From: Tieghemostelium lacteum
Taxonomy: Eukaryota > Evosea > Eumycetozoa > Dictyosteliales > Raperosteliaceae
Direction of reading: 5' to 3'
Assembly (NCBI GenBank): GCA_001606155.1
Contig: LODT01000016.1
Coordinates: 62,001-126,000, forward strand
Length of the DNA stretch: 64,000 nucleotides
The number at the start of each line of letters is the position of its first letter. Position 1 is the first letter of the stretch. Both the position numbers and the translations under genes were made by a program. This document shows, one piece after another, positions 1 through 64,000 of this stretch. The notes beneath the pieces were generated by a model that saw nothing but the letters and a program-made list of their open reading frames with translations, did no database searches and was not told where the DNA came from.

Positions 1-1031
1 ACTTTAGTGTGATGTTAATGTATGTGTATTTAAAAGGTGAAAAAATTAATTATACAATTGTATTTATATAGTTAATTAAAAAAAAAAAAAAAAAAGTAAT
101 GTGTTGTTGATATTCAGATGATTTGAATATATGTCTAGCTAAATAGAGTATTCTAGTGTTTTATATAATTGTATTTGGTGAGAAAAAGGTGGTGTGTGAG
201 TGTCTATTTGATTTTTTTCTTTAATGTTTTTCAGAGGTAGTGGTAATTGGGTGTGATTGGGTATGGGGTGAGTGTAGAAAGTGTGTGTACTATGATGAAA
301 TATATAATTGTAATAACAAATAATGGTAAACGAATCAGGTTCAAAAAATATAGAGTTTCTATTTAAAAAAAAAAATATCAATCACCTAATTTTTTTGCAT
401 TCAGATCTTGATCGTCGTTTTTGAGATTTGCCCTACTATAGAGCTGCAGTTACAACAGAAAACCTATGAAAAGTAAAAAAATAGGTGACCCTTCGATACA
501 GATTAATATCTCAAAATACTTCAACTTCCTCAAAATCCCTATTTCTTGTAATTTCATTGAAAATGTTCTTTCTTAATTACTAGGTTTAATTAATTCTTTG
601 ATTGTGTGTTTTTTCAGTTTTTGGTTATTGTGTTTTTTAATGAATTTAAAAAGACAAGTCTCTGGGTTTGGTATTGGTTATCGTAGTAAAAGTTATATTA
701 AATTTCTATAACTTCACAAGGTTTAATTGGATTTTCATTTAGTGTGTTATATTATTTAATATTTTTAAATAAATGATAGTTTTATATAGTGGTGATGATG
801 GTTAAAAACATAAAATTTTAAAGTACAGAACATCTTTTCAAAGTTATCATGAGTAAAGTGATAAATTTATGATATTCTTTGTCTTCATATTTTTTTCTAC
901 AAAATCGAATTTCTGGTAAAGAAAACAAAAAAATCCAGCAGTTAAAATTTAAAAATTTGAAATTTTTTTTTCATTTACCGTTTTTTCAAAAACAAAAATA
1001 TATTAATATCGTAAACAAAAGTGTTTAGTTG
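1..1031. other. Intergenic, no gene recognised
   Basis: AT-rich DNA with no convincing coding frame on either strand. Positions 140-300 are strikingly G/T-rich on the plus strand (C/A-rich on the minus strand), giving a fortuitous 80-codon minus-strand frame of low-complexity residues that I do not accept as a gene. The last 130 bases before the first gene are A/T-rich with T-runs, as expected for a dictyostelid promoter. No tRNA-like T-loop or other RNA signature was seen. Confidence 0.5.
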
Positions 1032-3629
1032 ATGTCTGATAGAAATTCAACGACTACTGATACCACCAGTGGTAATTGGGGTGGTGGAAGTAGTGATAAT
1101 ATAGATGATAATAATAACAATAATAATAATAATACAACTACAACAACAAGAAATAATAATAGTAAAAGTAATTCGAATACAAAAAAGGATATATCAGATT
1201 TTCAAATTATAGAGGATAGATATCTGACAAGTGAGCAAAAGAAAATACAGTTGGAGTTAGGACAAAAGTTGATAAGTTACTCAAGAGCAGGTCTGATACA
1301 GGGCGTAATGAAATCTATACAGGATGGAGCAAATCCAGATTATAAGTCATGTGGATATACGGCATTGGGTTATGCAGCTTTTAATCATCATAATGATATA
1401 ATACGTTGGCTTAAATTAGAAGCTAAATGTCAGATTGATCTTCCCATTTCACCTAGTGAAACCACACCTCTTGGAATAGCAATACAAAAGTGCTATCCAG
1501 ATACAGTAGCACTGCTGCTTGGGTTAGGTGCATCACCTCTATCCAAGGACAAGGACGGAAAAACACCTTTTTATCACGCAATCATATCGGGAAACTTACG
1601 AATTGTAAAGTTACTCTACTCTACAAAGCGGATTGATCTAGAGGAAAAAGATCAAGATGATAACACTGTCCTTCACAACAGTGCGGCTTCATCAATTGCT
1701 GTTGTAGAATATCTTGTCAATGAGTTAAAACTCTCACCTCTGACGAAAAACAAACAAGGTAAAACTATATTACACAAAGCTGTAATCTGTAAAAATAAAA
1801 CACTAGTCGAATACCTTGCAAAAACCTACCCTGAATTAATTAACATTCAAGACAATAGTACGTATATGCAATACCCCATATATCACTGATATACTAACTT
1901 AAACAATTCTTTAAAACAAGTTGGATACACACCCCTACATTATACAGTAGTTTATAATTTATTAGATCATTGTAAAATTTTAACAAAGTTTGGAGCAGAT
2001 GTAGATTTGGTTGATATAAAGCAAAATCAAACTCCTTTTCAGTTATCAAATATGAGATACTTTCCAGATTTGACGTATCATCTTTTAAAGTTTAGTAAGA
2101 CAGCATCTAGATCTACATTTGCAATACATGGTAAAGTGGATAAAAATAATCATAGTGATACTGAGACAAAGTATCTGAAGGCAGATGACAATAAAAAATC
2201 AAAAAGTACAAATAGTAGTCCTAGTTCAACACCTACTGGAACTCCAAAATCTATAGGTAAAAAGAGAAAAAGCCTAGCTACACCTTCAAAAGAAGATTTG
2301 GAGGATATTGAAAAGTATGGTGAAATTAGAGAAAAAGAATATAAAGGCTCTAATAAAGCAAAAAGAACACCAAAGAAAACAAAAGAGAAACCAACAGGAG
2401 GTAGTAGTGGGAGTAGTAGTAAGAAGAACCCTAAAAAGAAACCTAAAACATTTATGGAAGCATATCGCCAGGATGTATCTAGCGATGAAGATGATATAGT
2501 TATTGATCATTTGAATAGTCTTAGTAAGGATAGTAGTGGAATGGATATTGATGTAAATGCGAGTACAACTACAACAACAACAACTACTACTACAACTTCA
2601 TCAAGTAAAAAGAATCATAAAAGCCAATCCTCATCAAAGAAGAAGAGTAATGATCAACATGTTGAGGAAAATGTAAATATTGAATTTGGAGATGATATTG
2701 ATGCTGATGAAGAGGATTCAGATGTTAAAGTAAAGAAAACTAGAGGTAGACCACCTAGAAAGATTACAACTATTCCTATTGTCATTAACAGACCTCCTCC
2801 AAGAATAAGAAAACCTATTCATATTGAATTGGATATTGATAGTACTGATAGTAGTACTGACAGTGAAATGATGAATGGTAATGGTATTGATCATAGTGAC
2901 AGTGATGTTTCAGATTTTGATAACAGTGGTGAAAAAAGAGTAAAGAAAAATGCGCCCATTAAAAAGACAACAATACTGGCGTCCAAAGAAAATGAAAAAC
3001 AATCAAAGAAACTTGGAAAGAATACTCCAAAAAAGAATAATGATAATGATAGTAAAATTGGTGGTGATAGTGATGATGATGAAATTGAAATGATCACTGT
3101 TAATGGTAGTTTGAATGGTGATAAATCAATGGATATTGATAAGATTGATGGGAATTCTATACCAGAGAAACCAAAGAAACCAACAAAGAAAACAAAAGCT
3201 TTGCCCAAGAAATCACAACCAAATACAAAAAAGGCAAATTTAAAGAATTTAAATGGAACAACATCACCAACTATAAATGGTGAAGATGATAGTAATAATA
3301 ATAGTAGTCCAATTAACGAAGATGCGTCACTTGAAAATGGTAAAGATACAACTCCATCAACTTCACCAAATCCTAGTGGGGTATCTTCTCCACCAACATC
3401 CATACAATCTGATTCAACACCTACAACACCGAGTAGTGGCCAATATAATAATGATAATAATGATAATGATATTACTGCAAATGGAGTGGCTGAAGATAAG
3501 TTGTCACCTGAAATCTCACAAATTACAAGTCCAAAATTTAAACTTTCAAAAATACCATCCCCTCCCAAGAATCTGTTGAATGCTCAAAAAGCTAGAAAGA
3601 GTCCACCAGTACCTATACTGAATAAATAG
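1032..3629 (+). CDS. Ankyrin-repeat protein with long disordered AT-hook tail
   Basis: Two exons, 1032-1857 and 1921-3629, about 844 aa. The 63-bp intron (GTACGT...AAG) is supported because removing it continues an ankyrin repeat in frame (DNIGYTPLHY). ATG at 1032 is the first methionine. An Asn/Thr-rich leader is followed from about residue 75 to 320 by five or six ankyrin repeats. The rest is Ser/Lys/Asp-rich, predicted disordered, with basic patches, an AT-hook-like motif RGRPPRK near residue 550 and acidic runs. This suggests a nuclear, chromatin-associated protein; that role is inferred. Ankyrin repeats are protein-interaction modules and do not by themselves name a function. Confidence 0.85.
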
Positions 3630-3745
3630 CAACTAGCTTGTTTTTTTAATTTTTTTTTCAAACATACATTTTGAGTTACCTAAATTTGAAACATTTAGTA
3701 CTTTTTTTTTTTTTTTCAGATATTTCGATATTTTAGTCTTTTGGA

Positions 3746-4913
3746 ATGATTTCATTACAACAAAGAATCTCAAGGTTTTCTTTGAATTGTTGCAATATAT
3801 CTAGATTTTCTAGATTATTTTCAACAAGTTCATTAGGACAAGCTCACAAGATTCAAAAAACTAATCCAATACAAACTAACGAACAACAAATACAAGTTCA
3901 ACCATCACACCAACCTATAAAATTAAATGGAACATTATTATCTAAGCATATTGTATGTATATAGATATAGTAAAACATGACAATATAAACCTAACCTAGA
4001 TGATGGGAAATATTAGATGGAATCTATAAAGAAAGATACAGATAATTTTAAGAGCAGAAGTGGAATTACACCACATTTAGTTGTTATATATGTAGGAGAT
4101 AATCCACAAATTGAATCCTATATAAAAATGAAGAGAATAGGGTGCGAAAAAGTTGGTTTTAAATTTACATTAGACAAGTTTACAGAGGATATCAATGAGG
4201 ATCAATTGTTAAAACAGATTGCTTATCATTCTGAGGATCCTAATGTAAATGGTATTATTGTTCAGTTACCTTTACCCTCACATATAGATTCACATAAACT
4301 TATACAATCCATTGACCCTAAAAAAGATGTTGACGGATTGACATCAGTTAATTTAGGTCAGATATTCTTGAATAAAAAGCCATTGTTTGTACCCTGTACT
4401 CCATTGGGTATAATGGAGATTATGAAGGCTTATAATATAAAGTTACAAGGAAAACATGTAGTGGTACTGGGTAGAAGTAATCTAGTTGGTCGAACGATTG
4501 CCACAATGATCTCTCAAAAAGATATGAATAACCCATCGGTACTCGGTGGTGCAACAGTTACACTCTTACACAAGTACTCTAAGAATATAAATTTACATTT
4601 AAGAACTGCAGATGTTGTCATTTCAGCAACAGGTGTAGCAGGTCTAGTTAAAAAGGAGAATTTAAAAAATGGTGTAATTCTTATTGATGTAGGAATAAGT
4701 CAACAAAAAGACGAAAAGACAGGTGCTATCAAATTAGTTGGTGATATTCACTCTGATGCACACTCCAAATCACTAGCTTACACACCAGTTCCTGGAGGTG
4801 TTGGCCCTCTAACTGTAACTATGCTCCTTAGAAATGTATTAAAGTCCTCAATTTTACAATATAAAATCTCTAGTGCGAATATTGATAAAAAACTAAAAAG
4901 TACACTAAATTGA
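3746..4913 (+). CDS. Mitochondrial methylenetetrahydrofolate dehydrogenase/cyclohydrolase
   Basis: Exons 3746-3952 and 4017-4913, joined in phase 0, 367 aa. Bifunctional enzyme of one-carbon metabolism: it oxidises 5,10-methylene-THF to methenyl-THF and hydrolyses this to 10-formyl-THF. The family is clear from SYIKMK (catalytic Tyr/Lys about residues 104-108), VQLPLPSH (about 150), KKDVDG, VVLGRSNLVG (nucleotide-binding loop) and PVPGGVGPLT (about 325). The first 45 residues are rich in Arg, Ser and Phe and lack acidic residues, as in a mitochondrial targeting peptide. There is no formyl-THF synthetase domain, so it is MTHFD2/FolD-like. NAD versus NADP use cannot be read with confidence. A T-run ending in CAG just upstream could be a 5' UTR splice acceptor. 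Confidence 0.93.
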
Positions 4914-5276
4914 ATAAACAGATCAGTTGTCAACTTCATCTCCGATATAGACACACATCAAAATGTAATATATAATTTTACATTTTTTAAATTTTTTATA
5001 ACACCCCACACATTACCTAACGTGGATACTTATCTGAAATATTTATCATAAAAAATTTTATTAATCAATTTTAGAATTGTCAATTTACAGAGATTGAGAG
5101 ATTGAAAAATTTTTAATCAATTTCATCAATAGTTTAAAGTTTTATTCAATTTATATTTGTTTTTGTATTTTTAGCAATTAATTTATCATTATACATATTT
5201 TTGTACTCTAATCATAGGAATTAGATATATATTTAAAAAAAAAAAATTGTAGAAAGATAAGATAAATACAAGAAAT

Positions 5277-6229
5277 ATGATACCGTCCATTAAATTATTT
5301 ATCATATCAACTAGAGTTTATACATGGTTATTTATATTTAGCTCAATACCATTGAATTTGTCAATATGTAGTTGGTTACAGATTTCTATAAACTATCCTT
5401 TATATCTATGTTCTTATTTGACACTTTTCAGTACATTGGTATTCAGTAATCTCATAAATTCATATTATACAAAGGTTCATGGTGTAAAAGAAGCAAATTC
5501 ATATAGATCAATGTATTTAAAAGCTTCTGGAGAGACAATGTTAAAGTACAGTAAAGCTACCTTTCTATTTTCATTTCTATCCGTATTTGTGGTATTTTAT
5601 TACCATTCATTTCTAGTTTATCTATGTGCACTCTTTTATGTATCCGTACTTTTATTTCTTGCATATTCCTACAGTTCACCACCCTTTGTTTTCAAGTATA
5701 GGTCATTGGGTGAATTTACAGCATGTTGGGCATACTCATCATTTATCTACTACGTAATCATGGTTCAAGTGCCACAGAGGATCTTTGAATATCATCATTT
5801 ACTCTTCAATTTTGGGTTTGTCTATTTGATGTTTGGTCTGGCATTTATACACTCTAACAATCACAGAGATCTTATAACAGACAAAAGATTAGGTGTAAAG
5901 AATTTCTCAATAATCATTGGTGAATCATCTTCCATTTTATTATATTATTTTTATATGTTATTGTAAGTCAACTTATTCATTTAGTTAAAGATATTCATAT
6001 TGTACTTACATTTCATATTCTATTTAGTATATACGTTTATTGTTTCTTTTTATCAACAGTTTATAAGAATATCTATTTAAATTTACCATTGTTAACAATA
6101 TATTCATTATTTAATATTTATAATGAAACAAAATGTGGTAATTACTTTGAATTTGATAAAAAGACTTTAATTCATTGTTCCAAAGTGTCATTATTATTGG
6201 CAATTGGAGTGTATATAGGTTCAAAATAG
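5277..6229 (+). CDS. UbiA-superfamily prenyltransferase-like membrane protein
   Basis: Exons 5277-5962 and 6028-6229, 295 aa, ending VYIGSK. Seven or eight hydrophobic helices. The UbiA/MenA/UBIAD1 signature is visible in YSSPPFVFKYRSLGEF (the GP(F)..Y..LGE loop) and in NNHRDLITDKRLG at about residues 194-206, which keeps the second Asp motif. The first motif, normally N-x3-D-x3-D (NTYYDFxxGID in UBIAD1), reads LINSYYTKVHGVK at about residues 60-72, so both metal-binding Asp are absent. Family members attach prenyl chains to quinone or other aromatic acceptors in membranes. With half the Mg-diphosphate site gone, activity is doubtful or changed. No substrate is assigned. Confidence 0.75.
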
Positions 6230-6330
6230 GAAAATTATAATTGATTATATTCAAATTGAATAAATATGATATTAATTGTAAAATTTAAAATGTATAGATC
6301 ATTATTATAAATTGAATAAAATATTTATTT

Positions 6331-7536
6331 TTATAATAATAGGGATTGATATTGTAATCTTTTAGTTTTGTTTTTTAGGAATAAATAAGTGGATCTTGTT
6401 AACAAGATTGCAAGTGATAGGATTATAATTACAATGGGAACTACTACAAAGAATATTTTTATATTTTCATTGGTATTTTGAATTTCTGGTAAATTGTACA
6501 GGTAGATTGTAGATGTCGAACTAGTGGATACTAAAACTACATTTAGTTTTGGTGAAAAGACACTGGAAAGACCAGTAATGTTTCCAAAATAATCCAAGTC
6601 TACTGGTGTATTGGATTTATCTAGTAGATTAAATAGTAGTATATTTTGTCCGAATATATAGAATGCATATTGCTGACCATCTGTGCTAGCTGTTGTTGGA
6701 TTACCATAAAACATTTCTCTGTTTCTGTACATGCTATTAGTTTCAATTGATGTTGACTCTGATAGTGAAAATGTAACCAAATGATATGGTAAAACATTTT
6801 GACTACCACCAAGAAATGATATAGAGTTATTAGGTACCATTAAAAGATTATAGATTCCTGTACCATAGTAGTACTGTTGAGTTTTAACCATACTTAGATT
6901 GAATTTTGAGTACTCTAGAATTAAACTAGTATTAGAAAGGCATCCTAGTAGAATACTATAACTAGTTGGATTGTATGTAGCAGAAGTAGGTTGAATACAC
7001 TCTACATTGATATAGACAGATTCCAGTATAGAAAACCCATTTTCATTTGATTCCAATCTATATAAACCATTATTTGTTATCAAATAGATGATTTTAAGGT
7101 CATCTACAAATAGAGAGTTATCATAGAAAGGCAGATCTTGATTAACAATATCCATAGAATAGATAAAGTCTAGAGTCTCTGTGAATTTAGTTATAGTCAA
7201 TGTAGTAGTATCATTTTGAGTGTTTTGATAGACAATATAAAAGAAACCACTCTTTTCATCCAAATATCCAGAAGATATCGAATTTGGATTAAAATGATAT
7301 TGAGTTATATTTTTACTCTGTTGTATGGATTTCTCTGAAACTTGTATTCTATATAAAATTGAATCACTAGAACTTGCTATTACATAGTCATCTGAGTTTC
7401 CCTGATAAACAATAGTCGATAGATTTTCATTACTATCAGACAATTGAATGATTCCATTTAACATCTGACATTTAAAAACATTTAAATACAATAGTACAAG
7501 TATCACTATAGTTGTAATGAAATCAAATCTATTCAT
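6331..7536 (-). CDS. Type I membrane protein of unknown function
   Basis: Single exon, 401 aa. It has an N-terminal signal peptide (about residues 1-23, ending near FKCQ), a lumenal/extracellular part of about 330 residues rich in beta-strand-like repeats and N-glycosylation sequons, one transmembrane helix near residues 360-383 (FFVVVPIVIIILSLAILL) and a short basic cytosolic tail ending LQYQSLLL. The tail holds a YxxL motif and a dileucine, both known endolysosomal sorting signals. The ectodomain pattern (repeated 'YLITNNGLYRLES'-type strands) suggests a beta-propeller, but I cannot name a family. Confidence 0.8.
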   Translation of the reverse strand: MNRFDFITTIVILVLLYLNVFKCQMLNGIIQLSDSNENLSTIVYQGNSDDYVIASSSDSILYRIQVSEKSIQQSKNITQYHFNPNSISSGYLDEKSGFFYIVYQNTQNDTTTLTITKFTETLDFIYSMDIVNQDLPFYDNSLFVDDLKIIYLITNNGLYRLESNENGFSILESVYINVECIQPTSATYNPTSYSILLGCLSNTSLILEYSKFNLSMVKTQQYYYGTGIYNLLMVPNNSISFLGGSQNVLPYHLVTFSLSESTSIETNSMYRNREMFYGNPTTASTDGQQYAFYIFGQNILLFNLLDKSNTPVDLDYFGNITGLSSVFSPKLNVVLVSTSSTSTIYLYNLPEIQNTNENIKIFFVVVPIVIIILSLAILLTRSTYLFLKNKTKRLQYQSLLL

Positions 7537-7760
7537 CCCTTCTATCTATCAATACAATATTTATACAATATTGATTTCTATTTAAAAAAAAAATAGTTTG
7601 ATAATAATGCTATTGTCAATCAAATCATTTTAATTCCAATCATATTTCTAATTGGTCTATTCCATCATCTTGTAAATTAAAAATTAAAAAATAAAAAATG
7701 TAAAAAAATTGTAATTGGTTTAAACTATTCCTGAATGGGTTATATGCACCCAATAAAAGA

Positions 7761-10451
7761 TTAATTTTTAATAAAATTACCTATGATAAAAGATCTAATA
7801 TCATGGTCATTTGGAATTGTTGTTGGTGGTTTGGGTGTAATTGGTTTTTGAGTTTTCAAACGAACTAAAATTTTACTGAGCCATTTAGTAGTATCTTTAC
7901 CTTCATGTTGACGTAGTAGTGTTATAATATCTTGAGAATAGACTTCATTCAATGCAGGTAGATGTGAGTTATGATAGGTTTTAAATAGATTGACTAAAGT
8001 TGAAGTTTCTCTTTCAAATCTCTTTAAAATAGTGTATAGACTCGATTGTGATAGATGTTTCATGTGTCCTTTTTTCTGAACTAGTTCTATAAAGATATCA
8101 ATAGCCTCTGGATTACTTTTATGAATTTCTAATAGGGGATTATAGATGAAACCTAGGTCCTTAAATTGTTGTTTTTCACTCTTCCAAATTAAACTCTCCC
8201 ATGTTGTACTGATATCTGATGTCTCTCTGTACAGATTCTGGTAGATCTTTGACATCATTAAATAACTATGATGGTTATAATAAATCTTTGGAGTTTGATT
8301 TACCAACTCTAGTGCCTTTGAATATTCTTGAGTGTTTACAAGTGACAGTAGTGTTATATCAAATAACTCTCTCTGAGCTTTGGTCTGGGTTAGGAATTCA
8401 ACTAGACCTTTAAGTACAATCTTCCATTTTGGTGAGAGTTCCAGTGATTTAGATAGCACCAATGGATATAATGCAAGATAGGTACTTCTATAGACTGGTT
8501 TGTTACCTTGTACCATATTTTGAATCATGTATGGTATAAACTCAAAATCACCTGGAAAATCAGTGATTATGCAATTGATCATCTTATTGAATGATTTTGG
8601 ACTTTTAATTTCATTTGGATCGGATTTTATAGAGTCAACCAATTGCAAAAGTTCCAATTGAATATCCCTTTTTATAAAATCTTTTGGCAATAGATGTTGT
8701 ACAAAATATTTGGGAAGTTTACTTACAAGTTCGTTATATTGATCTGGTGTAGCTTCTTTCTGGAAGAGGATAATCAAACGAACCAAATCAAATTCAACTG
8801 GAACCTTATCCTTTTGTATAAACTTTTCCACTAAGACTTTTAGCATGCCATCAAAATCTTTGGAGTGAATTGCAGTTCTGAGATCTTCGGTGTCCCAGTC
8901 CATATTCCTTCTGACAAACTTGTTATTGTCAGTATTGATACCTGATCTATTGTGTTCGTAGTTACCGGCACTTGTTGAACTCTGGAAATAAAATGTTTTC
9001 ATGTTGTTTAGCACTTGGTTAGGATCAGAATTTGTAAATTTCAGATACCACGGTTTGTTGTTATATAAAAGTTCTTGAGGGTTTTCAATACCTTCTGCAT
9101 GTGCCAATTGGTTGTATTTCAGCTTCCAATACTCTAACAAGTCCAATTGATTGTCTCTTTTATGTAGGAATATAAAGTAGCTTACAGACTCTAGTGATGA
9201 CAATTGGTAGGTTCGAGTTGAACAGTACCATTGCAGTGCTTTCTCGTAGTGTCCCATTTTTAGTAGATACAGAATAAGTGTATCTATAACCTGTTGTTTA
9301 GCGTCTTTACTGAGATTGTGGAACATGTGTTGGATATACTCTATAACATGGTTTTGAATCTTTAGTAACTCTCTTTGTTTTTCACTGTCCTTGTTGTGGA
9401 GGTACATAAACATCACATTAGTGATGATATTGGGTTTTTGGTAGATGAGGTTTTCAATGACCCTCTGAAGAGATTCCTTGGAACCTTTACCTGAAAATGT
9501 TTGCATTAGATAATTAAAATTGGTATCGCTGATATTGATGACAGAATCCAATCTACCGGTACTAGTCATATTAGCATTTGTGGCTTTAATGTCATTTAAC
9601 ATCAACATGATCAAATTTGAACTTGTATCAGCACTTTTATAACACAGTTGAAAGAGTTTATTGTAACTGATACTATCTAAACTACTACTATTACCATTAC
9701 CATCACCATAATTTGCCTTCGAAAACTCATAAAAATACTTGAAATTATTCTCGTTATTGTACTCTATTGAGAATATCATCAAATTCAATGAAATATCTTT
9801 ACTTAGAATACTGTGTCCCAGTAAAAGATTAATGATATCATTTACATGTGTACTACCAGAACTGCTGTCTTTCTCTGCTAATTTCTTTAAAAATGTATTA
9901 AATGACTTTGATCCTAGAAATTCCTGACCATACACATTCAAGGTCTCTAAAAACAAGTTATAGGCTTCTAGATGTCTATTATGTTCACACAATCCAAATA
10001 ATAAAGTCTTCAATGGTCTATATCTCTGAGAGACACCAATACCATTCTCTCCAGCAATCTTTTTTGTCATTGCTCTAAATATATCTAAAGATTTATCTAT
10101 TACATCTAAGTTAACTAATTGATCTAAAAATACTTCTATATTTTCAGAATCTAGAAGCTGTTCATTAATCTCGAACTGATTAAGCATCTTTCTTAATGTA
10201 TATTTCTTCATAATCACATCAGATTCTCCTAAAACCTTTGAAAATGTACTTTTTATAACATCACTATTATCGCCAGTGAAAATAGTAGCACCATTTAACA
10301 CACTACTGTTTTTTGTTGATGATAATCTATTTTTAGAACCTTGTAAGGTAGATTCACTATTAAGTGAATAGTAAACACATTGGGTTTTAGTCAAGTAGAA
10401 TCTATTAAACCTTGATATTTCACTTAGTTTTAAAATATTTCTACTGATCAT
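7761..10451 (-). CDS. Probable PPR-like mitochondrial helical-repeat protein
   Basis: Single exon, 896 aa. The N-terminus (MISRNILKLSEISRFNRFYLTK) is basic and Ser/Phe-rich, like a mitochondrial presequence. The rest is all-helical, with degenerate repeats of about 35 residues such as SFNTFLKKLAEK, SYNKLFQLCYK and NFNYLMQTFSGKG, resembling pentatricopeptide repeats. PPR proteins bind organellar RNA for processing or translation; that role is inferred here. Repeats are divergent and no extra catalytic domain was seen. The gap of about 340 bp to the next gene is a shared divergent promoter region. Confidence 0.7.
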   Translation of the reverse strand: MISRNILKLSEISRFNRFYLTKTQCVYYSLNSESTLQGSKNRLSSTKNSSVLNGATIFTGDNSDVIKSTFSKVLGESDVIMKKYTLRKMLNQFEINEQLLDSENIEVFLDQLVNLDVIDKSLDIFRAMTKKIAGENGIGVSQRYRPLKTLLFGLCEHNRHLEAYNLFLETLNVYGQEFLGSKSFNTFLKKLAEKDSSSGSTHVNDIINLLLGHSILSKDISLNLMIFSIEYNNENNFKYFYEFSKANYGDGNGNSSSLDSISYNKLFQLCYKSADTSSNLIMLMLNDIKATNANMTSTGRLDSVINISDTNFNYLMQTFSGKGSKESLQRVIENLIYQKPNIITNVMFMYLHNKDSEKQRELLKIQNHVIEYIQHMFHNLSKDAKQQVIDTLILYLLKMGHYEKALQWYCSTRTYQLSSLESVSYFIFLHKRDNQLDLLEYWKLKYNQLAHAEGIENPQELLYNNKPWYLKFTNSDPNQVLNNMKTFYFQSSTSAGNYEHNRSGINTDNNKFVRRNMDWDTEDLRTAIHSKDFDGMLKVLVEKFIQKDKVPVEFDLVRLIILFQKEATPDQYNELVSKLPKYFVQHLLPKDFIKRDIQLELLQLVDSIKSDPNEIKSPKSFNKMINCIITDFPGDFEFIPYMIQNMVQGNKPVYRSTYLALYPLVLSKSLELSPKWKIVLKGLVEFLTQTKAQRELFDITLLSLVNTQEYSKALELVNQTPKIYYNHHSYLMMSKIYQNLYRETSDISTTWESLIWKSEKQQFKDLGFIYNPLLEIHKSNPEAIDIFIELVQKKGHMKHLSQSSLYTILKRFERETSTLVNLFKTYHNSHLPALNEVYSQDIITLLRQHEGKDTTKWLSKILVRLKTQKPITPKPPTTIPNDHDIRSFIIGNFIKN

Positions 10452-10787
10452 TCGAGATGTAATTGTCGTGAAAAAAATATATAAAAATTTGTAAAAATGA
10501 ATTTTCCAGAATGTAAATTTACCCTTAATTTCTATAAATTGTAAATATATCCTTTGATCAATATATTTCTAATCTACTTTGGAATTCATGTAAAAAATTC
10601 ATCATTACTATATTTATTATTTTATTCTCCGAATACTCGATTTAAACAAAATTTTTTTGTTATAAAAAAATTATGATAAAAAAAGAATCACCCCCAAAAT
10701 AGTAAATGGTTATAATTAGTGTGTTTTAAACTTTATTTTAGTTTTTTTTTTTTTATTGATTAACACAGTTTGTTTATTAAATAGCAC
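10452..10787. promoter_or_regulatory. Divergent intergenic region, PPR-like gene / glutamine synthetase
   Basis: About 335 bp between two start codons pointing outward. It is AT-rich with a CCCCCAAAA stretch near 10690 and a T-run just before the plus-strand start. No further structure recognised. Confidence 0.4.
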
Positions 10788-12284
10788 ATGTGTACAGAAT
10801 TAAAAAGTTTAATAAATGATTTTGAATTATCGACGAATCCACTAAGAGATAATGAATTTCAGAAAATAAAATTCATTAGAATATGTTGGGTGGATCTAAA
10901 CAATAAAACTAGATGTAAAGCACCTTCCAAATCATATATTTTAGATAAAAGTAATGGTTTCGAATATGTTACTGTAACTAATAGTTGTATGTCATTTCCT
11001 ACACTTACGGATATGATTGTTAAAAATTCTCTACCTAGTGAGGATATTGGTGAAATTTGGTTGGTACCTGATTGGAAGACACTGGTTATACTCGATTATT
11101 TACCTGACACTGCTCAGGTGATGGCTTATTTTTATCAATCTAAAAAAGGTGTAATTGCACCTGCTTTATCGACAAGTGGTGGTCCTCAGAGTAGACTATC
11201 AAAATATGATCAATTAGTTCCTTTTTCATTAGACCCTAGAAATGTATTAAAGAGAGCAATGAATGATTTACAGGTGAATCATGGTCTTCAATTAAAAGGT
11301 TCTTTTGAAGAGGAATTCTATTTGTTTCCATTAAAACCTTGGTTGGAAGAAGGTATGTTAAAACCATTGGATTCTTCAGCTTTTGCATCAGTATACTCTT
11401 TAGATACCTATAATACTGTTTTATCAAAGATTACAAATGCACTTGAAGCAATGAATATTCCAATTGAACAAATTCTAAAAGAATCAGGACCTGGTCAATT
11501 TGAGATCACTATACCATATACCGATATATTGGTTGCTTGTGATAGACATAAGTTAATTCATCAAACTGTAAAAGCAGTTGCTTATCAGAATGGATTTATT
11601 GCATGTTTCCTTCCAAAAGTATTTGCAAATTCAGCTGGAAATGGATGTCATGCACATTTGTCATTGTGGAGAGATGGTAAGAATATAGTCCCAATAACTT
11701 CATCAACATATTCGTTCTATCCAGAATCAGGTTTCTCACAAGATTCATGTAGATTTGTTGCAGGTTTATTACATCATGCCAAATCATTAACAGCAATATT
11801 TAATCCATGTAATAATAGTTATCGTAGATTGACTCCTAATAGTTGGTCTGGTGGTTATATTGCTTGGGGTGTTGATAACAAAGAAGTATTCATTAGAATC
11901 CCATCATCACCATCAACAAGTGTAATTGGAAATACAAATTTTGAGGTTAAAACCATTGATCATTGTTCAAATCCATATTTGGTTATGGCATCTATCATTT
12001 ATGCTGGTATGCATGGAATGAATGATAGTTCAATACAATTACCTCCACTGACATCAAAGAACCCTGCAAATTTCACTGAAGAAGAAAAAAAGCAATATCT
12101 AATAGGATATCTACCATCTAATCTCACTGATTCACTTCAGTGTCTTGATTCGGATAGTTACCTAAAAGAAAATCTTGGACATGATATAATTAAATCATTT
12201 ATAACTGTAAAGAAATTTGATTTAGAATCAGTAAAAGGGTTAACATTAGATGATGAAATCAAAAAACTAATAGATATCTATTAA
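10788..12284 (+). CDS. Type-1 glutamine synthetase-like, copy A
   Basis: Single exon, 498 aa. Glutamine synthetases condense glutamate and ammonia to glutamine with ATP. Recognised from the N-terminal beta-grasp part (IRICWVDLNNKTRCK), GSFEEEFYLF (metal-binding Glu, about residue 172), GPGQFEI, GNGCHAHLSLW (the H-x-H segment) and NSYRRLTPNSW. The later canonical NRS..R arginine motif reads DNKEVFIRIP, so the first Arg is Lys. Length fits the class I (bacterial-type/lengsin/FluG-like) branch, called glnA1/glnA2 in Dictyostelium. It is the upstream member of a head-to-tail tandem pair, 134 bp from copy B, with long stretches of identical nucleotides. Confidence 0.9.
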   Translation: MCTELKSLINDFELSTNPLRDNEFQKIKFIRICWVDLNNKTRCKAPSKSYILDKSNGFEYVTVTNSCMSFPTLTDMIVKNSLPSEDIGEIWLVPDWKTLVILDYLPDTAQVMAYFYQSKKGVIAPALSTSGGPQSRLSKYDQLVPFSLDPRNVLKRAMNDLQVNHGLQLKGSFEEEFYLFPLKPWLEEGMLKPLDSSAFASVYSLDTYNTVLSKITNALEAMNIPIEQILKESGPGQFEITIPYTDILVACDRHKLIHQTVKAVAYQNGFIACFLPKVFANSAGNGCHAHLSLWRDGKNIVPITSSTYSFYPESGFSQDSCRFVAGLLHHAKSLTAIFNPCNNSYRRLTPNSWSGGYIAWGVDNKEVFIRIPSSPSTSVIGNTNFEVKTIDHCSNPYLVMASIIYAGMHGMNDSSIQLPPLTSKNPANFTEEEKKQYLIGYLPSNLTDSLQCLDSDSYLKENLGHDIIKSFITVKKFDLESVKGLTLDDEIKKLIDIY

Positions 12285-12418
12285 TAATAAAATTTGTTTA
12301 ATGAGTAATTAATAATTTTTTTTTTAAAGATATATCCCCCATTTCAATATAAAATACATTATTTTTGATTATAAATAAAAAAATAAATTATTTTAAAATA
12401 TATATAATTATATTAATA

Positions 12419-13888
12419 ATGCATACCCAAAATAAAACAATAATAATTAATGAAATGGATTATCAAAAATTGGAAAATATAAAATTCATTAGAATATGTT
12501 GGGTGGACCTAAACAATAAAATCAGATGTAAAGCATCATCAAAATCCTATATATTAGATAAAAATGATGATTTTCAATGTATTGTAATTGGTAATTATTC
12601 AATGTCACTACCTACCATTAATGAACATTTAATTCCTGATATAATACCAAACAATGAAATTGGTGCAATTTGGGTAGTACCTGATTGGAAGACTCTTGTT
12701 AAACTTGATTATTTGAAAGATACCGCTCAAGTGATGGCATACTGTTACCAATCCATAAAAGGTGATGCTGATGGTGTATCTATTGATACTCTACAAACAA
12801 TTGATAGAATGATTCCATTTTCATTGGATCCTAGAGGTGTATTAAAGAGAGCAATGAATGATTTACAGGTGAATCATGGTCTTCAATTAAAAGGTTCTTT
12901 TGAAGAGGAATTCTATTTGTTTCCATTAAAACCTTGGTTGGAAGAAGGTATGTTGAAGCCTTTGGATTTTACAGCTTTTGCTTCTGTGAATTCTTTAGAC
13001 CTCTACCATTCTGTTTTATCAAAGATTACAAATGCACTTGAAGCAATGAATATTCCAATTGAACAAGTCTTAAAGGAAGCAGGGCCTGGTCAATTTGAGA
13101 TCACTATACCTTATACCGATATATTGGTTGCTTGTGATAGACATAAGTTAATTCATCAAACTGTAAAAGCAGTTGCTTATCAGAATGGATTTATTGCATG
13201 TTTCCTTCCAAAAGTATTTGCAAATAAAGCTGGAAATGGATGTCATGCACATTTGTCATTGTGGAGAGATGGTAAGAATATAGTCCCAATAACTTCATCA
13301 ACTGGTACAACATCTCCACTCTATCCAGAATCAGGTTTCTCACAAGAATCATGTAGATTTGTTGCAGGTTTATTACATCATGCCAAATCATTAACAGCAA
13401 TATTTAATCCATGTAATAATAGTTATCGTAGATTGACTCCTAATAGTTGGTCTGGTGGTGATATAGCTTGGGGTGTTGATAACAAAGAGGTTTTCATTAG
13501 AATTCCATCATCACCATCAACAAATACCAAGGGAAACACAAATTTTGAGGTTAAAACCATTGATCATTGTTCAAATCCATATTTGGTTATGGCATCTATC
13601 ATTTATGCTGGTATGCATGGAATGAATGATAGTTCAATACAATTACCTCCTTTGACATCAAAAGTTCCAAAATTCTTTACTGAAGAAGAGAAGAAGAAGT
13701 ATATAATAGGATATCTTCCATCTAATCTAACAGAAGCACTAGAATGTCTTGATTCTGATGACTATCTAAAAGAAAATCTAGGGGCTGATATAATAAATTC
13801 CTTTATAACTGTAAAGAAAATTGATATAGAAGATACAAAAAATTTATCTCTACATGAAGAAGTTAAAAAACTAATAGATCTATATTAA
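12419..13888 (+). CDS. Type-1 glutamine synthetase-like, copy B
   Basis: Single exon, 489 aa from ATG at 12419 (in-frame non-ATG sequence upstream is not used). Same motifs as copy A: FEEEFYLF, GPGQFEI, GNGCHAHLSLW, NSYRRLTPNSWSGG, and again DNKEVFIRIP. The N-terminal 130 residues and the C-terminal 60 differ clearly from copy A, while the catalytic core is nearly identical at DNA level, pointing to gene conversion or recent duplication with patchy change. Both copies keep all motifs, so neither looks dead. Substrate could be glutamate or another amino acid, since class I relatives vary. Confidence 0.9.
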   Translation: MHTQNKTIIINEMDYQKLENIKFIRICWVDLNNKIRCKASSKSYILDKNDDFQCIVIGNYSMSLPTINEHLIPDIIPNNEIGAIWVVPDWKTLVKLDYLKDTAQVMAYCYQSIKGDADGVSIDTLQTIDRMIPFSLDPRGVLKRAMNDLQVNHGLQLKGSFEEEFYLFPLKPWLEEGMLKPLDFTAFASVNSLDLYHSVLSKITNALEAMNIPIEQVLKEAGPGQFEITIPYTDILVACDRHKLIHQTVKAVAYQNGFIACFLPKVFANKAGNGCHAHLSLWRDGKNIVPITSSTGTTSPLYPESGFSQESCRFVAGLLHHAKSLTAIFNPCNNSYRRLTPNSWSGGDIAWGVDNKEVFIRIPSSPSTNTKGNTNFEVKTIDHCSNPYLVMASIIYAGMHGMNDSSIQLPPLTSKVPKFFTEEEKKKYIIGYLPSNLTEALECLDSDDYLKENLGADIINSFITVKKIDIEDTKNLSLHEEVKKLIDLY

Positions 13889-14023
13889 TTAATAAATATA
13901 TCAGAGATTATCTGGACTTTTAAAAGTTTTTATCTGGTATTGGTGTTTGAAATAGAACTTCTAAATTTTATTTTATTTTTTTTTTGATTTTTTTTTCATT
14001 TTATAAAATTACAGGTGAATAAA

Positions 14024-14242
14024 ATGACATTAGATAATATGAAATTAGGACATGCTTCTGAAGTACTCAAAAGCAACCTTAACAGAGGTGGTCTTATGAA
14101 AATTGTAGATGCTTATCACTCAAGATACTTCAAAACTGGATCATTTGGTGTTATTGTTCATACTATTGTTGGTTTATCTCTATTCTCATTTATTATTAGA
14201 CATGAGAAGATTGAACACCACAAAACTCAACCATACCATTAA
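14024..14242 (+). CDS. Small mitochondrial protein, ATP synthase subunit f-like
   Basis: 72 aa from ATG at 14024. It has a soluble N-terminus (KLGHASEVLKSNLNRGG), then YHSRYFKTGSFG, one transmembrane helix (VIVHTIVGLSLFSFII) and a short basic tail RHEKIEHHKTQPYH. The order 'Y..Y..K.GS..G - helix - H/K-rich - YH end' resembles animal and fungal F1Fo-ATP synthase subunit f, which sits in the Fo stalk of the mitochondrial inner membrane. Similarity is by eye and short, so this is tentative. The sequence ATTACAG just before the start could be a 5' UTR splice acceptor. Confidence 0.5.
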   Translation: MTLDNMKLGHASEVLKSNLNRGGLMKIVDAYHSRYFKTGSFGVIVHTIVGLSLFSFIIRHEKIEHHKTQPYH

Positions 14243-14709
14243 AATAGATATAATAATAGTAATTACCAACTTTTTTTTTTACTCGAATGTAAATTATTAC
14301 CACACACCAAAGCACCAATATTATTAATAATGATGACTAAACAGCATACTAATATATGCATAACTTTTAGTTTAATAGTACAATAAAAAAAAAGTCTAAA
14401 TGTAAATGGGATAAAAATCAATAAATTATACAATAGAAAGAGATATTTAAAGTATCAACAATATACACCTAGGTCTTTCATTTTTAGGTTGAACTCATAA
14501 AAAAAAAAGAGTTATTAATAGTTTATTCAATTGGTATCCTTAGGAGTATATTAATTAAAATTCAAACATAGCACTTGTATTGAATATAGGTCCTAATTCT
14601 TAAAGTTCATACACATCCCCTCATATTCTTAAGATTAAAACGACGCCGTTTTTAGGCTTTAATTTTTTTTGATTGATTTATTTTTTTTTTAAATTGGGAA
14701 CAGAAGAGG
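14243..14709. other. Intergenic, nothing recognised
   Basis: About 470 bp of AT-rich sequence. A slightly GC-richer 14-base island (AAACGACGCCGTTT, an imperfect inverted repeat, 14638-14652) lies 60 bp upstream of the DRAM-like start and could be a regulatory site. No coding frame or RNA gene seen. Confidence 0.4.
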
Positions 14710-15703
14710 ATGACTACACTAAAACCAAAATTACTCTTGTGGACAATATGTATCCTACCAACTGTAACATTAATTACTACATATACAATTACAGAGAAAT
14801 TGGGGCATACCAATATGAAAATACCATTCATTTCCTCTAGTATCAATCAGGCACCTGAATCTTGTATTGGTACATTGGGGTTGTCCATCACCTCTTTTAT
14901 AATGGTTTTGGTGACATTTATCAAATATCTTATTACAAAATTCAATATAGATAATGATCCATACACAGGTAGTCTACGTGACAATACCTCACATATTGAA
15001 CAAAAGAGACACAGATTGAATATCTTGAGTATTTCAATTGGAATTCTATCGGCATTTGGTATGTTAGGTGTAGCTTCTTTTCAGTACAGAAACGCAGGTA
15101 TTGTACATTTAATTTTTGCAAGTAAGTATTAGGAAACACATCACCCAGGGTTTAACTCATTATAACTGCAAATCAACACATTACAATTACAAAAAAAAAA
15201 CAAATATCTAAAAAACAGATATTTAAAAAAAAATACTTTTTAAATAATACAAATATTAATAGAATGAATCTTAATCTTATAATTATTATAACTTAGCAAT
15301 GTTTTTCTTGGGTGGAGTATCCTACATGATAGTACAAACTTATTTAGATTCCATATTGGCACTTGAAAGAAAAGTACTTATATGTAGAAAAATTATGACT
15401 GTTGCATCCATATTTTTATTCTTCCCTTGTAGGTATTGGATATAATCAAATTGAATGAATGTAGTGGAATATTTCTAACACTGATTATTAATATTAATTT
15501 TTATAGATTTAATATTACAATTTGTTAATGGAGAATACAGATCAACATTTCAAAATGTTTCAGCAGTATTTGAAATCTCATCAGCTTTAACATTATTCTT
15601 ATATTTTATAACATATTTTTATGAATTTTCTCAATTGAAATTACATATTGATTTTACCTATCCACAATCAACATCTAGAGTACCTTCATATAATCCAAAT
15701 TAA
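14710..15703 (+). CDS. DRAM/Frag1/Sfk1-family membrane protein
   Basis: Three exons, 14710-15121, 15297-15428 and 15507-15703, 246 aa. Six hydrophobic helices. The family is suggested by a first helix followed by a lumenal loop with PFISSSINQAPES, then by GILSAFGMLGVASFQY..AGIVH in helix 4 and VFEISSALTLFLYFITYFYEFSQ at the end. DRAM proteins sit in lysosomal membranes and promote autophagy; Sfk1/Frag1 relatives affect GPI-anchor and lipid handling. Which branch this belongs to cannot be decided. The donor of intron 2 (GTAGGT) was chosen because the alternative four bases later leads straight to a stop. Confidence 0.8.
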
Positions 15704-15826
15704 AATTTAATTATTGGTATAACTTATGAATGAAATAGATAATAAATTTGGATAGACTCCATTTGATTATCAAAAAACAAAAGTAATTTAATATTATTTA
15801 TTTATTTAATTTCTAAAGGCGGTTGT

Positions 15827-16979
15827 TTACTCAGAGTAATAGTTTTCAATGGTAACTTTAGAGAATTCAGCAAAATTCATGCCAGATTTATATTGACCTA
15901 CTGCACAGTTTTCTTTACCTACTGGAGTATTTAAGACAACATCAACATTTGGTTGCATAAATACAGCAAAAGTTGTACGAGATACATGTTGAGATTCTGG
16001 ATATTTGATAGCTTGTACAGCATGTGGAGTGGCTCTGAGGAGACCACCAGTTTGAATTTGTGAACATTCACCAATTTGGAATGCAATGCAATCTTTTGGA
16101 ATGATGACTTTAACTTCTTTGTCATCTCTTGATTTTGCGTAGAGACCTGCAGCAGTATCAGGACATGGTACATCAGAGTCTTTAACTACTTTATCAGAGT
16201 CCTTCATGTTAAAGTACATTGCTGGACAGAGACCAGTAAGTGATGAGTGATCATTGTGCCATCCACACCATGAATCTCTGGAACGTTCAGTTTGATCTTC
16301 GTTAATTGGGAAATAGTATAAAAGACGTGCTTTACAAGTCTTTGATTCCTTGATTATAGTTTGAAGAGTACCGTCTTTGTAGGCATCACCCAACTGTTTC
16401 TTGACATAGCTATCACATTGTTTACTAACAAGTTCACCAACGCTGACAACCAATTGACCAAGTTCCATGAACCCTCCACGGAGTTCTGGGAAATCTTCAA
16501 CAGGCCATATATTTGGGTGACATGATTCTGGGAAACGTTCAATCATATCCTTATCTGAAAAAGGTTCATCATATTGTGGATTATTGTAATATGATCCTTT
16601 ATATTCATCAAATACACCTGGTCTGAGAATTTCCTTTCCATGTGACCAACCAAATGAATAATTACTCTTTTTATGAACAGTTTTCTCTTTGATCTCATCA
16701 GAAAGTGATGAATATTGTGGTCCCATATTTAATAGTTTCTCTCTGAGTTCTACAAATTTTGGAACCCCTTTGACTACTAATAATCCTAATCCATAGAATC
16801 CATAAGCTGCCTCAATAGAATCTCCTAAATCCTTATTATTAATTAAATCTTCAAAGTTTAATACTACAACTCCATCTTTAGTTTTTTCAATATTTGAACT
16901 CTATATTTAAATTTATTCAAAATCATTAATATCTAAAAAAATTTAATATTAAAATGTATGATAATCATATTCATACCAT
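15827..16979 (-). CDS. Isopenicillin N synthase-like 2OG/Fe(II) oxygenase
   Basis: Exon 1 is only the start codon (16977-16979); a 76-bp intron (16901-16976) follows at once and exon 2 is 15827-16900; 358 aa. The frame runs open from the acceptor (SSNIEKTKDGVVVLNF), well upstream of the first internal Met at 16726. Double-stranded beta-helix oxygenase of the IPNS/plant 2OG family: the iron site is H-x-D in GWHNDHSSLTG (about residues 216-218) and a distal His in RATPHAV (about 294), with the following Arg (SRTTFAVF, about 308) fitting the oxoglutarate carboxylate. It probably oxidises a small molecule in the cytosol; substrate unknown. Confidence 0.85.
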
Positions 16980-17176
16980 TTTTATATGTAATTATTATAT
17001 TTGGTTGTTTGATTCGTTTAATCAAAACCCCTATAAAAAATAAAAAAAAATAAAAATCAAAATTTGAAGATATTTTTTAATGAAATTTCATTCACATTTT
17101 ACATTATTGATTTGGAATGGAAAGGAATCAATGGAAGTGTGTTTGAGAGTACTTTTTTTTATTTTTAAACAAAGAT

Positions 17177-20100
17177 CTAAATGGATTTAAAAGTGAAATT
17201 ATTATAATTTTTAAATTTACCAGTGTTGATTTGTTGATAATTTGGTAGTATTGGAAATAGAGGTGTTTTGTCAGATGTCAAGTGAACTGTGTTTATACTA
17301 GTTGAAAGATTAAATGTATCAAAGATATACTGAATGGTATCTACTATATCTTTTGACATTGTCTTAAATTTACATTTTTCATATATTGTGTAACTCAATA
17401 CCACTTTAACCTTTTTAAGAGTGGTATTTTTTTTAATGTCACTTCGCACCAATCTTAATTGTGTTTTACAATCCATTATATCACCTTCTATTGCCAATTT
17501 CTTTACGGTTTTACATTGTAATAGTAGATTTAGGGTATTTAAGGGTTTCTCTTTAAGACATAAATATACTTTATGTAAATGTAAAAATCTATCAACATTG
17601 ATAGTTTGAATATCAATAGGATGATTAGATTCATTGGTAAATGGTTCATCATTATATATTTTGACTAGATCAGAAACCTCAAAAATATTAGTGTTGTGTG
17701 GGTAATTAATTGTAGAGATAACTGACAAACTCAACCAATATGGATTATCATTGATAGGTTTGGAAGATTTGAAATGTGATCGAATATCAATGATCAGTCT
17801 ATGGATATCAGGTTCATATTGGGTTGTCCATGTACCAATGCGCAGTGTAGTGAGTTTGCATTGATTCTCTTTCATTGACATTAGAAATTGTTTGAGAAAC
17901 TCAATTGACTCTTTAAGAAAATTTGGTGATTCTGAGAAATCAAAAGCGAGTTCTTCCAAATTACTTTGAGCAGCATTCAATATTCTGGTAAAGCTATGAT
18001 AATATTCATGAGATGAAACAGATATGGATTTTAGTGAACTTAGATAATGGATATCAATTGGTGCGTCAGAATCTATATATAATGTCTCTATACTACTTTG
18101 AAAGCGTTTATGTACCAATGATAAATCGGAAGTCATCATATAAGCAACACCAAACTTAAACAAGTGATAGCTATCCTCTGGTTTATCTATAGATGCCAAG
18201 TCTCCAGTGAATGCATAGTACTTTAAATCGATGGGTTGTAAAGATACTAGTTTGGATGCCAAGTTAAAGAGTTTTCGACAAGTAAGTGCCATGTTGAAAA
18301 GTGATATAGAGTCATTACACAATCCCATTATATGGAAATATATATAGTCACTTAGCAGTGGAATTGCTTTTACTCTCTCTTGTAGATGTTCTTTTGACTC
18401 TGGTATCTGTGAATACAGACATTCCATTTGTAAAGCTTTAATCTCCAATTGCATATCACTGTCAATTAATCTGTTTATATGTGTTTGAACAGAAGAATTA
18501 GACATTACAATTTCAGGGGACTTGAATAGTAAATATTGGAATAACAGTCTAGGTAGATATTCAATGGTATAGTCTAGAAATTGGTTTAGTAATTCACCAT
18601 TATTTTGGTTTAGAAAGTCCATTAAAATTAACTTTGTTTGAAATAGTGTCAAAGCTCCACTATTTAAGGTATAAAGTAGGATAGGTTTGAGAATATCCTT
18701 GTCTTTTAACTTTAGTGCTATTTGTATGAGTACATAGTACCCTGTATACATACAAACATCCCTATCTGTTTCCATGCACATATCTTTATTTTCTTGACAG
18801 TACTGAAAAAATGATTCGCCAAACAACACCAAATAATCATCACTCGTCCATACTTCAGTATCAGATTCCGGTGACAACTGATTATACACAAATATTTCAA
18901 AGGCCTCATAAGAGGGGTCCTGTTGATTTGCTAATTTGAAACTGTCAGCTAGACATGTGGATAAGTTATCTATACTCTCAAAATATAGTCTCTTGGTACA
19001 CCCGTCAATATAATATTGATTATGTAGATGGTGATAGATATCCATAATAATCTTACCCAAAAAAGACATTGTCATTACATTTGAAGGTGCTATTCGTATC
19101 AACTCTAGCATCAACATGTATTCTCTTTTACCTTCTAGTCGCATAGTAGTCATAAGCATCTTTAGTAGATCCAATTTCAGATTTCTATCAATATGATATT
19201 GGAATTGCTTGAAATCATGTTGATGGTTCCGAGACAAGTAACTATAGATTTTCAGTAATGGCACCATCTTTATATTCCAAGCATTTTGTTTGTTTACAAA
19301 ATATTCTTGAATATTCTGATAGAAAATGACTACAATTTCAGGTGGACACGCTTGAAATATCTCCAATAATTCAAGGTATTCCAAGTTTTCAAGATTATGT
19401 ATTACCATTTTCAAAAGATCTAAATTTCCACTCAACTTGTACAGTTCCCACAGAAAATGAGAAAGTTGGGGGTAATCACACTTTTTTTCAGCTATTTTTG
19501 GTTTTTCAAGTTTTTCAACAATGTTATTGACAATGTTATTCAATTGAAAAGTTGAGAGTCTCGAGTGCCAACTTTTAACCAATACTGCTATGATTTTTAT
19601 AAGTCTTGTATACTGATCCAGTTTACCAATTGCCCAATTTATATGCTCTAAAAAGATGTTTTGCATTTTTGAAACATTAGAACATATCAGATGATCAAGT
19701 TCATCTTGACACTTTTCACCATTGAATATCAGTGTGTATATTTCTTCAAACTGTACCTGATTAAAATACTTTGAATATATTTTCAGAGTCTTACTGAAAT
19801 CCGAAGGATGTTCTCTGATTAACGAATACAATACACCATTTTCAATCTGATTCTGTATAATAGTGGAATCATATGAAAAACCATTAATAAATCTATCAAT
19901 AATGTGATTGTCACCTCCTTGTTGTTTGTATTCCATCAAACAATTCCACAAAGACTTTTCAAAATACTTTGATTGTTCATCACCAAACAATGACCTAAAT
20001 TCATAGATTTCATTAAACTTTTGTGATTTCAATTTAATGTGATTCTGTGATATTATTCTAGGAACTATCTTTACAATACTATCCAATATCACATTCCAAT

Positions 20101-20824
20101 TCATTTGTTCTTTGTTCTCTTTAAACAATGAGATTTGTAAATTTATAAATCTAAAATAGTGATCAATCAATCTATCATCTAAATGGTCACTTGTAAATAC
20201 CAGTTCCGAAATCTCCTTATAAAACTCTGCTGATCTAATCATAAACTTGCCCAACTTCAAAAGTTGTAGAATTTCATATGCTTTATCATTTAATTCATTC
20301 AATTTAAACGATACCTAAGATTTATGAGATTTATGTGTGAATTAGTGAGAGTATGTGTATCTATTGAATATAAGTCTTATAAGTACTTTTAGAAATAGTA
20401 GATACAAATCAATAAAATCATATTTTGACATTGTACAGTCAGTTAAATGTGATAATGCTAATGTTCTAACACGATGATTGTGATGTTGAATACCAAAGGT
20501 AAGGTACTGGGAGAGTAGTGATGTTGAAAAATGTATAATATCATCATGTTTTGATGTCAATTGAAATATAACAACATGACAATTAACATCTTTAGATTGA
20601 ATACATTTTATCAAGTACTCTTCAAACCCAGAGCGTGTCTTCATTAGTGTTTTGATAAAGAGTTTACAAATGTGATAGGATTGTGGAACACTTTCGAGTC
20701 TTTTTAATTTCTCAAAAAATACCTCTTCCCAAAGACAATGATCGAGATGTTTAGTCTGTTTAAACTCTATTATAGACTTATCAAAGTATTGTTCATATTG
20801 ACTTTTATCTATATGCAACTCCAT
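17177..20824 (-). CDS. Large helical-repeat/F-box-like/LRR-like protein
   Basis: Exons 20387-20824 and 17177-20314, joined in phase 0 over a 72-bp intron, 1191 aa. The first 780 residues look like irregular HEAT/ARM-type helices (for example HNHRVRTLALSHL). Around residue 800 there is an F-box-like segment (SDYIYFHIMGLCNDSISLFNMALTCRKLFN), followed by leucine-rich, LRR-like strands to the C-terminus. F-box proteins recruit substrates to SCF ubiquitin ligases; the role here is inferred and the target unknown. Start codons of this gene and the next F-box gene lie 124 bp apart and divergent. Confidence 0.75.
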
Positions 20825-20947
20825 ATTTTCCGAATTCGATCCAATTTTTCAAAATAGAAAAAAACTATTGAGCCAAAAATTGTGATCATTAATTTTCGAT
20901 GTGGTTTATTAAAATATCTTTATAAGGAATTCAAAACAATGGATTAA

Positions 20948-23029
20948 ATGAACTGGAATTTTTTGGTTTTTTGTTTGTTTGGATTTACAAAACAGATTAA
21001 AAAGAAGAAGATATTTATGTATTTTTTTTTGAAAATGTTATTTGGTTTTAGAGGATTGATGGGAACAAATAGTAGTAAAAACAAAGATCAAACGGAATAT
21101 AGTAAATTTAATATTCCTATATTGATTTCAATTAATATATTAAATTTAATAATTAATCAGGAGGAATTGGTTAGTGATAGTAATGATTTGACATTACTGT
21201 GTAGATTTGTAACTAGAATGTCACTGGTGTGTAAAGATTGGAGAACTAATCTAATACCTAGACTACAACTGTTTAATCCATTGCTTATTGATAAGTCAGT
21301 TCAACATATAAACTATCTATTGGACTTGGGTATACATATACCAGTGTCATTGGATGTCGATAACATTAACAATAGCAGTAGATATAAAGGTAAAATCGTA
21401 CATGTTCACATGAATTTACCTACAACCTATAAATACCCTCTCTACCAGTTTCTTCAAAACAATAGACAGATTAGATCATTGTCATTGTCACTGTTGAACA
21501 CCTTTACTTCTATTCGTACTATAAAGGTTGTAATTCAACAAGACAACTACAATAACTTTCATGGTGATAATAATATCACTGTTCAGTCATTTAAAGAGTT
21601 TATAGAGAATATCGATGATACCACACTCCTAAACCTCAATCACCTGAAAATTGATGGTGAATTAGAAAAGCTAGGTCTCAATAGTGTATTTAATCATTTG
21701 AATTCACTTCAAAAACCTCTTCCTGATAGTGTACTATTGAATCTTACAACACTTACCATCTCCAATATCCATTCTACAACTGAGGAAACCTATTCATCAT
21801 CACTTTGCAAATTAACAACTTTAACTACATTAACTCTCAATAGATTTCCAAGTAATGTTATTATTGATATCATTCAAAACTGTCCAAGTATTAGAAACCT
21901 TTCTGTTACCAACTACATTATCAATATTGAACCTCGTAATAATTCTCTAAAACCATTACTTGAAGCTCTGATTCCCAATACCAACATTGAGAATTTTCAA
22001 ATGACCAATCAAGCCAATATTTTTAGTTTATTTAAACCCAACCAAAGAAACAATTCTGCACCTTTCAGCACCCTTATTCAGCTACTAAACACCAACCACA
22101 CTCTTAAAATACTCAATATACCCCATTCACAATTTAGAATAAAAAAATCAAACGAGACCCCAAAAGAAGAAGACAATAATAATAACAATAATAATAATAA
22201 TGAAGTAGAGGATGGTGTACTTGTTGAAAGTAAAATTCAAAATTCAACTCTGACGCATTTGATGTTGGGTGAAGTCAACAAGAAGAATCAAATTACTAAT
22301 GAACTGGTAAAGATGTGGGTAGATATATCAGCATTGGTTAAAACTGATTTTGATTGGACACTAGTTGAAGGATCTACCAAGATGTTAATTGACCATTTTC
22401 CACATTTACAGTATCTAAAAGTATCTAATTCAACAGGTAGAGTAGCTCAACAAGATTTACTTAAACTCAATATGCCAATGCTGGTAGATATGAGTTTGAC
22501 AACTTTTAAAGACCTTCACAAGACATTGCAATTCAATAGAACTCTAACATCTCTGACTTTAAAGGATGTAATTGGTCAGTTTAATATTGTTAAATTCCTT
22601 AAGAGTAACCATCCAACTATTATCCATTTATATGTTATATCAGGCCAGATTTCATGGACTAAATTCAGTAATGCTCTATCACAGAATACCTATTTACGTA
22701 CTCTAACATTTCTAGATAGATTTATAAACTTGGATTTTGAAAACAAAAAAGAAAAACCTATTATTCTGTTGATATCTGGCTTAACTAGTATATTTACGAT
22801 CAATAGTTCATTAGTTACATTTCATCTGCCAGCTCTAATTAAGTGTTCTAAAAAATTCAGAAAAGATTATAAAAGATATATGAAACCACTAAAAGAAGCA
22901 CTTTTACAAAACAATGTCATTCATTCACTTTCTTTCACTGGTGATTACTATGATGATTTCCCACCACTATTTAAGAAAGAACTTCAAAAAGTATTTAACA
23001 CAAAATTAATAAAATTAAAATTTGTTTAA
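20948..23029 (+). CDS. F-box/LRR-like protein, tandem copy 1
   Basis: Open frame of 693 codons from ATG at 20948. The first 37 residues are unlike the rest (Phe/Lys-rich), and the DNA there ends in TTTGGTTTTAG, a good splice acceptor, so the true start may be ATG 21059 (MGTNSSKNKD), giving 656 aa with an upstream intron. A divergent F-box follows (ILISINILNL...VTRMSLVCKDW, about residues 50-100), then leucine-rich repeats through the protein. An Asn run interrupts near residue 418. Dictyostelids have large families of such F-box/FNIP/LRR proteins. Target unknown. Confidence 0.75.
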   Translation: MNWNFLVFCLFGFTKQIKKKKIFMYFFLKMLFGFRGLMGTNSSKNKDQTEYSKFNIPILISINILNLIINQEELVSDSNDLTLLCRFVTRMSLVCKDWRTNLIPRLQLFNPLLIDKSVQHINYLLDLGIHIPVSLDVDNINNSSRYKGKIVHVHMNLPTTYKYPLYQFLQNNRQIRSLSLSLLNTFTSIRTIKVVIQQDNYNNFHGDNNITVQSFKEFIENIDDTTLLNLNHLKIDGELEKLGLNSVFNHLNSLQKPLPDSVLLNLTTLTISNIHSTTEETYSSSLCKLTTLTTLTLNRFPSNVIIDIIQNCPSIRNLSVTNYIINIEPRNNSLKPLLEALIPNTNIENFQMTNQANIFSLFKPNQRNNSAPFSTLIQLLNTNHTLKILNIPHSQFRIKKSNETPKEEDNNNNNNNNNEVEDGVLVESKIQNSTLTHLMLGEVNKKNQITNELVKMWVDISALVKTDFDWTLVEGSTKMLIDHFPHLQYLKVSNSTGRVAQQDLLKLNMPMLVDMSLTTFKDLHKTLQFNRTLTSLTLKDVIGQFNIVKFLKSNHPTIIHLYVISGQISWTKFSNALSQNTYLRTLTFLDRFINLDFENKKEKPIILLISGLTSIFTINSSLVTFHLPALIKCSKKFRKDYKRYMKPLKEALLQNNVIHSLSFTGDYYDDFPPLFKKELQKVFNTKLIKLKFV

Positions 23030-23077
23030 ACTAATAGAGTTATTTTCCAAATTTCTAATCATTTTTTTTTTTTGAAA

Positions 23078-24763
23078 ATGTCATTGCCTCACCATGTAGT
23101 AATAAATATTATAAATCATTACACAAACCTTAATAATATATTTAATATTATTAAAATTGTTAGATTAGTTTGTAGAGATTGGAAAGAGAATATAGTGAAG
23201 AAAATTACAATACCAACCAATTCAATACCATACGACGTCATCAAATGGCTAAATTATATTGGTTTATCAGATTTTACAGTAAATTTAAATTCACGTTATA
23301 TAGATGAAGTTAAAAACCATGGTATTAAATACAACATTGGAACCATGAAGGTATATGTAGAAGATATTGATAAACTATCAATTCTGTCAAAGACTAAAAT
23401 TGACATACTTAACATCTCACCATGTAACACTCAAAAACTAATTGAGGTTTTTAAAGAATTAGATTTAAAAAACAATCTAATTGGTAGAATAGAATTGTGT
23501 GTAACTTCCTTTGATTCCATATTTTCTATTGAAAAGATATTTGAAGAGATATCACAGTTAATGGAATCTCAACCTACCCTTAAAAAAACTTTAAAAAAGT
23601 TAAGTATAGAGAGTAGATTCAATAACTCAGCTATTACTAGTAACTCAATACTCAGTATTGATCTATCACCATTAAAATCAGTTGAACATTTGGTAATTGA
23701 AATACCTAAACCTAATATATTGGTATCTCAAATGCTTAGTCAGATTGCATCTCTAAAAACTCTAATCTTGCAATCTTGTCCATTTGAAGTAATAGACATA
23801 TGTAACCTTTTCAAGTGTCTAGAGAAAAACAATACTGTTCAAATGCTGTTTATAGGTGGGTTCCCCGCAATGAGCACTGATGAGATACAATCATTAGTAT
23901 CCATGCTAAATAAAAACAAAACTCTCTTACAGTTAAATTTTCCAACTAGGGAAACTATTCAAGATCAAAGTCTTCCAATGTCATGTATAGTCAATACTAC
24001 AATAAAGGAACTTATATTCGGTGTCTATTCGCCACTTAGATGTTTACTATGGAGATGGGGTGAAAAGTCAAACTTGGAACTCATTGACAAGGTCAACTGC
24101 AATCAACTTGACCAAATTATGGATAAACATCCTAGACTCACTAGTTTGGTAGTTGATAATGTCGATCCTAGAGTCTACCATTACCTATCAACATTTATTA
24201 AAATCAATTCAAAAACTCTCACTGAAATGACTATCAATATAGAATCTCAAAAAATAAGTTTGGGTTTATCCAATGATCTACTATTAAATAGGCATTTAGT
24301 AAAACTAGATGTTAACGTGTGGTCATTCACAGAGCTTATCCAGCTTCTTGATAGTAATCATGTGTCAGTTAGAGATGTGCAATGTAGTATATGGGAATTT
24401 GATTGTAAACAATTCAGTGAAAGTCTTTGTAGGAATAGAACTCTAACACATATTGGACTATTCATAAAAAGAAAGTCTAGAAAAAGGGAATCTCAACAGA
24501 CATTTATAGAAAGTCTGATTGATATTTTATCTAGAAATGAAGTGTTAACATCCCTCTCTATAAATGCACCAAATTCCAAGTCAGCAGCTATTAATCAAAA
24601 TCAATTGACTAGATATACTGATGCACTGTATAATAACAATCAAATTACCTCTTTAAATATACAGTGTAGATTTCTGTACAGTACAACTCCTACAACTCTA
24701 GAAACTATATTAGATCGAACCTACCATTATTTAGAAACTCAAGATAAGATCATCTATCCATAA
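23078..24763 (+). CDS. F-box/LRR-like protein, tandem copy 2
   Basis: Single exon, 561 aa from ATG at 23078, only 48 bp after the previous stop. It opens with an F-box (MSLPHHVVINIINHY...IVRLVCRDWKENI), followed by irregular leucine-rich repeats with SLKTLILQSCPFEVIDI-type units. Same architecture as the preceding gene but clearly diverged, so an older tandem duplication. Likely an SCF substrate adaptor by family. Confidence 0.8.
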   Translation: MSLPHHVVINIINHYTNLNNIFNIIKIVRLVCRDWKENIVKKITIPTNSIPYDVIKWLNYIGLSDFTVNLNSRYIDEVKNHGIKYNIGTMKVYVEDIDKLSILSKTKIDILNISPCNTQKLIEVFKELDLKNNLIGRIELCVTSFDSIFSIEKIFEEISQLMESQPTLKKTLKKLSIESRFNNSAITSNSILSIDLSPLKSVEHLVIEIPKPNILVSQMLSQIASLKTLILQSCPFEVIDICNLFKCLEKNNTVQMLFIGGFPAMSTDEIQSLVSMLNKNKTLLQLNFPTRETIQDQSLPMSCIVNTTIKELIFGVYSPLRCLLWRWGEKSNLELIDKVNCNQLDQIMDKHPRLTSLVVDNVDPRVYHYLSTFIKINSKTLTEMTINIESQKISLGLSNDLLLNRHLVKLDVNVWSFTELIQLLDSNHVSVRDVQCSIWEFDCKQFSESLCRNRTLTHIGLFIKRKSRKRESQQTFIESLIDILSRNEVLTSLSINAPNSKSAAINQNQLTRYTDALYNNNQITSLNIQCRFLYSTTPTTLETILDRTYHYLETQDKIIYP

Positions 24764-25015
24764 ACACATATCCTAAATAGAACGGTATAGAACATCTCGG
24801 AACTATTGAAATGTAAATGGATTAGTATTTCAATCAAACTAACACTATTAGAACCCTTAACTAGATATTTTCAATTTTTTTTTAAAAATCTACCGTTTCG
24901 TGACATCATCAAAGGTTACAAAATATCCTTTAAATTTAAAAATACATTAAATTTTTATTTTAATAAAAAGGTTACCATCTTATCTTAATATTTTCTATTA
25001 TTATCCATTTTAAAA

Positions 25016-25393
25016 ATGTATAAATTATCAGTATTGTTAATTATTGTAATAATTTTTGTATCTTTTATTTGTTGTAATGAAGAAGTATTTACATCTGCAA
25101 CTGGAATGTCAGCTTCTATGACAGCTACAGGTACAGGATCATCTATAACTGGATCTAGTGATAGCACTGAAGTAACAGCTTGTCAAATCTGTGTCATTTT
25201 AGATCAAAATATTCTCATTAGAAAACCATATCAAAACCCCACATTTATCAAATCTAAACTTTTACAACAATGTAATGATTTATATTACAGACCAGAACAA
25301 AATAAACTCTGTGTAGAAATTGTAAAACAAGATTTTCAAGCACTCTACCAAGGTACTACAAACTGTAAAAAACTAGGATATTGTCCATCTTAA
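25016..25393 (+). CDS. Secreted single-domain saposin-like protein
   Basis: 125 aa. Signal peptide about residues 1-20 (cleavage near FICC-NEE), a Ser/Thr/Gly-rich linker likely to be O-glycosylated (about 22-52), then one saposin B-type domain with the six-cysteine pattern C-x2-C ... C ... C ... C-x5-C (starting ACQICVIL, ending NCKKLGYCPS). Saposin-like proteins bind or disrupt lipids: lysosomal lipid-hydrolase activators or amoebapore-type antibacterial peptides. In a bacteria-eating amoeba either role is plausible; the sequence alone does not decide. Confidence 0.75.
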   Translation: MYKLSVLLIIVIIFVSFICCNEEVFTSATGMSASMTATGTGSSITGSSDSTEVTACQICVILDQNILIRKPYQNPTFIKSKLLQQCNDLYYRPEQNKLCVEIVKQDFQALYQGTTNCKKLGYCPS

Positions 25394-25969
25394 ACCAAAT
25401 CTACCTCATTAAAATAGTAAATGATCGATCATCAATAAAAAACAATCATATTTTTATCACTATAAATTATGGGGTTTGGTCATTTTCATTTTTAATAAAT
25501 TTGTTAGAATCTAATCATCCATCAATTAGAACATAGAATGTTCAATTGAAGAAATGGACATAAAATCGTTTTATCCTATTCCTATATCATTTCTTTTCTA
25601 CTAACTGGAATTGATGATATACCATTTGACCAATTTTTCAATTATTAATAGATATAATTAGTATCAATAAGAAGCTGCTCTATCCGACTTTAAGTATCAT
25701 CATTAACTAATTGTCCTTATTCTTTAACCAAAGATCAAAAACAACCAATAGCGTAAGGCATCCAAAACATATGTTTATTAAGGGACCTGCAATTATTTAA
25801 TCAAACTATGTAAATATATTCAATATTTTAAACTTCCAACAAAACAATTTTCAAAACTATTGTTGTATTATAAATTAATTGTATGCCTTGGTGGTATCCT
25901 GAAAAATCTGGTGTTAAATTTTTTTTTTTTTATTTTATTTTTATATTTTTTTCAGATATCTACATCAAA
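25394..25969. other. Intergenic, nothing recognised
   Basis: About 575 bp of AT-rich DNA between the saposin-like gene and AP-3 delta. The last 60 bases are a long T-rich tract ending TTTTTTCAG 20 bp before the AP-3 start, possibly the acceptor of a 5' UTR intron with a donor at CTGGTGTTAAA about 25911. No coding frame accepted. Confidence 0.4.
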
Positions 25970-28900
25970 ATGTTTGAAAGAACATTAGTGGATTTAATTA
26001 GAGGTATCAGAAATCATAAAAAAAATGAAACTAAATTTATCAATCAATGTATAATTGAAATTAAAGATGAACTCAGGGGTGATATTTATAAGAAGACATT
26101 AGCAGTTCAAAAATTAACCTATGTAAGTTTAGAACGCTAAACACTTGGAAAATGTAGTAAAACAAAGTAAAAGAATTTGACTATTAATTCAAAATGAACA
26201 GATTCACATGTTAGGATACAATATTGATTGGGCATCATTTAATATTATTGAAGTATTGTCAAGTAATAAATTCACTAGTAAAAGAATTGGATATTTAGCA
26301 GCTTCACAAGCTTTCAGTGACAGTACTGAAGTTATTACATTGGCAACTAATCAGATTAGAAAAGATTTTCTATCAAATAACCCATCAGAGGCTTATTTGG
26401 CATTAAATTGTCTATCGAATATATGTACACCAGATCTGGCAAGAGATCTTGCAAATGATCTTTTGACTCTTTTGAGTAGTCAAAAGACACATGTACTCAA
26501 GAGAACAGTTGCTGTTTTCTATAAGATCTTCCTCAAGTATCCAGAGGCACTTAGACCTACTTTCCCTAAACTTAAAGAGAAATTAGAGGATCCAGATCCC
26601 ACTGTCATGTCATCAGCTGTCAATGTCATTTGCGAACTTGCCAGAAAGAATCCAAAGAACTATTTGCCATTGGCACCTGTTCTCTTTAAGATTCTAACCA
26701 ACAATAGTACCAACTATTGGATGCTGATAAAAATTGTAAAACTTTTTGCAGCACTAACCCCACACGAACCCAGATTAGCAAAAAAAATGGTAGATCCTTT
26801 GACTAACATTATTAATAGTTCGCCATCCATGTCACTTCTATTCGAGTGTATTCAAACATGTATCTCTGGTATCTCAGATAACATTCCTCTGATGAAACTC
26901 TGTGTTGGTAAATTAAAGACACTCATTGAACATCCCGACCAGAACCTCAAATATCTCGGTCTTCTAGCACTTAGTAACATTATGAAAATTTATCCAAAAG
27001 CAGTTTCAGAACACAAGGAACTCGTTTTGAACTGTCTAGATGATTCTGATACCAGTATCAGAATGAGAGCTCTTGACCTTCTTGCAGGTATGGCAAACAA
27101 GAAGAATCTTCCAGATATCGTTGCTAAGCTACTTGACCAACTAGAGACTGCAGAGGGCACTTACAAGGACCAAATCATTGGAAAGATCATTGAACTGTGT
27201 TCAATGCAAACCTACCAATTCATTACCGACTTTGAATGGTACATCTCTGTTCTCTGCAACCTTACACGTCACCAAGACACTGAACACGGTCAATTGATTG
27301 CCAGTCAGTTCCTTGACGTTATAATTCGTGTAAAAGTTGTCAGAACCTATGGTACTAAGCAAATGATTGATTTACTCAAGAACCCTAAATTAATGAGTAA
27401 CCCAACTGAAAATGGAATTTGTGAGGTACTATATGCCGCTGCTTGGATCATTGGTGAGTTTGCTGCAAATATAAATCAACCAATTGAGGCTTTGGAAGCA
27501 TTCCTTCAACCTAGAGTCTCAGTTCTACCAGCACACATTCAAAGTGTCTACATGTTGAATGCATTAAAGATCTTCAGTCATGCTATATCTACATTTAAAG
27601 GAGAGGATATTCCAGAAGATGCTGAGAATGCTGATCAGATTACTGAAGAGACTATCAAGGAGTGTTTGGATATTCTCAATGCCAGACTTCCATTGTTTAC
27701 CCAAAGTATTCATTTGGAGGTCCAAGAACGTGCTTGTCTCGTCAATGAGATTTTGAAGTTCTACACTGTCACCAAAGGACAAGATGTCAATAGCAATATT
27801 GGTGATGAACTCATTTCAATTTTCACTGAACAGTTGAATCCTGTAGGTCCAAAAGCCCAGAAGAAAGTACCAATCCCCGAAGGACTGGACTTAGACGAAT
27901 GGATTAATGATCCTAAGTTCCAAGAACCTGAAGAAGAGGAAGAAGAAGACGACGATGACATTTACTCTACCTCTCACAGCCACCACAATAATATCTTCAC
28001 CAACCAAGACGAAGATGATAAACCATATCATCATCACCACCAACCCACCAAAGAAGAGCTTCAAAGACAACGTGAGGAGAGACTCAGAAAACAAGCTCAA
28101 AACCCTTATATGCTCGGTGGAAAGTCATCAAGTACAAAATCTAAGGAATCTGATATTTCAGTACCTGTTGCAATTCTTCCAGAATCATTGGGACCTGTTA
28201 TTGTAGGACCTAAAAAAATTGAAAAAACTAAAGCCAAACCAAAGAAATTCACAATCGACACCACCACTGAGATGCCAGATGGTGCCAAAGACTCTGATTC
28301 TGATAGTGAAAGTTCAAAGAAACCTAATAATGCTAAATATGATCCATTATCATCTATCAATCTCAATGAACCATTGTCAGCTGGTGATATCTTACCTGTT
28401 AACAGACATCGTACTGATATTCAGAAAGAGAAGGAACTCAAATCAAAGAATGAAAAGAAAATGGCTGCTTCTCAGAAACCAGGTAGTTCACCTACTATCT
28501 CTTATCAAGAGGTAACCTCTCCAACTTTGGGTCAAGATAAACCAAAGAAACCATCTACTTCAAAATCAAAGAAATCTGCAACTTCTACCACTGCAACTTC
28601 TACCTCTTCAAGTACTTCAACTGGTAAGACTGCAACCACTGTAGTTTCACCACCAGCACTAAAGAAGTTACCACCTGTTACATTATTGGATGACGAAAAC
28701 TTTAAAGTTAGCTATGAAATTCAAAAGACATCTCAAGAGATTGAAAATCAACTCAAGATTACATTTAAATTGCAAAATAAGTCAGATGAGGATATGTCTG
28801 ATGTAAAATTGAGTTTACAATCTGTAGAGTCATTGCAATCTGTAAAGAACAGTGGTGAGATTGGTGTTCTTGAAAGTAGTAGTTCAACTAGTTACTTTGA

Positions 28901-29351
28901 AATTTTAAATGTAAACAATATGATTAGTTCGCATTCACTTCAATTCACATTGGAAGCAAGTCCATCATCATCACCAGAACTATCAGTACCACTTACTATT
29001 CCATTACCATTGAGTCTCTTTACCAAATCAACTAAATTGACAAAAGATCAATTTGCTCAGATTTTACAAAAGTCAGGTACATTACATAGCTCATCTACTA
29101 AAGTTACCTCACCCAACAGTAATCTACAACAGGTTCTCAATCAGTTGACTACTGATTTACAATTTGAAACTGTTCAATTACATCCATCTGGTACCACTGC
29201 ATCATGTTACACTAAAACCATTCAAAATCACCACATTGCAATGCTGGTAAAAGAAAGAGATGGTACTATCACCTTTGACATTAAATGCTCTGACCCTGTG
29301 CTTGCCACCAGAGTTCCAACTGAAATTAATCAAATTTTTAAAAAAAACTAA
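25970..29351 (+). CDS. ap3d1: AP-3 adaptor complex subunit delta
   Basis: Exons 25970-26122 and 26202-29351, phase 0, 1100 aa. The large adaptin of the AP-3 coat, which sorts cargo from endosomes/Golgi to lysosome-related compartments. The start MFERTLVDLIRGIRNHKK and the exon-junction sequence KLTYIHMLGYNIDWASFNIIEV are typical of delta-adaptin, followed by KRIGYLAA and TNQIRKD. Residues 1-580 are the HEAT-repeat trunk, then an acidic stretch (about 610-640) with HHHH runs, a Lys/Ser-rich hinge, and a C-terminal beta-sandwich-like region. Full length for the family. Confidence 0.95.
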
Positions 29352-29544
29352 ACATTAAATAATAATATGAATTACTTTTGTCATTTATTTCAAAAAACTA
29401 AAACCATGGTTTCTTTTAAAATGATATAAAGAGTTTTTTCTCATTTGACCAATTATTTCTATTGTATCAAAATTTTAAGTTTCTCTTAATGACATTTGCA
29501 TTGTGTTTTGAATTTTTTTTTTAAAATTAGAAATAACCAACTTG

Positions 29545-30156
29545 ATGATTATGTCACAGTTAATAACACTATTAAATAATAAATTTATATTAGGATCGAT
29601 AATAGGTAGTGTTTTTGGATCAATTGTATTGTATCAGTCTTACAAAGCCCAAAAGAAGAGATTGACAGTAGACAATTGTTACTATTTACAATGTCTGCAA
29701 AATCATTTTATAACCACATACAAAGATGCCATTTTAAAGAATCAGATTACATTTAGAATAAAAACTGTCATTTTGGCAGTAGGAAGAGAGATACCTATAG
29801 AAGTTGAGGAACAGGTTGCACAATATCTCTATCAAAATATTAGAATTCAAAATGACACTCTTAAAGAGAATCAAGAGGAAGGTGCTGATAGTACACTTCA
29901 TATATATAGCCTACCTCTAGAGAACTTGGAAAACTATGATATATATAATAACGAATCGAGAAAATCTTCAGTAGATGTAGTTATAACTATTGAATCTCCA
30001 CAAGACACATGCAATTTCACATCACTTTTAAAAAAGTTTAGTACCATATCAATACTCTTAAAGAAATCTTCTTTATTTTTATCCTTTTTCAACCATATGT
30101 CCTACAATTCTGATACTCCACAATCTTGGAATCATTTAAGTGTAATTATTCATTGA
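29545..30156 (+). CDS. Single-pass membrane protein, unknown
   Basis: 203 aa from ATG 29545 (a second Met at 29551 is equally possible). An N-terminal hydrophobic helix (FILGSIIGSVFGSIVLY, about residues 14-31) is followed by YKAQKKR, typical of a signal anchor with a cytosolic C-terminal domain. The rest mixes alpha and beta segments with no motif that I recognise. No paralogue in the window. Confidence 0.65.
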   Translation: MIMSQLITLLNNKFILGSIIGSVFGSIVLYQSYKAQKKRLTVDNCYYLQCLQNHFITTYKDAILKNQITFRIKTVILAVGREIPIEVEEQVAQYLYQNIRIQNDTLKENQEEGADSTLHIYSLPLENLENYDIYNNESRKSSVDVVITIESPQDTCNFTSLLKKFSTISILLKKSSLFLSFFNHMSYNSDTPQSWNHLSVIIH

Positions 30157-30248
30157 ATAACATATTCAACATTAACAATCCTTACTAATTGATATATTAA
30201 TTATATTGCACATTTGCACAGTTATCGGAAATTAAAAACCTATATACA

Positions 30249-31497
30249 ATGTGTGGTTATAATATTGTAAATTCAACTCAAAATGAGATTGAATTACCAA
30301 ATCAAGGTAAATTGACATTTATTTCTTCAATTTCACCTGATTGGGATGTAAATACTAGAGATGAAATTTCATTTGAAACATTTGATGATATTACCTCACA
30401 ATAGAATAACATAAATATAAATAATAAATTTAGTCTCCCTTCAATGAATACAATAGATGAATTAAAATTAAAAGTTGAGCAGTTAAATAGAGATTTTATC
30501 AAATTATCAAATCAAATAGATAATAACTTTAATACTTTAAAACCATTGAGAGAATCCATTGTAAAGGTCACTGAAAAGACCAAAATCAAGTCTGATTATT
30601 TGGATAAACAAAATATTGAATATCATCAAAAACTAAAAGAAAAAGTTAATTTAGAAGAACTATTTCAATTTTATAATCAAGATTTGGTAAAATCTAATGA
30701 ATTGAAATTGAACTTGATAAAGAAGATTGATTCCATTGTAAAAGAAAGAGAATTGAATAGGTTCGTTTATTTTGATTTGTTGTTAGTAGATTATCAAATT
30801 TGTTTACTTACATTGGACCAAATATAGATGTGAATATTTTCAAAAGGTTAAAGAATTTAATGAGTGGCAACACTCTTTCTCAGATGGAGAGATGTTTCAA
30901 CAAAAAAGACAACAAGAGCTTATAGAAATGGAAACCATAAAAATGACAGTATTGGATGCGGAATGTAAAAAACATGTAATTGAAAATGATCAAAACTTGG
31001 TTGATAAATACAAAGAAATGATTGAAAGTAAGTATGTTTTAACATTATAGATAATTGAACTTTGTTAACATGGAATACTAGAACTAGAAATTGAAGAAAA
31101 AGAAAACACTGAAAAGGTTCTTAAATTAAAATCACAAGTATCAAATTTAAATAATAATACCAATAGTAGTATAAGTAGCGGTAGAATATTAAAGTTAAAT
31201 GACGGGTAAATTTTGAAATATGTATCCTTTTTTTTGTTTTGTTGTAGACTAACCAACCGATTTGATTTTAATAGTACAAGCACTAATACCAATAATTCTA
31301 AAACCAATTTTAATAATAATAATCAAACTCAACAACCAAAGAAAATTACTATTGGAAACACTGGATTAAGTTTAAAATTGAAACCTTTATCATTACAAAA
31401 ACCATATAAATCCAACCATAATACTATTGAACTTGCAAATGTTGGGAGTAATGATAAAAAACAACAACCAAATATTCAAAAGAGTTTTATTAGATAA
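30249..31497 (+). CDS. Coiled-coil protein, five exons
   Basis: Proposed exons 30249-30347, 30405-30760, 30828-31027, 31082-31205 and 31248-31497, 342 aa. Exons 2-5 are well supported by frame and splice sites: a long coiled coil (IDELKLKVEQLNRDF ... EFNEWQHSF ... YKEMIEKLEIEEKEN) followed by an Asn/Ser-rich tail. Exon 1 (MCGYNIVNSTQNE) is less sure: it is in the same frame as exon 2 but separated by an in-frame TAG at 30402-30404. A 57-bp intron from GTAAAT (30348) to AATAG removes it, although that intron itself looks coding. Otherwise the protein may start at ATG 30444. No enzyme motif; a structural or scaffold role is inferred. Confidence 0.7.
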
Positions 31498-31923
31498 AGA
31501 AAAAAAAAAAAAAAGTTAACTATGATATAAAAAACATATCACTATAAATTATAATCCAATAAGATCTCTTTGTACAACACTTTATATATATAAGAAATAA
31601 ATAATAAAAAATCAATTGTTCTGTTTTTTTGATTGTGACTAAAAACACTACATGATAATATCATCCGTTTAACATAAACTAGTACTATTTGGGTAAAGAG
31701 GAGAGTAACAGGAAGACACAATGTCAATAAATATAAAATATAGAGACAAGTGGTGGTAGAGGTAAGGATAGTTGTTGGGTAGAAGGTTGTAGTTCTAGTA
31801 GTGGTAATGATGGATAATGAACCTGTTGGATAGAGGAAGTTATAACAATACAATATGATTTTTTTTTAAAGCTGTTCTCTATATATACAAAACCTATATC
31901 TTAGTTTTTAAATTAGAAATAGA
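31498..31923. other. Convergent 3' intergenic region
   Basis: 3' flanks of the coiled-coil gene (plus) and the CELF-like gene (minus). Positions 31685-31820 are strongly purine- and G/T-rich on the plus strand, so CU-rich in the minus-strand transcript. A 103-codon minus-strand frame here is Thr/Leu low-complexity and is not accepted as a gene. Confidence 0.5.
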
Positions 31924-33359
31924 TTAATAAGGTTGAGATCCACCTGAATTTCCATTTGATTGATTTTTTAGGGAGACTTTTAATTTTTTACCACCCAACA
32001 TCATCCCATTTAAATTATTAATTGCCAGTGATGCTGATGCTGGATTATCATATGAAACAAAACCTATGTAGTTTTAATGAAAAAAAGTGTTAGTTGAATA
32101 TTTTATAGATGTAAAGTAACTTGAGTTTATACATACCAAAACCTTTACTTAAATTTGTATTCTTATCGATGTATACTTTGGCACTTACAACCATACCATA
32201 TGGTTGAAATAACAGAAATAGATCATTGTCTGAGTAGACTGTTGGTATATTGTATGCGAAAAGATTGGAACCTGATGGACCAACACTCTGATTCTTTTTA
32301 CCACCATTTTGGTTCTGTTGGGCTAGTTGCATTTGTTGATTTTGATTATAGTTATTTCCATTCTGATTCTGAGGATAACTACCATTTGTCATCATCATAT
32401 TCATCATGTTCATTTGATTATTTTGGTTACCTTGTCTACCTTGGTAGAATTGTGATTGTTGATTATTCATAGCACCTCCACCATTAACTCTTCCTCCGCC
32501 TCCACCACCTCCATCAAAGGATGGTGTTGAATAGAAATCATAAATTCCATCACCCATTATAGGTGGTGTTCCTAAAATTGATGGAGATGATTCAACTTTT
32601 AATTTTTAAATAAAGAATATTAATAATTTGAATAAGATTACCTTAAGTTTACGGAATATACATACTTGGAAGAAAATTAAAATTAGTCATTGGATTGGAG
32701 AGATTTAGGAATGGGTTAACAAATAGTGGTTGGGAGTTCATTTTTTGTGGTACAAATGGGGTTGCCATAGAGAATTGTTGGAATTGTTGTTGTTGTTGTC
32801 TTTGAAGTTGTTGGATTTGTTGTTTTTGTTTTTTTTTCTTGTCATTTTCGGTGTCAGCGAATTTAACCACCAAGTTACTTGAAGAACCCTCAAGTTTAGT
32901 TCCTGCTAAATCATCAATGGCTCTCTGGCAGGAATCACGATTTTCAAATTTAATAAAACCACATCCCTTAGATTCCTTATTAGTGTATCTAAGCACCCAC
33001 ACTTCTTCTACAGTTCCATAAAGTCCAAAGAGAGTTTTTATCTTTTCCTCGTCATATGACTTTGGAAGCATACCAACAAAGAGTTTAGTTGTCAGTTTTT
33101 CCTGTTCGGAATCTGCATATTTAACCTGAAGGTTATTTGACACTCCAGGGAATTTTTTAGAATCATGTAGATCTTCTATAGCCTTATCAGCCAATTCCTT
33201 ATTTTCTAACAATATAAATGCACAACCTTGTGGTTGATTATTTTGTTTACCTCTTATTAATGAGACCTCTAGTATCTCACCATAATCCTTAAACATTTGC
33301 TTAATTTCATCCTCGGTGTAAGCTTTAGGAATTTGTCCTACAAATAATTTTATTGCCAT
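31924..33359 (-). CDS. CELF/Bruno-type RNA-binding protein (three RRMs)
   Basis: Exons 32666-33359, 32137-32595 and 31924-32063, 430 aa. Two N-terminal RNA-recognition motifs (KLFVGQIPKAY ... GCAFILLENK; KLFVGMLPKSY ... GCGFIKFEN), a Gln/Asn/Gly-rich linker, and a C-terminal third RRM split by the last intron (NLFAYNIPTVYSDNDLFLLFQPYG ... KGFGFVSYDNPASA). This 2+1 RRM layout with a long linker defines the CELF/Bruno family, which binds UG/GU-rich RNA to control splicing, translation and decay. The 3' flank is CU-rich in the transcript. Confidence 0.9.
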
Positions 33360-33712
33360 TATGTTTTATGAATAGAGAATGTCCAAAAAAAAAAAAAAAT
33401 TTTAAAAATTAAAAAACAATAAAAATTTTTTAGTGTATCTTATATCTGCAATTGATTGATTAATAGAATAACATTATATTATAAATTTTTAAAAATTTAT
33501 GATCAATAATCAATATTGATTCTTTGTATTTATAATTATGTAAGAAAGATAATAAAAATAAAAATTTGAATATTTAGTTGGTACCCAATCTAATATCTAA
33601 AAATATCACAGGAGTTGGAAAAAGAGTTTTTTTATTTTTGGGTTTTTAAATTTGTAAAAGGTGCTCTGTGTCATTTTTTTCATCATATTGTTGTATTATT
33701 ACATTGATTACC
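33360..33712. other. Divergent intergenic region, CELF-like / RhoGAP genes
   Basis: About 350 bp of AT-rich DNA with homopolymer A and T runs, serving as promoter for both flanking genes. Nothing else recognised. Confidence 0.4.
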
Positions 33713-35545
33713 ATGGAACCACTACCATTATCATTTAGAGTTTGTTTGGTAAAAGATAATGCAGATTTCAAACGTAGATCAAAGATATTTGGATTAAACT
33801 CAGGCGCAAACAGTTCACAAAACAAAGTTATAGATGTTGAAATTCAAAACTTTTCAGAGAATGACTCTTTAACATTAATATCACCAACATCCTTTTCACT
33901 CAATCAATTAATATCTGAAGTATGTGCCCCATTCAAAGTTATTACACTGATATCCCTAGCAACTCACTAATATTTATAAACTAAATTAAGATTAAAAAAG
34001 AAATATATAATGTAACATTACCAATTAATAATATATCACTAAGCAGTAGTAGTGCAGTAGAGGATACCAAATCACTATTTAATTGTATATCTTCAACACC
34101 AAAAATTACCAGATCTCTCAGTCTAAAGAATTTTATAGAAACTGAGGTTAATCTTGCTAATAAAGATACTTTAATTCAAGATTTCCTCAAAGATTGTGAC
34201 ATATCTGGTATATTACAAAAAATGAAAAACAAAAGAAAGAACACTAAACAAGAGAGATTAGTTGTTATTAAATATTCAAGAATTCTATATTACTTTTCTA
34301 TTACTGATAAGGTATGTCTGATAACTGTTCAGAAAGGAATCAAATAGCTACTAATGAATTTTGAAATAGAAATGTAGAGGTATCAAATGTTTAGATAATT
34401 GCTCAATTCTCAATAAGGGTGAAAATTATTTTGAATTAAAAACAGGATCATCTGAGAAATATACATTCTTTTGTAATACTGCACAGGAATGTGATCAATG
34501 GACTGAAACGATAAAGAAATGTCTAGATACAGTTGAGAAATCAAAATTTAAAGTGAATGGACAATTAACAGGTACCATTATAAAGGCTAGAAATTGTGCT
34601 AGTAAGGATCTTAATGGTCTAAGTGACCCATTTTGTTATTCTAGAATTGAAAGACAACAGATTAAGTCACAGACATCTTATAAGACTCTGAACCCAACTT
34701 GGAATGAACACTTCCTATTTGAAATCACTAGACACGAGGGTTACTTTAGAGTGTGGGTTTGGGATGAGGATAAATTCAAATCTGCTGATTTTATGGGAGA
34801 GATTATATACCCATTGGCACTGTTACCTCCCAATCAAGAGGTGACCATGTGGTTGCCTTTAGCACCTCGAACTTCAAAGGAAAAGGTTAGTGGTGATGTT
34901 CAAGTACGTTTAAAATATGCATGGTCTCCTGAATCTCCACAGAATTCTCCCACTGCATTCTTTGGACATTCTCTATCTACACTTAAATCTCGAACTGATA
35001 TCATGCTACAAAACGGTCTCCCACAATTTCTCTTTGAAATCACAGAATTTCTTGAAAAAAACGCGTTGGGGGAGAAAGGAATTTTTAGAGAAAATGGTGG
35101 TTCAATTGAGATTAGATCACTTAGAAATACATTGGATAGTGGTGGAAAATTACACTACTCAATGGACAATGTACACAACTATACCGGTGTATTTAAATTG
35201 TACTTTAGAGAACTACCAGAACCATTGTTTACATTTGAACAATATGATCAATTAATTACCTTATCTCGAAGTAAAACTATAAATGTAATACAATTACAAG
35301 ATCTCTTCAAACAATTACCAGAACCAAATCTCAATTTACTTAAATTAGTTTTACCATTTTTCAGTAAAATTGCAGATAATTCAAAATACAATATGATGAA
35401 TAATTCCAATCTATCCATTGTATTTGGTCCAAGTTTTATCCGACCAAAAGTAGAATCAATTCAAACACACATTGAAATTGTAGATGTCAACAATATAATG
35501 AAACTCATCTTTGAAAATTCCCAAGCTATTATAAAATCTCTGTAG
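33713..35545 (+). CDS. PH-C2-RhoGAP signalling protein
   Basis: Exons 33713-33919, 33991-34311 and 34370-35545, all phase 0, 567 aa. A PH domain (about residues 140-232) spans the second intron (SGILQKMKNKRKN ... AQECDQWTETIKKC), followed by a C2 domain (about 238-355; KARNCASKDLNGLSDPF, LNPTWNEHF, DEDKFKSADFMG) and a RhoGAP domain (about 380-567) with the arginine finger in KGIFRENG (about 415), KLYFRELPEPL and NLSIVFGPSF. It is expected to switch off Rho/Rac GTPases at membranes recognised by PH and C2. The C2 loop Asp residues that bind calcium are partly kept (D in LSDP and DED). Confidence 0.9.
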
Positions 35546-35769
35546 AATATAAAATATATATTAAATATGAATAAAAGCATTCAATTTTGAAATGTTAAAC
35601 TAAAAGAAACTAATGGCAGTTATATATTTAATTATATTATAAATATTAAAATTAATTAAAATTTCAATTACATTTATTTGGAGATTTTTTCTTATTGGTT
35701 GCTATTGTTTTTGTGAATATATTGTTTTGTATATTGATGATAATTATCTAATGAAAAACTTAATTTAAA

Positions 35770-37239
35770 TTAAAATAATTTTCTAATTTTGATTGCCGAT
35801 GAATTCAGTGATAAATGATCACTGTCAAGTACACTTTTAGTGGATGATACCGATGATACTGATTGATTTAGTATGTTTTCATTTTGAGATGATAATGGCG
35901 TTTTAGTTGGAGTTAATATTGATTGTGTAGATGGTTGTGTAGATGGTTGTGATGAGTCTGATTGGGATGGAGTTTGTCCGGTTGGAAGTTGATTTTCCTT
36001 ATCTTGTGATGTTTGTGAAATTGCTTTTTTTACATTTGTTGTATTAACAAATCTTTTTCTAAAATTAATAATTTCATTTTCAAAATTATTACTACTATTA
36101 CTGAGATGATTAATATTGATACTATGGTTATTATTATTATTATTATTACTACTACTATTACTATTACTATAAAAACTATTTAGGGGTGTAAAATTACATA
36201 TGATTGATGATTGTCTAATGAGTGATGGTGGTCTAGATGAATGAATTAATGATATTGTATCTTTGACTTTTTGTAAGTCTAATAATTGATCTAATGAAAT
36301 TCTTTTGGTTCTGTCTGGATGCATCATTTGGGTAATTAGATCTTTAAGATCTTTTGAAATGTCAGTGTTTTCAGGGAAGGGTATTTCACCTTCACGTAGT
36401 TTTCTCCACCAATAACCTTGAGTTGGCAGAGAATAGTTGGTTGCAATTTCAAATATAGTTATACCAAAACTGAATATATCAGCTTCTGGAGTTTGAATAT
36501 CATCTAGTAGTTCTGGTGCCATATAGACTTGGTCACCCTCTGTATCCTTTTCCAATGATATACCAAAATCACAGAGTTTTAGTGCACCGCCTTCTCCAAA
36601 AAGCAGGTTTTCAGGTTTGACATCCAAATGTAGAATACCAAAGGAATGCATGTGTTTCAGACCTTGTGCAATATCGACAATGTATCTCCATATCAGATAC
36701 TCTGGTATTCTTCCGCCTTCAGGTTCCTCTTGACAAACCTGTGCCAGAGTATCTTTAAGATTACCTCTTTCACAAAGTTCCATTTGAATATACAAATGGC
36801 CACCTTCTTCCCAAGCCGACGATATACCAACAATATTTGGATGGTGACCTAGTTTCACACCTTTTTCAATTTCCTTAAGTTGTTGATTTCTTTGTGAAGT
36901 TTCCCAAATGGGCGACTTTGATTTCTTTATAGCATATAATTTGTCGTCTAGTATAGATCTTACTTTCCAAACCTCTCCAAAACATCCTTCACCCAGTTTG
37001 ACTAGATAATCAAAATGATTACTACAAGATTTTGTCTTTTTTCTCTGAGTTAGGAAATGTATATTTCCATTGAGATTTTTCAATGGTGATCTGTGTGGAG
37101 TTTTAGTTGGTGCTTTGGGGCAATGGTATTGATTCTTTGGTGTTCCTGGTGAAGATGGAGGTGTTACATCAAACTTGGCTTTCTTTTTCATTAATTGTGG
37201 TTCATCGAAAGCAAATTGATCAGGTATAGGTCTTGTCAT
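35770..37239 (-). CDS. Wee1/Myt1-type protein kinase
   Basis: Single exon, 489 aa. Kinase domain about residues 76-330: glycine loop GEGCFGEV (83-90), Lys105 in YAIKK, HLDVKPEN with catalytic Asp206, DFG at 224-226, and the Wee1/Myt1 signatures SAWEEGGHLYIQMELCERG, EGDQVYMAPELL and YWWRKLREGEIPFP. These kinases inhibit CDK1 by phosphorylating its ATP-loop Tyr/Thr, delaying mitosis. There are SP/TP sites before the domain (TPPSSPGTP, KTPHRSPLK) that suit CDK feedback. The C-terminal 160 residues are Ser/Asn-rich and disordered, and I see no membrane helix, which favours Wee1 over Myt1. Confidence 0.88.
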   Translation of the reverse strand: MTRPIPDQFAFDEPQLMKKKAKFDVTPPSSPGTPKNQYHCPKAPTKTPHRSPLKNLNGNIHFLTQRKKTKSCSNHFDYLVKLGEGCFGEVWKVRSILDDKLYAIKKSKSPIWETSQRNQQLKEIEKGVKLGHHPNIVGISSAWEEGGHLYIQMELCERGNLKDTLAQVCQEEPEGGRIPEYLIWRYIVDIAQGLKHMHSFGILHLDVKPENLLFGEGGALKLCDFGISLEKDTEGDQVYMAPELLDDIQTPEADIFSFGITIFEIATNYSLPTQGYWWRKLREGEIPFPENTDISKDLKDLITQMMHPDRTKRISLDQLLDLQKVKDTISLIHSSRPPSLIRQSSIICNFTPLNSFYSNSNSSSNNNNNNNHSININHLSNSSNNFENEIINFRKRFVNTTNVKKAISQTSQDKENQLPTGQTPSQSDSSQPSTQPSTQSILTPTKTPLSSQNENILNQSVSSVSSTKSVLDSDHLSLNSSAIKIRKLF

Positions 37240-38287
37240 TTTTTTTTCCTAAAAAAATTTTAATCCAAAATTACTCTATTTGTATAAAACTATTTTAAAA
37301 TTTAAATTGATAATTAAATTAATTGGTTATATTGTGATTTGTGAAGTTGTGGTTTGATAGAAATTTTAATTTCTTGGAAATTTTTGAATTATCTGTTTGA
37401 GAAAAAATGGAATTAGCAAGTTAATTTATATATTTATATTTTTTAAAATGATAATAATAATTTTAAAAGAAATTTGTATATTATCTATCTATGTAGTGAG
37501 TCACATAAATAGTAAACTGACTGTTGTCATTTATAAATACATGTTTACAAAATCATAAACTAGTTGATGATAATTCAAAAAATTTGTAAACATATATTAT
37601 AAAATATTATACAGTGGTTAAATATTTTTGAATGTAGATTGAAGATATACACACCTGTTATCAAATAAATAAAATTGTAATGTAATTGATGGGTGTACAA
37701 GTGTTTGAACAATGTCTAATTTCAAATTAAATTTTTTGAAAAATAGAATAGAATTTAACAGCAAAAATTCAAAAAAAAAATTCAAATTTTCAAATGAAAG
37801 TTTTTTTATTTTTACAATAATGCGCGCCAAGCAGTTGAGCAATGAAAGAGATATCTCGGTGTTATGAGAGTTGCTCCCGATTGGAGATAAAAGTCAAAAA
37901 CCACCAAATTTATTTGGAATTTCTTAAGTTACAATATTTTTCATCTTTGAATTAAATCAGTTGAATAAGATAATGACATGATTAAATCAAGATTGTAAGA
38001 ATGTTAAATATAACTCACTAGAAGAGTGTGATTTTACTTTCAAAAAGTTTACAATCTATTTGATCAGATTGTTTAATTTTTTTTTTTTGAATCACAAATA
38101 GTTTAGTATTTATATTCTTAAAATAGGAACCCTGGGGTTAGAGTATTATTTTTCAAAACATATTAAATATTCACATCCTCACTTCTATTCATATAAATGT
38201 TGACTATTTTAAATTGTAAAAAATTGAGTATTAATAAAAACGAACGAAACATTTTTTTTTGAATTTTGTTAAATTACTTCCCATCTG
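37240..38287. other. Long divergent intergenic region upstream of Wee1-like and DDX55 genes
   Basis: About 1050 bp, AT-rich, with one GC-rich island at 37820-37885. No accepted coding frame: a 74-codon minus-strand frame at 37618-37842 is Phe/Leu/Lys-rich AT sequence. The island holds GCGCGCCAA and an inverted repeat, listed separately. Confidence 0.5.
37822..37876. promoter_or_regulatory. GC-rich island: E2F-like site and inverted repeats
   Basis: GCGCGCCAA at 37822-37830 reads TTGGCGCGC on the minus strand, one mismatch from the E2F/DP consensus TTTSSCGC. Fourteen bases of such GC content are rare in this intergenic DNA. Just downstream, GAGCAA (37837-37842) pairs with TTGCTC (37871-37876), enclosing the perfect palindrome GAGATATCTC (37848-37857), so the segment could fold as RNA. 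It lies about 585 bp upstream of the Wee1-like kinase start and 455 bp upstream of DDX55. Confidence 0.35.
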
Positions 38288-40504
38288 ATGAATACAGAAA
38301 ATATCAAAGAAAGTGGTAGTGGATTAAATTTTGCCGCTATTGATGGTGGTACATGGGATAGTTTAGATCCAGTATTAAAAGATAGTACTCTAAGGACTAT
38401 TGATAGATTAGGATTTCAGAGAATGTCACCAGTACAAGCTGCAGCAATACCATTGTTTCTAACAAATAAGGATGTTTTGGTAGAAGCTTGCACAGGTTCT
38501 GGTAAGACTCTATCATTTGTAATTCCAATCATTGAAATGATATTGAGAAAAGAAAAGATACCAAAAAAGAGTGAAATTCTATCAGTTATCATCTCACCAA
38601 CTCGTGAACTTGCAACTCAAATTCAAAAGGTTATATTAGAATTCACTCAAGATTTATTAAACCCTCCTCAAGAACAGAAATTAGAGAATATAGATATAGA
38701 CACGCCTGAGAATACTTTAGTGAAACCACCTGTGGTTCCAATAGAGATCTCAACACTATTGTTGATAGGTGGCACTGAAATTTATCAGGATTTACAAGCT
38801 TTTAAAAATTTTGGTGGTAATATAATAGTGGGTACACCTGGTAGAATTGATGAGTTTTTTAATAGAATATCGAATGCTGATTATATGAAGGTGAAGGAAT
38901 TTGAAGTATTGATACTTGATGAAGCTGATAAGTTATTGGATATGGGTTTTCATCAACCAATTTCATCGATTTTATCTAAACTTCCTAAACAGAGAAGAAC
39001 TGGTTTGTTTTCGGCAACTCAGACTTCAGAAGTGAAGGAATTGGCTAGAACAGGTATGAGAAATCCAGTTAGAGTACAGGTATCAGTTCAGAGTTCACAC
39101 ACACTAGAGGTACAATCTATACCTTCAACTCTAGATAACAGATACTCTATATGTCCACCAGACGAGAAGTTCAATAGACTCTTACAATTCTTCTCTGAAA
39201 AGGCAACACAGTATAAGATTATAGTGTATTTCCTCACATGTGCACAAGTAGATTACTTTTACAAACTCTTAAAAAATTTAAAATCCACAAAAGATCTTCC
39301 ATTCTTTTCTCTGCATGGTAAGGCACCACACACCAAGAGAATAAAAGTTTTTGATGAATTTTCAGCTGCAAAAAGTGGTGTGTTACTGAGTACGGATTTG
39401 GCATCTAGGGGTTTGGATATCCCCAATGTCGATTGGGTAGTTCAATATGATGCACCTCAGGATCCTAAAGCATTCATTCATCGTATTGGTAGAACTGCTA
39501 GAATGGGTCGTGAAGGTAATGCGCTGCTCTTCTTGGCACCTGAAGAAGACACCTATATAGAATTCCTAAAATTGAAAAAAGTTCCATTATTAGAATACAA
39601 GTACACAGACTCTATAGTTATAGATCATTCAGACGAGGTAAAGAAACTTTTACTATCCGACAGAGAAGTCATGGAGAAGAGTTTGGTTGCATTTGTAAGT
39701 CACATCAGAGCCTATAAAGAGCATCTGTGTCCTTATATATTCATTTTCCATAGAATTGATTATCCAAAGCTAGCTAAAGGTTTTGGACTTTTACGTTTGC
39801 CCAGAATGCCAGAACTTAAAGATAAAACCGATGTTGAGTATATAACTGGAGTAACTCAGGAGCAAATTGATAAGATACCATACAAAGAGAAACGTAAAGA
39901 ACAACAAAGACTGGTGAAAATAGAGACTAAAGAGAAACTAAAAAAAGAGGAACAACAAAAGAAATTAGAGATACAAAATGAAAAGAAACGAAAATTAGAG
40001 GAAATGAAAAAACAAAAAGAAGAGAAGGCATCCATGTCCAAAGAAGAACTACAACAGAAAAAAGATGAACTGGAACAACAGGATATAGATGAAATCAATG
40101 AAGATGCAAGATTTCTAAAGAAATCAAACAAGAGTAAATCAAAATCCAAAAAGAAGAAATTTGCAGGTATGGCTGAAAGTGATACCAGTGATAATGAAGA
40201 GGATATTAAAATTAAAAAACAACTAATGCAATCTGCATCTGATGATGACCAAACAATGACTGATGTTAAACCACCTCCAACTACAAATTCTGCACCAACA
40301 ATGCTATTTGGTGGTTTATCCTTTAATAAGCTAAAAGAACAACAACAAGAACAAGAAAAGCAAAAAGAAATTACTAAATTAAAAGAAATAGAATTGGCAA
40401 AATCAAAAGCAGCAACAACCCCTAAAGTTGTAAAAACACAAGTTAAAAAGAAGAATATCACAGATGCCAATAATTTTAGACAAAAGAAATCAAAATCAAA
40501 ATAA
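38288..40504 (+). CDS. ddx55: DEAD-box RNA helicase DDX55/Spb4
   Basis: Single exon, 738 aa. ATP-dependent RNA helicase of 60S ribosome assembly in the nucleolus. Motifs in order: Q-motif region GFQRMSPVQAAAIP (42-55), TGSGKT (69-74), PTRELA, GTPGR, LDEADKLLDMGF, SAT, STDLASRGLDIP and HRIGRTARMG. KDVLVEACTGSGKTLSFVIP and the EVKELARTGMRNPVRV segment are typical of DDX55/Spb4 rather than other DEAD proteins. The C-terminal 180 residues are a Lys/Glu-rich coiled coil and basic tail, also normal for this subfamily. Confidence 0.95.
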   Translation: MNTENIKESGSGLNFAAIDGGTWDSLDPVLKDSTLRTIDRLGFQRMSPVQAAAIPLFLTNKDVLVEACTGSGKTLSFVIPIIEMILRKEKIPKKSEILSVIISPTRELATQIQKVILEFTQDLLNPPQEQKLENIDIDTPENTLVKPPVVPIEISTLLLIGGTEIYQDLQAFKNFGGNIIVGTPGRIDEFFNRISNADYMKVKEFEVLILDEADKLLDMGFHQPISSILSKLPKQRRTGLFSATQTSEVKELARTGMRNPVRVQVSVQSSHTLEVQSIPSTLDNRYSICPPDEKFNRLLQFFSEKATQYKIIVYFLTCAQVDYFYKLLKNLKSTKDLPFFSLHGKAPHTKRIKVFDEFSAAKSGVLLSTDLASRGLDIPNVDWVVQYDAPQDPKAFIHRIGRTARMGREGNALLFLAPEEDTYIEFLKLKKVPLLEYKYTDSIVIDHSDEVKKLLLSDREVMEKSLVAFVSHIRAYKEHLCPYIFIFHRIDYPKLAKGFGLLRLPRMPELKDKTDVEYITGVTQEQIDKIPYKEKRKEQQRLVKIETKEKLKKEEQQKKLEIQNEKKRKLEEMKKQKEEKASMSKEELQQKKDELEQQDIDEINEDARFLKKSNKSKSKSKKKKFAGMAESDTSDNEEDIKIKKQLMQSASDDDQTMTDVKPPPTTNSAPTMLFGGLSFNKLKEQQQEQEKQKEITKLKEIELAKSKAATTPKVVKTQVKKKNITDANNFRQKKSKSK

Positions 40505-40678
40505 ATATTTAGCATGTTATATTATAAATTATTGAATAAATTATTGGTACCAACCATTGTCCTATCCAAAAGAGGGTGATTTGGATTCATTGTTGGAAAG
40601 ACAGAAATAGAAAGTTATATTTTTTTTTTTACAAATTCCTCCAACATTTTGCTTTGCCTATTTTTGTAGAATTTTGAC

Positions 40679-41491
40679 ATGAATAATAAATTTAATAACC
40701 ACGATGATGAACCTGGAGCTTTAAAACAGTATTCACGAGATGGTTACAGGAATAGAGATCATAGAGATAATAGAGACAGAGATTATAGAGAAAATGATTA
40801 TAGAGAAAAAGACAGAGACCATAGAGATAATTTAGATGGTAAAGTTTATCCTCCTAGAGAATATAGAGATAATAGGGATAATAGAGATAATAGAGATAAT
40901 AGAGATCATGTATTTAGAGAAAAGGATAGAGATCATAAAGATAGAGACCGTAGAGATAATTTAGATCGTAGAGATCAAAGAGGAAATAGCTTTAGAGATA
41001 ACAGAGATCAAAGAGACCATAGAGATAACAGAGACCATAGAGACCATAGAGACCATAGAGATCAGAGAGATAATAAAGGTAGAAGAGATTATGATGATCA
41101 TAGAGATAATAGAGACAAAAAACCGGTATCAAAAGAAAATAGATATACAGGAAATAAAAGAGATAGAAGTAGGTCACCTCCACCATCTGGAAATAGACAC
41201 CATAATAATAGTGATAACGAGTATCATGAACATCAGGATAGGGATGATAAAAAAATTAAACTTGAACAACAAATAGATGAACCAGTAGATGAAGATATTG
41301 ATCCCGAAACTGCAGAACTAATGAAATCAATGGGAATTCCAACGACTTTTAAATCAACTAAAGGAAAACATGTTGATGGTAATGCTGTTGGTTTGATAAA
41401 AACTCAATTTAAGAGAGAATTTAAACAGGTTATGAATAAGAAATCTAAAGCTCCAAATACTGTAATAAATACCCAACCACAGAGATACTAG
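40679..41491 (+). CDS. snrnp27: U4/U6.U5 tri-snRNP 27 kDa protein with RD-repeat arm
   Basis: Single exon, 270 aa. The C-terminal about 60 residues (ETAELMKSMGIPTTFKSTKGKHVDGN ... KREFKQVMNKK) match the conserved domain of SNRNP27, a spliceosomal tri-snRNP protein that affects 5' splice-site choice. Animal orthologues have an N-terminal Arg/Ser domain; here the arm (about residues 20-160) is built of RD, RDH and RDN repeats, with only a short RSRSPP segment near 162. Dozens of RD dipeptides give alternating charge. Encoded by a repetitive AGAGATAATAG-like DNA tract. Confidence 0.88.
   Translation: MNNKFNNHDDEPGALKQYSRDGYRNRDHRDNRDRDYRENDYREKDRDHRDNLDGKVYPPREYRDNRDNRDNRDNRDHVFREKDRDHKDRDRRDNLDRRDQRGNSFRDNRDQRDHRDNRDHRDHRDHRDQRDNKGRRDYDDHRDNRDKKPVSKENRYTGNKRDRSRSPPPSGNRHHNNSDNEYHEHQDRDDKKIKLEQQIDEPVDEDIDPETAELMKSMGIPTTFKSTKGKHVDGNAVGLIKTQFKREFKQVMNKKSKAPNTVINTQPQRY
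40751..41115 (+). repeat. Short tandem coding repeat (RD/RDN units)
   Basis: Imperfect 9-bp-based repeats of the type AGAGATAAT/AGAGACCAT inside the SNRNP27 gene, encoding R-D-N and R-D-H. The units differ at synonymous positions, so the repeat is not freshly expanded throughout, but 40870-40910 is a nearly perfect run. Confidence 0.85.
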
Positions 41492-41862
41492 TTAGATTTG
41501 TAATTTATGTAAAATGAAGAGAGAGGGTGTACTCTCCATATCTTGAAATTAATATTCTTTATATGATTATATATGGAATGGGATTTATTGATTATTAGTT
41601 AGGTTTTTTACATTATTGATTATTTACAAGATTTTATTTGTGAATACCCATTAAATTAATATTAATTGTTGTATTATTGTTTTTGTACAGAGAATCCAAA
41701 TTTGGGGTTTGTTGTTTACCTTTTTTTTTTTTTTATATTGTTAGTGGTGAGTGGTGAATTATGTATAAGCACACACATAGATTATGTATGTTTGTTGGTT
41801 GGTTTAGTATCAAATAAAATGAGGAAGAGGAAGAGGAAGGGGAGGGAAAGACTTTGTTGTAA
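41492..41862. other. Convergent 3' intergenic region
   Basis: Between the stop codons of the SNRNP27-like gene (plus) and pkaR (minus). From 41745 to 41855 the plus strand is G/A/T-rich with GAGGAAGAGGAAGAGGAAGG, so the pkaR transcript would carry a CU-rich 3' UTR. A 66-codon plus-strand frame here is not accepted. Confidence 0.5.
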
Positions 41863-42801
41863 TTAAATATTATTATTAGTTGAAAAATATTGATTGTACA
41901 GTGATATATTTCTTCTGAGAATATCTTCACATGGTCCTAATAAACGTGTGAATCTCTGTCTATCCAATTCTACACATTTAGTTACACCTATAGAGGTAAC
42001 AGTTGCAGCTCTAGGTTTATCCTCCAAGAGTGCAATTTCACCAAAATAATCAGCTTGGTGAAGTCTTGCAACCTCTTGTTGAGAACCATCTTGCTGTTGT
42101 TGAGTTACTTTAACCTCACCTTCTACAATAATATAGAATTTATCACCAGATTCACCTTGTCTGACGATAACCTCATCATCTTGAAATACACAAGGTTCCA
42201 ATGCATCTGCCAGAGATGTTCTTTCATATTTATCAATATCTCTTAGAATAGAGACATTATCCAAAAACTCTTCATATAGTTTTCTCTTCTTTAGAGTTTG
42301 ATCCATTAGAATAGTACGATAAACTACTCTATTAAGAGCCCACAGTCTTACATCTGTACGAGCAATTACAGTTGCAGCTCTAGGACTTCCATAAATGAGA
42401 GCCAACTCACCAAATGAACCACCTTGGTACACATACATTACATGTTTAGGAGACTCATTATTCTTACTTACATAAATGTCACATTCACCATTTTCGACCA
42501 CATAGAAATTATCACCTTCATCCCCTTGTCTGATAATTACATCACCAGCTTTATAGTGAACTTCTACCATTGCTGAAAATATAGATTCCCTTTCCTCCTC
42601 TTCAAGATGACTAAACATTATATTCATTTTTAAAGCTTGCTGCAGTCTCTGTTGTGTCTCTATTGATTTTGGTACAGTTGGTATCGAGACTGCTGGTTGA
42701 TTATTTCCACCTAATGTCTCACTACTAATACCACCTCTCCTTTTTCTAGTAATTGAAAGTCCATCTACATGTGGATTTTGTGCTACTTTATTATTATTCA
42801 T
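41863..42801 (-). CDS. pkaR: cAMP-dependent protein kinase regulatory subunit
   Basis: 312 aa from ATG 42801; upstream in-frame codons are Phe/Lys-rich non-coding DNA, and CTCCTAG six bases before the ATG may be a 5' UTR splice acceptor. The pseudosubstrate RRGGIS (residues 21-26) is type I-like, with Gly at the phospho-acceptor position. Two cyclic-nucleotide-binding domains carry the phosphate-binding cassettes FGELALIYGSPRAATV and FGEIALLEDKPRAATV, both with the key Glu and Arg. No N-terminal dimerisation helix bundle is present, consistent with the known monomeric R subunit of Dictyostelium. It holds the catalytic subunit inactive until cAMP binds, a central switch of amoebal development. 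Confidence 0.96.
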   Translation of the reverse strand: MNNNKVAQNPHVDGLSITRKRRGGISSETLGGNNQPAVSIPTVPKSIETQQRLQQALKMNIMFSHLEEEERESIFSAMVEVHYKAGDVIIRQGDEGDNFYVVENGECDIYVSKNNESPKHVMYVYQGGSFGELALIYGSPRAATVIARTDVRLWALNRVVYRTILMDQTLKKRKLYEEFLDNVSILRDIDKYERTSLADALEPCVFQDDEVIVRQGESGDKFYIIVEGEVKVTQQQQDGSQQEVARLHQADYFGEIALLEDKPRAATVTSIGVTKCVELDRQRFTRLLGPCEDILRRNISLYNQYFSTNNNI

Positions 42802-42968
42802 TTTTTCTAGGAGATAAAACATAAAAAAAAACAAAATAAAAAAATTTTTTTTTTTTTCTAAATTAGAAATAATTGTTTTTTTACACAATTACAAATTTGG
42901 ATAATGATCATATATATTTTTATAATTTTTTTTTTTTTTAAATTTCGATTTATATATTACATAGGTGT

Positions 42969-43781
42969 TTATTTTAACTTTTCTTTTTCAAAGGCATTTA
43001 GTTCTATTTGTGATTGGTCGTAAGTTGTGGTGGTGGTGGTAGTCTCTTTATAAAGATTATTTCTGCTGGTTGACCTATAGTGAACAACATGGTGAAGATA
43101 GGTTGTAGTAGATGAAATATTACTATAACTTTCCGTATGATTTTTAAATTTATAAGAGTTTTTGATCAATAGTAGTTTCTTTCCTTTAAATTCCACAAAG
43201 ATCTTTTTGTGTTTTGGTAGTTTGTGCATTAGAAACTTTCTTAAGAATACATAGAGTATCAGTGAGAGAACCAGTCCTACTGCACACCCAACTCCCACTT
43301 GAAGTGGTGTATGATATTTTAAATAGACTCTAGAGTAAGGTACCACTGAAAAGACTGCAATTGCAATCAGTATATATGTAGTTCTCCTCTTTTTAGTCCA
43401 AGATTTGTTTAGAGGTAATAACGTGAACTCTAATATAACCCACATTAATAATAGAACTGATGTCATGGAATGTCCACTAGGCATTCCAAATGAACATGCA
43501 CATGATTCAGGTGGTCTACTCTGTTTGATTATTCTCTTTAGAATCAATTCATTGAGAATCAATGCGAATCCTAACGATGTTAATCCAATAAGAGGTATAA
43601 TGGATCTCTTCCAAAGGTACCAAAAAAACAGTGGTACAAATACAACTACAGGAACATATGAGAATATTGCCATAACTATCATTCCACTAGTTACTTTATC
43701 ACCTGGGAAACAAATTATAAAGTCACTATTGTGTTTACAATTGGTTTCATTATAATAAATTGTCATATCATTTGATGACAT
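42969..43781 (-). CDS. dolpp1: Dolichyl-diphosphatase-like PAP2 phosphatase
   Basis: Single exon, 270 aa, with four or five transmembrane helices. PAP2 catalytic motifs: KRIIKQSRP (82-90), PSGHS (101-105) and SRVYLKYHTPLQV, where the usual last Asp is Gln, as in DOLPP1. DOLPP1 in the ER membrane removes one phosphate from dolichyl diphosphate released by N-glycosylation, recycling the carrier. The C-terminal 60 residues (Lys then Thr/Ser-rich) go beyond the core family. Divergent lipid-phosphatase function cannot be excluded. Confidence 0.88.
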   Translation of the reverse strand: MSSNDMTIYYNETNCKHNSDFIICFPGDKVTSGMIVMAIFSYVPVVVFVPLFFWYLWKRSIIPLIGLTSLGFALILNELILKRIIKQSRPPESCACSFGMPSGHSMTSVLLLMWVILEFTLLPLNKSWTKKRRTTYILIAIAVFSVVPYSRVYLKYHTPLQVGVGCAVGLVLSLILYVFLRKFLMHKLPKHKKIFVEFKGKKLLLIKNSYKFKNHTESYSNISSTTTYLHHVVHYRSTSRNNLYKETTTTTTTYDQSQIELNAFEKEKLK

Positions 43782-43961
43782 TTATTTATTCTTAAGGTTT
43801 GATTGTTTAAAATATAAAAATAACAAAGTGGGTAGATACTCAAGATTTTTGATCAAAAATATTTTGCACAAAACGTATGTTTCGCAGTTGAAGAGATTTT
43901 TTTTGACAAGATATCAAATATATTTTATTTTGTAAACTGTTTCTAACAATTACCTCAATTA

Positions 43962-44402
43962 TTATTCTGGTTTATATTCAATTACCAATTTATGTTCATA
44001 TTTGGTATACAGAAAATATGAAGTTTTACTTTTCATTTTATGTACAAATTTTATGACGTGGTCATTTTCTTCGTTGAAATTTTCTGTAATATATATATGA
44101 TCATCTTTTCTTTTATCTTCTATGGCTTTTACATGTTTATATACAGATACCAATAAAACCAAAGCCAAACCTATTAAAATGTAATTGCCAAAATACCCCT
44201 GAATAAAAAGATACAAAGATAAAATTATGATTATCCCAATATCTAAAATATTTTCATCTTGGGTCTTATTATATCTATAGAGACCATAGTTTACAAGTTT
44301 TATTTGTCCTGGTGATAAATGAACTAGTTGGGATTTATCAATGGTATATTTAATAAAACTAAACAAATTATATTTCTTTGTAACTGTAATAGATTTAACC
44401 AT
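43962..44402 (-). CDS. Two-helix membrane protein, unknown
   Basis: 146 aa. N-terminal soluble part (residues 1-50), two closely spaced hydrophobic helices (ILDIGIIIILSLYLFIQGYFG; ILIGLALVLLVSVY, about 53-90), and a soluble C-terminus with alternating charge. The layout is loosely like PIG-H of the GPI-GlcNAc transferase, but the conserved LGIQ-type segment is not evident, so I do not assign it. Confidence 0.6.
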   Translation of the reverse strand: MVKSITVTKKYNLFSFIKYTIDKSQLVHLSPGQIKLVNYGLYRYNKTQDENILDIGIIIILSLYLFIQGYFGNYILIGLALVLLVSVYKHVKAIEDKRKDDHIYITENFNEENDHVIKFVHKMKSKTSYFLYTKYEHKLVIEYKPE

Positions 44403-44619
44403 ATCAATTGAATATTGAATGGAGAATGTAGTTTCAAAATAATTGATTAAATAGTTATAATTTCAATAATTAAATTTTATTTGGAAAACCAAATCATATC
44501 AATAGTGGGGGGGTGGTAAAAACCTAATGTAATGATTTGACATTTTAACATGATAATAACTTTATCCCGACAAATATTGTCAAGGTATCTATTTGTAAAA
44601 TTGACCTTTAAATAAGGTA

Positions 44620-46557
44620 TTATTTATAATTAAAGGTATTTAGATAGTTAATTGAATTTTTCATTTCTTGATCTTTTTGAGATTGATTCCAGTTGAGGAG
44701 GGGTGCCATGATATCAATGATTTTGGGTAGAGATTGCATTGATTTGTTATAGTCAAGGAATGACAATCTAGTTCTACGGGCAAGAATATCTTGTGCCTTT
44801 ACTGCATATTCATTCTGTACTGCATAGACAACTTCAGCTTCTAAATAAGGGTAACCTTCAACCAGACGACGTGGTTGATCATTGTCTCTTTTCATTGCCA
44901 ATTCAGCAACAAAAGGTGACTGATCACCATAACTATGTGCAAGATGTTTGGCAACATCTGATGGTAAATTAAAACGTTTCTGTAGGTACTCATCCATTTT
45001 TGAAAAATACTGTGCACCACCGTATAATTTCAAATTGGGGGTGACACAATAACGTGGTGTAAAAAAACTATTTTTTTGAACTGCATAATCTACAGTTTCT
45101 TCAGACATTGCTCTGTAGGTAGTCCATTTACCACCGACAATAGATATCAATCCACTTGGCGAATCTCTAATACCGTGAGATCTAATGATTTTCTTTGTCT
45201 CTCCGTTACCTCTAGACTCTTGTTTAGCAAGTGGTCTTATACCAGACCAAGTTGATGTAATATCACTCTTGCTAACCTCAAAACCATCTTTTGTATATTC
45301 CTTAATAGTCTCCAAAATGAAGTCTACTTCTGATTCTGTGGGTTTAGGGTCCTGATGAATCTGGCATTTCTCATCGGTAGTACCAGCAACGGATTTACCT
45401 TCAAAAGGCAATATGAATAGAACTCTACCATCTTTGGTATTAGGATTCAAAAACCCAATATCAGGAGGACACAATTTAGAAGGCAATACAATATGAACAC
45501 CAGTGGATCCTGCTATTATAGGTTCAACCATTGGATTATCCATACGTCTTATAGAATCTGAAAATGGACCAGTTGCATTGATTACACATTTAGCCTTAAC
45601 TCTATAGCTCTTACCTGTGAGTCTATCCTTCACCACTACACCCTGAATCTTAGCTACTGACTCTGGTGATTCCTCAGATTTCAAAAACCCAGTAACTTCA
45701 GCATAATTAAGTACAATTGAACCTTGGTTAGCAGCAGATAATGCAATGCCAACATTCATTCTGGAGTCATTATGTTGGCCGTCGTAATAGATAATTGACC
45801 CCAATAAGCCTTCTTTAAGATACGGAAACTTCTCCAAAGACTTTTCTTTTGACATGTAGTAACTACCCGGTATGTCATTGAAAGGATAGAAAAAGTCATA
45901 CAATTTAGTTCCTATCCAAAACTTGGGTAAATCTATCCAATGATAGATAGGTATTAGTATAGGTAAAGGTCTTGATAAATGTGGTGCATTAGATAAAAGA
46001 TTGGATCGCTCCTTCAGTGCCTCTTTAACAAGATCCAGCTCTTTAATGTCTAGATTAAGTATAGCAGATTCCAAATACCGTATACCACCGTGAATGAGTT
46101 TTGTACTTTTACTTGAGGTACCTGAAGAGAAATCATCTCTTTCGAATAATGCACATTTTAAACCACGACTTTGAGCATCTAAACACACTCCACTACCTGT
46201 AGCACCACCACCAATCACAATAACATCTAGCTCTTTATCAGCATCATCTAGGTCTACTATCATTTGTTGTGAATTTGTTTGTTTTTGTGATTGATTACCA
46301 AAATGATGTTGTTCCAGCTTTTCTAATCTTTTTAATTGGTCAATTCTAGATGGTATCTTAAATCTATTGAAAAAATCTACAGGTTTGTTCTCTAATAGTG
46401 CAATTTCATTTTTGTTCTTTTCACGCTCCTCCAAACTGTTTTTAAAATTATTGTACTTGTACATAGAGTTCATAGAAAGTGCAAAAGGTATACCACAGAT
46501 ACCTGCTGATATTAAAAATATCTTATATTTCCTAAAATTTGATGTCTGACTTTTCAT
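44620..46557 (-). CDS. gpd2: Mitochondrial FAD glycerol-3-phosphate dehydrogenase
   Basis: Single exon, 645 aa. It oxidises glycerol-3-phosphate to dihydroxyacetone phosphate and passes electrons to ubiquinone at the outer face of the inner membrane. FAD-binding VIVIGGGATGSG near residue 115, then FERDDFSSGTSSKSTKLIHGGIRYLE and GGKWTTYRAMSEETVD are family hallmarks. An N-terminal hydrophobic helix (IFLISAGICGIPFALSM) preceded by basic residues fits mitochondrial membrane targeting. The animal C-terminal EF-hands are absent. Full length otherwise. Confidence 0.95.
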   Translation of the reverse strand: MKSQTSNFRKYKIFLISAGICGIPFALSMNSMYKYNNFKNSLEEREKNKNEIALLENKPVDFFNRFKIPSRIDQLKRLEKLEQHHFGNQSQKQTNSQQMIVDLDDADKELDVIVIGGGATGSGVCLDAQSRGLKCALFERDDFSSGTSSKSTKLIHGGIRYLESAILNLDIKELDLVKEALKERSNLLSNAPHLSRPLPILIPIYHWIDLPKFWIGTKLYDFFYPFNDIPGSYYMSKEKSLEKFPYLKEGLLGSIIYYDGQHNDSRMNVGIALSAANQGSIVLNYAEVTGFLKSEESPESVAKIQGVVVKDRLTGKSYRVKAKCVINATGPFSDSIRRMDNPMVEPIIAGSTGVHIVLPSKLCPPDIGFLNPNTKDGRVLFILPFEGKSVAGTTDEKCQIHQDPKPTESEVDFILETIKEYTKDGFEVSKSDITSTWSGIRPLAKQESRGNGETKKIIRSHGIRDSPSGLISIVGGKWTTYRAMSEETVDYAVQKNSFFTPRYCVTPNLKLYGGAQYFSKMDEYLQKRFNLPSDVAKHLAHSYGDQSPFVAELAMKRDNDQPRRLVEGYPYLEAEVVYAVQNEYAVKAQDILARRTRLSFLDYNKSMQSLPKIIDIMAPLLNWNQSQKDQEMKNSINYLNTFNYK

Positions 46558-46984
46558 TTTATAATTTTGTCATTTATCTTAAATGAAGATGGTATGCAGG
46601 ACAAATTGGGGAAGAAAAAAAAATTTTGAAGTTTTTACAAAATAACTTTTATGTGGGTTGAAATGGGGAAATCAAAAAAAAAAGAATGATTCAGAAAAAT
46701 ATGAACATTTTGAAAGAATATTGTGAAATATTGTATAATTTTATTTAAAATAAAAAAATTAGTTTACGATTTTGTGTGGTGGCATATGCGATGATGGTGA
46801 GTACTATGGACAGGATGAGGGTGGTGGTTGGAGTTTGTTTAGTTAATAATATGATATAACTTAAAGTGAATAAAAAAAATGGATGGGAGGGGTGGAAGGT
46901 TGGAAAAGGGGAATGAATATGAAGAGGGAAGTGAAGGAAGGGAGGGAAGAGGAATTTAAGTGATTATTATTATTATTAGGCTAT
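46558..46984. other. Intergenic with purine-rich tract
   Basis: About 427 bp. From 46785 to 46975 the plus strand is rich in G and A (GGATGGGAGGGGTGGAAGGTTGG, GGGAAGTGAAGGAAGGGAGGG). This lies in the 3' flank of the minus-strand PH-FHA gene, so its transcript would have a strongly CU-rich 3' UTR. No gene seen. Confidence 0.5.
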
Positions 46985-48986
46985 TTATTTTTTTACAACT
47001 TCAAATTTAAGAGTTGTTTTTCCAATTTTAATAACATCACCAGGAATCAAAGAATACTTATCAATTCTCTTTTTGTTCACTTTGGTACCATGACCAGAAC
47101 CCAAATCCATGATTATGCATTGAGTATCTGAAACTTCGATTTTACAATGGGTTCTAGAAACTTTTTTATCGTCAATGGTAATAGTACAGGATTCGGAACG
47201 TCCAATGGTATGTGATCCCAATGACATTTTAGCAACTTTAGGTTTGGAAGTAGGTGGATGACCAAATACAATATAGGTCAGAGTGGGAATAAACTTTTTA
47301 CCGTAACCACTGACAACCATCTGAGGTTCATCTTCTGAGGCCGACGAGGACTGTTGTTGTTGCTGTTGTTGTTGTTGTTGTTCTGGATATAATTGTTGAT
47401 TTAATGCTAAACTTTGACTTAAATTACTACTACTGGATCTTATAGTTCTCTTATCAGAGTTACTACTATTCACTTGTAAATTACTATTGAAAATATTTAT
47501 AAAATTATTTGATGGTGGTGATGAGGATGGTGATGTTGAGGTAAAATCTCTTCCTTTCTTTCCAGATTTTGAAAAATCTAAAGCATTCACCCAATCTTCC
47601 ATAGCAACCTGGTGCTTGGCCTTCAATATAAAAACACTTAATGGTGTTGAAAGCTTAAAGGAATGACTTAGATCATAATTTACATTACTTTCATTTACAT
47701 TACAAATTGTAATATCTGTATATTTTAATGTGATAACTCCTTGTGGTGGCTATACATTCATAAAAGTTTAAAATTAGTTAATTCGTTGGAATTTTTTCCA
47801 AAATTGGTAAAAAAAAAATATACATACTAATTTTGAAGATTTATAATAATATAAACATTTATCCAGTAGAGCAAAATAGTAATTTTTCCAAGTTACTTTA
47901 CCAGATTCGTCGTCCTCTTCCATCATTAGAAGATTACCAGTTTTCTCTTTTTTGGCTTTGTTTATCAGATGTGTTGAATAAGAATCAATTTCAGCGAGTA
48001 ACAGTAGCAGTCTGTCGAGTTCCAGTTCAGATTTTTTGTCAAAGAGTGGATATACTTGATTCCATGCTGAAAGTCTATTTTCATAGTCATCAGTCTCCAG
48101 ATTGGTTCTCATCAAATTCTGGAATACATCATTCCACTTTTCAAAATCCTCATTTGACAGTGCACACAATTGATCAATTCTCTTTTGAGAGTATAATTGA
48201 ATCTGATAGTTACTGACATGTGCTGATTTGATATCAACCAGATTCTTTTCACTCAAGATTATTGGTGGTGTTATAAATGATATAGAAATGATACCTTTGG
48301 GTTTCTTTGCTCCTTTATATTTATAATAATATAAATTATTTCCATTCAAAGCAAAATAATATCTATTTTAATTATATAAACAAAAAAAAATATATTAATA
48401 ATCTTTTTTTTTTTAGTTTTTTTTAAATTTTACAAAAATTATTTTTAGAAATACATAATAAAACGAGAACATGGATACGAATAAAATCTTTTGAGATGAT
48501 GTTGTGAGTTTAAACTTACTTTTTCCAACCACTTGTAAATCTTGATTTTTTAAGTAATTCACCGTCCATAATTGCAGTTGCAGAGACATCATAACATTGC
48601 CAAGGTTTTTCAATTGTTGTTAGAAAGGCACCTATAGCCTTATCTAATTCACTTTGTTTGTCTGTGAGGTCTCTAATGTCTTTTTTGGGTTTACCTGATG
48701 CTGAAGAAGCTTGGTTTCTCGATCTACCACTACTGCTACCTCCGCTAATACCTCCACCAAATAGAATGGATGCTAATCCACGACTTTTTTTACTGCTGAT
48801 ACTTCCACTTGCCTGTTCCTCATAGTATTCTGGATCGTATCCCGAATGATACTCTTCCATAACCTCTTGGTTCTTTTTTAGTTTATTGTGACTATATGAC
48901 AACTTATCATTCTGAAGAATCTCTACAAATTCATCGTTGTCATTGTCACCTAAATCTACTAGTTTCCCAAATTTCTTTGATGACAT
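46985..48986 (-). CDS. PH-PH-FHA domain protein
   Basis: Exons 48520-48986, 47828-48362 and 46985-47749, 588 aa. Splices complete PH domains: exon 1 ends MDGELLKKSRFTSGWKK and exon 2 begins YYFALNGNNLYYYK; exon 2 ends YYFALLDKCLYYYKSSKL and exon 3 begins PPQGVITL ... AMEDWVNAL. After a Ser/Gln-rich spacer the C-terminal FHA domain (about residues 495-585) has SLGSHTIGRSESC, VSRTHCKIE and DLGSGHGTKVN. FHA domains bind phosphothreonine; PH domains bind phosphoinositides or partners. A membrane-to-kinase signalling adaptor is inferred. Confidence 0.87.
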
Positions 48987-50021
48987 GATTTCTAAATTTC
49001 AATAAAAATTTCAAATATATTTGTATCTACTAATTATGTGAATCGATTCGCTTATTTCTATTTAATAGATTATTATAATTTTTTTAATAGGGCTGTTTAA
49101 ATGTGTCTATAAAAAAATTTTTTTTTTTTTTTGTACTAATTTTGTTTTTTTTTTTTTTTGATTGATTAAACTGATTTATAGCGATTTAAATTTCTAGTTT
49201 ATATATCTATCACAAAAAAAAGTTATTTAAATAACAGGTGGGAGATAAAAAAAAGAAAATAAAAAGTTAATATAAACAACAAAAAGAGAGGAAAAAAAAA
49301 TTAAAGAGAGTTTGAAAATGGCATTAGAAATCAACAATATTTTTTTTTTTTTTTTAGGTTCCTAAAGAGGTTCAATGAAATTAAAAACTTATACTTTGAA
49401 TTTGAAAGGGAAGAGCCCTACATGATATTTTTTATTTTTTTCTAATTTTGATCTCACTTGTTACACATTTTAGACAGGTTTAGTGTAATATTCTTCTTGC
49501 ATTACAAGCCATTATGAATAAGTTTTCTATAAATATCGAGATTGACATGTATTTTGTTTTAAACAACACAACCTGATGTGAATAAATAATTTATCGAGTT
49601 GTGAGGGTTAAATCATTTTCATTAAAAGTTGGAAAAAGAAAAATGATTCAAAATATGAAATCTCCATTTCTGATTGGTCAATTATTCATTAAATCTTTGA
49701 AATTCAACCCACAATATAGGAATAAATATCTTTGGTGTTTTCTTTTAATATTAAAAATATCTAAAATGTTTATTGGTTATTTCATAAATATTTATTTTTA
49801 TTTTATTAATATTTTATTTTATTTCAATTCAATCTTTTGTAATAAATTCAAAATTCAATTAAATAAATGTTTCAATGAATTCAATTTCGGCTCTTTCCGT
49901 TCCACACCACATCAACAAACACAAAATTTTTTTTTGATCAGTTGTGATTTCAATAAATCGATTATTTTAATTTTAGGACATTATTTTAAATTTATATACA
50001 ATACAACCATATTTCGGTTAT
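48987..50021. other. Intergenic, AT-rich with long T-runs
   Basis: About 1 kb between the PH-FHA gene start and the EMC7 stop, both on the minus strand. It holds repeated T-runs of 10-15 bases. A plus-strand frame at 49601-50068 (Phe/Ile/Asn-rich) overlaps the last EMC7 exon and has base composition of non-coding DNA, so it is not accepted. No RNA gene seen. Confidence 0.5.
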
Positions 50022-50978
50022 TTATTTATCTTTATCTTTGGCACTCTCTATTTGTTTTGATGCTTTAAATTTTGGCCATGATGGCATTTGTTGTATCATA
50101 TCCGGTTGGGAACCTTTTATTTGTTCACGAGTCTCTTCATCACCTAAAAAAAAATTTTTATAAAAATGTGTTTGATTTTAGTATTCATTGAATTGAGTTA
50201 TTACAAATCAACATCTTTCCAAAACAGATTTAGTGATTATGTAATAGATGAAAAAAAAAATTAAAAAAAAAAATAAATTGAACTTTAAAAACGACATTTG
50301 GAAATTTAAAAGACTTGAATTGTAATGTGTAATGTTGTTTTACAAATACTTACTTTCTATAAAGCTGGTTAGATATGGTAAAACAAATATTAGACCTACA
50401 GTCACACCAATGGATAGTACCATTGGATTTTTGATGAGACTGAATATACTGAATGGTGTATGAACACTAAAATAACCATAGTGTGCAACTGGTTTAATTT
50501 GTAGTGGTAATGTCAATGCTGTATCATTATCAAATGCTCTGACTCGAATTGAATTTTTACTTTTTGTTCCAATTACATCAACTAGATATTTTAAATATTC
50601 ATATTGAAAACAATCTATATCTAAAACATAGGTACCCAAAGGTATATCAAAACTTGTAAAAGGGAGATAATTATAATTAACATCTAATTTATCACATCTA
50701 CTCTTGATGTATGTATGTATATATATTTACAATGTAATTCTACCGTCTTCATTTGGTATTTGAACAATCTCTGAAAAGTTATAATTGTTTACTAGTCTTG
50801 CAGTTATTAAATTGAATTGTAAATCTGAGTATGCTTGTGCTTTTATTAGTTTAATATCAAGTGAATTCAATGATCCACTAGTTGTATGTACAGTTGATTG
50901 TGCATAGACATTATTTATAAAAAATAGAAAAACATAAAATATCAAACTAATCGATGATAGCTTTGATATCAGTTTCAT
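50022..50978 (-). CDS. emc7: ER membrane protein complex subunit 7
   Basis: Exons 50731-50978, 50354-50652 and 50022-50143, 222 aa. EMC7 is a subunit of the EMC insertase in the ER membrane. Signal peptide (MKLISKLSSISLIFYVFLFFINNVYAQ, in two parts residues 1-27), a lumenal beta-sandwich containing NEDGRITFFDIPLGTYVLDI, which aligns without gaps to the DGSF..HDIPSGSY block of animal EMC7, one transmembrane helix (NPMVLSIGVTVGLIFVLPYL) and a cytosolic tail (SDEETREQIKGSQ). The acceptor at 50653-50654 was chosen because of that alignment; an upstream acceptor would add 15 residues. Confidence 0.87.
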
Positions 50979-51091
50979 TATTTGAAGTTGGTTTGACAAA
51001 ATGATTTTTATGCAAATTAAAAAAAAAAAAAAAAAAAACTTTTAATTTTTATCAAAAAAAAGAGGACCAACAAAAACGAACGAATAATTCA

Positions 51092-52653
51092 ATGGAGACT
51101 ATAGAAGGAAAAATACCATCAATTATTGTTTTAGGGTTTAAAGATAGTGGTAAATCATCATTATACTTTCAAATGAAAAAGGATGAATCCAAGAAATATG
51201 CATTCATTTTTGATCATGAAACACTACCAAAATCCATTTTAGACGAAGCCAAAGAGAAAAACTATCCAATTTTAGATCAAGAAAGTACTATTAAACTTCC
51301 AAATGGTTCAGTTTGTTGTTTGCTAATGGAGCATAATGTTGTAAAGGTTGTATTACCAGGTAACTTTGATCGTTTGGTATTCGTATCTGATGACTTTGAA
51401 GGTTCATTCTTATTTGAATTAATTTCTTCAGTTGAGGAAGGTCCTTTGGCAGATTTAGCTGATAGATTAATGGTAGAAAATACAGTTTGTTTAATTGACA
51501 GTAAAACTATCCTTTCTAATCTAAAGTCAATGGATATCCTCAGTGACAGATACAACTTTGAAATGACTGAATCCAACCGTGAGGTTGTTGTCAGTGAAAA
51601 ATCTAAAAGCTCTGACTGTTGCAAAGAGAAATCTGATTGTTGTGATGACAAATCTGACTGTTGTGATGACAAATCAGATTGTTGTAAACCAACAAAAAAA
51701 GAGGAGAAAAAGAAACAAGATAAATGTTGTGACCATGACCATGACCATGACCACGACAACGAAGATGAAACTATGAAAGCCTCAGAAAGACGTGTTTCAA
51801 CTGTTATTTTATCACAGGTATGTGTATATACATATTTAATCTTAAAATTAACACACCAAAAAATATTAAAACTCAAATTTGGAAATAGGTTCAATCATCA
51901 CAAATTTTGTTATTAAACAAAACTGATTTGGTATCCAAAGAGGAATTACAATATATTGAGGATATGTTGACTTTTGTTTCAACATCTAGAATTATTAGAA
52001 CCACTCATGCAGCTGTTGATATTGAGACACTCTTTACAGATGTACCTATTATCAAGTCACATGATGAGGTCACTGGATCTGGATTTGGATTGTTACATTC
52101 AAACTTTTATCAAAGAATTCCATTCCACCCTACAAGACTCTTCAACTGCATCTTTAGACCTAACGAAGAGGAAAAATGTATAGAGCTAAAAAAAGAGAAT
52201 TTCAAAGGTATCATTTGGGCCTACAGTAAAATGTGGTTGGCAACTGACATGGAGTGCAGTTATACCTTTGACTTGCTGGAGGAGCACGGTGATTTTAATA
52301 TGGGCCCAGATTTCTATGCAGCCAACGATGGCAGTGATACCTATTCACTATACCCAACTGTCGATGAACTAATCAAAAAAGAGATTTCATCGAATACCTA
52401 TGGAGATAGAGCTTCTGAAATGTCTATTCTTGCTGATTCCACATTCAATGTACAATTATTCAATGAAGTTTTGAGAAAATGTCTCTTGACTCCAGAAGAA
52501 TTTGCTATGGGTCCAGAGAAATGGGCTACTTTTGATAATCCATTTGAAGATTTTGTTGAATTTGATGGCGAATTTGATGACGAACTTGATGAAGATGAAG
52601 ATGAAGAGGATGAAGTACCAACATTAGTAAATTTGAAAATAGACAGAAAATGA
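51092..52653 (+). CDS. CobW/ZNG1-like G3E GTPase with metal-binding insert
   Basis: Exons 51092-51817 and 51889-52653, phase 0, 496 aa. G3E P-loop GTPases such as ZNG1/CobW deliver zinc or other metals to enzymes. Seen: Walker A GFKDSGKS (15-22), NKTD (LLLNKTDL, about 247-252) for guanine, and a C-terminal CobW_C-like domain (RIPFHPTRLF ... KGIIWAYSKMWLAT). The family CxCC metal motif reads SVCC (NGSVCCLL, about 72-79), losing the first Cys, and the usual E-T/S-x-G is not obvious. An insert at about 170-232 has four SDCC units, KCC and (DH)4, a likely metal reservoir. The C-terminus is very acidic. Confidence 0.83.
51599..51690 (+). repeat. 21-bp tandem coding repeat (KSDCCDD)
   Basis: About four imperfect 21-bp units encoding K-S-D-C-C-D/K-D/E inside the CobW-like gene, followed by a (GACCAT)n-type run encoding (DH)4 at about 51731-51757. 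Units differ by a few substitutions. Confidence 0.85.
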
Positions 52654-52870
52654 AAAAGAGAATAAACTAGAAATTAATTAGTTTTAGTATCATCATGTAA
52701 ACTTTTTTTAGAGTGCACTCTGCAACATCTCAGAGTTTTTAAAAATTGTAGATAAGGATTTTGGAAATTGAATATAAAGTATAATGAAATAATATTTTAG
52801 TTATTTATGTCAAAATATCTATTTTTACAACTGATTTGATATTTGAATTATCTATTAAGGGGATGGCAAG

Positions 52871-54331
52871 CTAATTATCTTGGAGGTAGTGAACTTTTAT
52901 TCTACAGGCAATACCAGGTAGAGCTGGATCAGTAATTGTAATTTCATCATCATCTAAAACTTCCAATTCTTGGAGAGTTTTGGTTAGATTTGGTTTAGTA
53001 GCAGCATTTAAAACTGTACCTTGCATATATAGATTTCTACCATTGGAACGAAGAGATGGCTTTTTGAATTGGAATCTTGGATCTTCCATCAATTTTTCCA
53101 TAAAGACCTCCAAAGTGGTTGATGGAGAGATATCAAAAGTGGAGACATTAGTACCACAAACTGCACAACCTTCTTTTTGTTCATATTCAAAAGTGTAGGT
53201 ATAGACACCATTAAGACCATTGTACATCATGTAATTGTTAAGGAACCCTGATGAATCTGTACAGAATTTAAAAGCTTCATTGCAACATGCAGCGGCAATG
53301 ATTGCATTGGTACTGGCAATAGCTGGAATAATGTTCTTAGATACACCTTGAGTCAATTTATAGGTTACACCAGTGATATTGTGATCTTCAGCTCTCTTTT
53401 TAGCAGTTTCAAATACCCAGTTCATGTGTAAAGGATTATCGTTATCAAATTGTTTTGGATCGAATGGTTTTGGTAATTTGGCATCTTCCAAACCAAACAT
53501 GAGAGCCCATTGAATACAATGTTCTGGAAGTCTTGGTGTGTTAGCAATTGTACAAACTGCATAGGTGGTAGGTGGTGGGAATGCATCAATAGAACATTCA
53601 AAACATGATGTAATCTTTGGTAAAATTACTCTTGCTTGACCTTTGAAACCTTCTGTACCACCATCAATCAATGGAATTACAGTTTCTGGGTCAATATTAC
53701 CATCATCACAAACAACCAAATTTACCAATTGACCATTAATCCATCTTCTAGCTTCAATGGAATCTAAACCTGCAATAACAACTTTAAATTGACGATAGTA
53801 ATCATCATCTTTATCTTGAATTCTGCATTTATATCTATAAATAAACAAACAGGATATTAATATCACATTATAAAAAAATATAAGAAAAAAAACAGAAATA
53901 TTATCTATTGGTTTGATTAACCTTATTGTAGATTATTAATAAAGATATAGAGACGATACATACGGTGTTACATTACAACCAGTAATTCTAGAGTTAATAA
54001 AAGCAGCAGCAACTTCAGCTTTTGATTTACCAACATCCTTTCTTCTGAAAAGGAATTGTCTGTTGAGATTAGATACATCAATAGTATCCATATCAATGAC
54101 ATCAATGTTTTTGAAACCTGATAATGCTAAATTCTTTAAGATTTCACAACCTAAACCACCAGCACCAATAACTAAAACTTTGAAATCATTCTGTAATCCA
54201 TTCATAATAGTTGGTGTGGTTTTAGTATCTGGTACAAAATCTGGTGATGCAAATGGACCATTTCTCTTTATCATCTTGCCAATATCTGTCCATCTGTTTG
54301 GTAAATCGTTTGTAGTATCCATTGTTTCCAT
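52871..54331 (-). CDS. uba3: NEDD8-activating enzyme E1 catalytic subunit UBA3
   Basis: Exons 53964-54331 and 52871-53834, 443 aa. It activates NEDD8 for cullin neddylation together with the NAE1 subunit. Nucleotide-binding [19 protein letters not shown] (about 55-72), [19 protein letters not shown], the junction [36 protein letters not shown], the catalytic Cys in [15 protein letters not shown], CxxC zinc pairs (FECS; CAVCG) and a C-terminal ubiquitin-fold-like E2-binding domain. Full length for UBA3. It diverges from the CutC gene over a 151-bp gap. Confidence 0.95.
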
Positions 54332-54482
54332 GATTACTGTTTTTTTAATTAACTCAAAAAAAAATATCAATAAAAAAAAAAAAAAAATGAAATCAAATCT
54401 TTTTCTTATAATTTTTTGAATATTGATTTTAGGGAAGTTCAAAGATACCTCTCTTCTGGAATTGTTTAGTTTATTATCTACA
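54332..54482. promoter_or_regulatory. Compact bidirectional promoter, UBA3 / CutC
   Basis: Only 151 bp separate two outward-facing start codons, so the two genes must share promoter DNA. It contains T- and A-runs of 8-15 bases typical of dictyostelid promoters and an AG-containing segment (TTGATTTTAGGG) that could be a 5' UTR splice acceptor for the CutC transcript. Confidence 0.5.
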
Positions 54483-55286
54483 ATGGAGAATAAGAAGTAT
54501 AAAATTGAAGTTTGTGTTGATAGTGTGGAATCATGTGTAGAGGCAATTAAAGGAGGTGCAGATAGATTGGAGTTATGTTCATCACTGTTCTTGGGTGGGT
54601 TGACACCTTGTTATGGAATGATGAAGATTGTCAGACAGGTGATACCAAAAGATTTTCCAGTATTTGTGATGATTAGACCTAGACAAGGTGACTTTTTATA
54701 CAGTGAATTTGAATTGTTAATAATGAAAGAGGATATCAAAGCAGCAAAAGAACTAGGATACCAAGGTGTGGTTTTAGGTGTACTAGATAGATTCGGGAAT
54801 ATTGATATACCAGTTCTAAGAGATTTAGTGCAATTGGCTACACCAATGTCTGTGACATTTCATAGAGCGTTTGATATGGTGAGTGATTGCGAGAAAGCTC
54901 TGAAGGATATCATTAGTGTCAGTGGCCCTTCTAGTCAAATACAAAGGATACTGACCTCAGGTCAGGAATCAACAGTCTTAGAGGGTCTATTCAATATCAA
55001 GAAATTAATGGTATTGGCAAAGGAATGTGGAAGCTCTGTTATTATGGTACCTGGTGGAGGTATAACTGAAAGAAATCTCTCTAGAATCACTCAAGAACTT
55101 GATGATTATTTATCAGAGTTTCATATTTCAGGTCGTGTCCCTATCGATTCACAAATGCAACACAGAAATACCAGAGTTTTTATGGGTGGTGAATTGAGGT
55201 CTTCAGAATACACTTTATCTATAGTGGACTCAAAGAGAATTTCTAATTTTACCAATCAAATATTATCATCATCTACTACTAAATAA
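54483..55286 (+). CDS. cutc: CutC family copper-homeostasis protein
   Basis: Single exon, 267 aa. TIM-barrel protein of the CutC family: [25 protein letters not shown] at the start (two parts), [46 protein letters not shown] and MVPGGGI are all conserved. CutC proteins bind Cu(I) and have been linked to copper tolerance, though their catalytic role is unsettled. No targeting signal; cytosolic. Confidence 0.93.
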
Positions 55287-55535
55287 TAACAATAATGGTT
55301 TGTATGATTGGTATAATGTTTGTTTTGTATAGATATATAAATAAGAATGAACATTTTTATGATTTTTAAAAATCAATAAATATGTTTGTTGATCCTCCCT
55401 AATTAGGTATCATGTAAACACAATAAGAGCGATATTGGGTTATACATTTACACTAGATCATATCCTCTTATATTGATTGTACCAAGTTGGGTGGAAGAGG
55501 AAGAGGGAGGATATAGAAGATGTCTCAAAGATTAT

Positions 55536-56303
55536 CTACTTCTTTGAAACATTACTTCCATTGCTATTGTTATTCTTTTGTCTGTTAAATCCGCTACCTT
55601 GAGATGGATCAGGTCCAAGTGGTTGTCGTATAGTATTCGTTGGAGAACTGGTGTTTTTAGATTTACCATTACTACCTGATTTATAGGTAGGTGGTGTAGT
55701 TGTAGTTGGACTACTTGTACCACTAGGTGATGTAGGTGTTGGTGATGATGGTTCAGGTAGAGGTGTTCCAAATATAGCAGCTCTAGATTTCTGATAATCC
55801 AATTCCTTCTCCTCTAGAGTTTTTGTTTGTTTTGTCTGTTTAATCTCTTTATTATCTGTGTTGGTTTGTTTACGTGCCATTATTTCTACACAAAATCATA
55901 TTAATATCACATATAGACTAATGTAGCAAATAGAATTGAAAAAACATACTTATTGTTGGTTGTGATTCAAAAAATGGATGTATATTCTGTAGGTTATATG
56001 AATTGTTTAGAGGTACATTATCTTGTATCTCTTTAGGTGAGGGTAGATAGGAATCAAATCCATTATGATCATCTGTATTGTATTGTGGGGAATCTGAGTT
56101 ACTACTATTATTTTTAAATGGGTTTGAATAGGTAGTAACTGGTGTTGTATTACTATTATTACTGTTATTGTTGGTAACAGGTTTGGGAGTTGGTTTCCTT
56201 TTTAGAACTGTAAATCCCTATAATTAATAATTGTTAATATATTATTGTAATGTAGTATCATATGTACACATACTAAAGGAGGAAACTCATTATTTTCAGC
56301 CAT
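55536..56303 (-). CDS. SUZ-domain protein (SZRD1-like)
   Basis: Exons 56274-56303, 55950-56217 and 55536-55885, 215 aa. Exon 1 codes only MAENNEFPPL. The conserved piece is KTLEEKELDYQKSRAAIFG, a SUZ domain, an RNA-binding motif first seen in SZY-20; nearby FPPL and GFTVLKRKP fit the SZRD1-like layout. The rest is Pro/Ser/Thr/Asn-rich and disordered, ending in a basic SUZ-C-like tail. A role in RNA binding or mRNA regulation is inferred from the family. The 3' flank is CU-rich in the transcript. Confidence 0.78.
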
Positions 56304-56458
56304 TCTAAAGAAAAGCAAAAAAAGGGTTGCAGATGTCGAGAGCGAGGATAAAAATAAAAATAAAACCCACTCCCATTTTTTATTTTATTTTTACAATTGA
56401 AACAACAGCTGGCTTTCACAAACTATTAATATAGACACTTATATAACATGTCTATAGA

Positions 56459-57574
56459 ATGTACAGTGAAAGAGTAATACATAAATTTAATCCAAAGGTT
56501 AAACAAAATAGTGTGACCAATTTAAAAGACAGCGCAAATAAGTCACCTGACCCTTATTATATATTAAGAGGTCACAATTCCTATATTAACTCGGTGGTTT
56601 TTGATAGATGGAATCCAAATATACTCTACTCAGGCTCTGGTGATGGAGAACTGAGGATTTGGGATATACAAGAAAAGAAATGTCTAGAGTCATATCCAAT
56701 GGCACATAGAGACAGTAGAGGTATTCTATCAATGCAATCGATAAAGTTATCGAACGGTCAATCTCACTTAGTTACACAGGGTAGAGATGGCACTATAAAG
56801 CTATGGAGATGTACAGAGTCACAATTGACACTTGTAGAGACTTTAGAAACATCTTCTATTTCATTAGCAAAATGTTCAACTTTTGTTGCATCTCTAGGAG
56901 GCACAAATCAAGAGGGAACACCTGATATCAACAGTTCTGCAAATTTATTGGCAATGGCATCTGATGAGTTACCATCTAATGTAGATTTGTGGGATCTAAA
57001 TACTAAAGAAGTAGTAGTAAAATGTAAACCTACTAATCCATCTCTACTAGGAGTTTGTATGAGTTTGAAATTGTTTTCCAATCCTGATTCAGGACACTTA
57101 AACCTACTATCTGGATATGAAAATGGGTCTATTGTATTATGGGATATCAGACAACCTGACAAACTTCTATACACAAATAAAATTCATGAAGAACCTGTAT
57201 TGGCAATGGATATCTCCGGTAATAAAGTTGTATCAGGTGGTGGTGATACTCTACTCTGCCAATTCTCTATAACTAAATCAGAAGATCAAACCAGTAATGA
57301 TGATTCATTTGAAATACTCAACAAATACCAATTACCAAATCAAGGAATCTCTGAAATCAAAATTAGACCAGATAAAAAAATCATTGCAACTGCTGGTTGG
57401 GATCATCGTGTTAGAATATTTAATTTCAAAAAGCATACACCATTGGCTATTTTGAAATATCATGAAGAGTCTGTATATACCATTGATTTTAACACTAATA
57501 ATATACTAGCTAGTGCTTCAAAAGATATGAGAATAGCACTGTGGTCCATCTACAATGACAATAATACAAAATAA
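56459..57574 (+). CDS. gnb1l: WD40 protein GNB1L/Asa1-like
   Basis: Single exon, 371 aa, a seven-bladed WD40 propeller (ILRGHNSYINSVVFD, SGSGDGELRIWDI, VTQGRDGTIKLW, SGYENGSIVLWDI, SASKDMRIALWSI). The C-terminal block IRPDKKIIATAGWDHRVRIF followed by TPLAIL matches the GNB1L signature closely. GNB1L and yeast Asa1 work with the TTT-Tel2 cochaperone to mature PI3K-like kinases such as TOR and ATM. A short upstream ATG (56449) opens a nine-codon frame overlapping the start, which could dampen translation. Confidence 0.88.
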   Translation: MYSERVIHKFNPKVKQNSVTNLKDSANKSPDPYYILRGHNSYINSVVFDRWNPNILYSGSGDGELRIWDIQEKKCLESYPMAHRDSRGILSMQSIKLSNGQSHLVTQGRDGTIKLWRCTESQLTLVETLETSSISLAKCSTFVASLGGTNQEGTPDINSSANLLAMASDELPSNVDLWDLNTKEVVVKCKPTNPSLLGVCMSLKLFSNPDSGHLNLLSGYENGSIVLWDIRQPDKLLYTNKIHEEPVLAMDISGNKVVSGGGDTLLCQFSITKSEDQTSNDDSFEILNKYQLPNQGISEIKIRPDKKIIATAGWDHRVRIFNFKKHTPLAILKYHEESVYTIDFNTNNILASASKDMRIALWSIYNDNNTK

Positions 57575-57677
57575 ATAATAAATTCTCCTTTGTACATACA
57601 CATAAAAATATATAAAATAATCATTGTTCCAAAAGAGGAAAAATTCATTTTTTTGATCTGCTAATGAATTTATTTAA

Positions 57678-58126
57678 AATAATCATTTTTCCAAAATAAA
57701 TGAATTACCCAAATACCAATTTGATCTAATAACTAATAAAATTAATCAAGGAGGAAGTGGTCTTCAAGGCACTTCAAATGATTTAATTAGACAAAATATT
57801 GACCATTTCACTGAAAGCATATTAATAGAATTACAATATCAAGTCCCATCTCTTACTCACGAAATATTTCTTCTAAAAGAAGAAATATATGGTTTCAAGG
57901 AGAAAATAGACAAACTTCGGGGGAATTATTTTCAGAACCAAGGGATTTTTCAACATTCAACTTTTTTAGAATATATTTATACCTAATATTTGGTATTTTT
58001 ATCGGACAAATTGGCAACATAATATATTTTCTAATACCCCAATCAATGATCATTATTATAATAATTTATTCATCTATAGTTTCCTTCTACATTAGTTTGA
58101 ATTTATTTTTGGTACATCTATTATAA
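57678..58126 (+). pseudogene. Decayed or intron-split gene remnant, membrane protein-like
   Basis: A frame open from 57678 to 57986 has no ATG near its start but reads like protein (KINELPKYQFDLITNK, SLTHEIFLLKEEIYGFKEKI). A second frame takes over from about 57915 to 58126 with two hydrophobic helices (FNFFRIYLYLIFGIFIGQIG, then IIIIIIYSSIVSFYI). Either one frame change lies near the GGGGG run at 57919-57923, or a very short intron ending TTTTCAG joins the frames. Lack of a start codon and the frame switch favour a host pseudogene. Family not recognised. Confidence 0.4.
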
Positions 58127-58231
58127 TAGATTGTTGAATTTTAATCAACCTTATCCAAAATCAGATTTTTATATTTCAAATATTAGAATTTAATAAGGAT
58201 ATAACAAGGAGGGATACAATGGTAGAGCAAT

Positions 58232-58384
58232 ATGAATTCTCAAAGTGATCTTTTATCTAAATTAATAGCTATTAAATAAGGAAATTAAAAACCAAATCCA
58301 TTGATATTGGGAACATATATAATATTTGCAATTGTACACAATATTACTCTAGTATTTGATTTTGTAAAATCGTATTATAGTTGA
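58232..58384 (+). pseudogene. Second short coding remnant
   Basis: ATG 58232 opens MNSQSDLLSKLIAIK, then two in-frame stops, then the same frame continues KPNPLILGTYIIFAIVHNITLVFDFV to 58384. This looks like the end of a small membrane protein gene after decay, but at 51 codons chance is possible. No relation to its neighbours seen. Confidence 0.25.
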
Positions 58385-58751
58385 ATGATCTAACAAATGA
58401 ATTTTCAATTCCAATGTATTACAAAATTTCTTGATATAAAGTTATCAGATTATTTAGATTTCTCATTATACATATTCAATCTAAATATTCTAATTAAGAA
58501 TATATATATATAAATATTTTTGTTGTTATTAGATGTTTATTTGAATGGGGGTAGGAGATTATTTTTTATATATTTACAAATTTCATCTTCAGATAATTTA
58601 CTTTAGTATTAATGCAGTATCTTTAGATATTGGATAGACATTAATAACTTTCTATGAATTTACTAACTATTTAATTCAACATTAAAATTTAAAATTTCAA
58701 ATATAAAAAATCATATTTAAAAAAATATATTTTAGATAAACTTTTATAAAA

Positions 58752-58958
58752 ATGAAATCCAATATAATAGTCGTATTAGTTTTTATTGCTTTGATGGGTT
58801 TCATAATGGCACAAAATGAAGAAAAATGTAATGAAGACTACGCTAAAATGGCAATATATATCGAAGATCGCTATAGAGAAACCCATGATTTTAATGCCTA
58901 CGAGAGAGCCTTAATGACTATAAATACTGTCTTACAAGATTGTTTAGGTACTAATTAA
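58752..58958 (+). CDS. Small secreted peptide precursor, unknown
   Basis: 68 aa. A clear signal peptide (MKSNIIVVLVFIALMGFIMA, cleavage after MAQ or IMA) leads to a mature peptide of about 47 residues with two cysteines, EKCNEDYAKMAIYIEDRYR and TINTVLQDCLGTN, and an otherwise amphipathic helical look. One disulfide between the Cys near each end would make a helical hairpin. Function unknown. Confidence 0.6.
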   Translation: MKSNIIVVLVFIALMGFIMAQNEEKCNEDYAKMAIYIEDRYRETHDFNAYERALMTINTVLQDCLGTN

Positions 58959-59490
58959 AAAGGTTTTACAAAATAAATTGGAATAAAATTGAAAACAATA
59001 ATTTTATAAAATGAAAAATACTATGACCAATCACAAACATATAATAATAAATTTAACTGTACTCAAAATTAGAATAGAAAACCAAAAATAGATAAATAAA
59101 TATGAATTTTTGAATTTAAATTCTATAAACCCCAAAAAAAATCCTTCTTTATTTGTAACATTTTTTCATTCAGGCTATTGTGAGAAACAGAATTTTTGAA
59201 AAACCTTGAAGTAATCTATCTGTAGGGATTTGGAAGCTATCCTTGTTCATTTGTGACTTTAGTTAAATTATTTTTTAAAAGGTTATATTAGTTTCTTATA
59301 ATATAATAAATTAAATAAATTCTCATTTTGGAATAGTATTTCCATTTTATAATTCATTTTAATTCATTGTTATAATTTTTTTATTAAATATACAAAATAT
59401 AGTCATTATTTATTCTAATAATATTTTATTATGATTTTTTTTAAAAGTACTTTTATTTTAAAGAATTGTTAAGTTAATTATTGAGAGAAT
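58959..59490. other. Intergenic, nothing recognised
   Basis: About 530 bp of very AT-rich sequence between convergent stop codons of the small secreted-peptide gene and the threonine-dehydratase gene. No coding frame or RNA gene accepted. Confidence 0.45.
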
Positions 59491-62400
59491 TTATAATAGA
59501 GTTGAGGTATTTGCTTGTTTACCGTATTGTTCAATGAATTGTTTTTGTCTTTCTGTAAAGGTTTCTTTTAGTTCTTTGGTCTTTTTTACAATGGATTTGT
59601 CATAAACTTGATAGACAATTTCATTGTCTTTTATATAGTTTCTACCTACTATAGTTGGGAAAAGACCTTCTTCTACTAATAATGATAAAAAGAAGTTTTG
59701 ATGGTGGAAAGAGTTACTGTAGAAACTGAGAGATATGGTTACTTCATTCCAATTGATATCACCACCACCACGAATATGTCTAATTTCAGAGACTTTTAAT
59801 TCAGCTCTGCTTGCAAGTGAAATAATTTTAGCAAGGTTTCCTGGGTAGTCCCATGTTGTAAGATGAATGGTAAAGGAACGTCCAAGAGAACGTAGACCAT
59901 ATTCATATACTTGTCTAAGTGTAGACATATCAATATTACCACCACAAATAATGACTACAACTTTTTCATCTTTTCTAACTTTGATCTTGTGATGTAGAAG
60001 TGCTGCTAGACCAAGGCATCCAGCACCTTCAGAGACAGTACGACTATTGTAGAGTAAATGAACAATAGTAGAAGCAATCTCATTTTCACTTACAGTAACA
60101 TATTCATCAACAAGGTCACTGAGAACCTGTGTATGAACACCACCAGGCATCTTTACATTGGTACCATCAGCCAGTGAAAGTACAGCAGGTTCAATATATC
60201 TAAGTTGATGTGTTTGTTTGAAATCTGCAAGTGTGGAGACATTGGCAGATTGGACACCTATAATACGGATATTTGGATTGATTCTCTTGAGGAACAAAGC
60301 AATACCAGCAATCATTCCACCTCCACCTACATTTACTAGTACTGTATCTACATCTGGTATCTTGTCGTAGATATCGCACCCCATAGTTCCTTGACCTTCA
60401 ATGACATCTACATCGTTATATGGTCTGACCAATGTCCAATCACGTTCAGCACAAATCTGTTCAGCTCTCTTTACAGCATCTTCCAAAGAGTTACCATGTT
60501 TAATAACCTCAGCACCATATTGTTTAGTTGCTGTAAGTTTGGTATCTGGAGCGTACTCAGGACAAACTATAGTACATGGTAGACCAACTTTTGCAGAAAT
60601 CAATGCAACACCTTGAGCATGGTTACCAGCAGATGCAGCAACCAAACCCTGTGGTCTAATCTCAGATTGTTCAATAGACTTCAACACCATATTTGATGAG
60701 CCTCTAATCTTAAAAGACCCAGTTTTTTGAATATTTTCCAACATTAATGAGACTTTACAATCACACAATTTGGAATAGGTTGTAGAGTGGTATATTGGGG
60801 TTGGTGACATGATATGTTTAATTCTCTTTTGAGCAGCTCTAATAGATTCCACAGTTATATCTGTAATCTTTCTGGCTTTGTGTACGTAATGTGGAGTTGA
60901 TGGATTTTTAACAGGAGATGCAGTGGTAGTACTAATAGGTTGGAACTGAAGGTTGTTACTACTGTTTGTCAATGCGCCTACTTTGAGATAAGGTGGAGAG
61001 AGAACAGTACTCTTTAACAAATCATCCTTATTATTTACCAAAGATTTGGTTAGATTGAATTTGAATCCTAAACCTTTGATAATCTCACACACATGAGTTT
61101 GCTGCTCAAAGTTTCTGGAATGGCATTGAATGGTGACTCTGACATGATAGACTTTCAAAGTCTCACAAGAACGGTCCATCAAGACCTCTACAACCGATAC
61201 CTTATTATCACCAATAACCGATAGAACCTTACTGAGAGCAGTAGTGTTATCAGGAAGATCCAACTCGATTTCAAAACTCTGACCAGTAAGATCCAATCCA
61301 TACTGAAGAATAGTCTGAAAATCAATGACATCTACAAAACCACCACTAATCATGACAACAACCTTCTCATCTGGTTTCATTAGAATCTTTCCAGAGAGAA
61401 GACCACCCAGTGCAATAGCACCTTTGCCATTAGTCAGGGTATGTGTGTATTCCATACACTTTATAAAAGCCAAAGCCGACTGATCTTCAGTGACAGTTAC
61501 CAGTGTGTCTACAACCTCATGTTTCAAGAGGTTCTCCAAAGAGAACTGTTTTGAGAAATATGAGAATCTTCTATCACACTGACCAATACAAAAGGTATGT
61601 TGATTGATAAACTCGTGAACAAACTCAGTCTGACTTAGAGATGACTTTGGAGGCATGACAGCAATGTTTCTAGACTTGTCACCACCAATATTCCAAAGTA
61701 CATTCTCAAGATCGTCCTTATTGAATTTACCTTGGTTTCTTGAATCAAAACTATCAAATACATTAGTCAAATCCGATTGATCGTGAATAAGTGCCAACCA
61801 ACCAAGTTCCAAACGATCAGGGAACAGAGATTGTCTTGAAAATTCGTTACCTTCAGTATCCTTACCTACAAGATCCTCAGTCATCTGTACTACAATAACT
61901 CTAATTTTAGGTTGAACTAGTTTATAGTACATGGAAATACCACTTACATAGGTCCAACCTACCTGGTAGATTCTCAGTGGAATAATAACAGTTTCCCTAT
62001 CCTTACTATACACATACATCTCATGAGCCAATGTAGCAGCACCCAACACAGCAAACTGTTGAATAAATCTTAAATCCAAAAATACCATAGACATATCATT
62101 AGCATGTTGATTAGCTCTTCCAACACATGACTCAATATCACCCTTATGAAAAATCAATTTTGCACCTCTTGCATGACACATGTACAACTAAAATAAAATA
62201 ATAATAATAATTAGTATAAATCACAAAAAAATCTCAATTTTTGAAATTATTGACACTTGCTCTTGTGATTTGAGATAATGATAATTCACCTGGTGATACA
62301 TAAATTATACATTTGAATTTCAAATGAAGTGCAGTTAGAATTGCACCAGTTACATTTGACTGTAAATCTGATTCCTTTGGATTGTAGACCATTACAAAAC

Positions 62401-62899
62401 CACCAATCTCTGCAAATTTCTTATTATGAAGTCTCTGAACTTGATTAAAATAGTTACCCAATAAAATAGACATACAATTTCTTACAAAGATATCACCAAA
62501 CAATTGAAGATTCTCTAATTTCAATTGTAGGTCACATTTGAATAGCTGAGATAACAGTTCATATTCATATTGTGGTGTTGTCTTTAGATATTGTTTAGTG
62601 TACTGTGAGAGTCTTTCAACTGTTGCTAAAAAATCAATATCATCACCCTGTTTCTGTCTGATTATACCGTCCCCTATCTCTTTAAATCCTTCAATATGTT
62701 TTAATGGATTATTTGAACCACTGTTGTTGCTATTGTTATCATTATTATTGTTGTTATTACTACTGTGACTTTTGTCACCGTTGGTATTGTGAGGTTTTTC
62801 TAATTTAATTTTTTTTGTATCTACTTCATCAATATCAGTATTAGTAGTCGTAGTAGTGTCTTTACTTGAATTTCTAGAATGTTTCTGTAGTTCAGACAT
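59491..62899 (-). CDS. Double threonine dehydratase fusion (pseudo-enzyme plus enzyme)
   Basis: Exon 2 is 59491-62187; exon 1 is 62255-62899 (donor GTCAAT) or 62300-62899 (donor GTATCA), both phase 0; about 1100 aa. After an Asn/Ser-rich leader come two tandem copies of PLP-fold plus ACT-like domain. The C-terminal copy is a complete type II threonine dehydratase: LENIQKTGSFKIRG with PLP Lys near residue 708, SAGNHAQG, VNVGGGGMIAGI, SEGAGCLGLAAL, then an ACT domain. The N-terminal copy keeps the fold outline (LENLQLFGDIFVRN, ARGAKLI, GKGAIALGGLLSG) but has no PLP Lys or glycine loop and carries an EF-hand-like insert. The enzyme deaminates threonine/serine to 2-oxobutyrate/pyruvate. Confidence 0.87.
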
Positions 62900-63267
62900 A
62901 GATTATAATGCAATAAAAAGAAATATTAGAGTGTGAACTTTTAATATATTCACTGAATAGAAATGAATAAAAACCTTTCCAGATATCATATTATAAATTT
63001 TATAATAATATTAAATTAAAAAAAAAATAATCTTGTATAATTAATCTGCTCCCAAACAATTTTGAAAAAAATTAACAAAAAGTGTGAAATTTCATATGGA
63101 ATTACAAAGATGGAATCAATTTTTTTTTAAATTCCATTTTTATAATTATTCTAAGATCCTCAATTTAAAAAGACACTTGCGAAAATATAAAGTAATGGTA
63201 GTAATTTAAATATTTATTAATACTTAAATGAAGATTATTAATTGAAAATTTTTAAAAAATGAAACGT
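62900..63267. other. Intergenic, nothing recognised
   Basis: About 370 bp of AT-rich DNA upstream of the threonine-dehydratase start and downstream of the Gln-rich gene's stop. No coding or RNA feature seen. Confidence 0.45.
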
Positions 63268-63905
63268 TTACAATTTGTTTTGATTTTGATTTTGGTTTTG
63301 TTGTTGCATTTGTTGTTGATTTTGTTGTTGGTTTTGGTTTTGATTTTGATTTTGATTTTGATTTTGATTTTGTTGTTGGTTTTGGTTTTGGTTTTGGTTT
63401 AGTTGATGTTGTTGTTGTTCACGTTGTTGTTGCTCACGTTGTTGAGTTTGTTGCATTTGTTGTTGTTCACGTTGTTGTTGTTCACGTTGTTGGTTTTGTT
63501 GTTCAAATTGTTGACGTTGTTGGTCCATTTGTTTGTGTTGTTGATCCAATTGTTGATGTTGGAATTGTTCGTATTGGTGGTACTGTTGTTGTTGTTGTGG
63601 GTTTAATTGTTGGTATTGTTGGAATTGTTGGAATTGTTGGAATTGTTGTTGGTATTGTAGTTGTTGTTGTGGGTTCATTTGTTGGTATTGTTGTAATTGT
63701 TGTTGGAGTTGTTGGTACTGTTGTTGTTGTTGTGGATTCAATTGTTGGTACTGTTGTTGTTGTTGGTATTGTTGTAACTGTTGTTGTAATTGTTGGTATT
63801 GTTGAAGTTGTTGTTGGTTAAGTTGTTGATGTGGGAATTGTTGGAATTGTTGGAACTGTTGGAGTTGTTGTGGATTGAATTGTTGATGTGGGAACTGTTG
63901 TGGTT
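63268..63905 (-). repeat. CAA-rich low-complexity coding repeat
   Basis: Long imperfect trinucleotide tract (CAACAA with interspersed TAC, TTC, CGT and AAT codons on the minus strand) encoding the Gln-rich tail. It divides into a Q-Y/F-L part (63560-63905), a Q-R-E part (63400-63560) and a Q-N part (63268-63400). Mixed codons indicate a composite rather than a freshly slipped repeat. Confidence 0.85.
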
Positions 63906-64000
63906 GTTGTTGGATGTACTGATTGGTGGTTTGTGGTGGTATAAAACCAAAGTTTCTAGCAGTTTCAATAAAGATTAATCTACCAATGAAAACATTTGGA
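63268..64000 (-). CDS. 3' part of a Gln-rich protein gene (cut by window edge)
   Basis: An open frame runs from the right edge to the stop at 63268, about 244 codons, so only the C-terminal part is seen. It starts with ordinary sequence (PNVFIGRLIFIETARNFGF, then IPPQTTNQ) and turns into a long tail of Gln with periodic Tyr, Phe, Leu and Pro (QQYQQLQQQLQQ, QFQQFQQF), then Glu/Arg-containing QQREQQ units, then Gln-Asn alternation. Such tails are common in dictyostelid transcription and RNA-binding proteins. The product cannot be named from this part. Confidence 0.7.
   Translation of the reverse strand, partial: PNVFIGRLIFIETARNFGFIPPQTTNQYIQQQPQQFPHQQFNPQQLQQFQQFQQFPHQQLNQQQLQQYQQLQQQLQQYQQQQQYQQLNPQQQQQYQQLQQQLQQYQQMNPQQQLQYQQQFQQFQQFQQYQQLNPQQQQQYHQYEQFQHQQLDQQHKQMDQQRQQFEQQNQQREQQQREQQQMQQTQQREQQQREQQQHQLNQNQNQNQQQNQNQNQNQNQNQNQQQNQQQMQQQNQNQNQNKL

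Follow-up and report, generated by a model that had tools for sequence, protein, structure and literature searches.

The 64,000-nt window of Tieghemostelium lacteum DNA, located on contig 14 of the 23.3-Mb genome that was searched, carries on its reverse strand a gene in which a normal-looking threonine ammonia-lyase is fused in frame to what appears to be a dead twin of itself; judged from the sequence, this arrangement is real and unusual. The predicted product contains two homologous tandem units, each composed of a PLP-fold followed by an ACT-like domain (Table 1), as the initial annotation had proposed for a single gene; the one frame, a BLASTP match between the units and a 131-bit profile match all agree with that proposal. 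The units are referred to as N unit (approximately residues 92–595) and C unit (residues 653–1113, tail included), with residues numbered after the 1113-residue model (donor 62254).

Table 1. Features of the fusion gene (window positions) and the encoded residues
Feature	Positions	Strand	Residues and remarks
Whole gene	59491–62899	-	approximately 1,100 residues, two tandem units, one intron; 1113 (donor 62254) or 1098 (donor 62299) residues
Exon 1	62899 to 62255 (or 62300)	-	start ATG at 62899
Intron	62188–62254	-	67 nt (112 nt with donor 62299); GC 13% in the 67 nt
Exon 2	62187–59491	-	single open frame, 898 codons; stop codon ends at 59491
N-terminal tail	62627–62899	-	aa 1–91; Asn/Ser/Thr-rich, without family match
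N unit, PLP-fold, first part	62255–62626	-	aa 92–215; Phe138 (62488–62486) in place of the PLP Lys
N unit, PLP-fold, continued	61879–62187	-	aa 216–318; glycine loop lost
N unit, insert region	61522–61878	-	aa 319–437
EF-hand-like segment	61672–61776	-	aa 353–387; 12-residue loop D363–D374 at 61746–61711; Pfam scores all under curated cut-offs
N unit, PLP-fold, end	61279–61521	-	aa 438–518
N unit, ACT-like domain	61048–61278	-	aa 519–595; three Pfam ACT models E 0.004–0.01, under cut-off; TIGR01127 over N part
Linker	60877–61047	-	aa 596–652; no Met until M675, in the C unit
C unit, catalytic domain	59878–60876	-	aa 653–985; PLP Lys708 at 60711–60709
C unit, ACT-like domain	59647–59877	-	aa 986–1062; TIGR01127 alignment reaches profile position 375 of 380
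C-terminal tail	59494–59646	-	aa 1063–1113; without aligned relatives

The start and stop codons had been placed correctly in the initial annotation. The acceptor AG of the intron ends at 62188 and is in frame with both candidate donors, 62254 and 62299, and three more open splice variants use a different acceptor. A profile of relatives scored the five open variants at 130.9, 130.2, 128.5, 127.7 and 126.6 bits, which does not separate them; because all of them score about alike, the homology of the N unit is independent of donor choice. Base composition favours donor 62254 (GC of 36% in the 45 nt between the donors and 30% in exon 1 up to 62300, vs. the AT-rich 67-nt intron); GTA, which we take to be the usual donor form, favours 62299. 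Exon 2 holds the remainder of the N unit together with the entire C unit, and a stop-free run of this length would arise by chance with a probability of approximately 8e-29, given the base composition of the exon's N part. Codon habits of the two units correlate at 0.84 in frame, vs. 0.62–0.68 in the other frames and 0.63 antisense. Between residues 592 and 740 the only Met codons are 675, 697 and 715, all within the C unit, and the scan from residue 592 found no Met upstream of M675 or of the conserved N-terminal helix of that unit. The fusion is solid, since both units share one 898-codon frame and no start Met precedes the core of the C unit.

The C-terminal unit had been credited with every catalytic motif, and all were found in place: the PLP-binding Lys708, SAGNHAQ at residues 734–740 and GGGGM at 836–840. 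Exon 2 matches the Pfam PALP family with an E value of 2.5e-85. For column counts we used 88 relatives, 8 from plasmids and 80 from genome contigs (a contig scan with the C unit alone as query returned no relatives, and with alignment A1 as query 80 loci), among which 58 positions at least 95% conserved were taken as near-invariant. These were sorted into active-site (14) and other (44) columns with the help of a residue network given in an excerpt of PMC5998037 and of known contacts. The C unit retains 49 of the 58, being identical at 13 of the 14 active-site columns (the exception is L to M at 840) and at 36 of the 44 others; the nine differences include Met697, which is Lys in 88/88 relatives. 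TIGR01127 is its best NCBIfam model (362.6 bits), below the curated cut-off of 378.75; the whole of exon 2 clears this cut-off with 461.3 bits because the scores of both units add up. On these scores TIGR01127 is the nearest family of the C unit, which is not a formal member by itself. The nearest solved sequence is that of a catabolic threonine dehydratase (PDB 2gn0, E 3e-72). Gln740 sits in the S-x-G-N-x-x-Q run, and nucleotide-regulated serine racemases, like TdcB, have Gln at the corresponding position (excerpt of PMC5998037); nucleotide control of the C unit may therefore be possible. Taken by its motifs, the C unit resembles a functional threonine ammonia-lyase carrying a single ACT-like domain, an activity that we infer from its kin.

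The N unit is recognizable along its whole length. A profile built from the 88 relatives, with the window sequence left out, matches it in three blocks of collinear order (profile positions 4–52, 86–203 and 244–398; 131 bits in total), and BLASTP of N vs. C, as a comparison of two sequences only, finds similarity over the last part (E 2e-19) and the first (E 6e-8). The part encoded by exon 2 aligns by hhalign with alignment A1, in which the C unit is included, at a probability of 99% (E 1.5e-18); its PALP match has an E value of 1.4e-7 but, at 31.6 bits, stays below the cut-off (35), and its nearest PDB sequence is again 2gn0 (E 4.7e-8). Exon 1 alone gave no Pfam family match at E 10, and matched PRK06815 of NCBIfam with E 0.00097. 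Since TIGR01127 is the closest NCBIfam model to the N part (105.8 bits, E 2.4e-30; next model 73.1 bits), the N unit comes from the ACT-bearing type of enzyme.

Conservation in the N unit is markedly uneven. It keeps 24 of the 58 near-invariant columns (41%), divided into 1 of 14 active-site and 23 of 44 other columns (Fisher p 0.004, a descriptive value, as the active-site columns were chosen after the alignment was viewed). At the motif columns of the C unit it has Phe138 for Lys708, DLQSNVT at residues 178–184 and R/GWTY in the glycine-loop columns; the active-site Glu is replaced by Asn468 and the Asn by Phe499. The cap region following the lost Lys measures 37 residues vs. a median of 21. 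With Lys replaced by Phe138, the SAGNHAQ run gone and the glycine loop broken, a Schiff-base linkage to PLP is not expected in the N unit. The earlier description of an N-terminal unit alignable along its length but devoid of the PLP Lys and the glycine-rich loop was thus accurate, down to the GDIFVRN segment, which is present. From the alignment, the loss is concentrated in the active site, and the N unit is best read as a real, far-diverged copy of the same kind of enzyme with its active site stripped.

As to the ACT-like domains, Pfam ACT models gave no match on a 147-aa slice of the C unit. The conserved Asp is present in both units, and the Pro-Gly pair survives in the C unit only; in place of the conserved Asn, the C unit has Lys and the N unit Ser. 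We take these columns to be the effector-binding positions. Canonical amino-acid binding is, by these residues, doubtful in both domains, and the damage makes a simple switch operated by amino acids less likely.

A second unit is absent from all 88 relatives, as the eight longest frames hold one unit each; frames of more than 600 codons occur in five of the 88. Of 119 genomes from a single bacterial phylum, 56 matched at E 1e-60, and the longest frame among the matches listed was 570 aa. Among the matches listed in the open-licence literature, no description of a fusion of this sort was found. A quick tree placed N next to C with a support of 0 and with a warning that long branches may meet, the branch lengths being 7.27 changes per column for N vs. 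1.65 for C. Ranked among 89 sequences by similarity to the N unit, the C unit is 11th by identity and 6th by BLOSUM score. N and C have in common an extra loop residue, which is occupied in 14% of relatives, and they share 10 rare residues, but two relatives share 9 each. The simplest guess is that the N unit arose from C by tandem duplication.

The order of PLP-fold and ACT-like domain in both units is that of TIGR01127 enzymes (ilvA_1Cterm, one ACT domain), from which the gene differs in having two units per chain, one of them without an active site. The catabolic threonine deaminase TdcB (2gn0), the nearest solved sequence for both units, and serine racemase have neither an ACT domain nor a fused dead copy. 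Biosynthetic IlvA (PDB 1tdj; TIGR01124) has the same catalytic fold (C unit vs. 1tdj, E 4.7e-43) and carries two C-terminal ACT-like subdomains, through which isoleucine and valine exert control (excerpt of PMC3901761), vs. one per unit here; a known enzyme with a single such subdomain is described, likewise in an excerpt, as controlled by isoleucine or valine. In fission yeast, threonine deaminase is under negative control by FKBP12, probably via the ACT domains (excerpt of PMC9730122). Dead relatives that control active enzymes are known from other systems. TSB-like of core eudicots is a dead member of the PLP family that activates TSA (excerpt of PMC12727527), and the N unit is likewise a dead PLP-family relative, presumed by analogy to be a partner; yet TSB-like is a separate chain with two key residue changes and activates a different enzyme, whereas here the copy is fused and its site stripped. 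In trypanosomatids, too, a catalytically dead paralogue controls its active relative, in the case of prozyme, which activates AdoMetDC (excerpt of PMC5201418), and of the deoxyhypusine synthase pair (excerpt of PMC3663545). Unlike the gene described here, both of these pairs have other folds and consist of separate chains.

Seven PALP matches were found in the genome, the fusion gene being the only threonine-dehydratase-like one; the remaining six were assigned by eye as serine racemase, cystathionine beta-synthase, two cysteine-synthase-like genes, serine dehydratase and threonine synthase. When the N part was searched against the genome, the three matches up to E 1 were all itself or the C unit. 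There were no matches to dihydroxyacid dehydratase (ILVD_EDD_N) in the genome, which argues for threonine catabolism, and the enzyme is accordingly more readily pictured as one of the catabolic type. KARI_N gave three partial and weak matches (22.6–25.8 bits, with a low family cut-off of 20.6), probably other NAD(P)-binding proteins. Isoleucine feedback was considered as the purpose of the arrangement and is unlikely given that no dihydroxyacid dehydratase match was found, although the three KARI_N matches do lie over the cut-off of their family. Elsewhere in the window are a WD40-repeat protein frame (56447–57574, forward strand; Pfam WD40 E 3.9e-28), a short 68-residue frame that begins with a hydrophobic stretch resembling a signal peptide (58752–58958, forward strand) and a Gln/Asn-rich protein that continues past the window end (63268–63999, reverse strand); the latter two have no Pfam match.

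We give an even chance to a reading, drawn largely by analogy, in which the N half is a pseudoenzyme that acts in cis as a partner or regulator of the active C half. The gene would yield one long protein, whose C half would be an active, catabolic-type threonine (probably also serine) ammonia-lyase with one ACT-like domain. The N half would descend from the same kind of enzyme, have lost its PLP and substrate site and stay in cis, packing on the C half via surfaces normally used for dimers and ACT pairs. It would thereby govern the C half in its conformation, its stability or its response to effectors, and the EF-hand-like insert would be a structural elaboration that does not bind calcium. 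We infer the pairing of the units from their kin. The single 898-codon frame, the full-length homology, the active-site-concentrated loss and the shared codon habits speak for a pseudoenzyme, as may the status of the gene as the only threonine-dehydratase-like one in the genome and the precedents of TSB-like and prozyme. The damaged ACT ligand residues in both units would weaken the model of a pseudoenzyme regulator, and the very long N branch (7.27 vs. 1.65) counts against it, as it would also fit weak constraint. Nor is the intact N frame a proof of function, because the C unit, having no start of its own, requires that frame to be open. In its fullest form, held tentatively and with less than even confidence, the proposal is of a threonine deaminase with a fused, active-site-less copy of itself as allosteric regulator, an intramolecular prozyme of PLP fold II into which an EF-hand-like insert was recruited; every molecule would then be a pseudo-dimer with one active site, suited in an amoeba to breaking down threonine and releasing ammonia.

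The N unit might instead be a scaffold only, a fixed pseudo-dimer or pseudo-tetramer face that replaces a second active subunit and passes no signal. We regard this as unlikely. It would account for the retention of fold-type columns alongside the loss of active-site ones, and fold type II enzymes are reported to have active sites within one subunit and to function as dimers or tetramers, which carry allosteric control (excerpt of PMC9081730); yet it leaves unexplained why the dead half has an ACT-like domain and an EF-hand-like insert. Distinctly improbable is a relic, in which the first copy of a tandem duplication is drifting and is kept only because one and the same message encodes the second. 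The great length of the N branch, the loss of most conserved residues (24/58 kept) and the need for an open N frame for the C unit to be made are all in keeping with a relic, but at several changes per column the N unit has kept 41% of the near-invariant columns and all its blocks in collinear order, and the loss is concentrated in the active site. We attach equally little probability to an N unit with a new ligand or activity of its own, its pocket rebuilt for non-PLP use: the cap region is enlarged (37 residues vs. a median of 21) and there is a 79-residue excess elsewhere, yet the families scanned revealed no other ligand or reaction motif.

This excess lies between V315 and D442, which are spaced by 126 residues in the N unit, vs. 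a median of 47 and a maximum of 49 in relatives and the C unit, leaving approximately 79 residues in surplus. The insert sequence quoted in the initial annotation, FDSFDSRNQGKFNKDDLENV, is present in the N unit. A slice of the insert matched only EF-hand families in Pfam, namely EF-hand_7 (E 0.0044; 17.8 bits, cut-off 30) and EF-hand_6 (E 0.043; 14.0 bits, cut-off 25), and no others. Among the 27 PDB matches listed, 22 were named EF-hand proteins (calmodulins, myosin light chains, centrin/Cdc31 and several copies of programmed cell death protein 6), and the other five were one protein kinase and four unrelated proteins, three CheW and one acetyltransferase; the best was a putative calmodulin (E 0.005), with all others at E 0.12 or above. 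An EF-hand profile from the same genome, built on 24 of 30 stretches (the rest contained stops or lacked a D-x-D-like run), scored the segment at 14.2 bits, a value reached by 0 of 5000 shuffles (4804 reported, best 13.3). At the same time, the N-unit insert was absent among the 56 matches of a genome-wide EF-hand_7 search. The loop reads D-S-R-N-Q-G-K-F-N-K-D-D, with D, R, Q and D at positions 1, 3, 5 and 12. In 35 loops from the same genome, position 3 is D/N in 33 and position 5 is D/N/S in 33, and position 12 is E in 29 and D in 6. No second intact EF-hand loop was found in the insert. The sequence after the loop may be either a second, broken EF-hand or native: hhalign sets NIAVMPP of the N unit against IAVKxPG of the relatives, a register that is weak in a shuffle test (208 of 20000 for 7 columns, while with 12 columns the best place is elsewhere) and that, if right, would split the excess into two inserts of approximately 44 and 35 residues.

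An EF-hand-like loop with altered ligand residues, as first described, is thus present, although the likeness is weak and under the Pfam cut-offs; the calcium response suggested for it is not supported, given Arg and Gln at positions 3 and 5 and the failure to find a second intact loop. From its residues, we consider the segment to be a relic or mimic of an EF-hand, with no normal calcium site. That the N unit is a present-day calcium sensor which switches the enzyme is accordingly very improbable: the EF-hand-only Pfam matches (E 0.0044 and 0.043), the 22 EF-hand proteins among the 27 PDB matches listed (several copies of one, with a single E value below 0.1) and the shuffle result point towards it, whereas the Arg and Gln together with Asp at position 12, the sub-threshold Pfam scores, the absence from the 56 genome-wide EF-hand_7 matches and the lack of a second intact loop in the insert point away, and calcium sensing as a present function was rejected because the loop ligands are changed. 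An annotation artefact, with two genes joined through a missed intron or a mis-assembly, is hardly credible, for although the exon 1 donor is ambiguous (62254 or 62299), the units join inside the uninterrupted 898-codon exon, and no Met precedes the conserved N-terminal helix of the C unit.

Threonine deaminase, a textbook case of allostery, is elsewhere under the control of ACT domains. With a whole dead copy of the enzyme fused in front, the gene would offer a clean natural test of the control of an active twin by a pseudoenzyme, both being on the same chain and the assay a simple one. In the social amoeba itself, the fusion may matter for the output of ammonia from amino acids.
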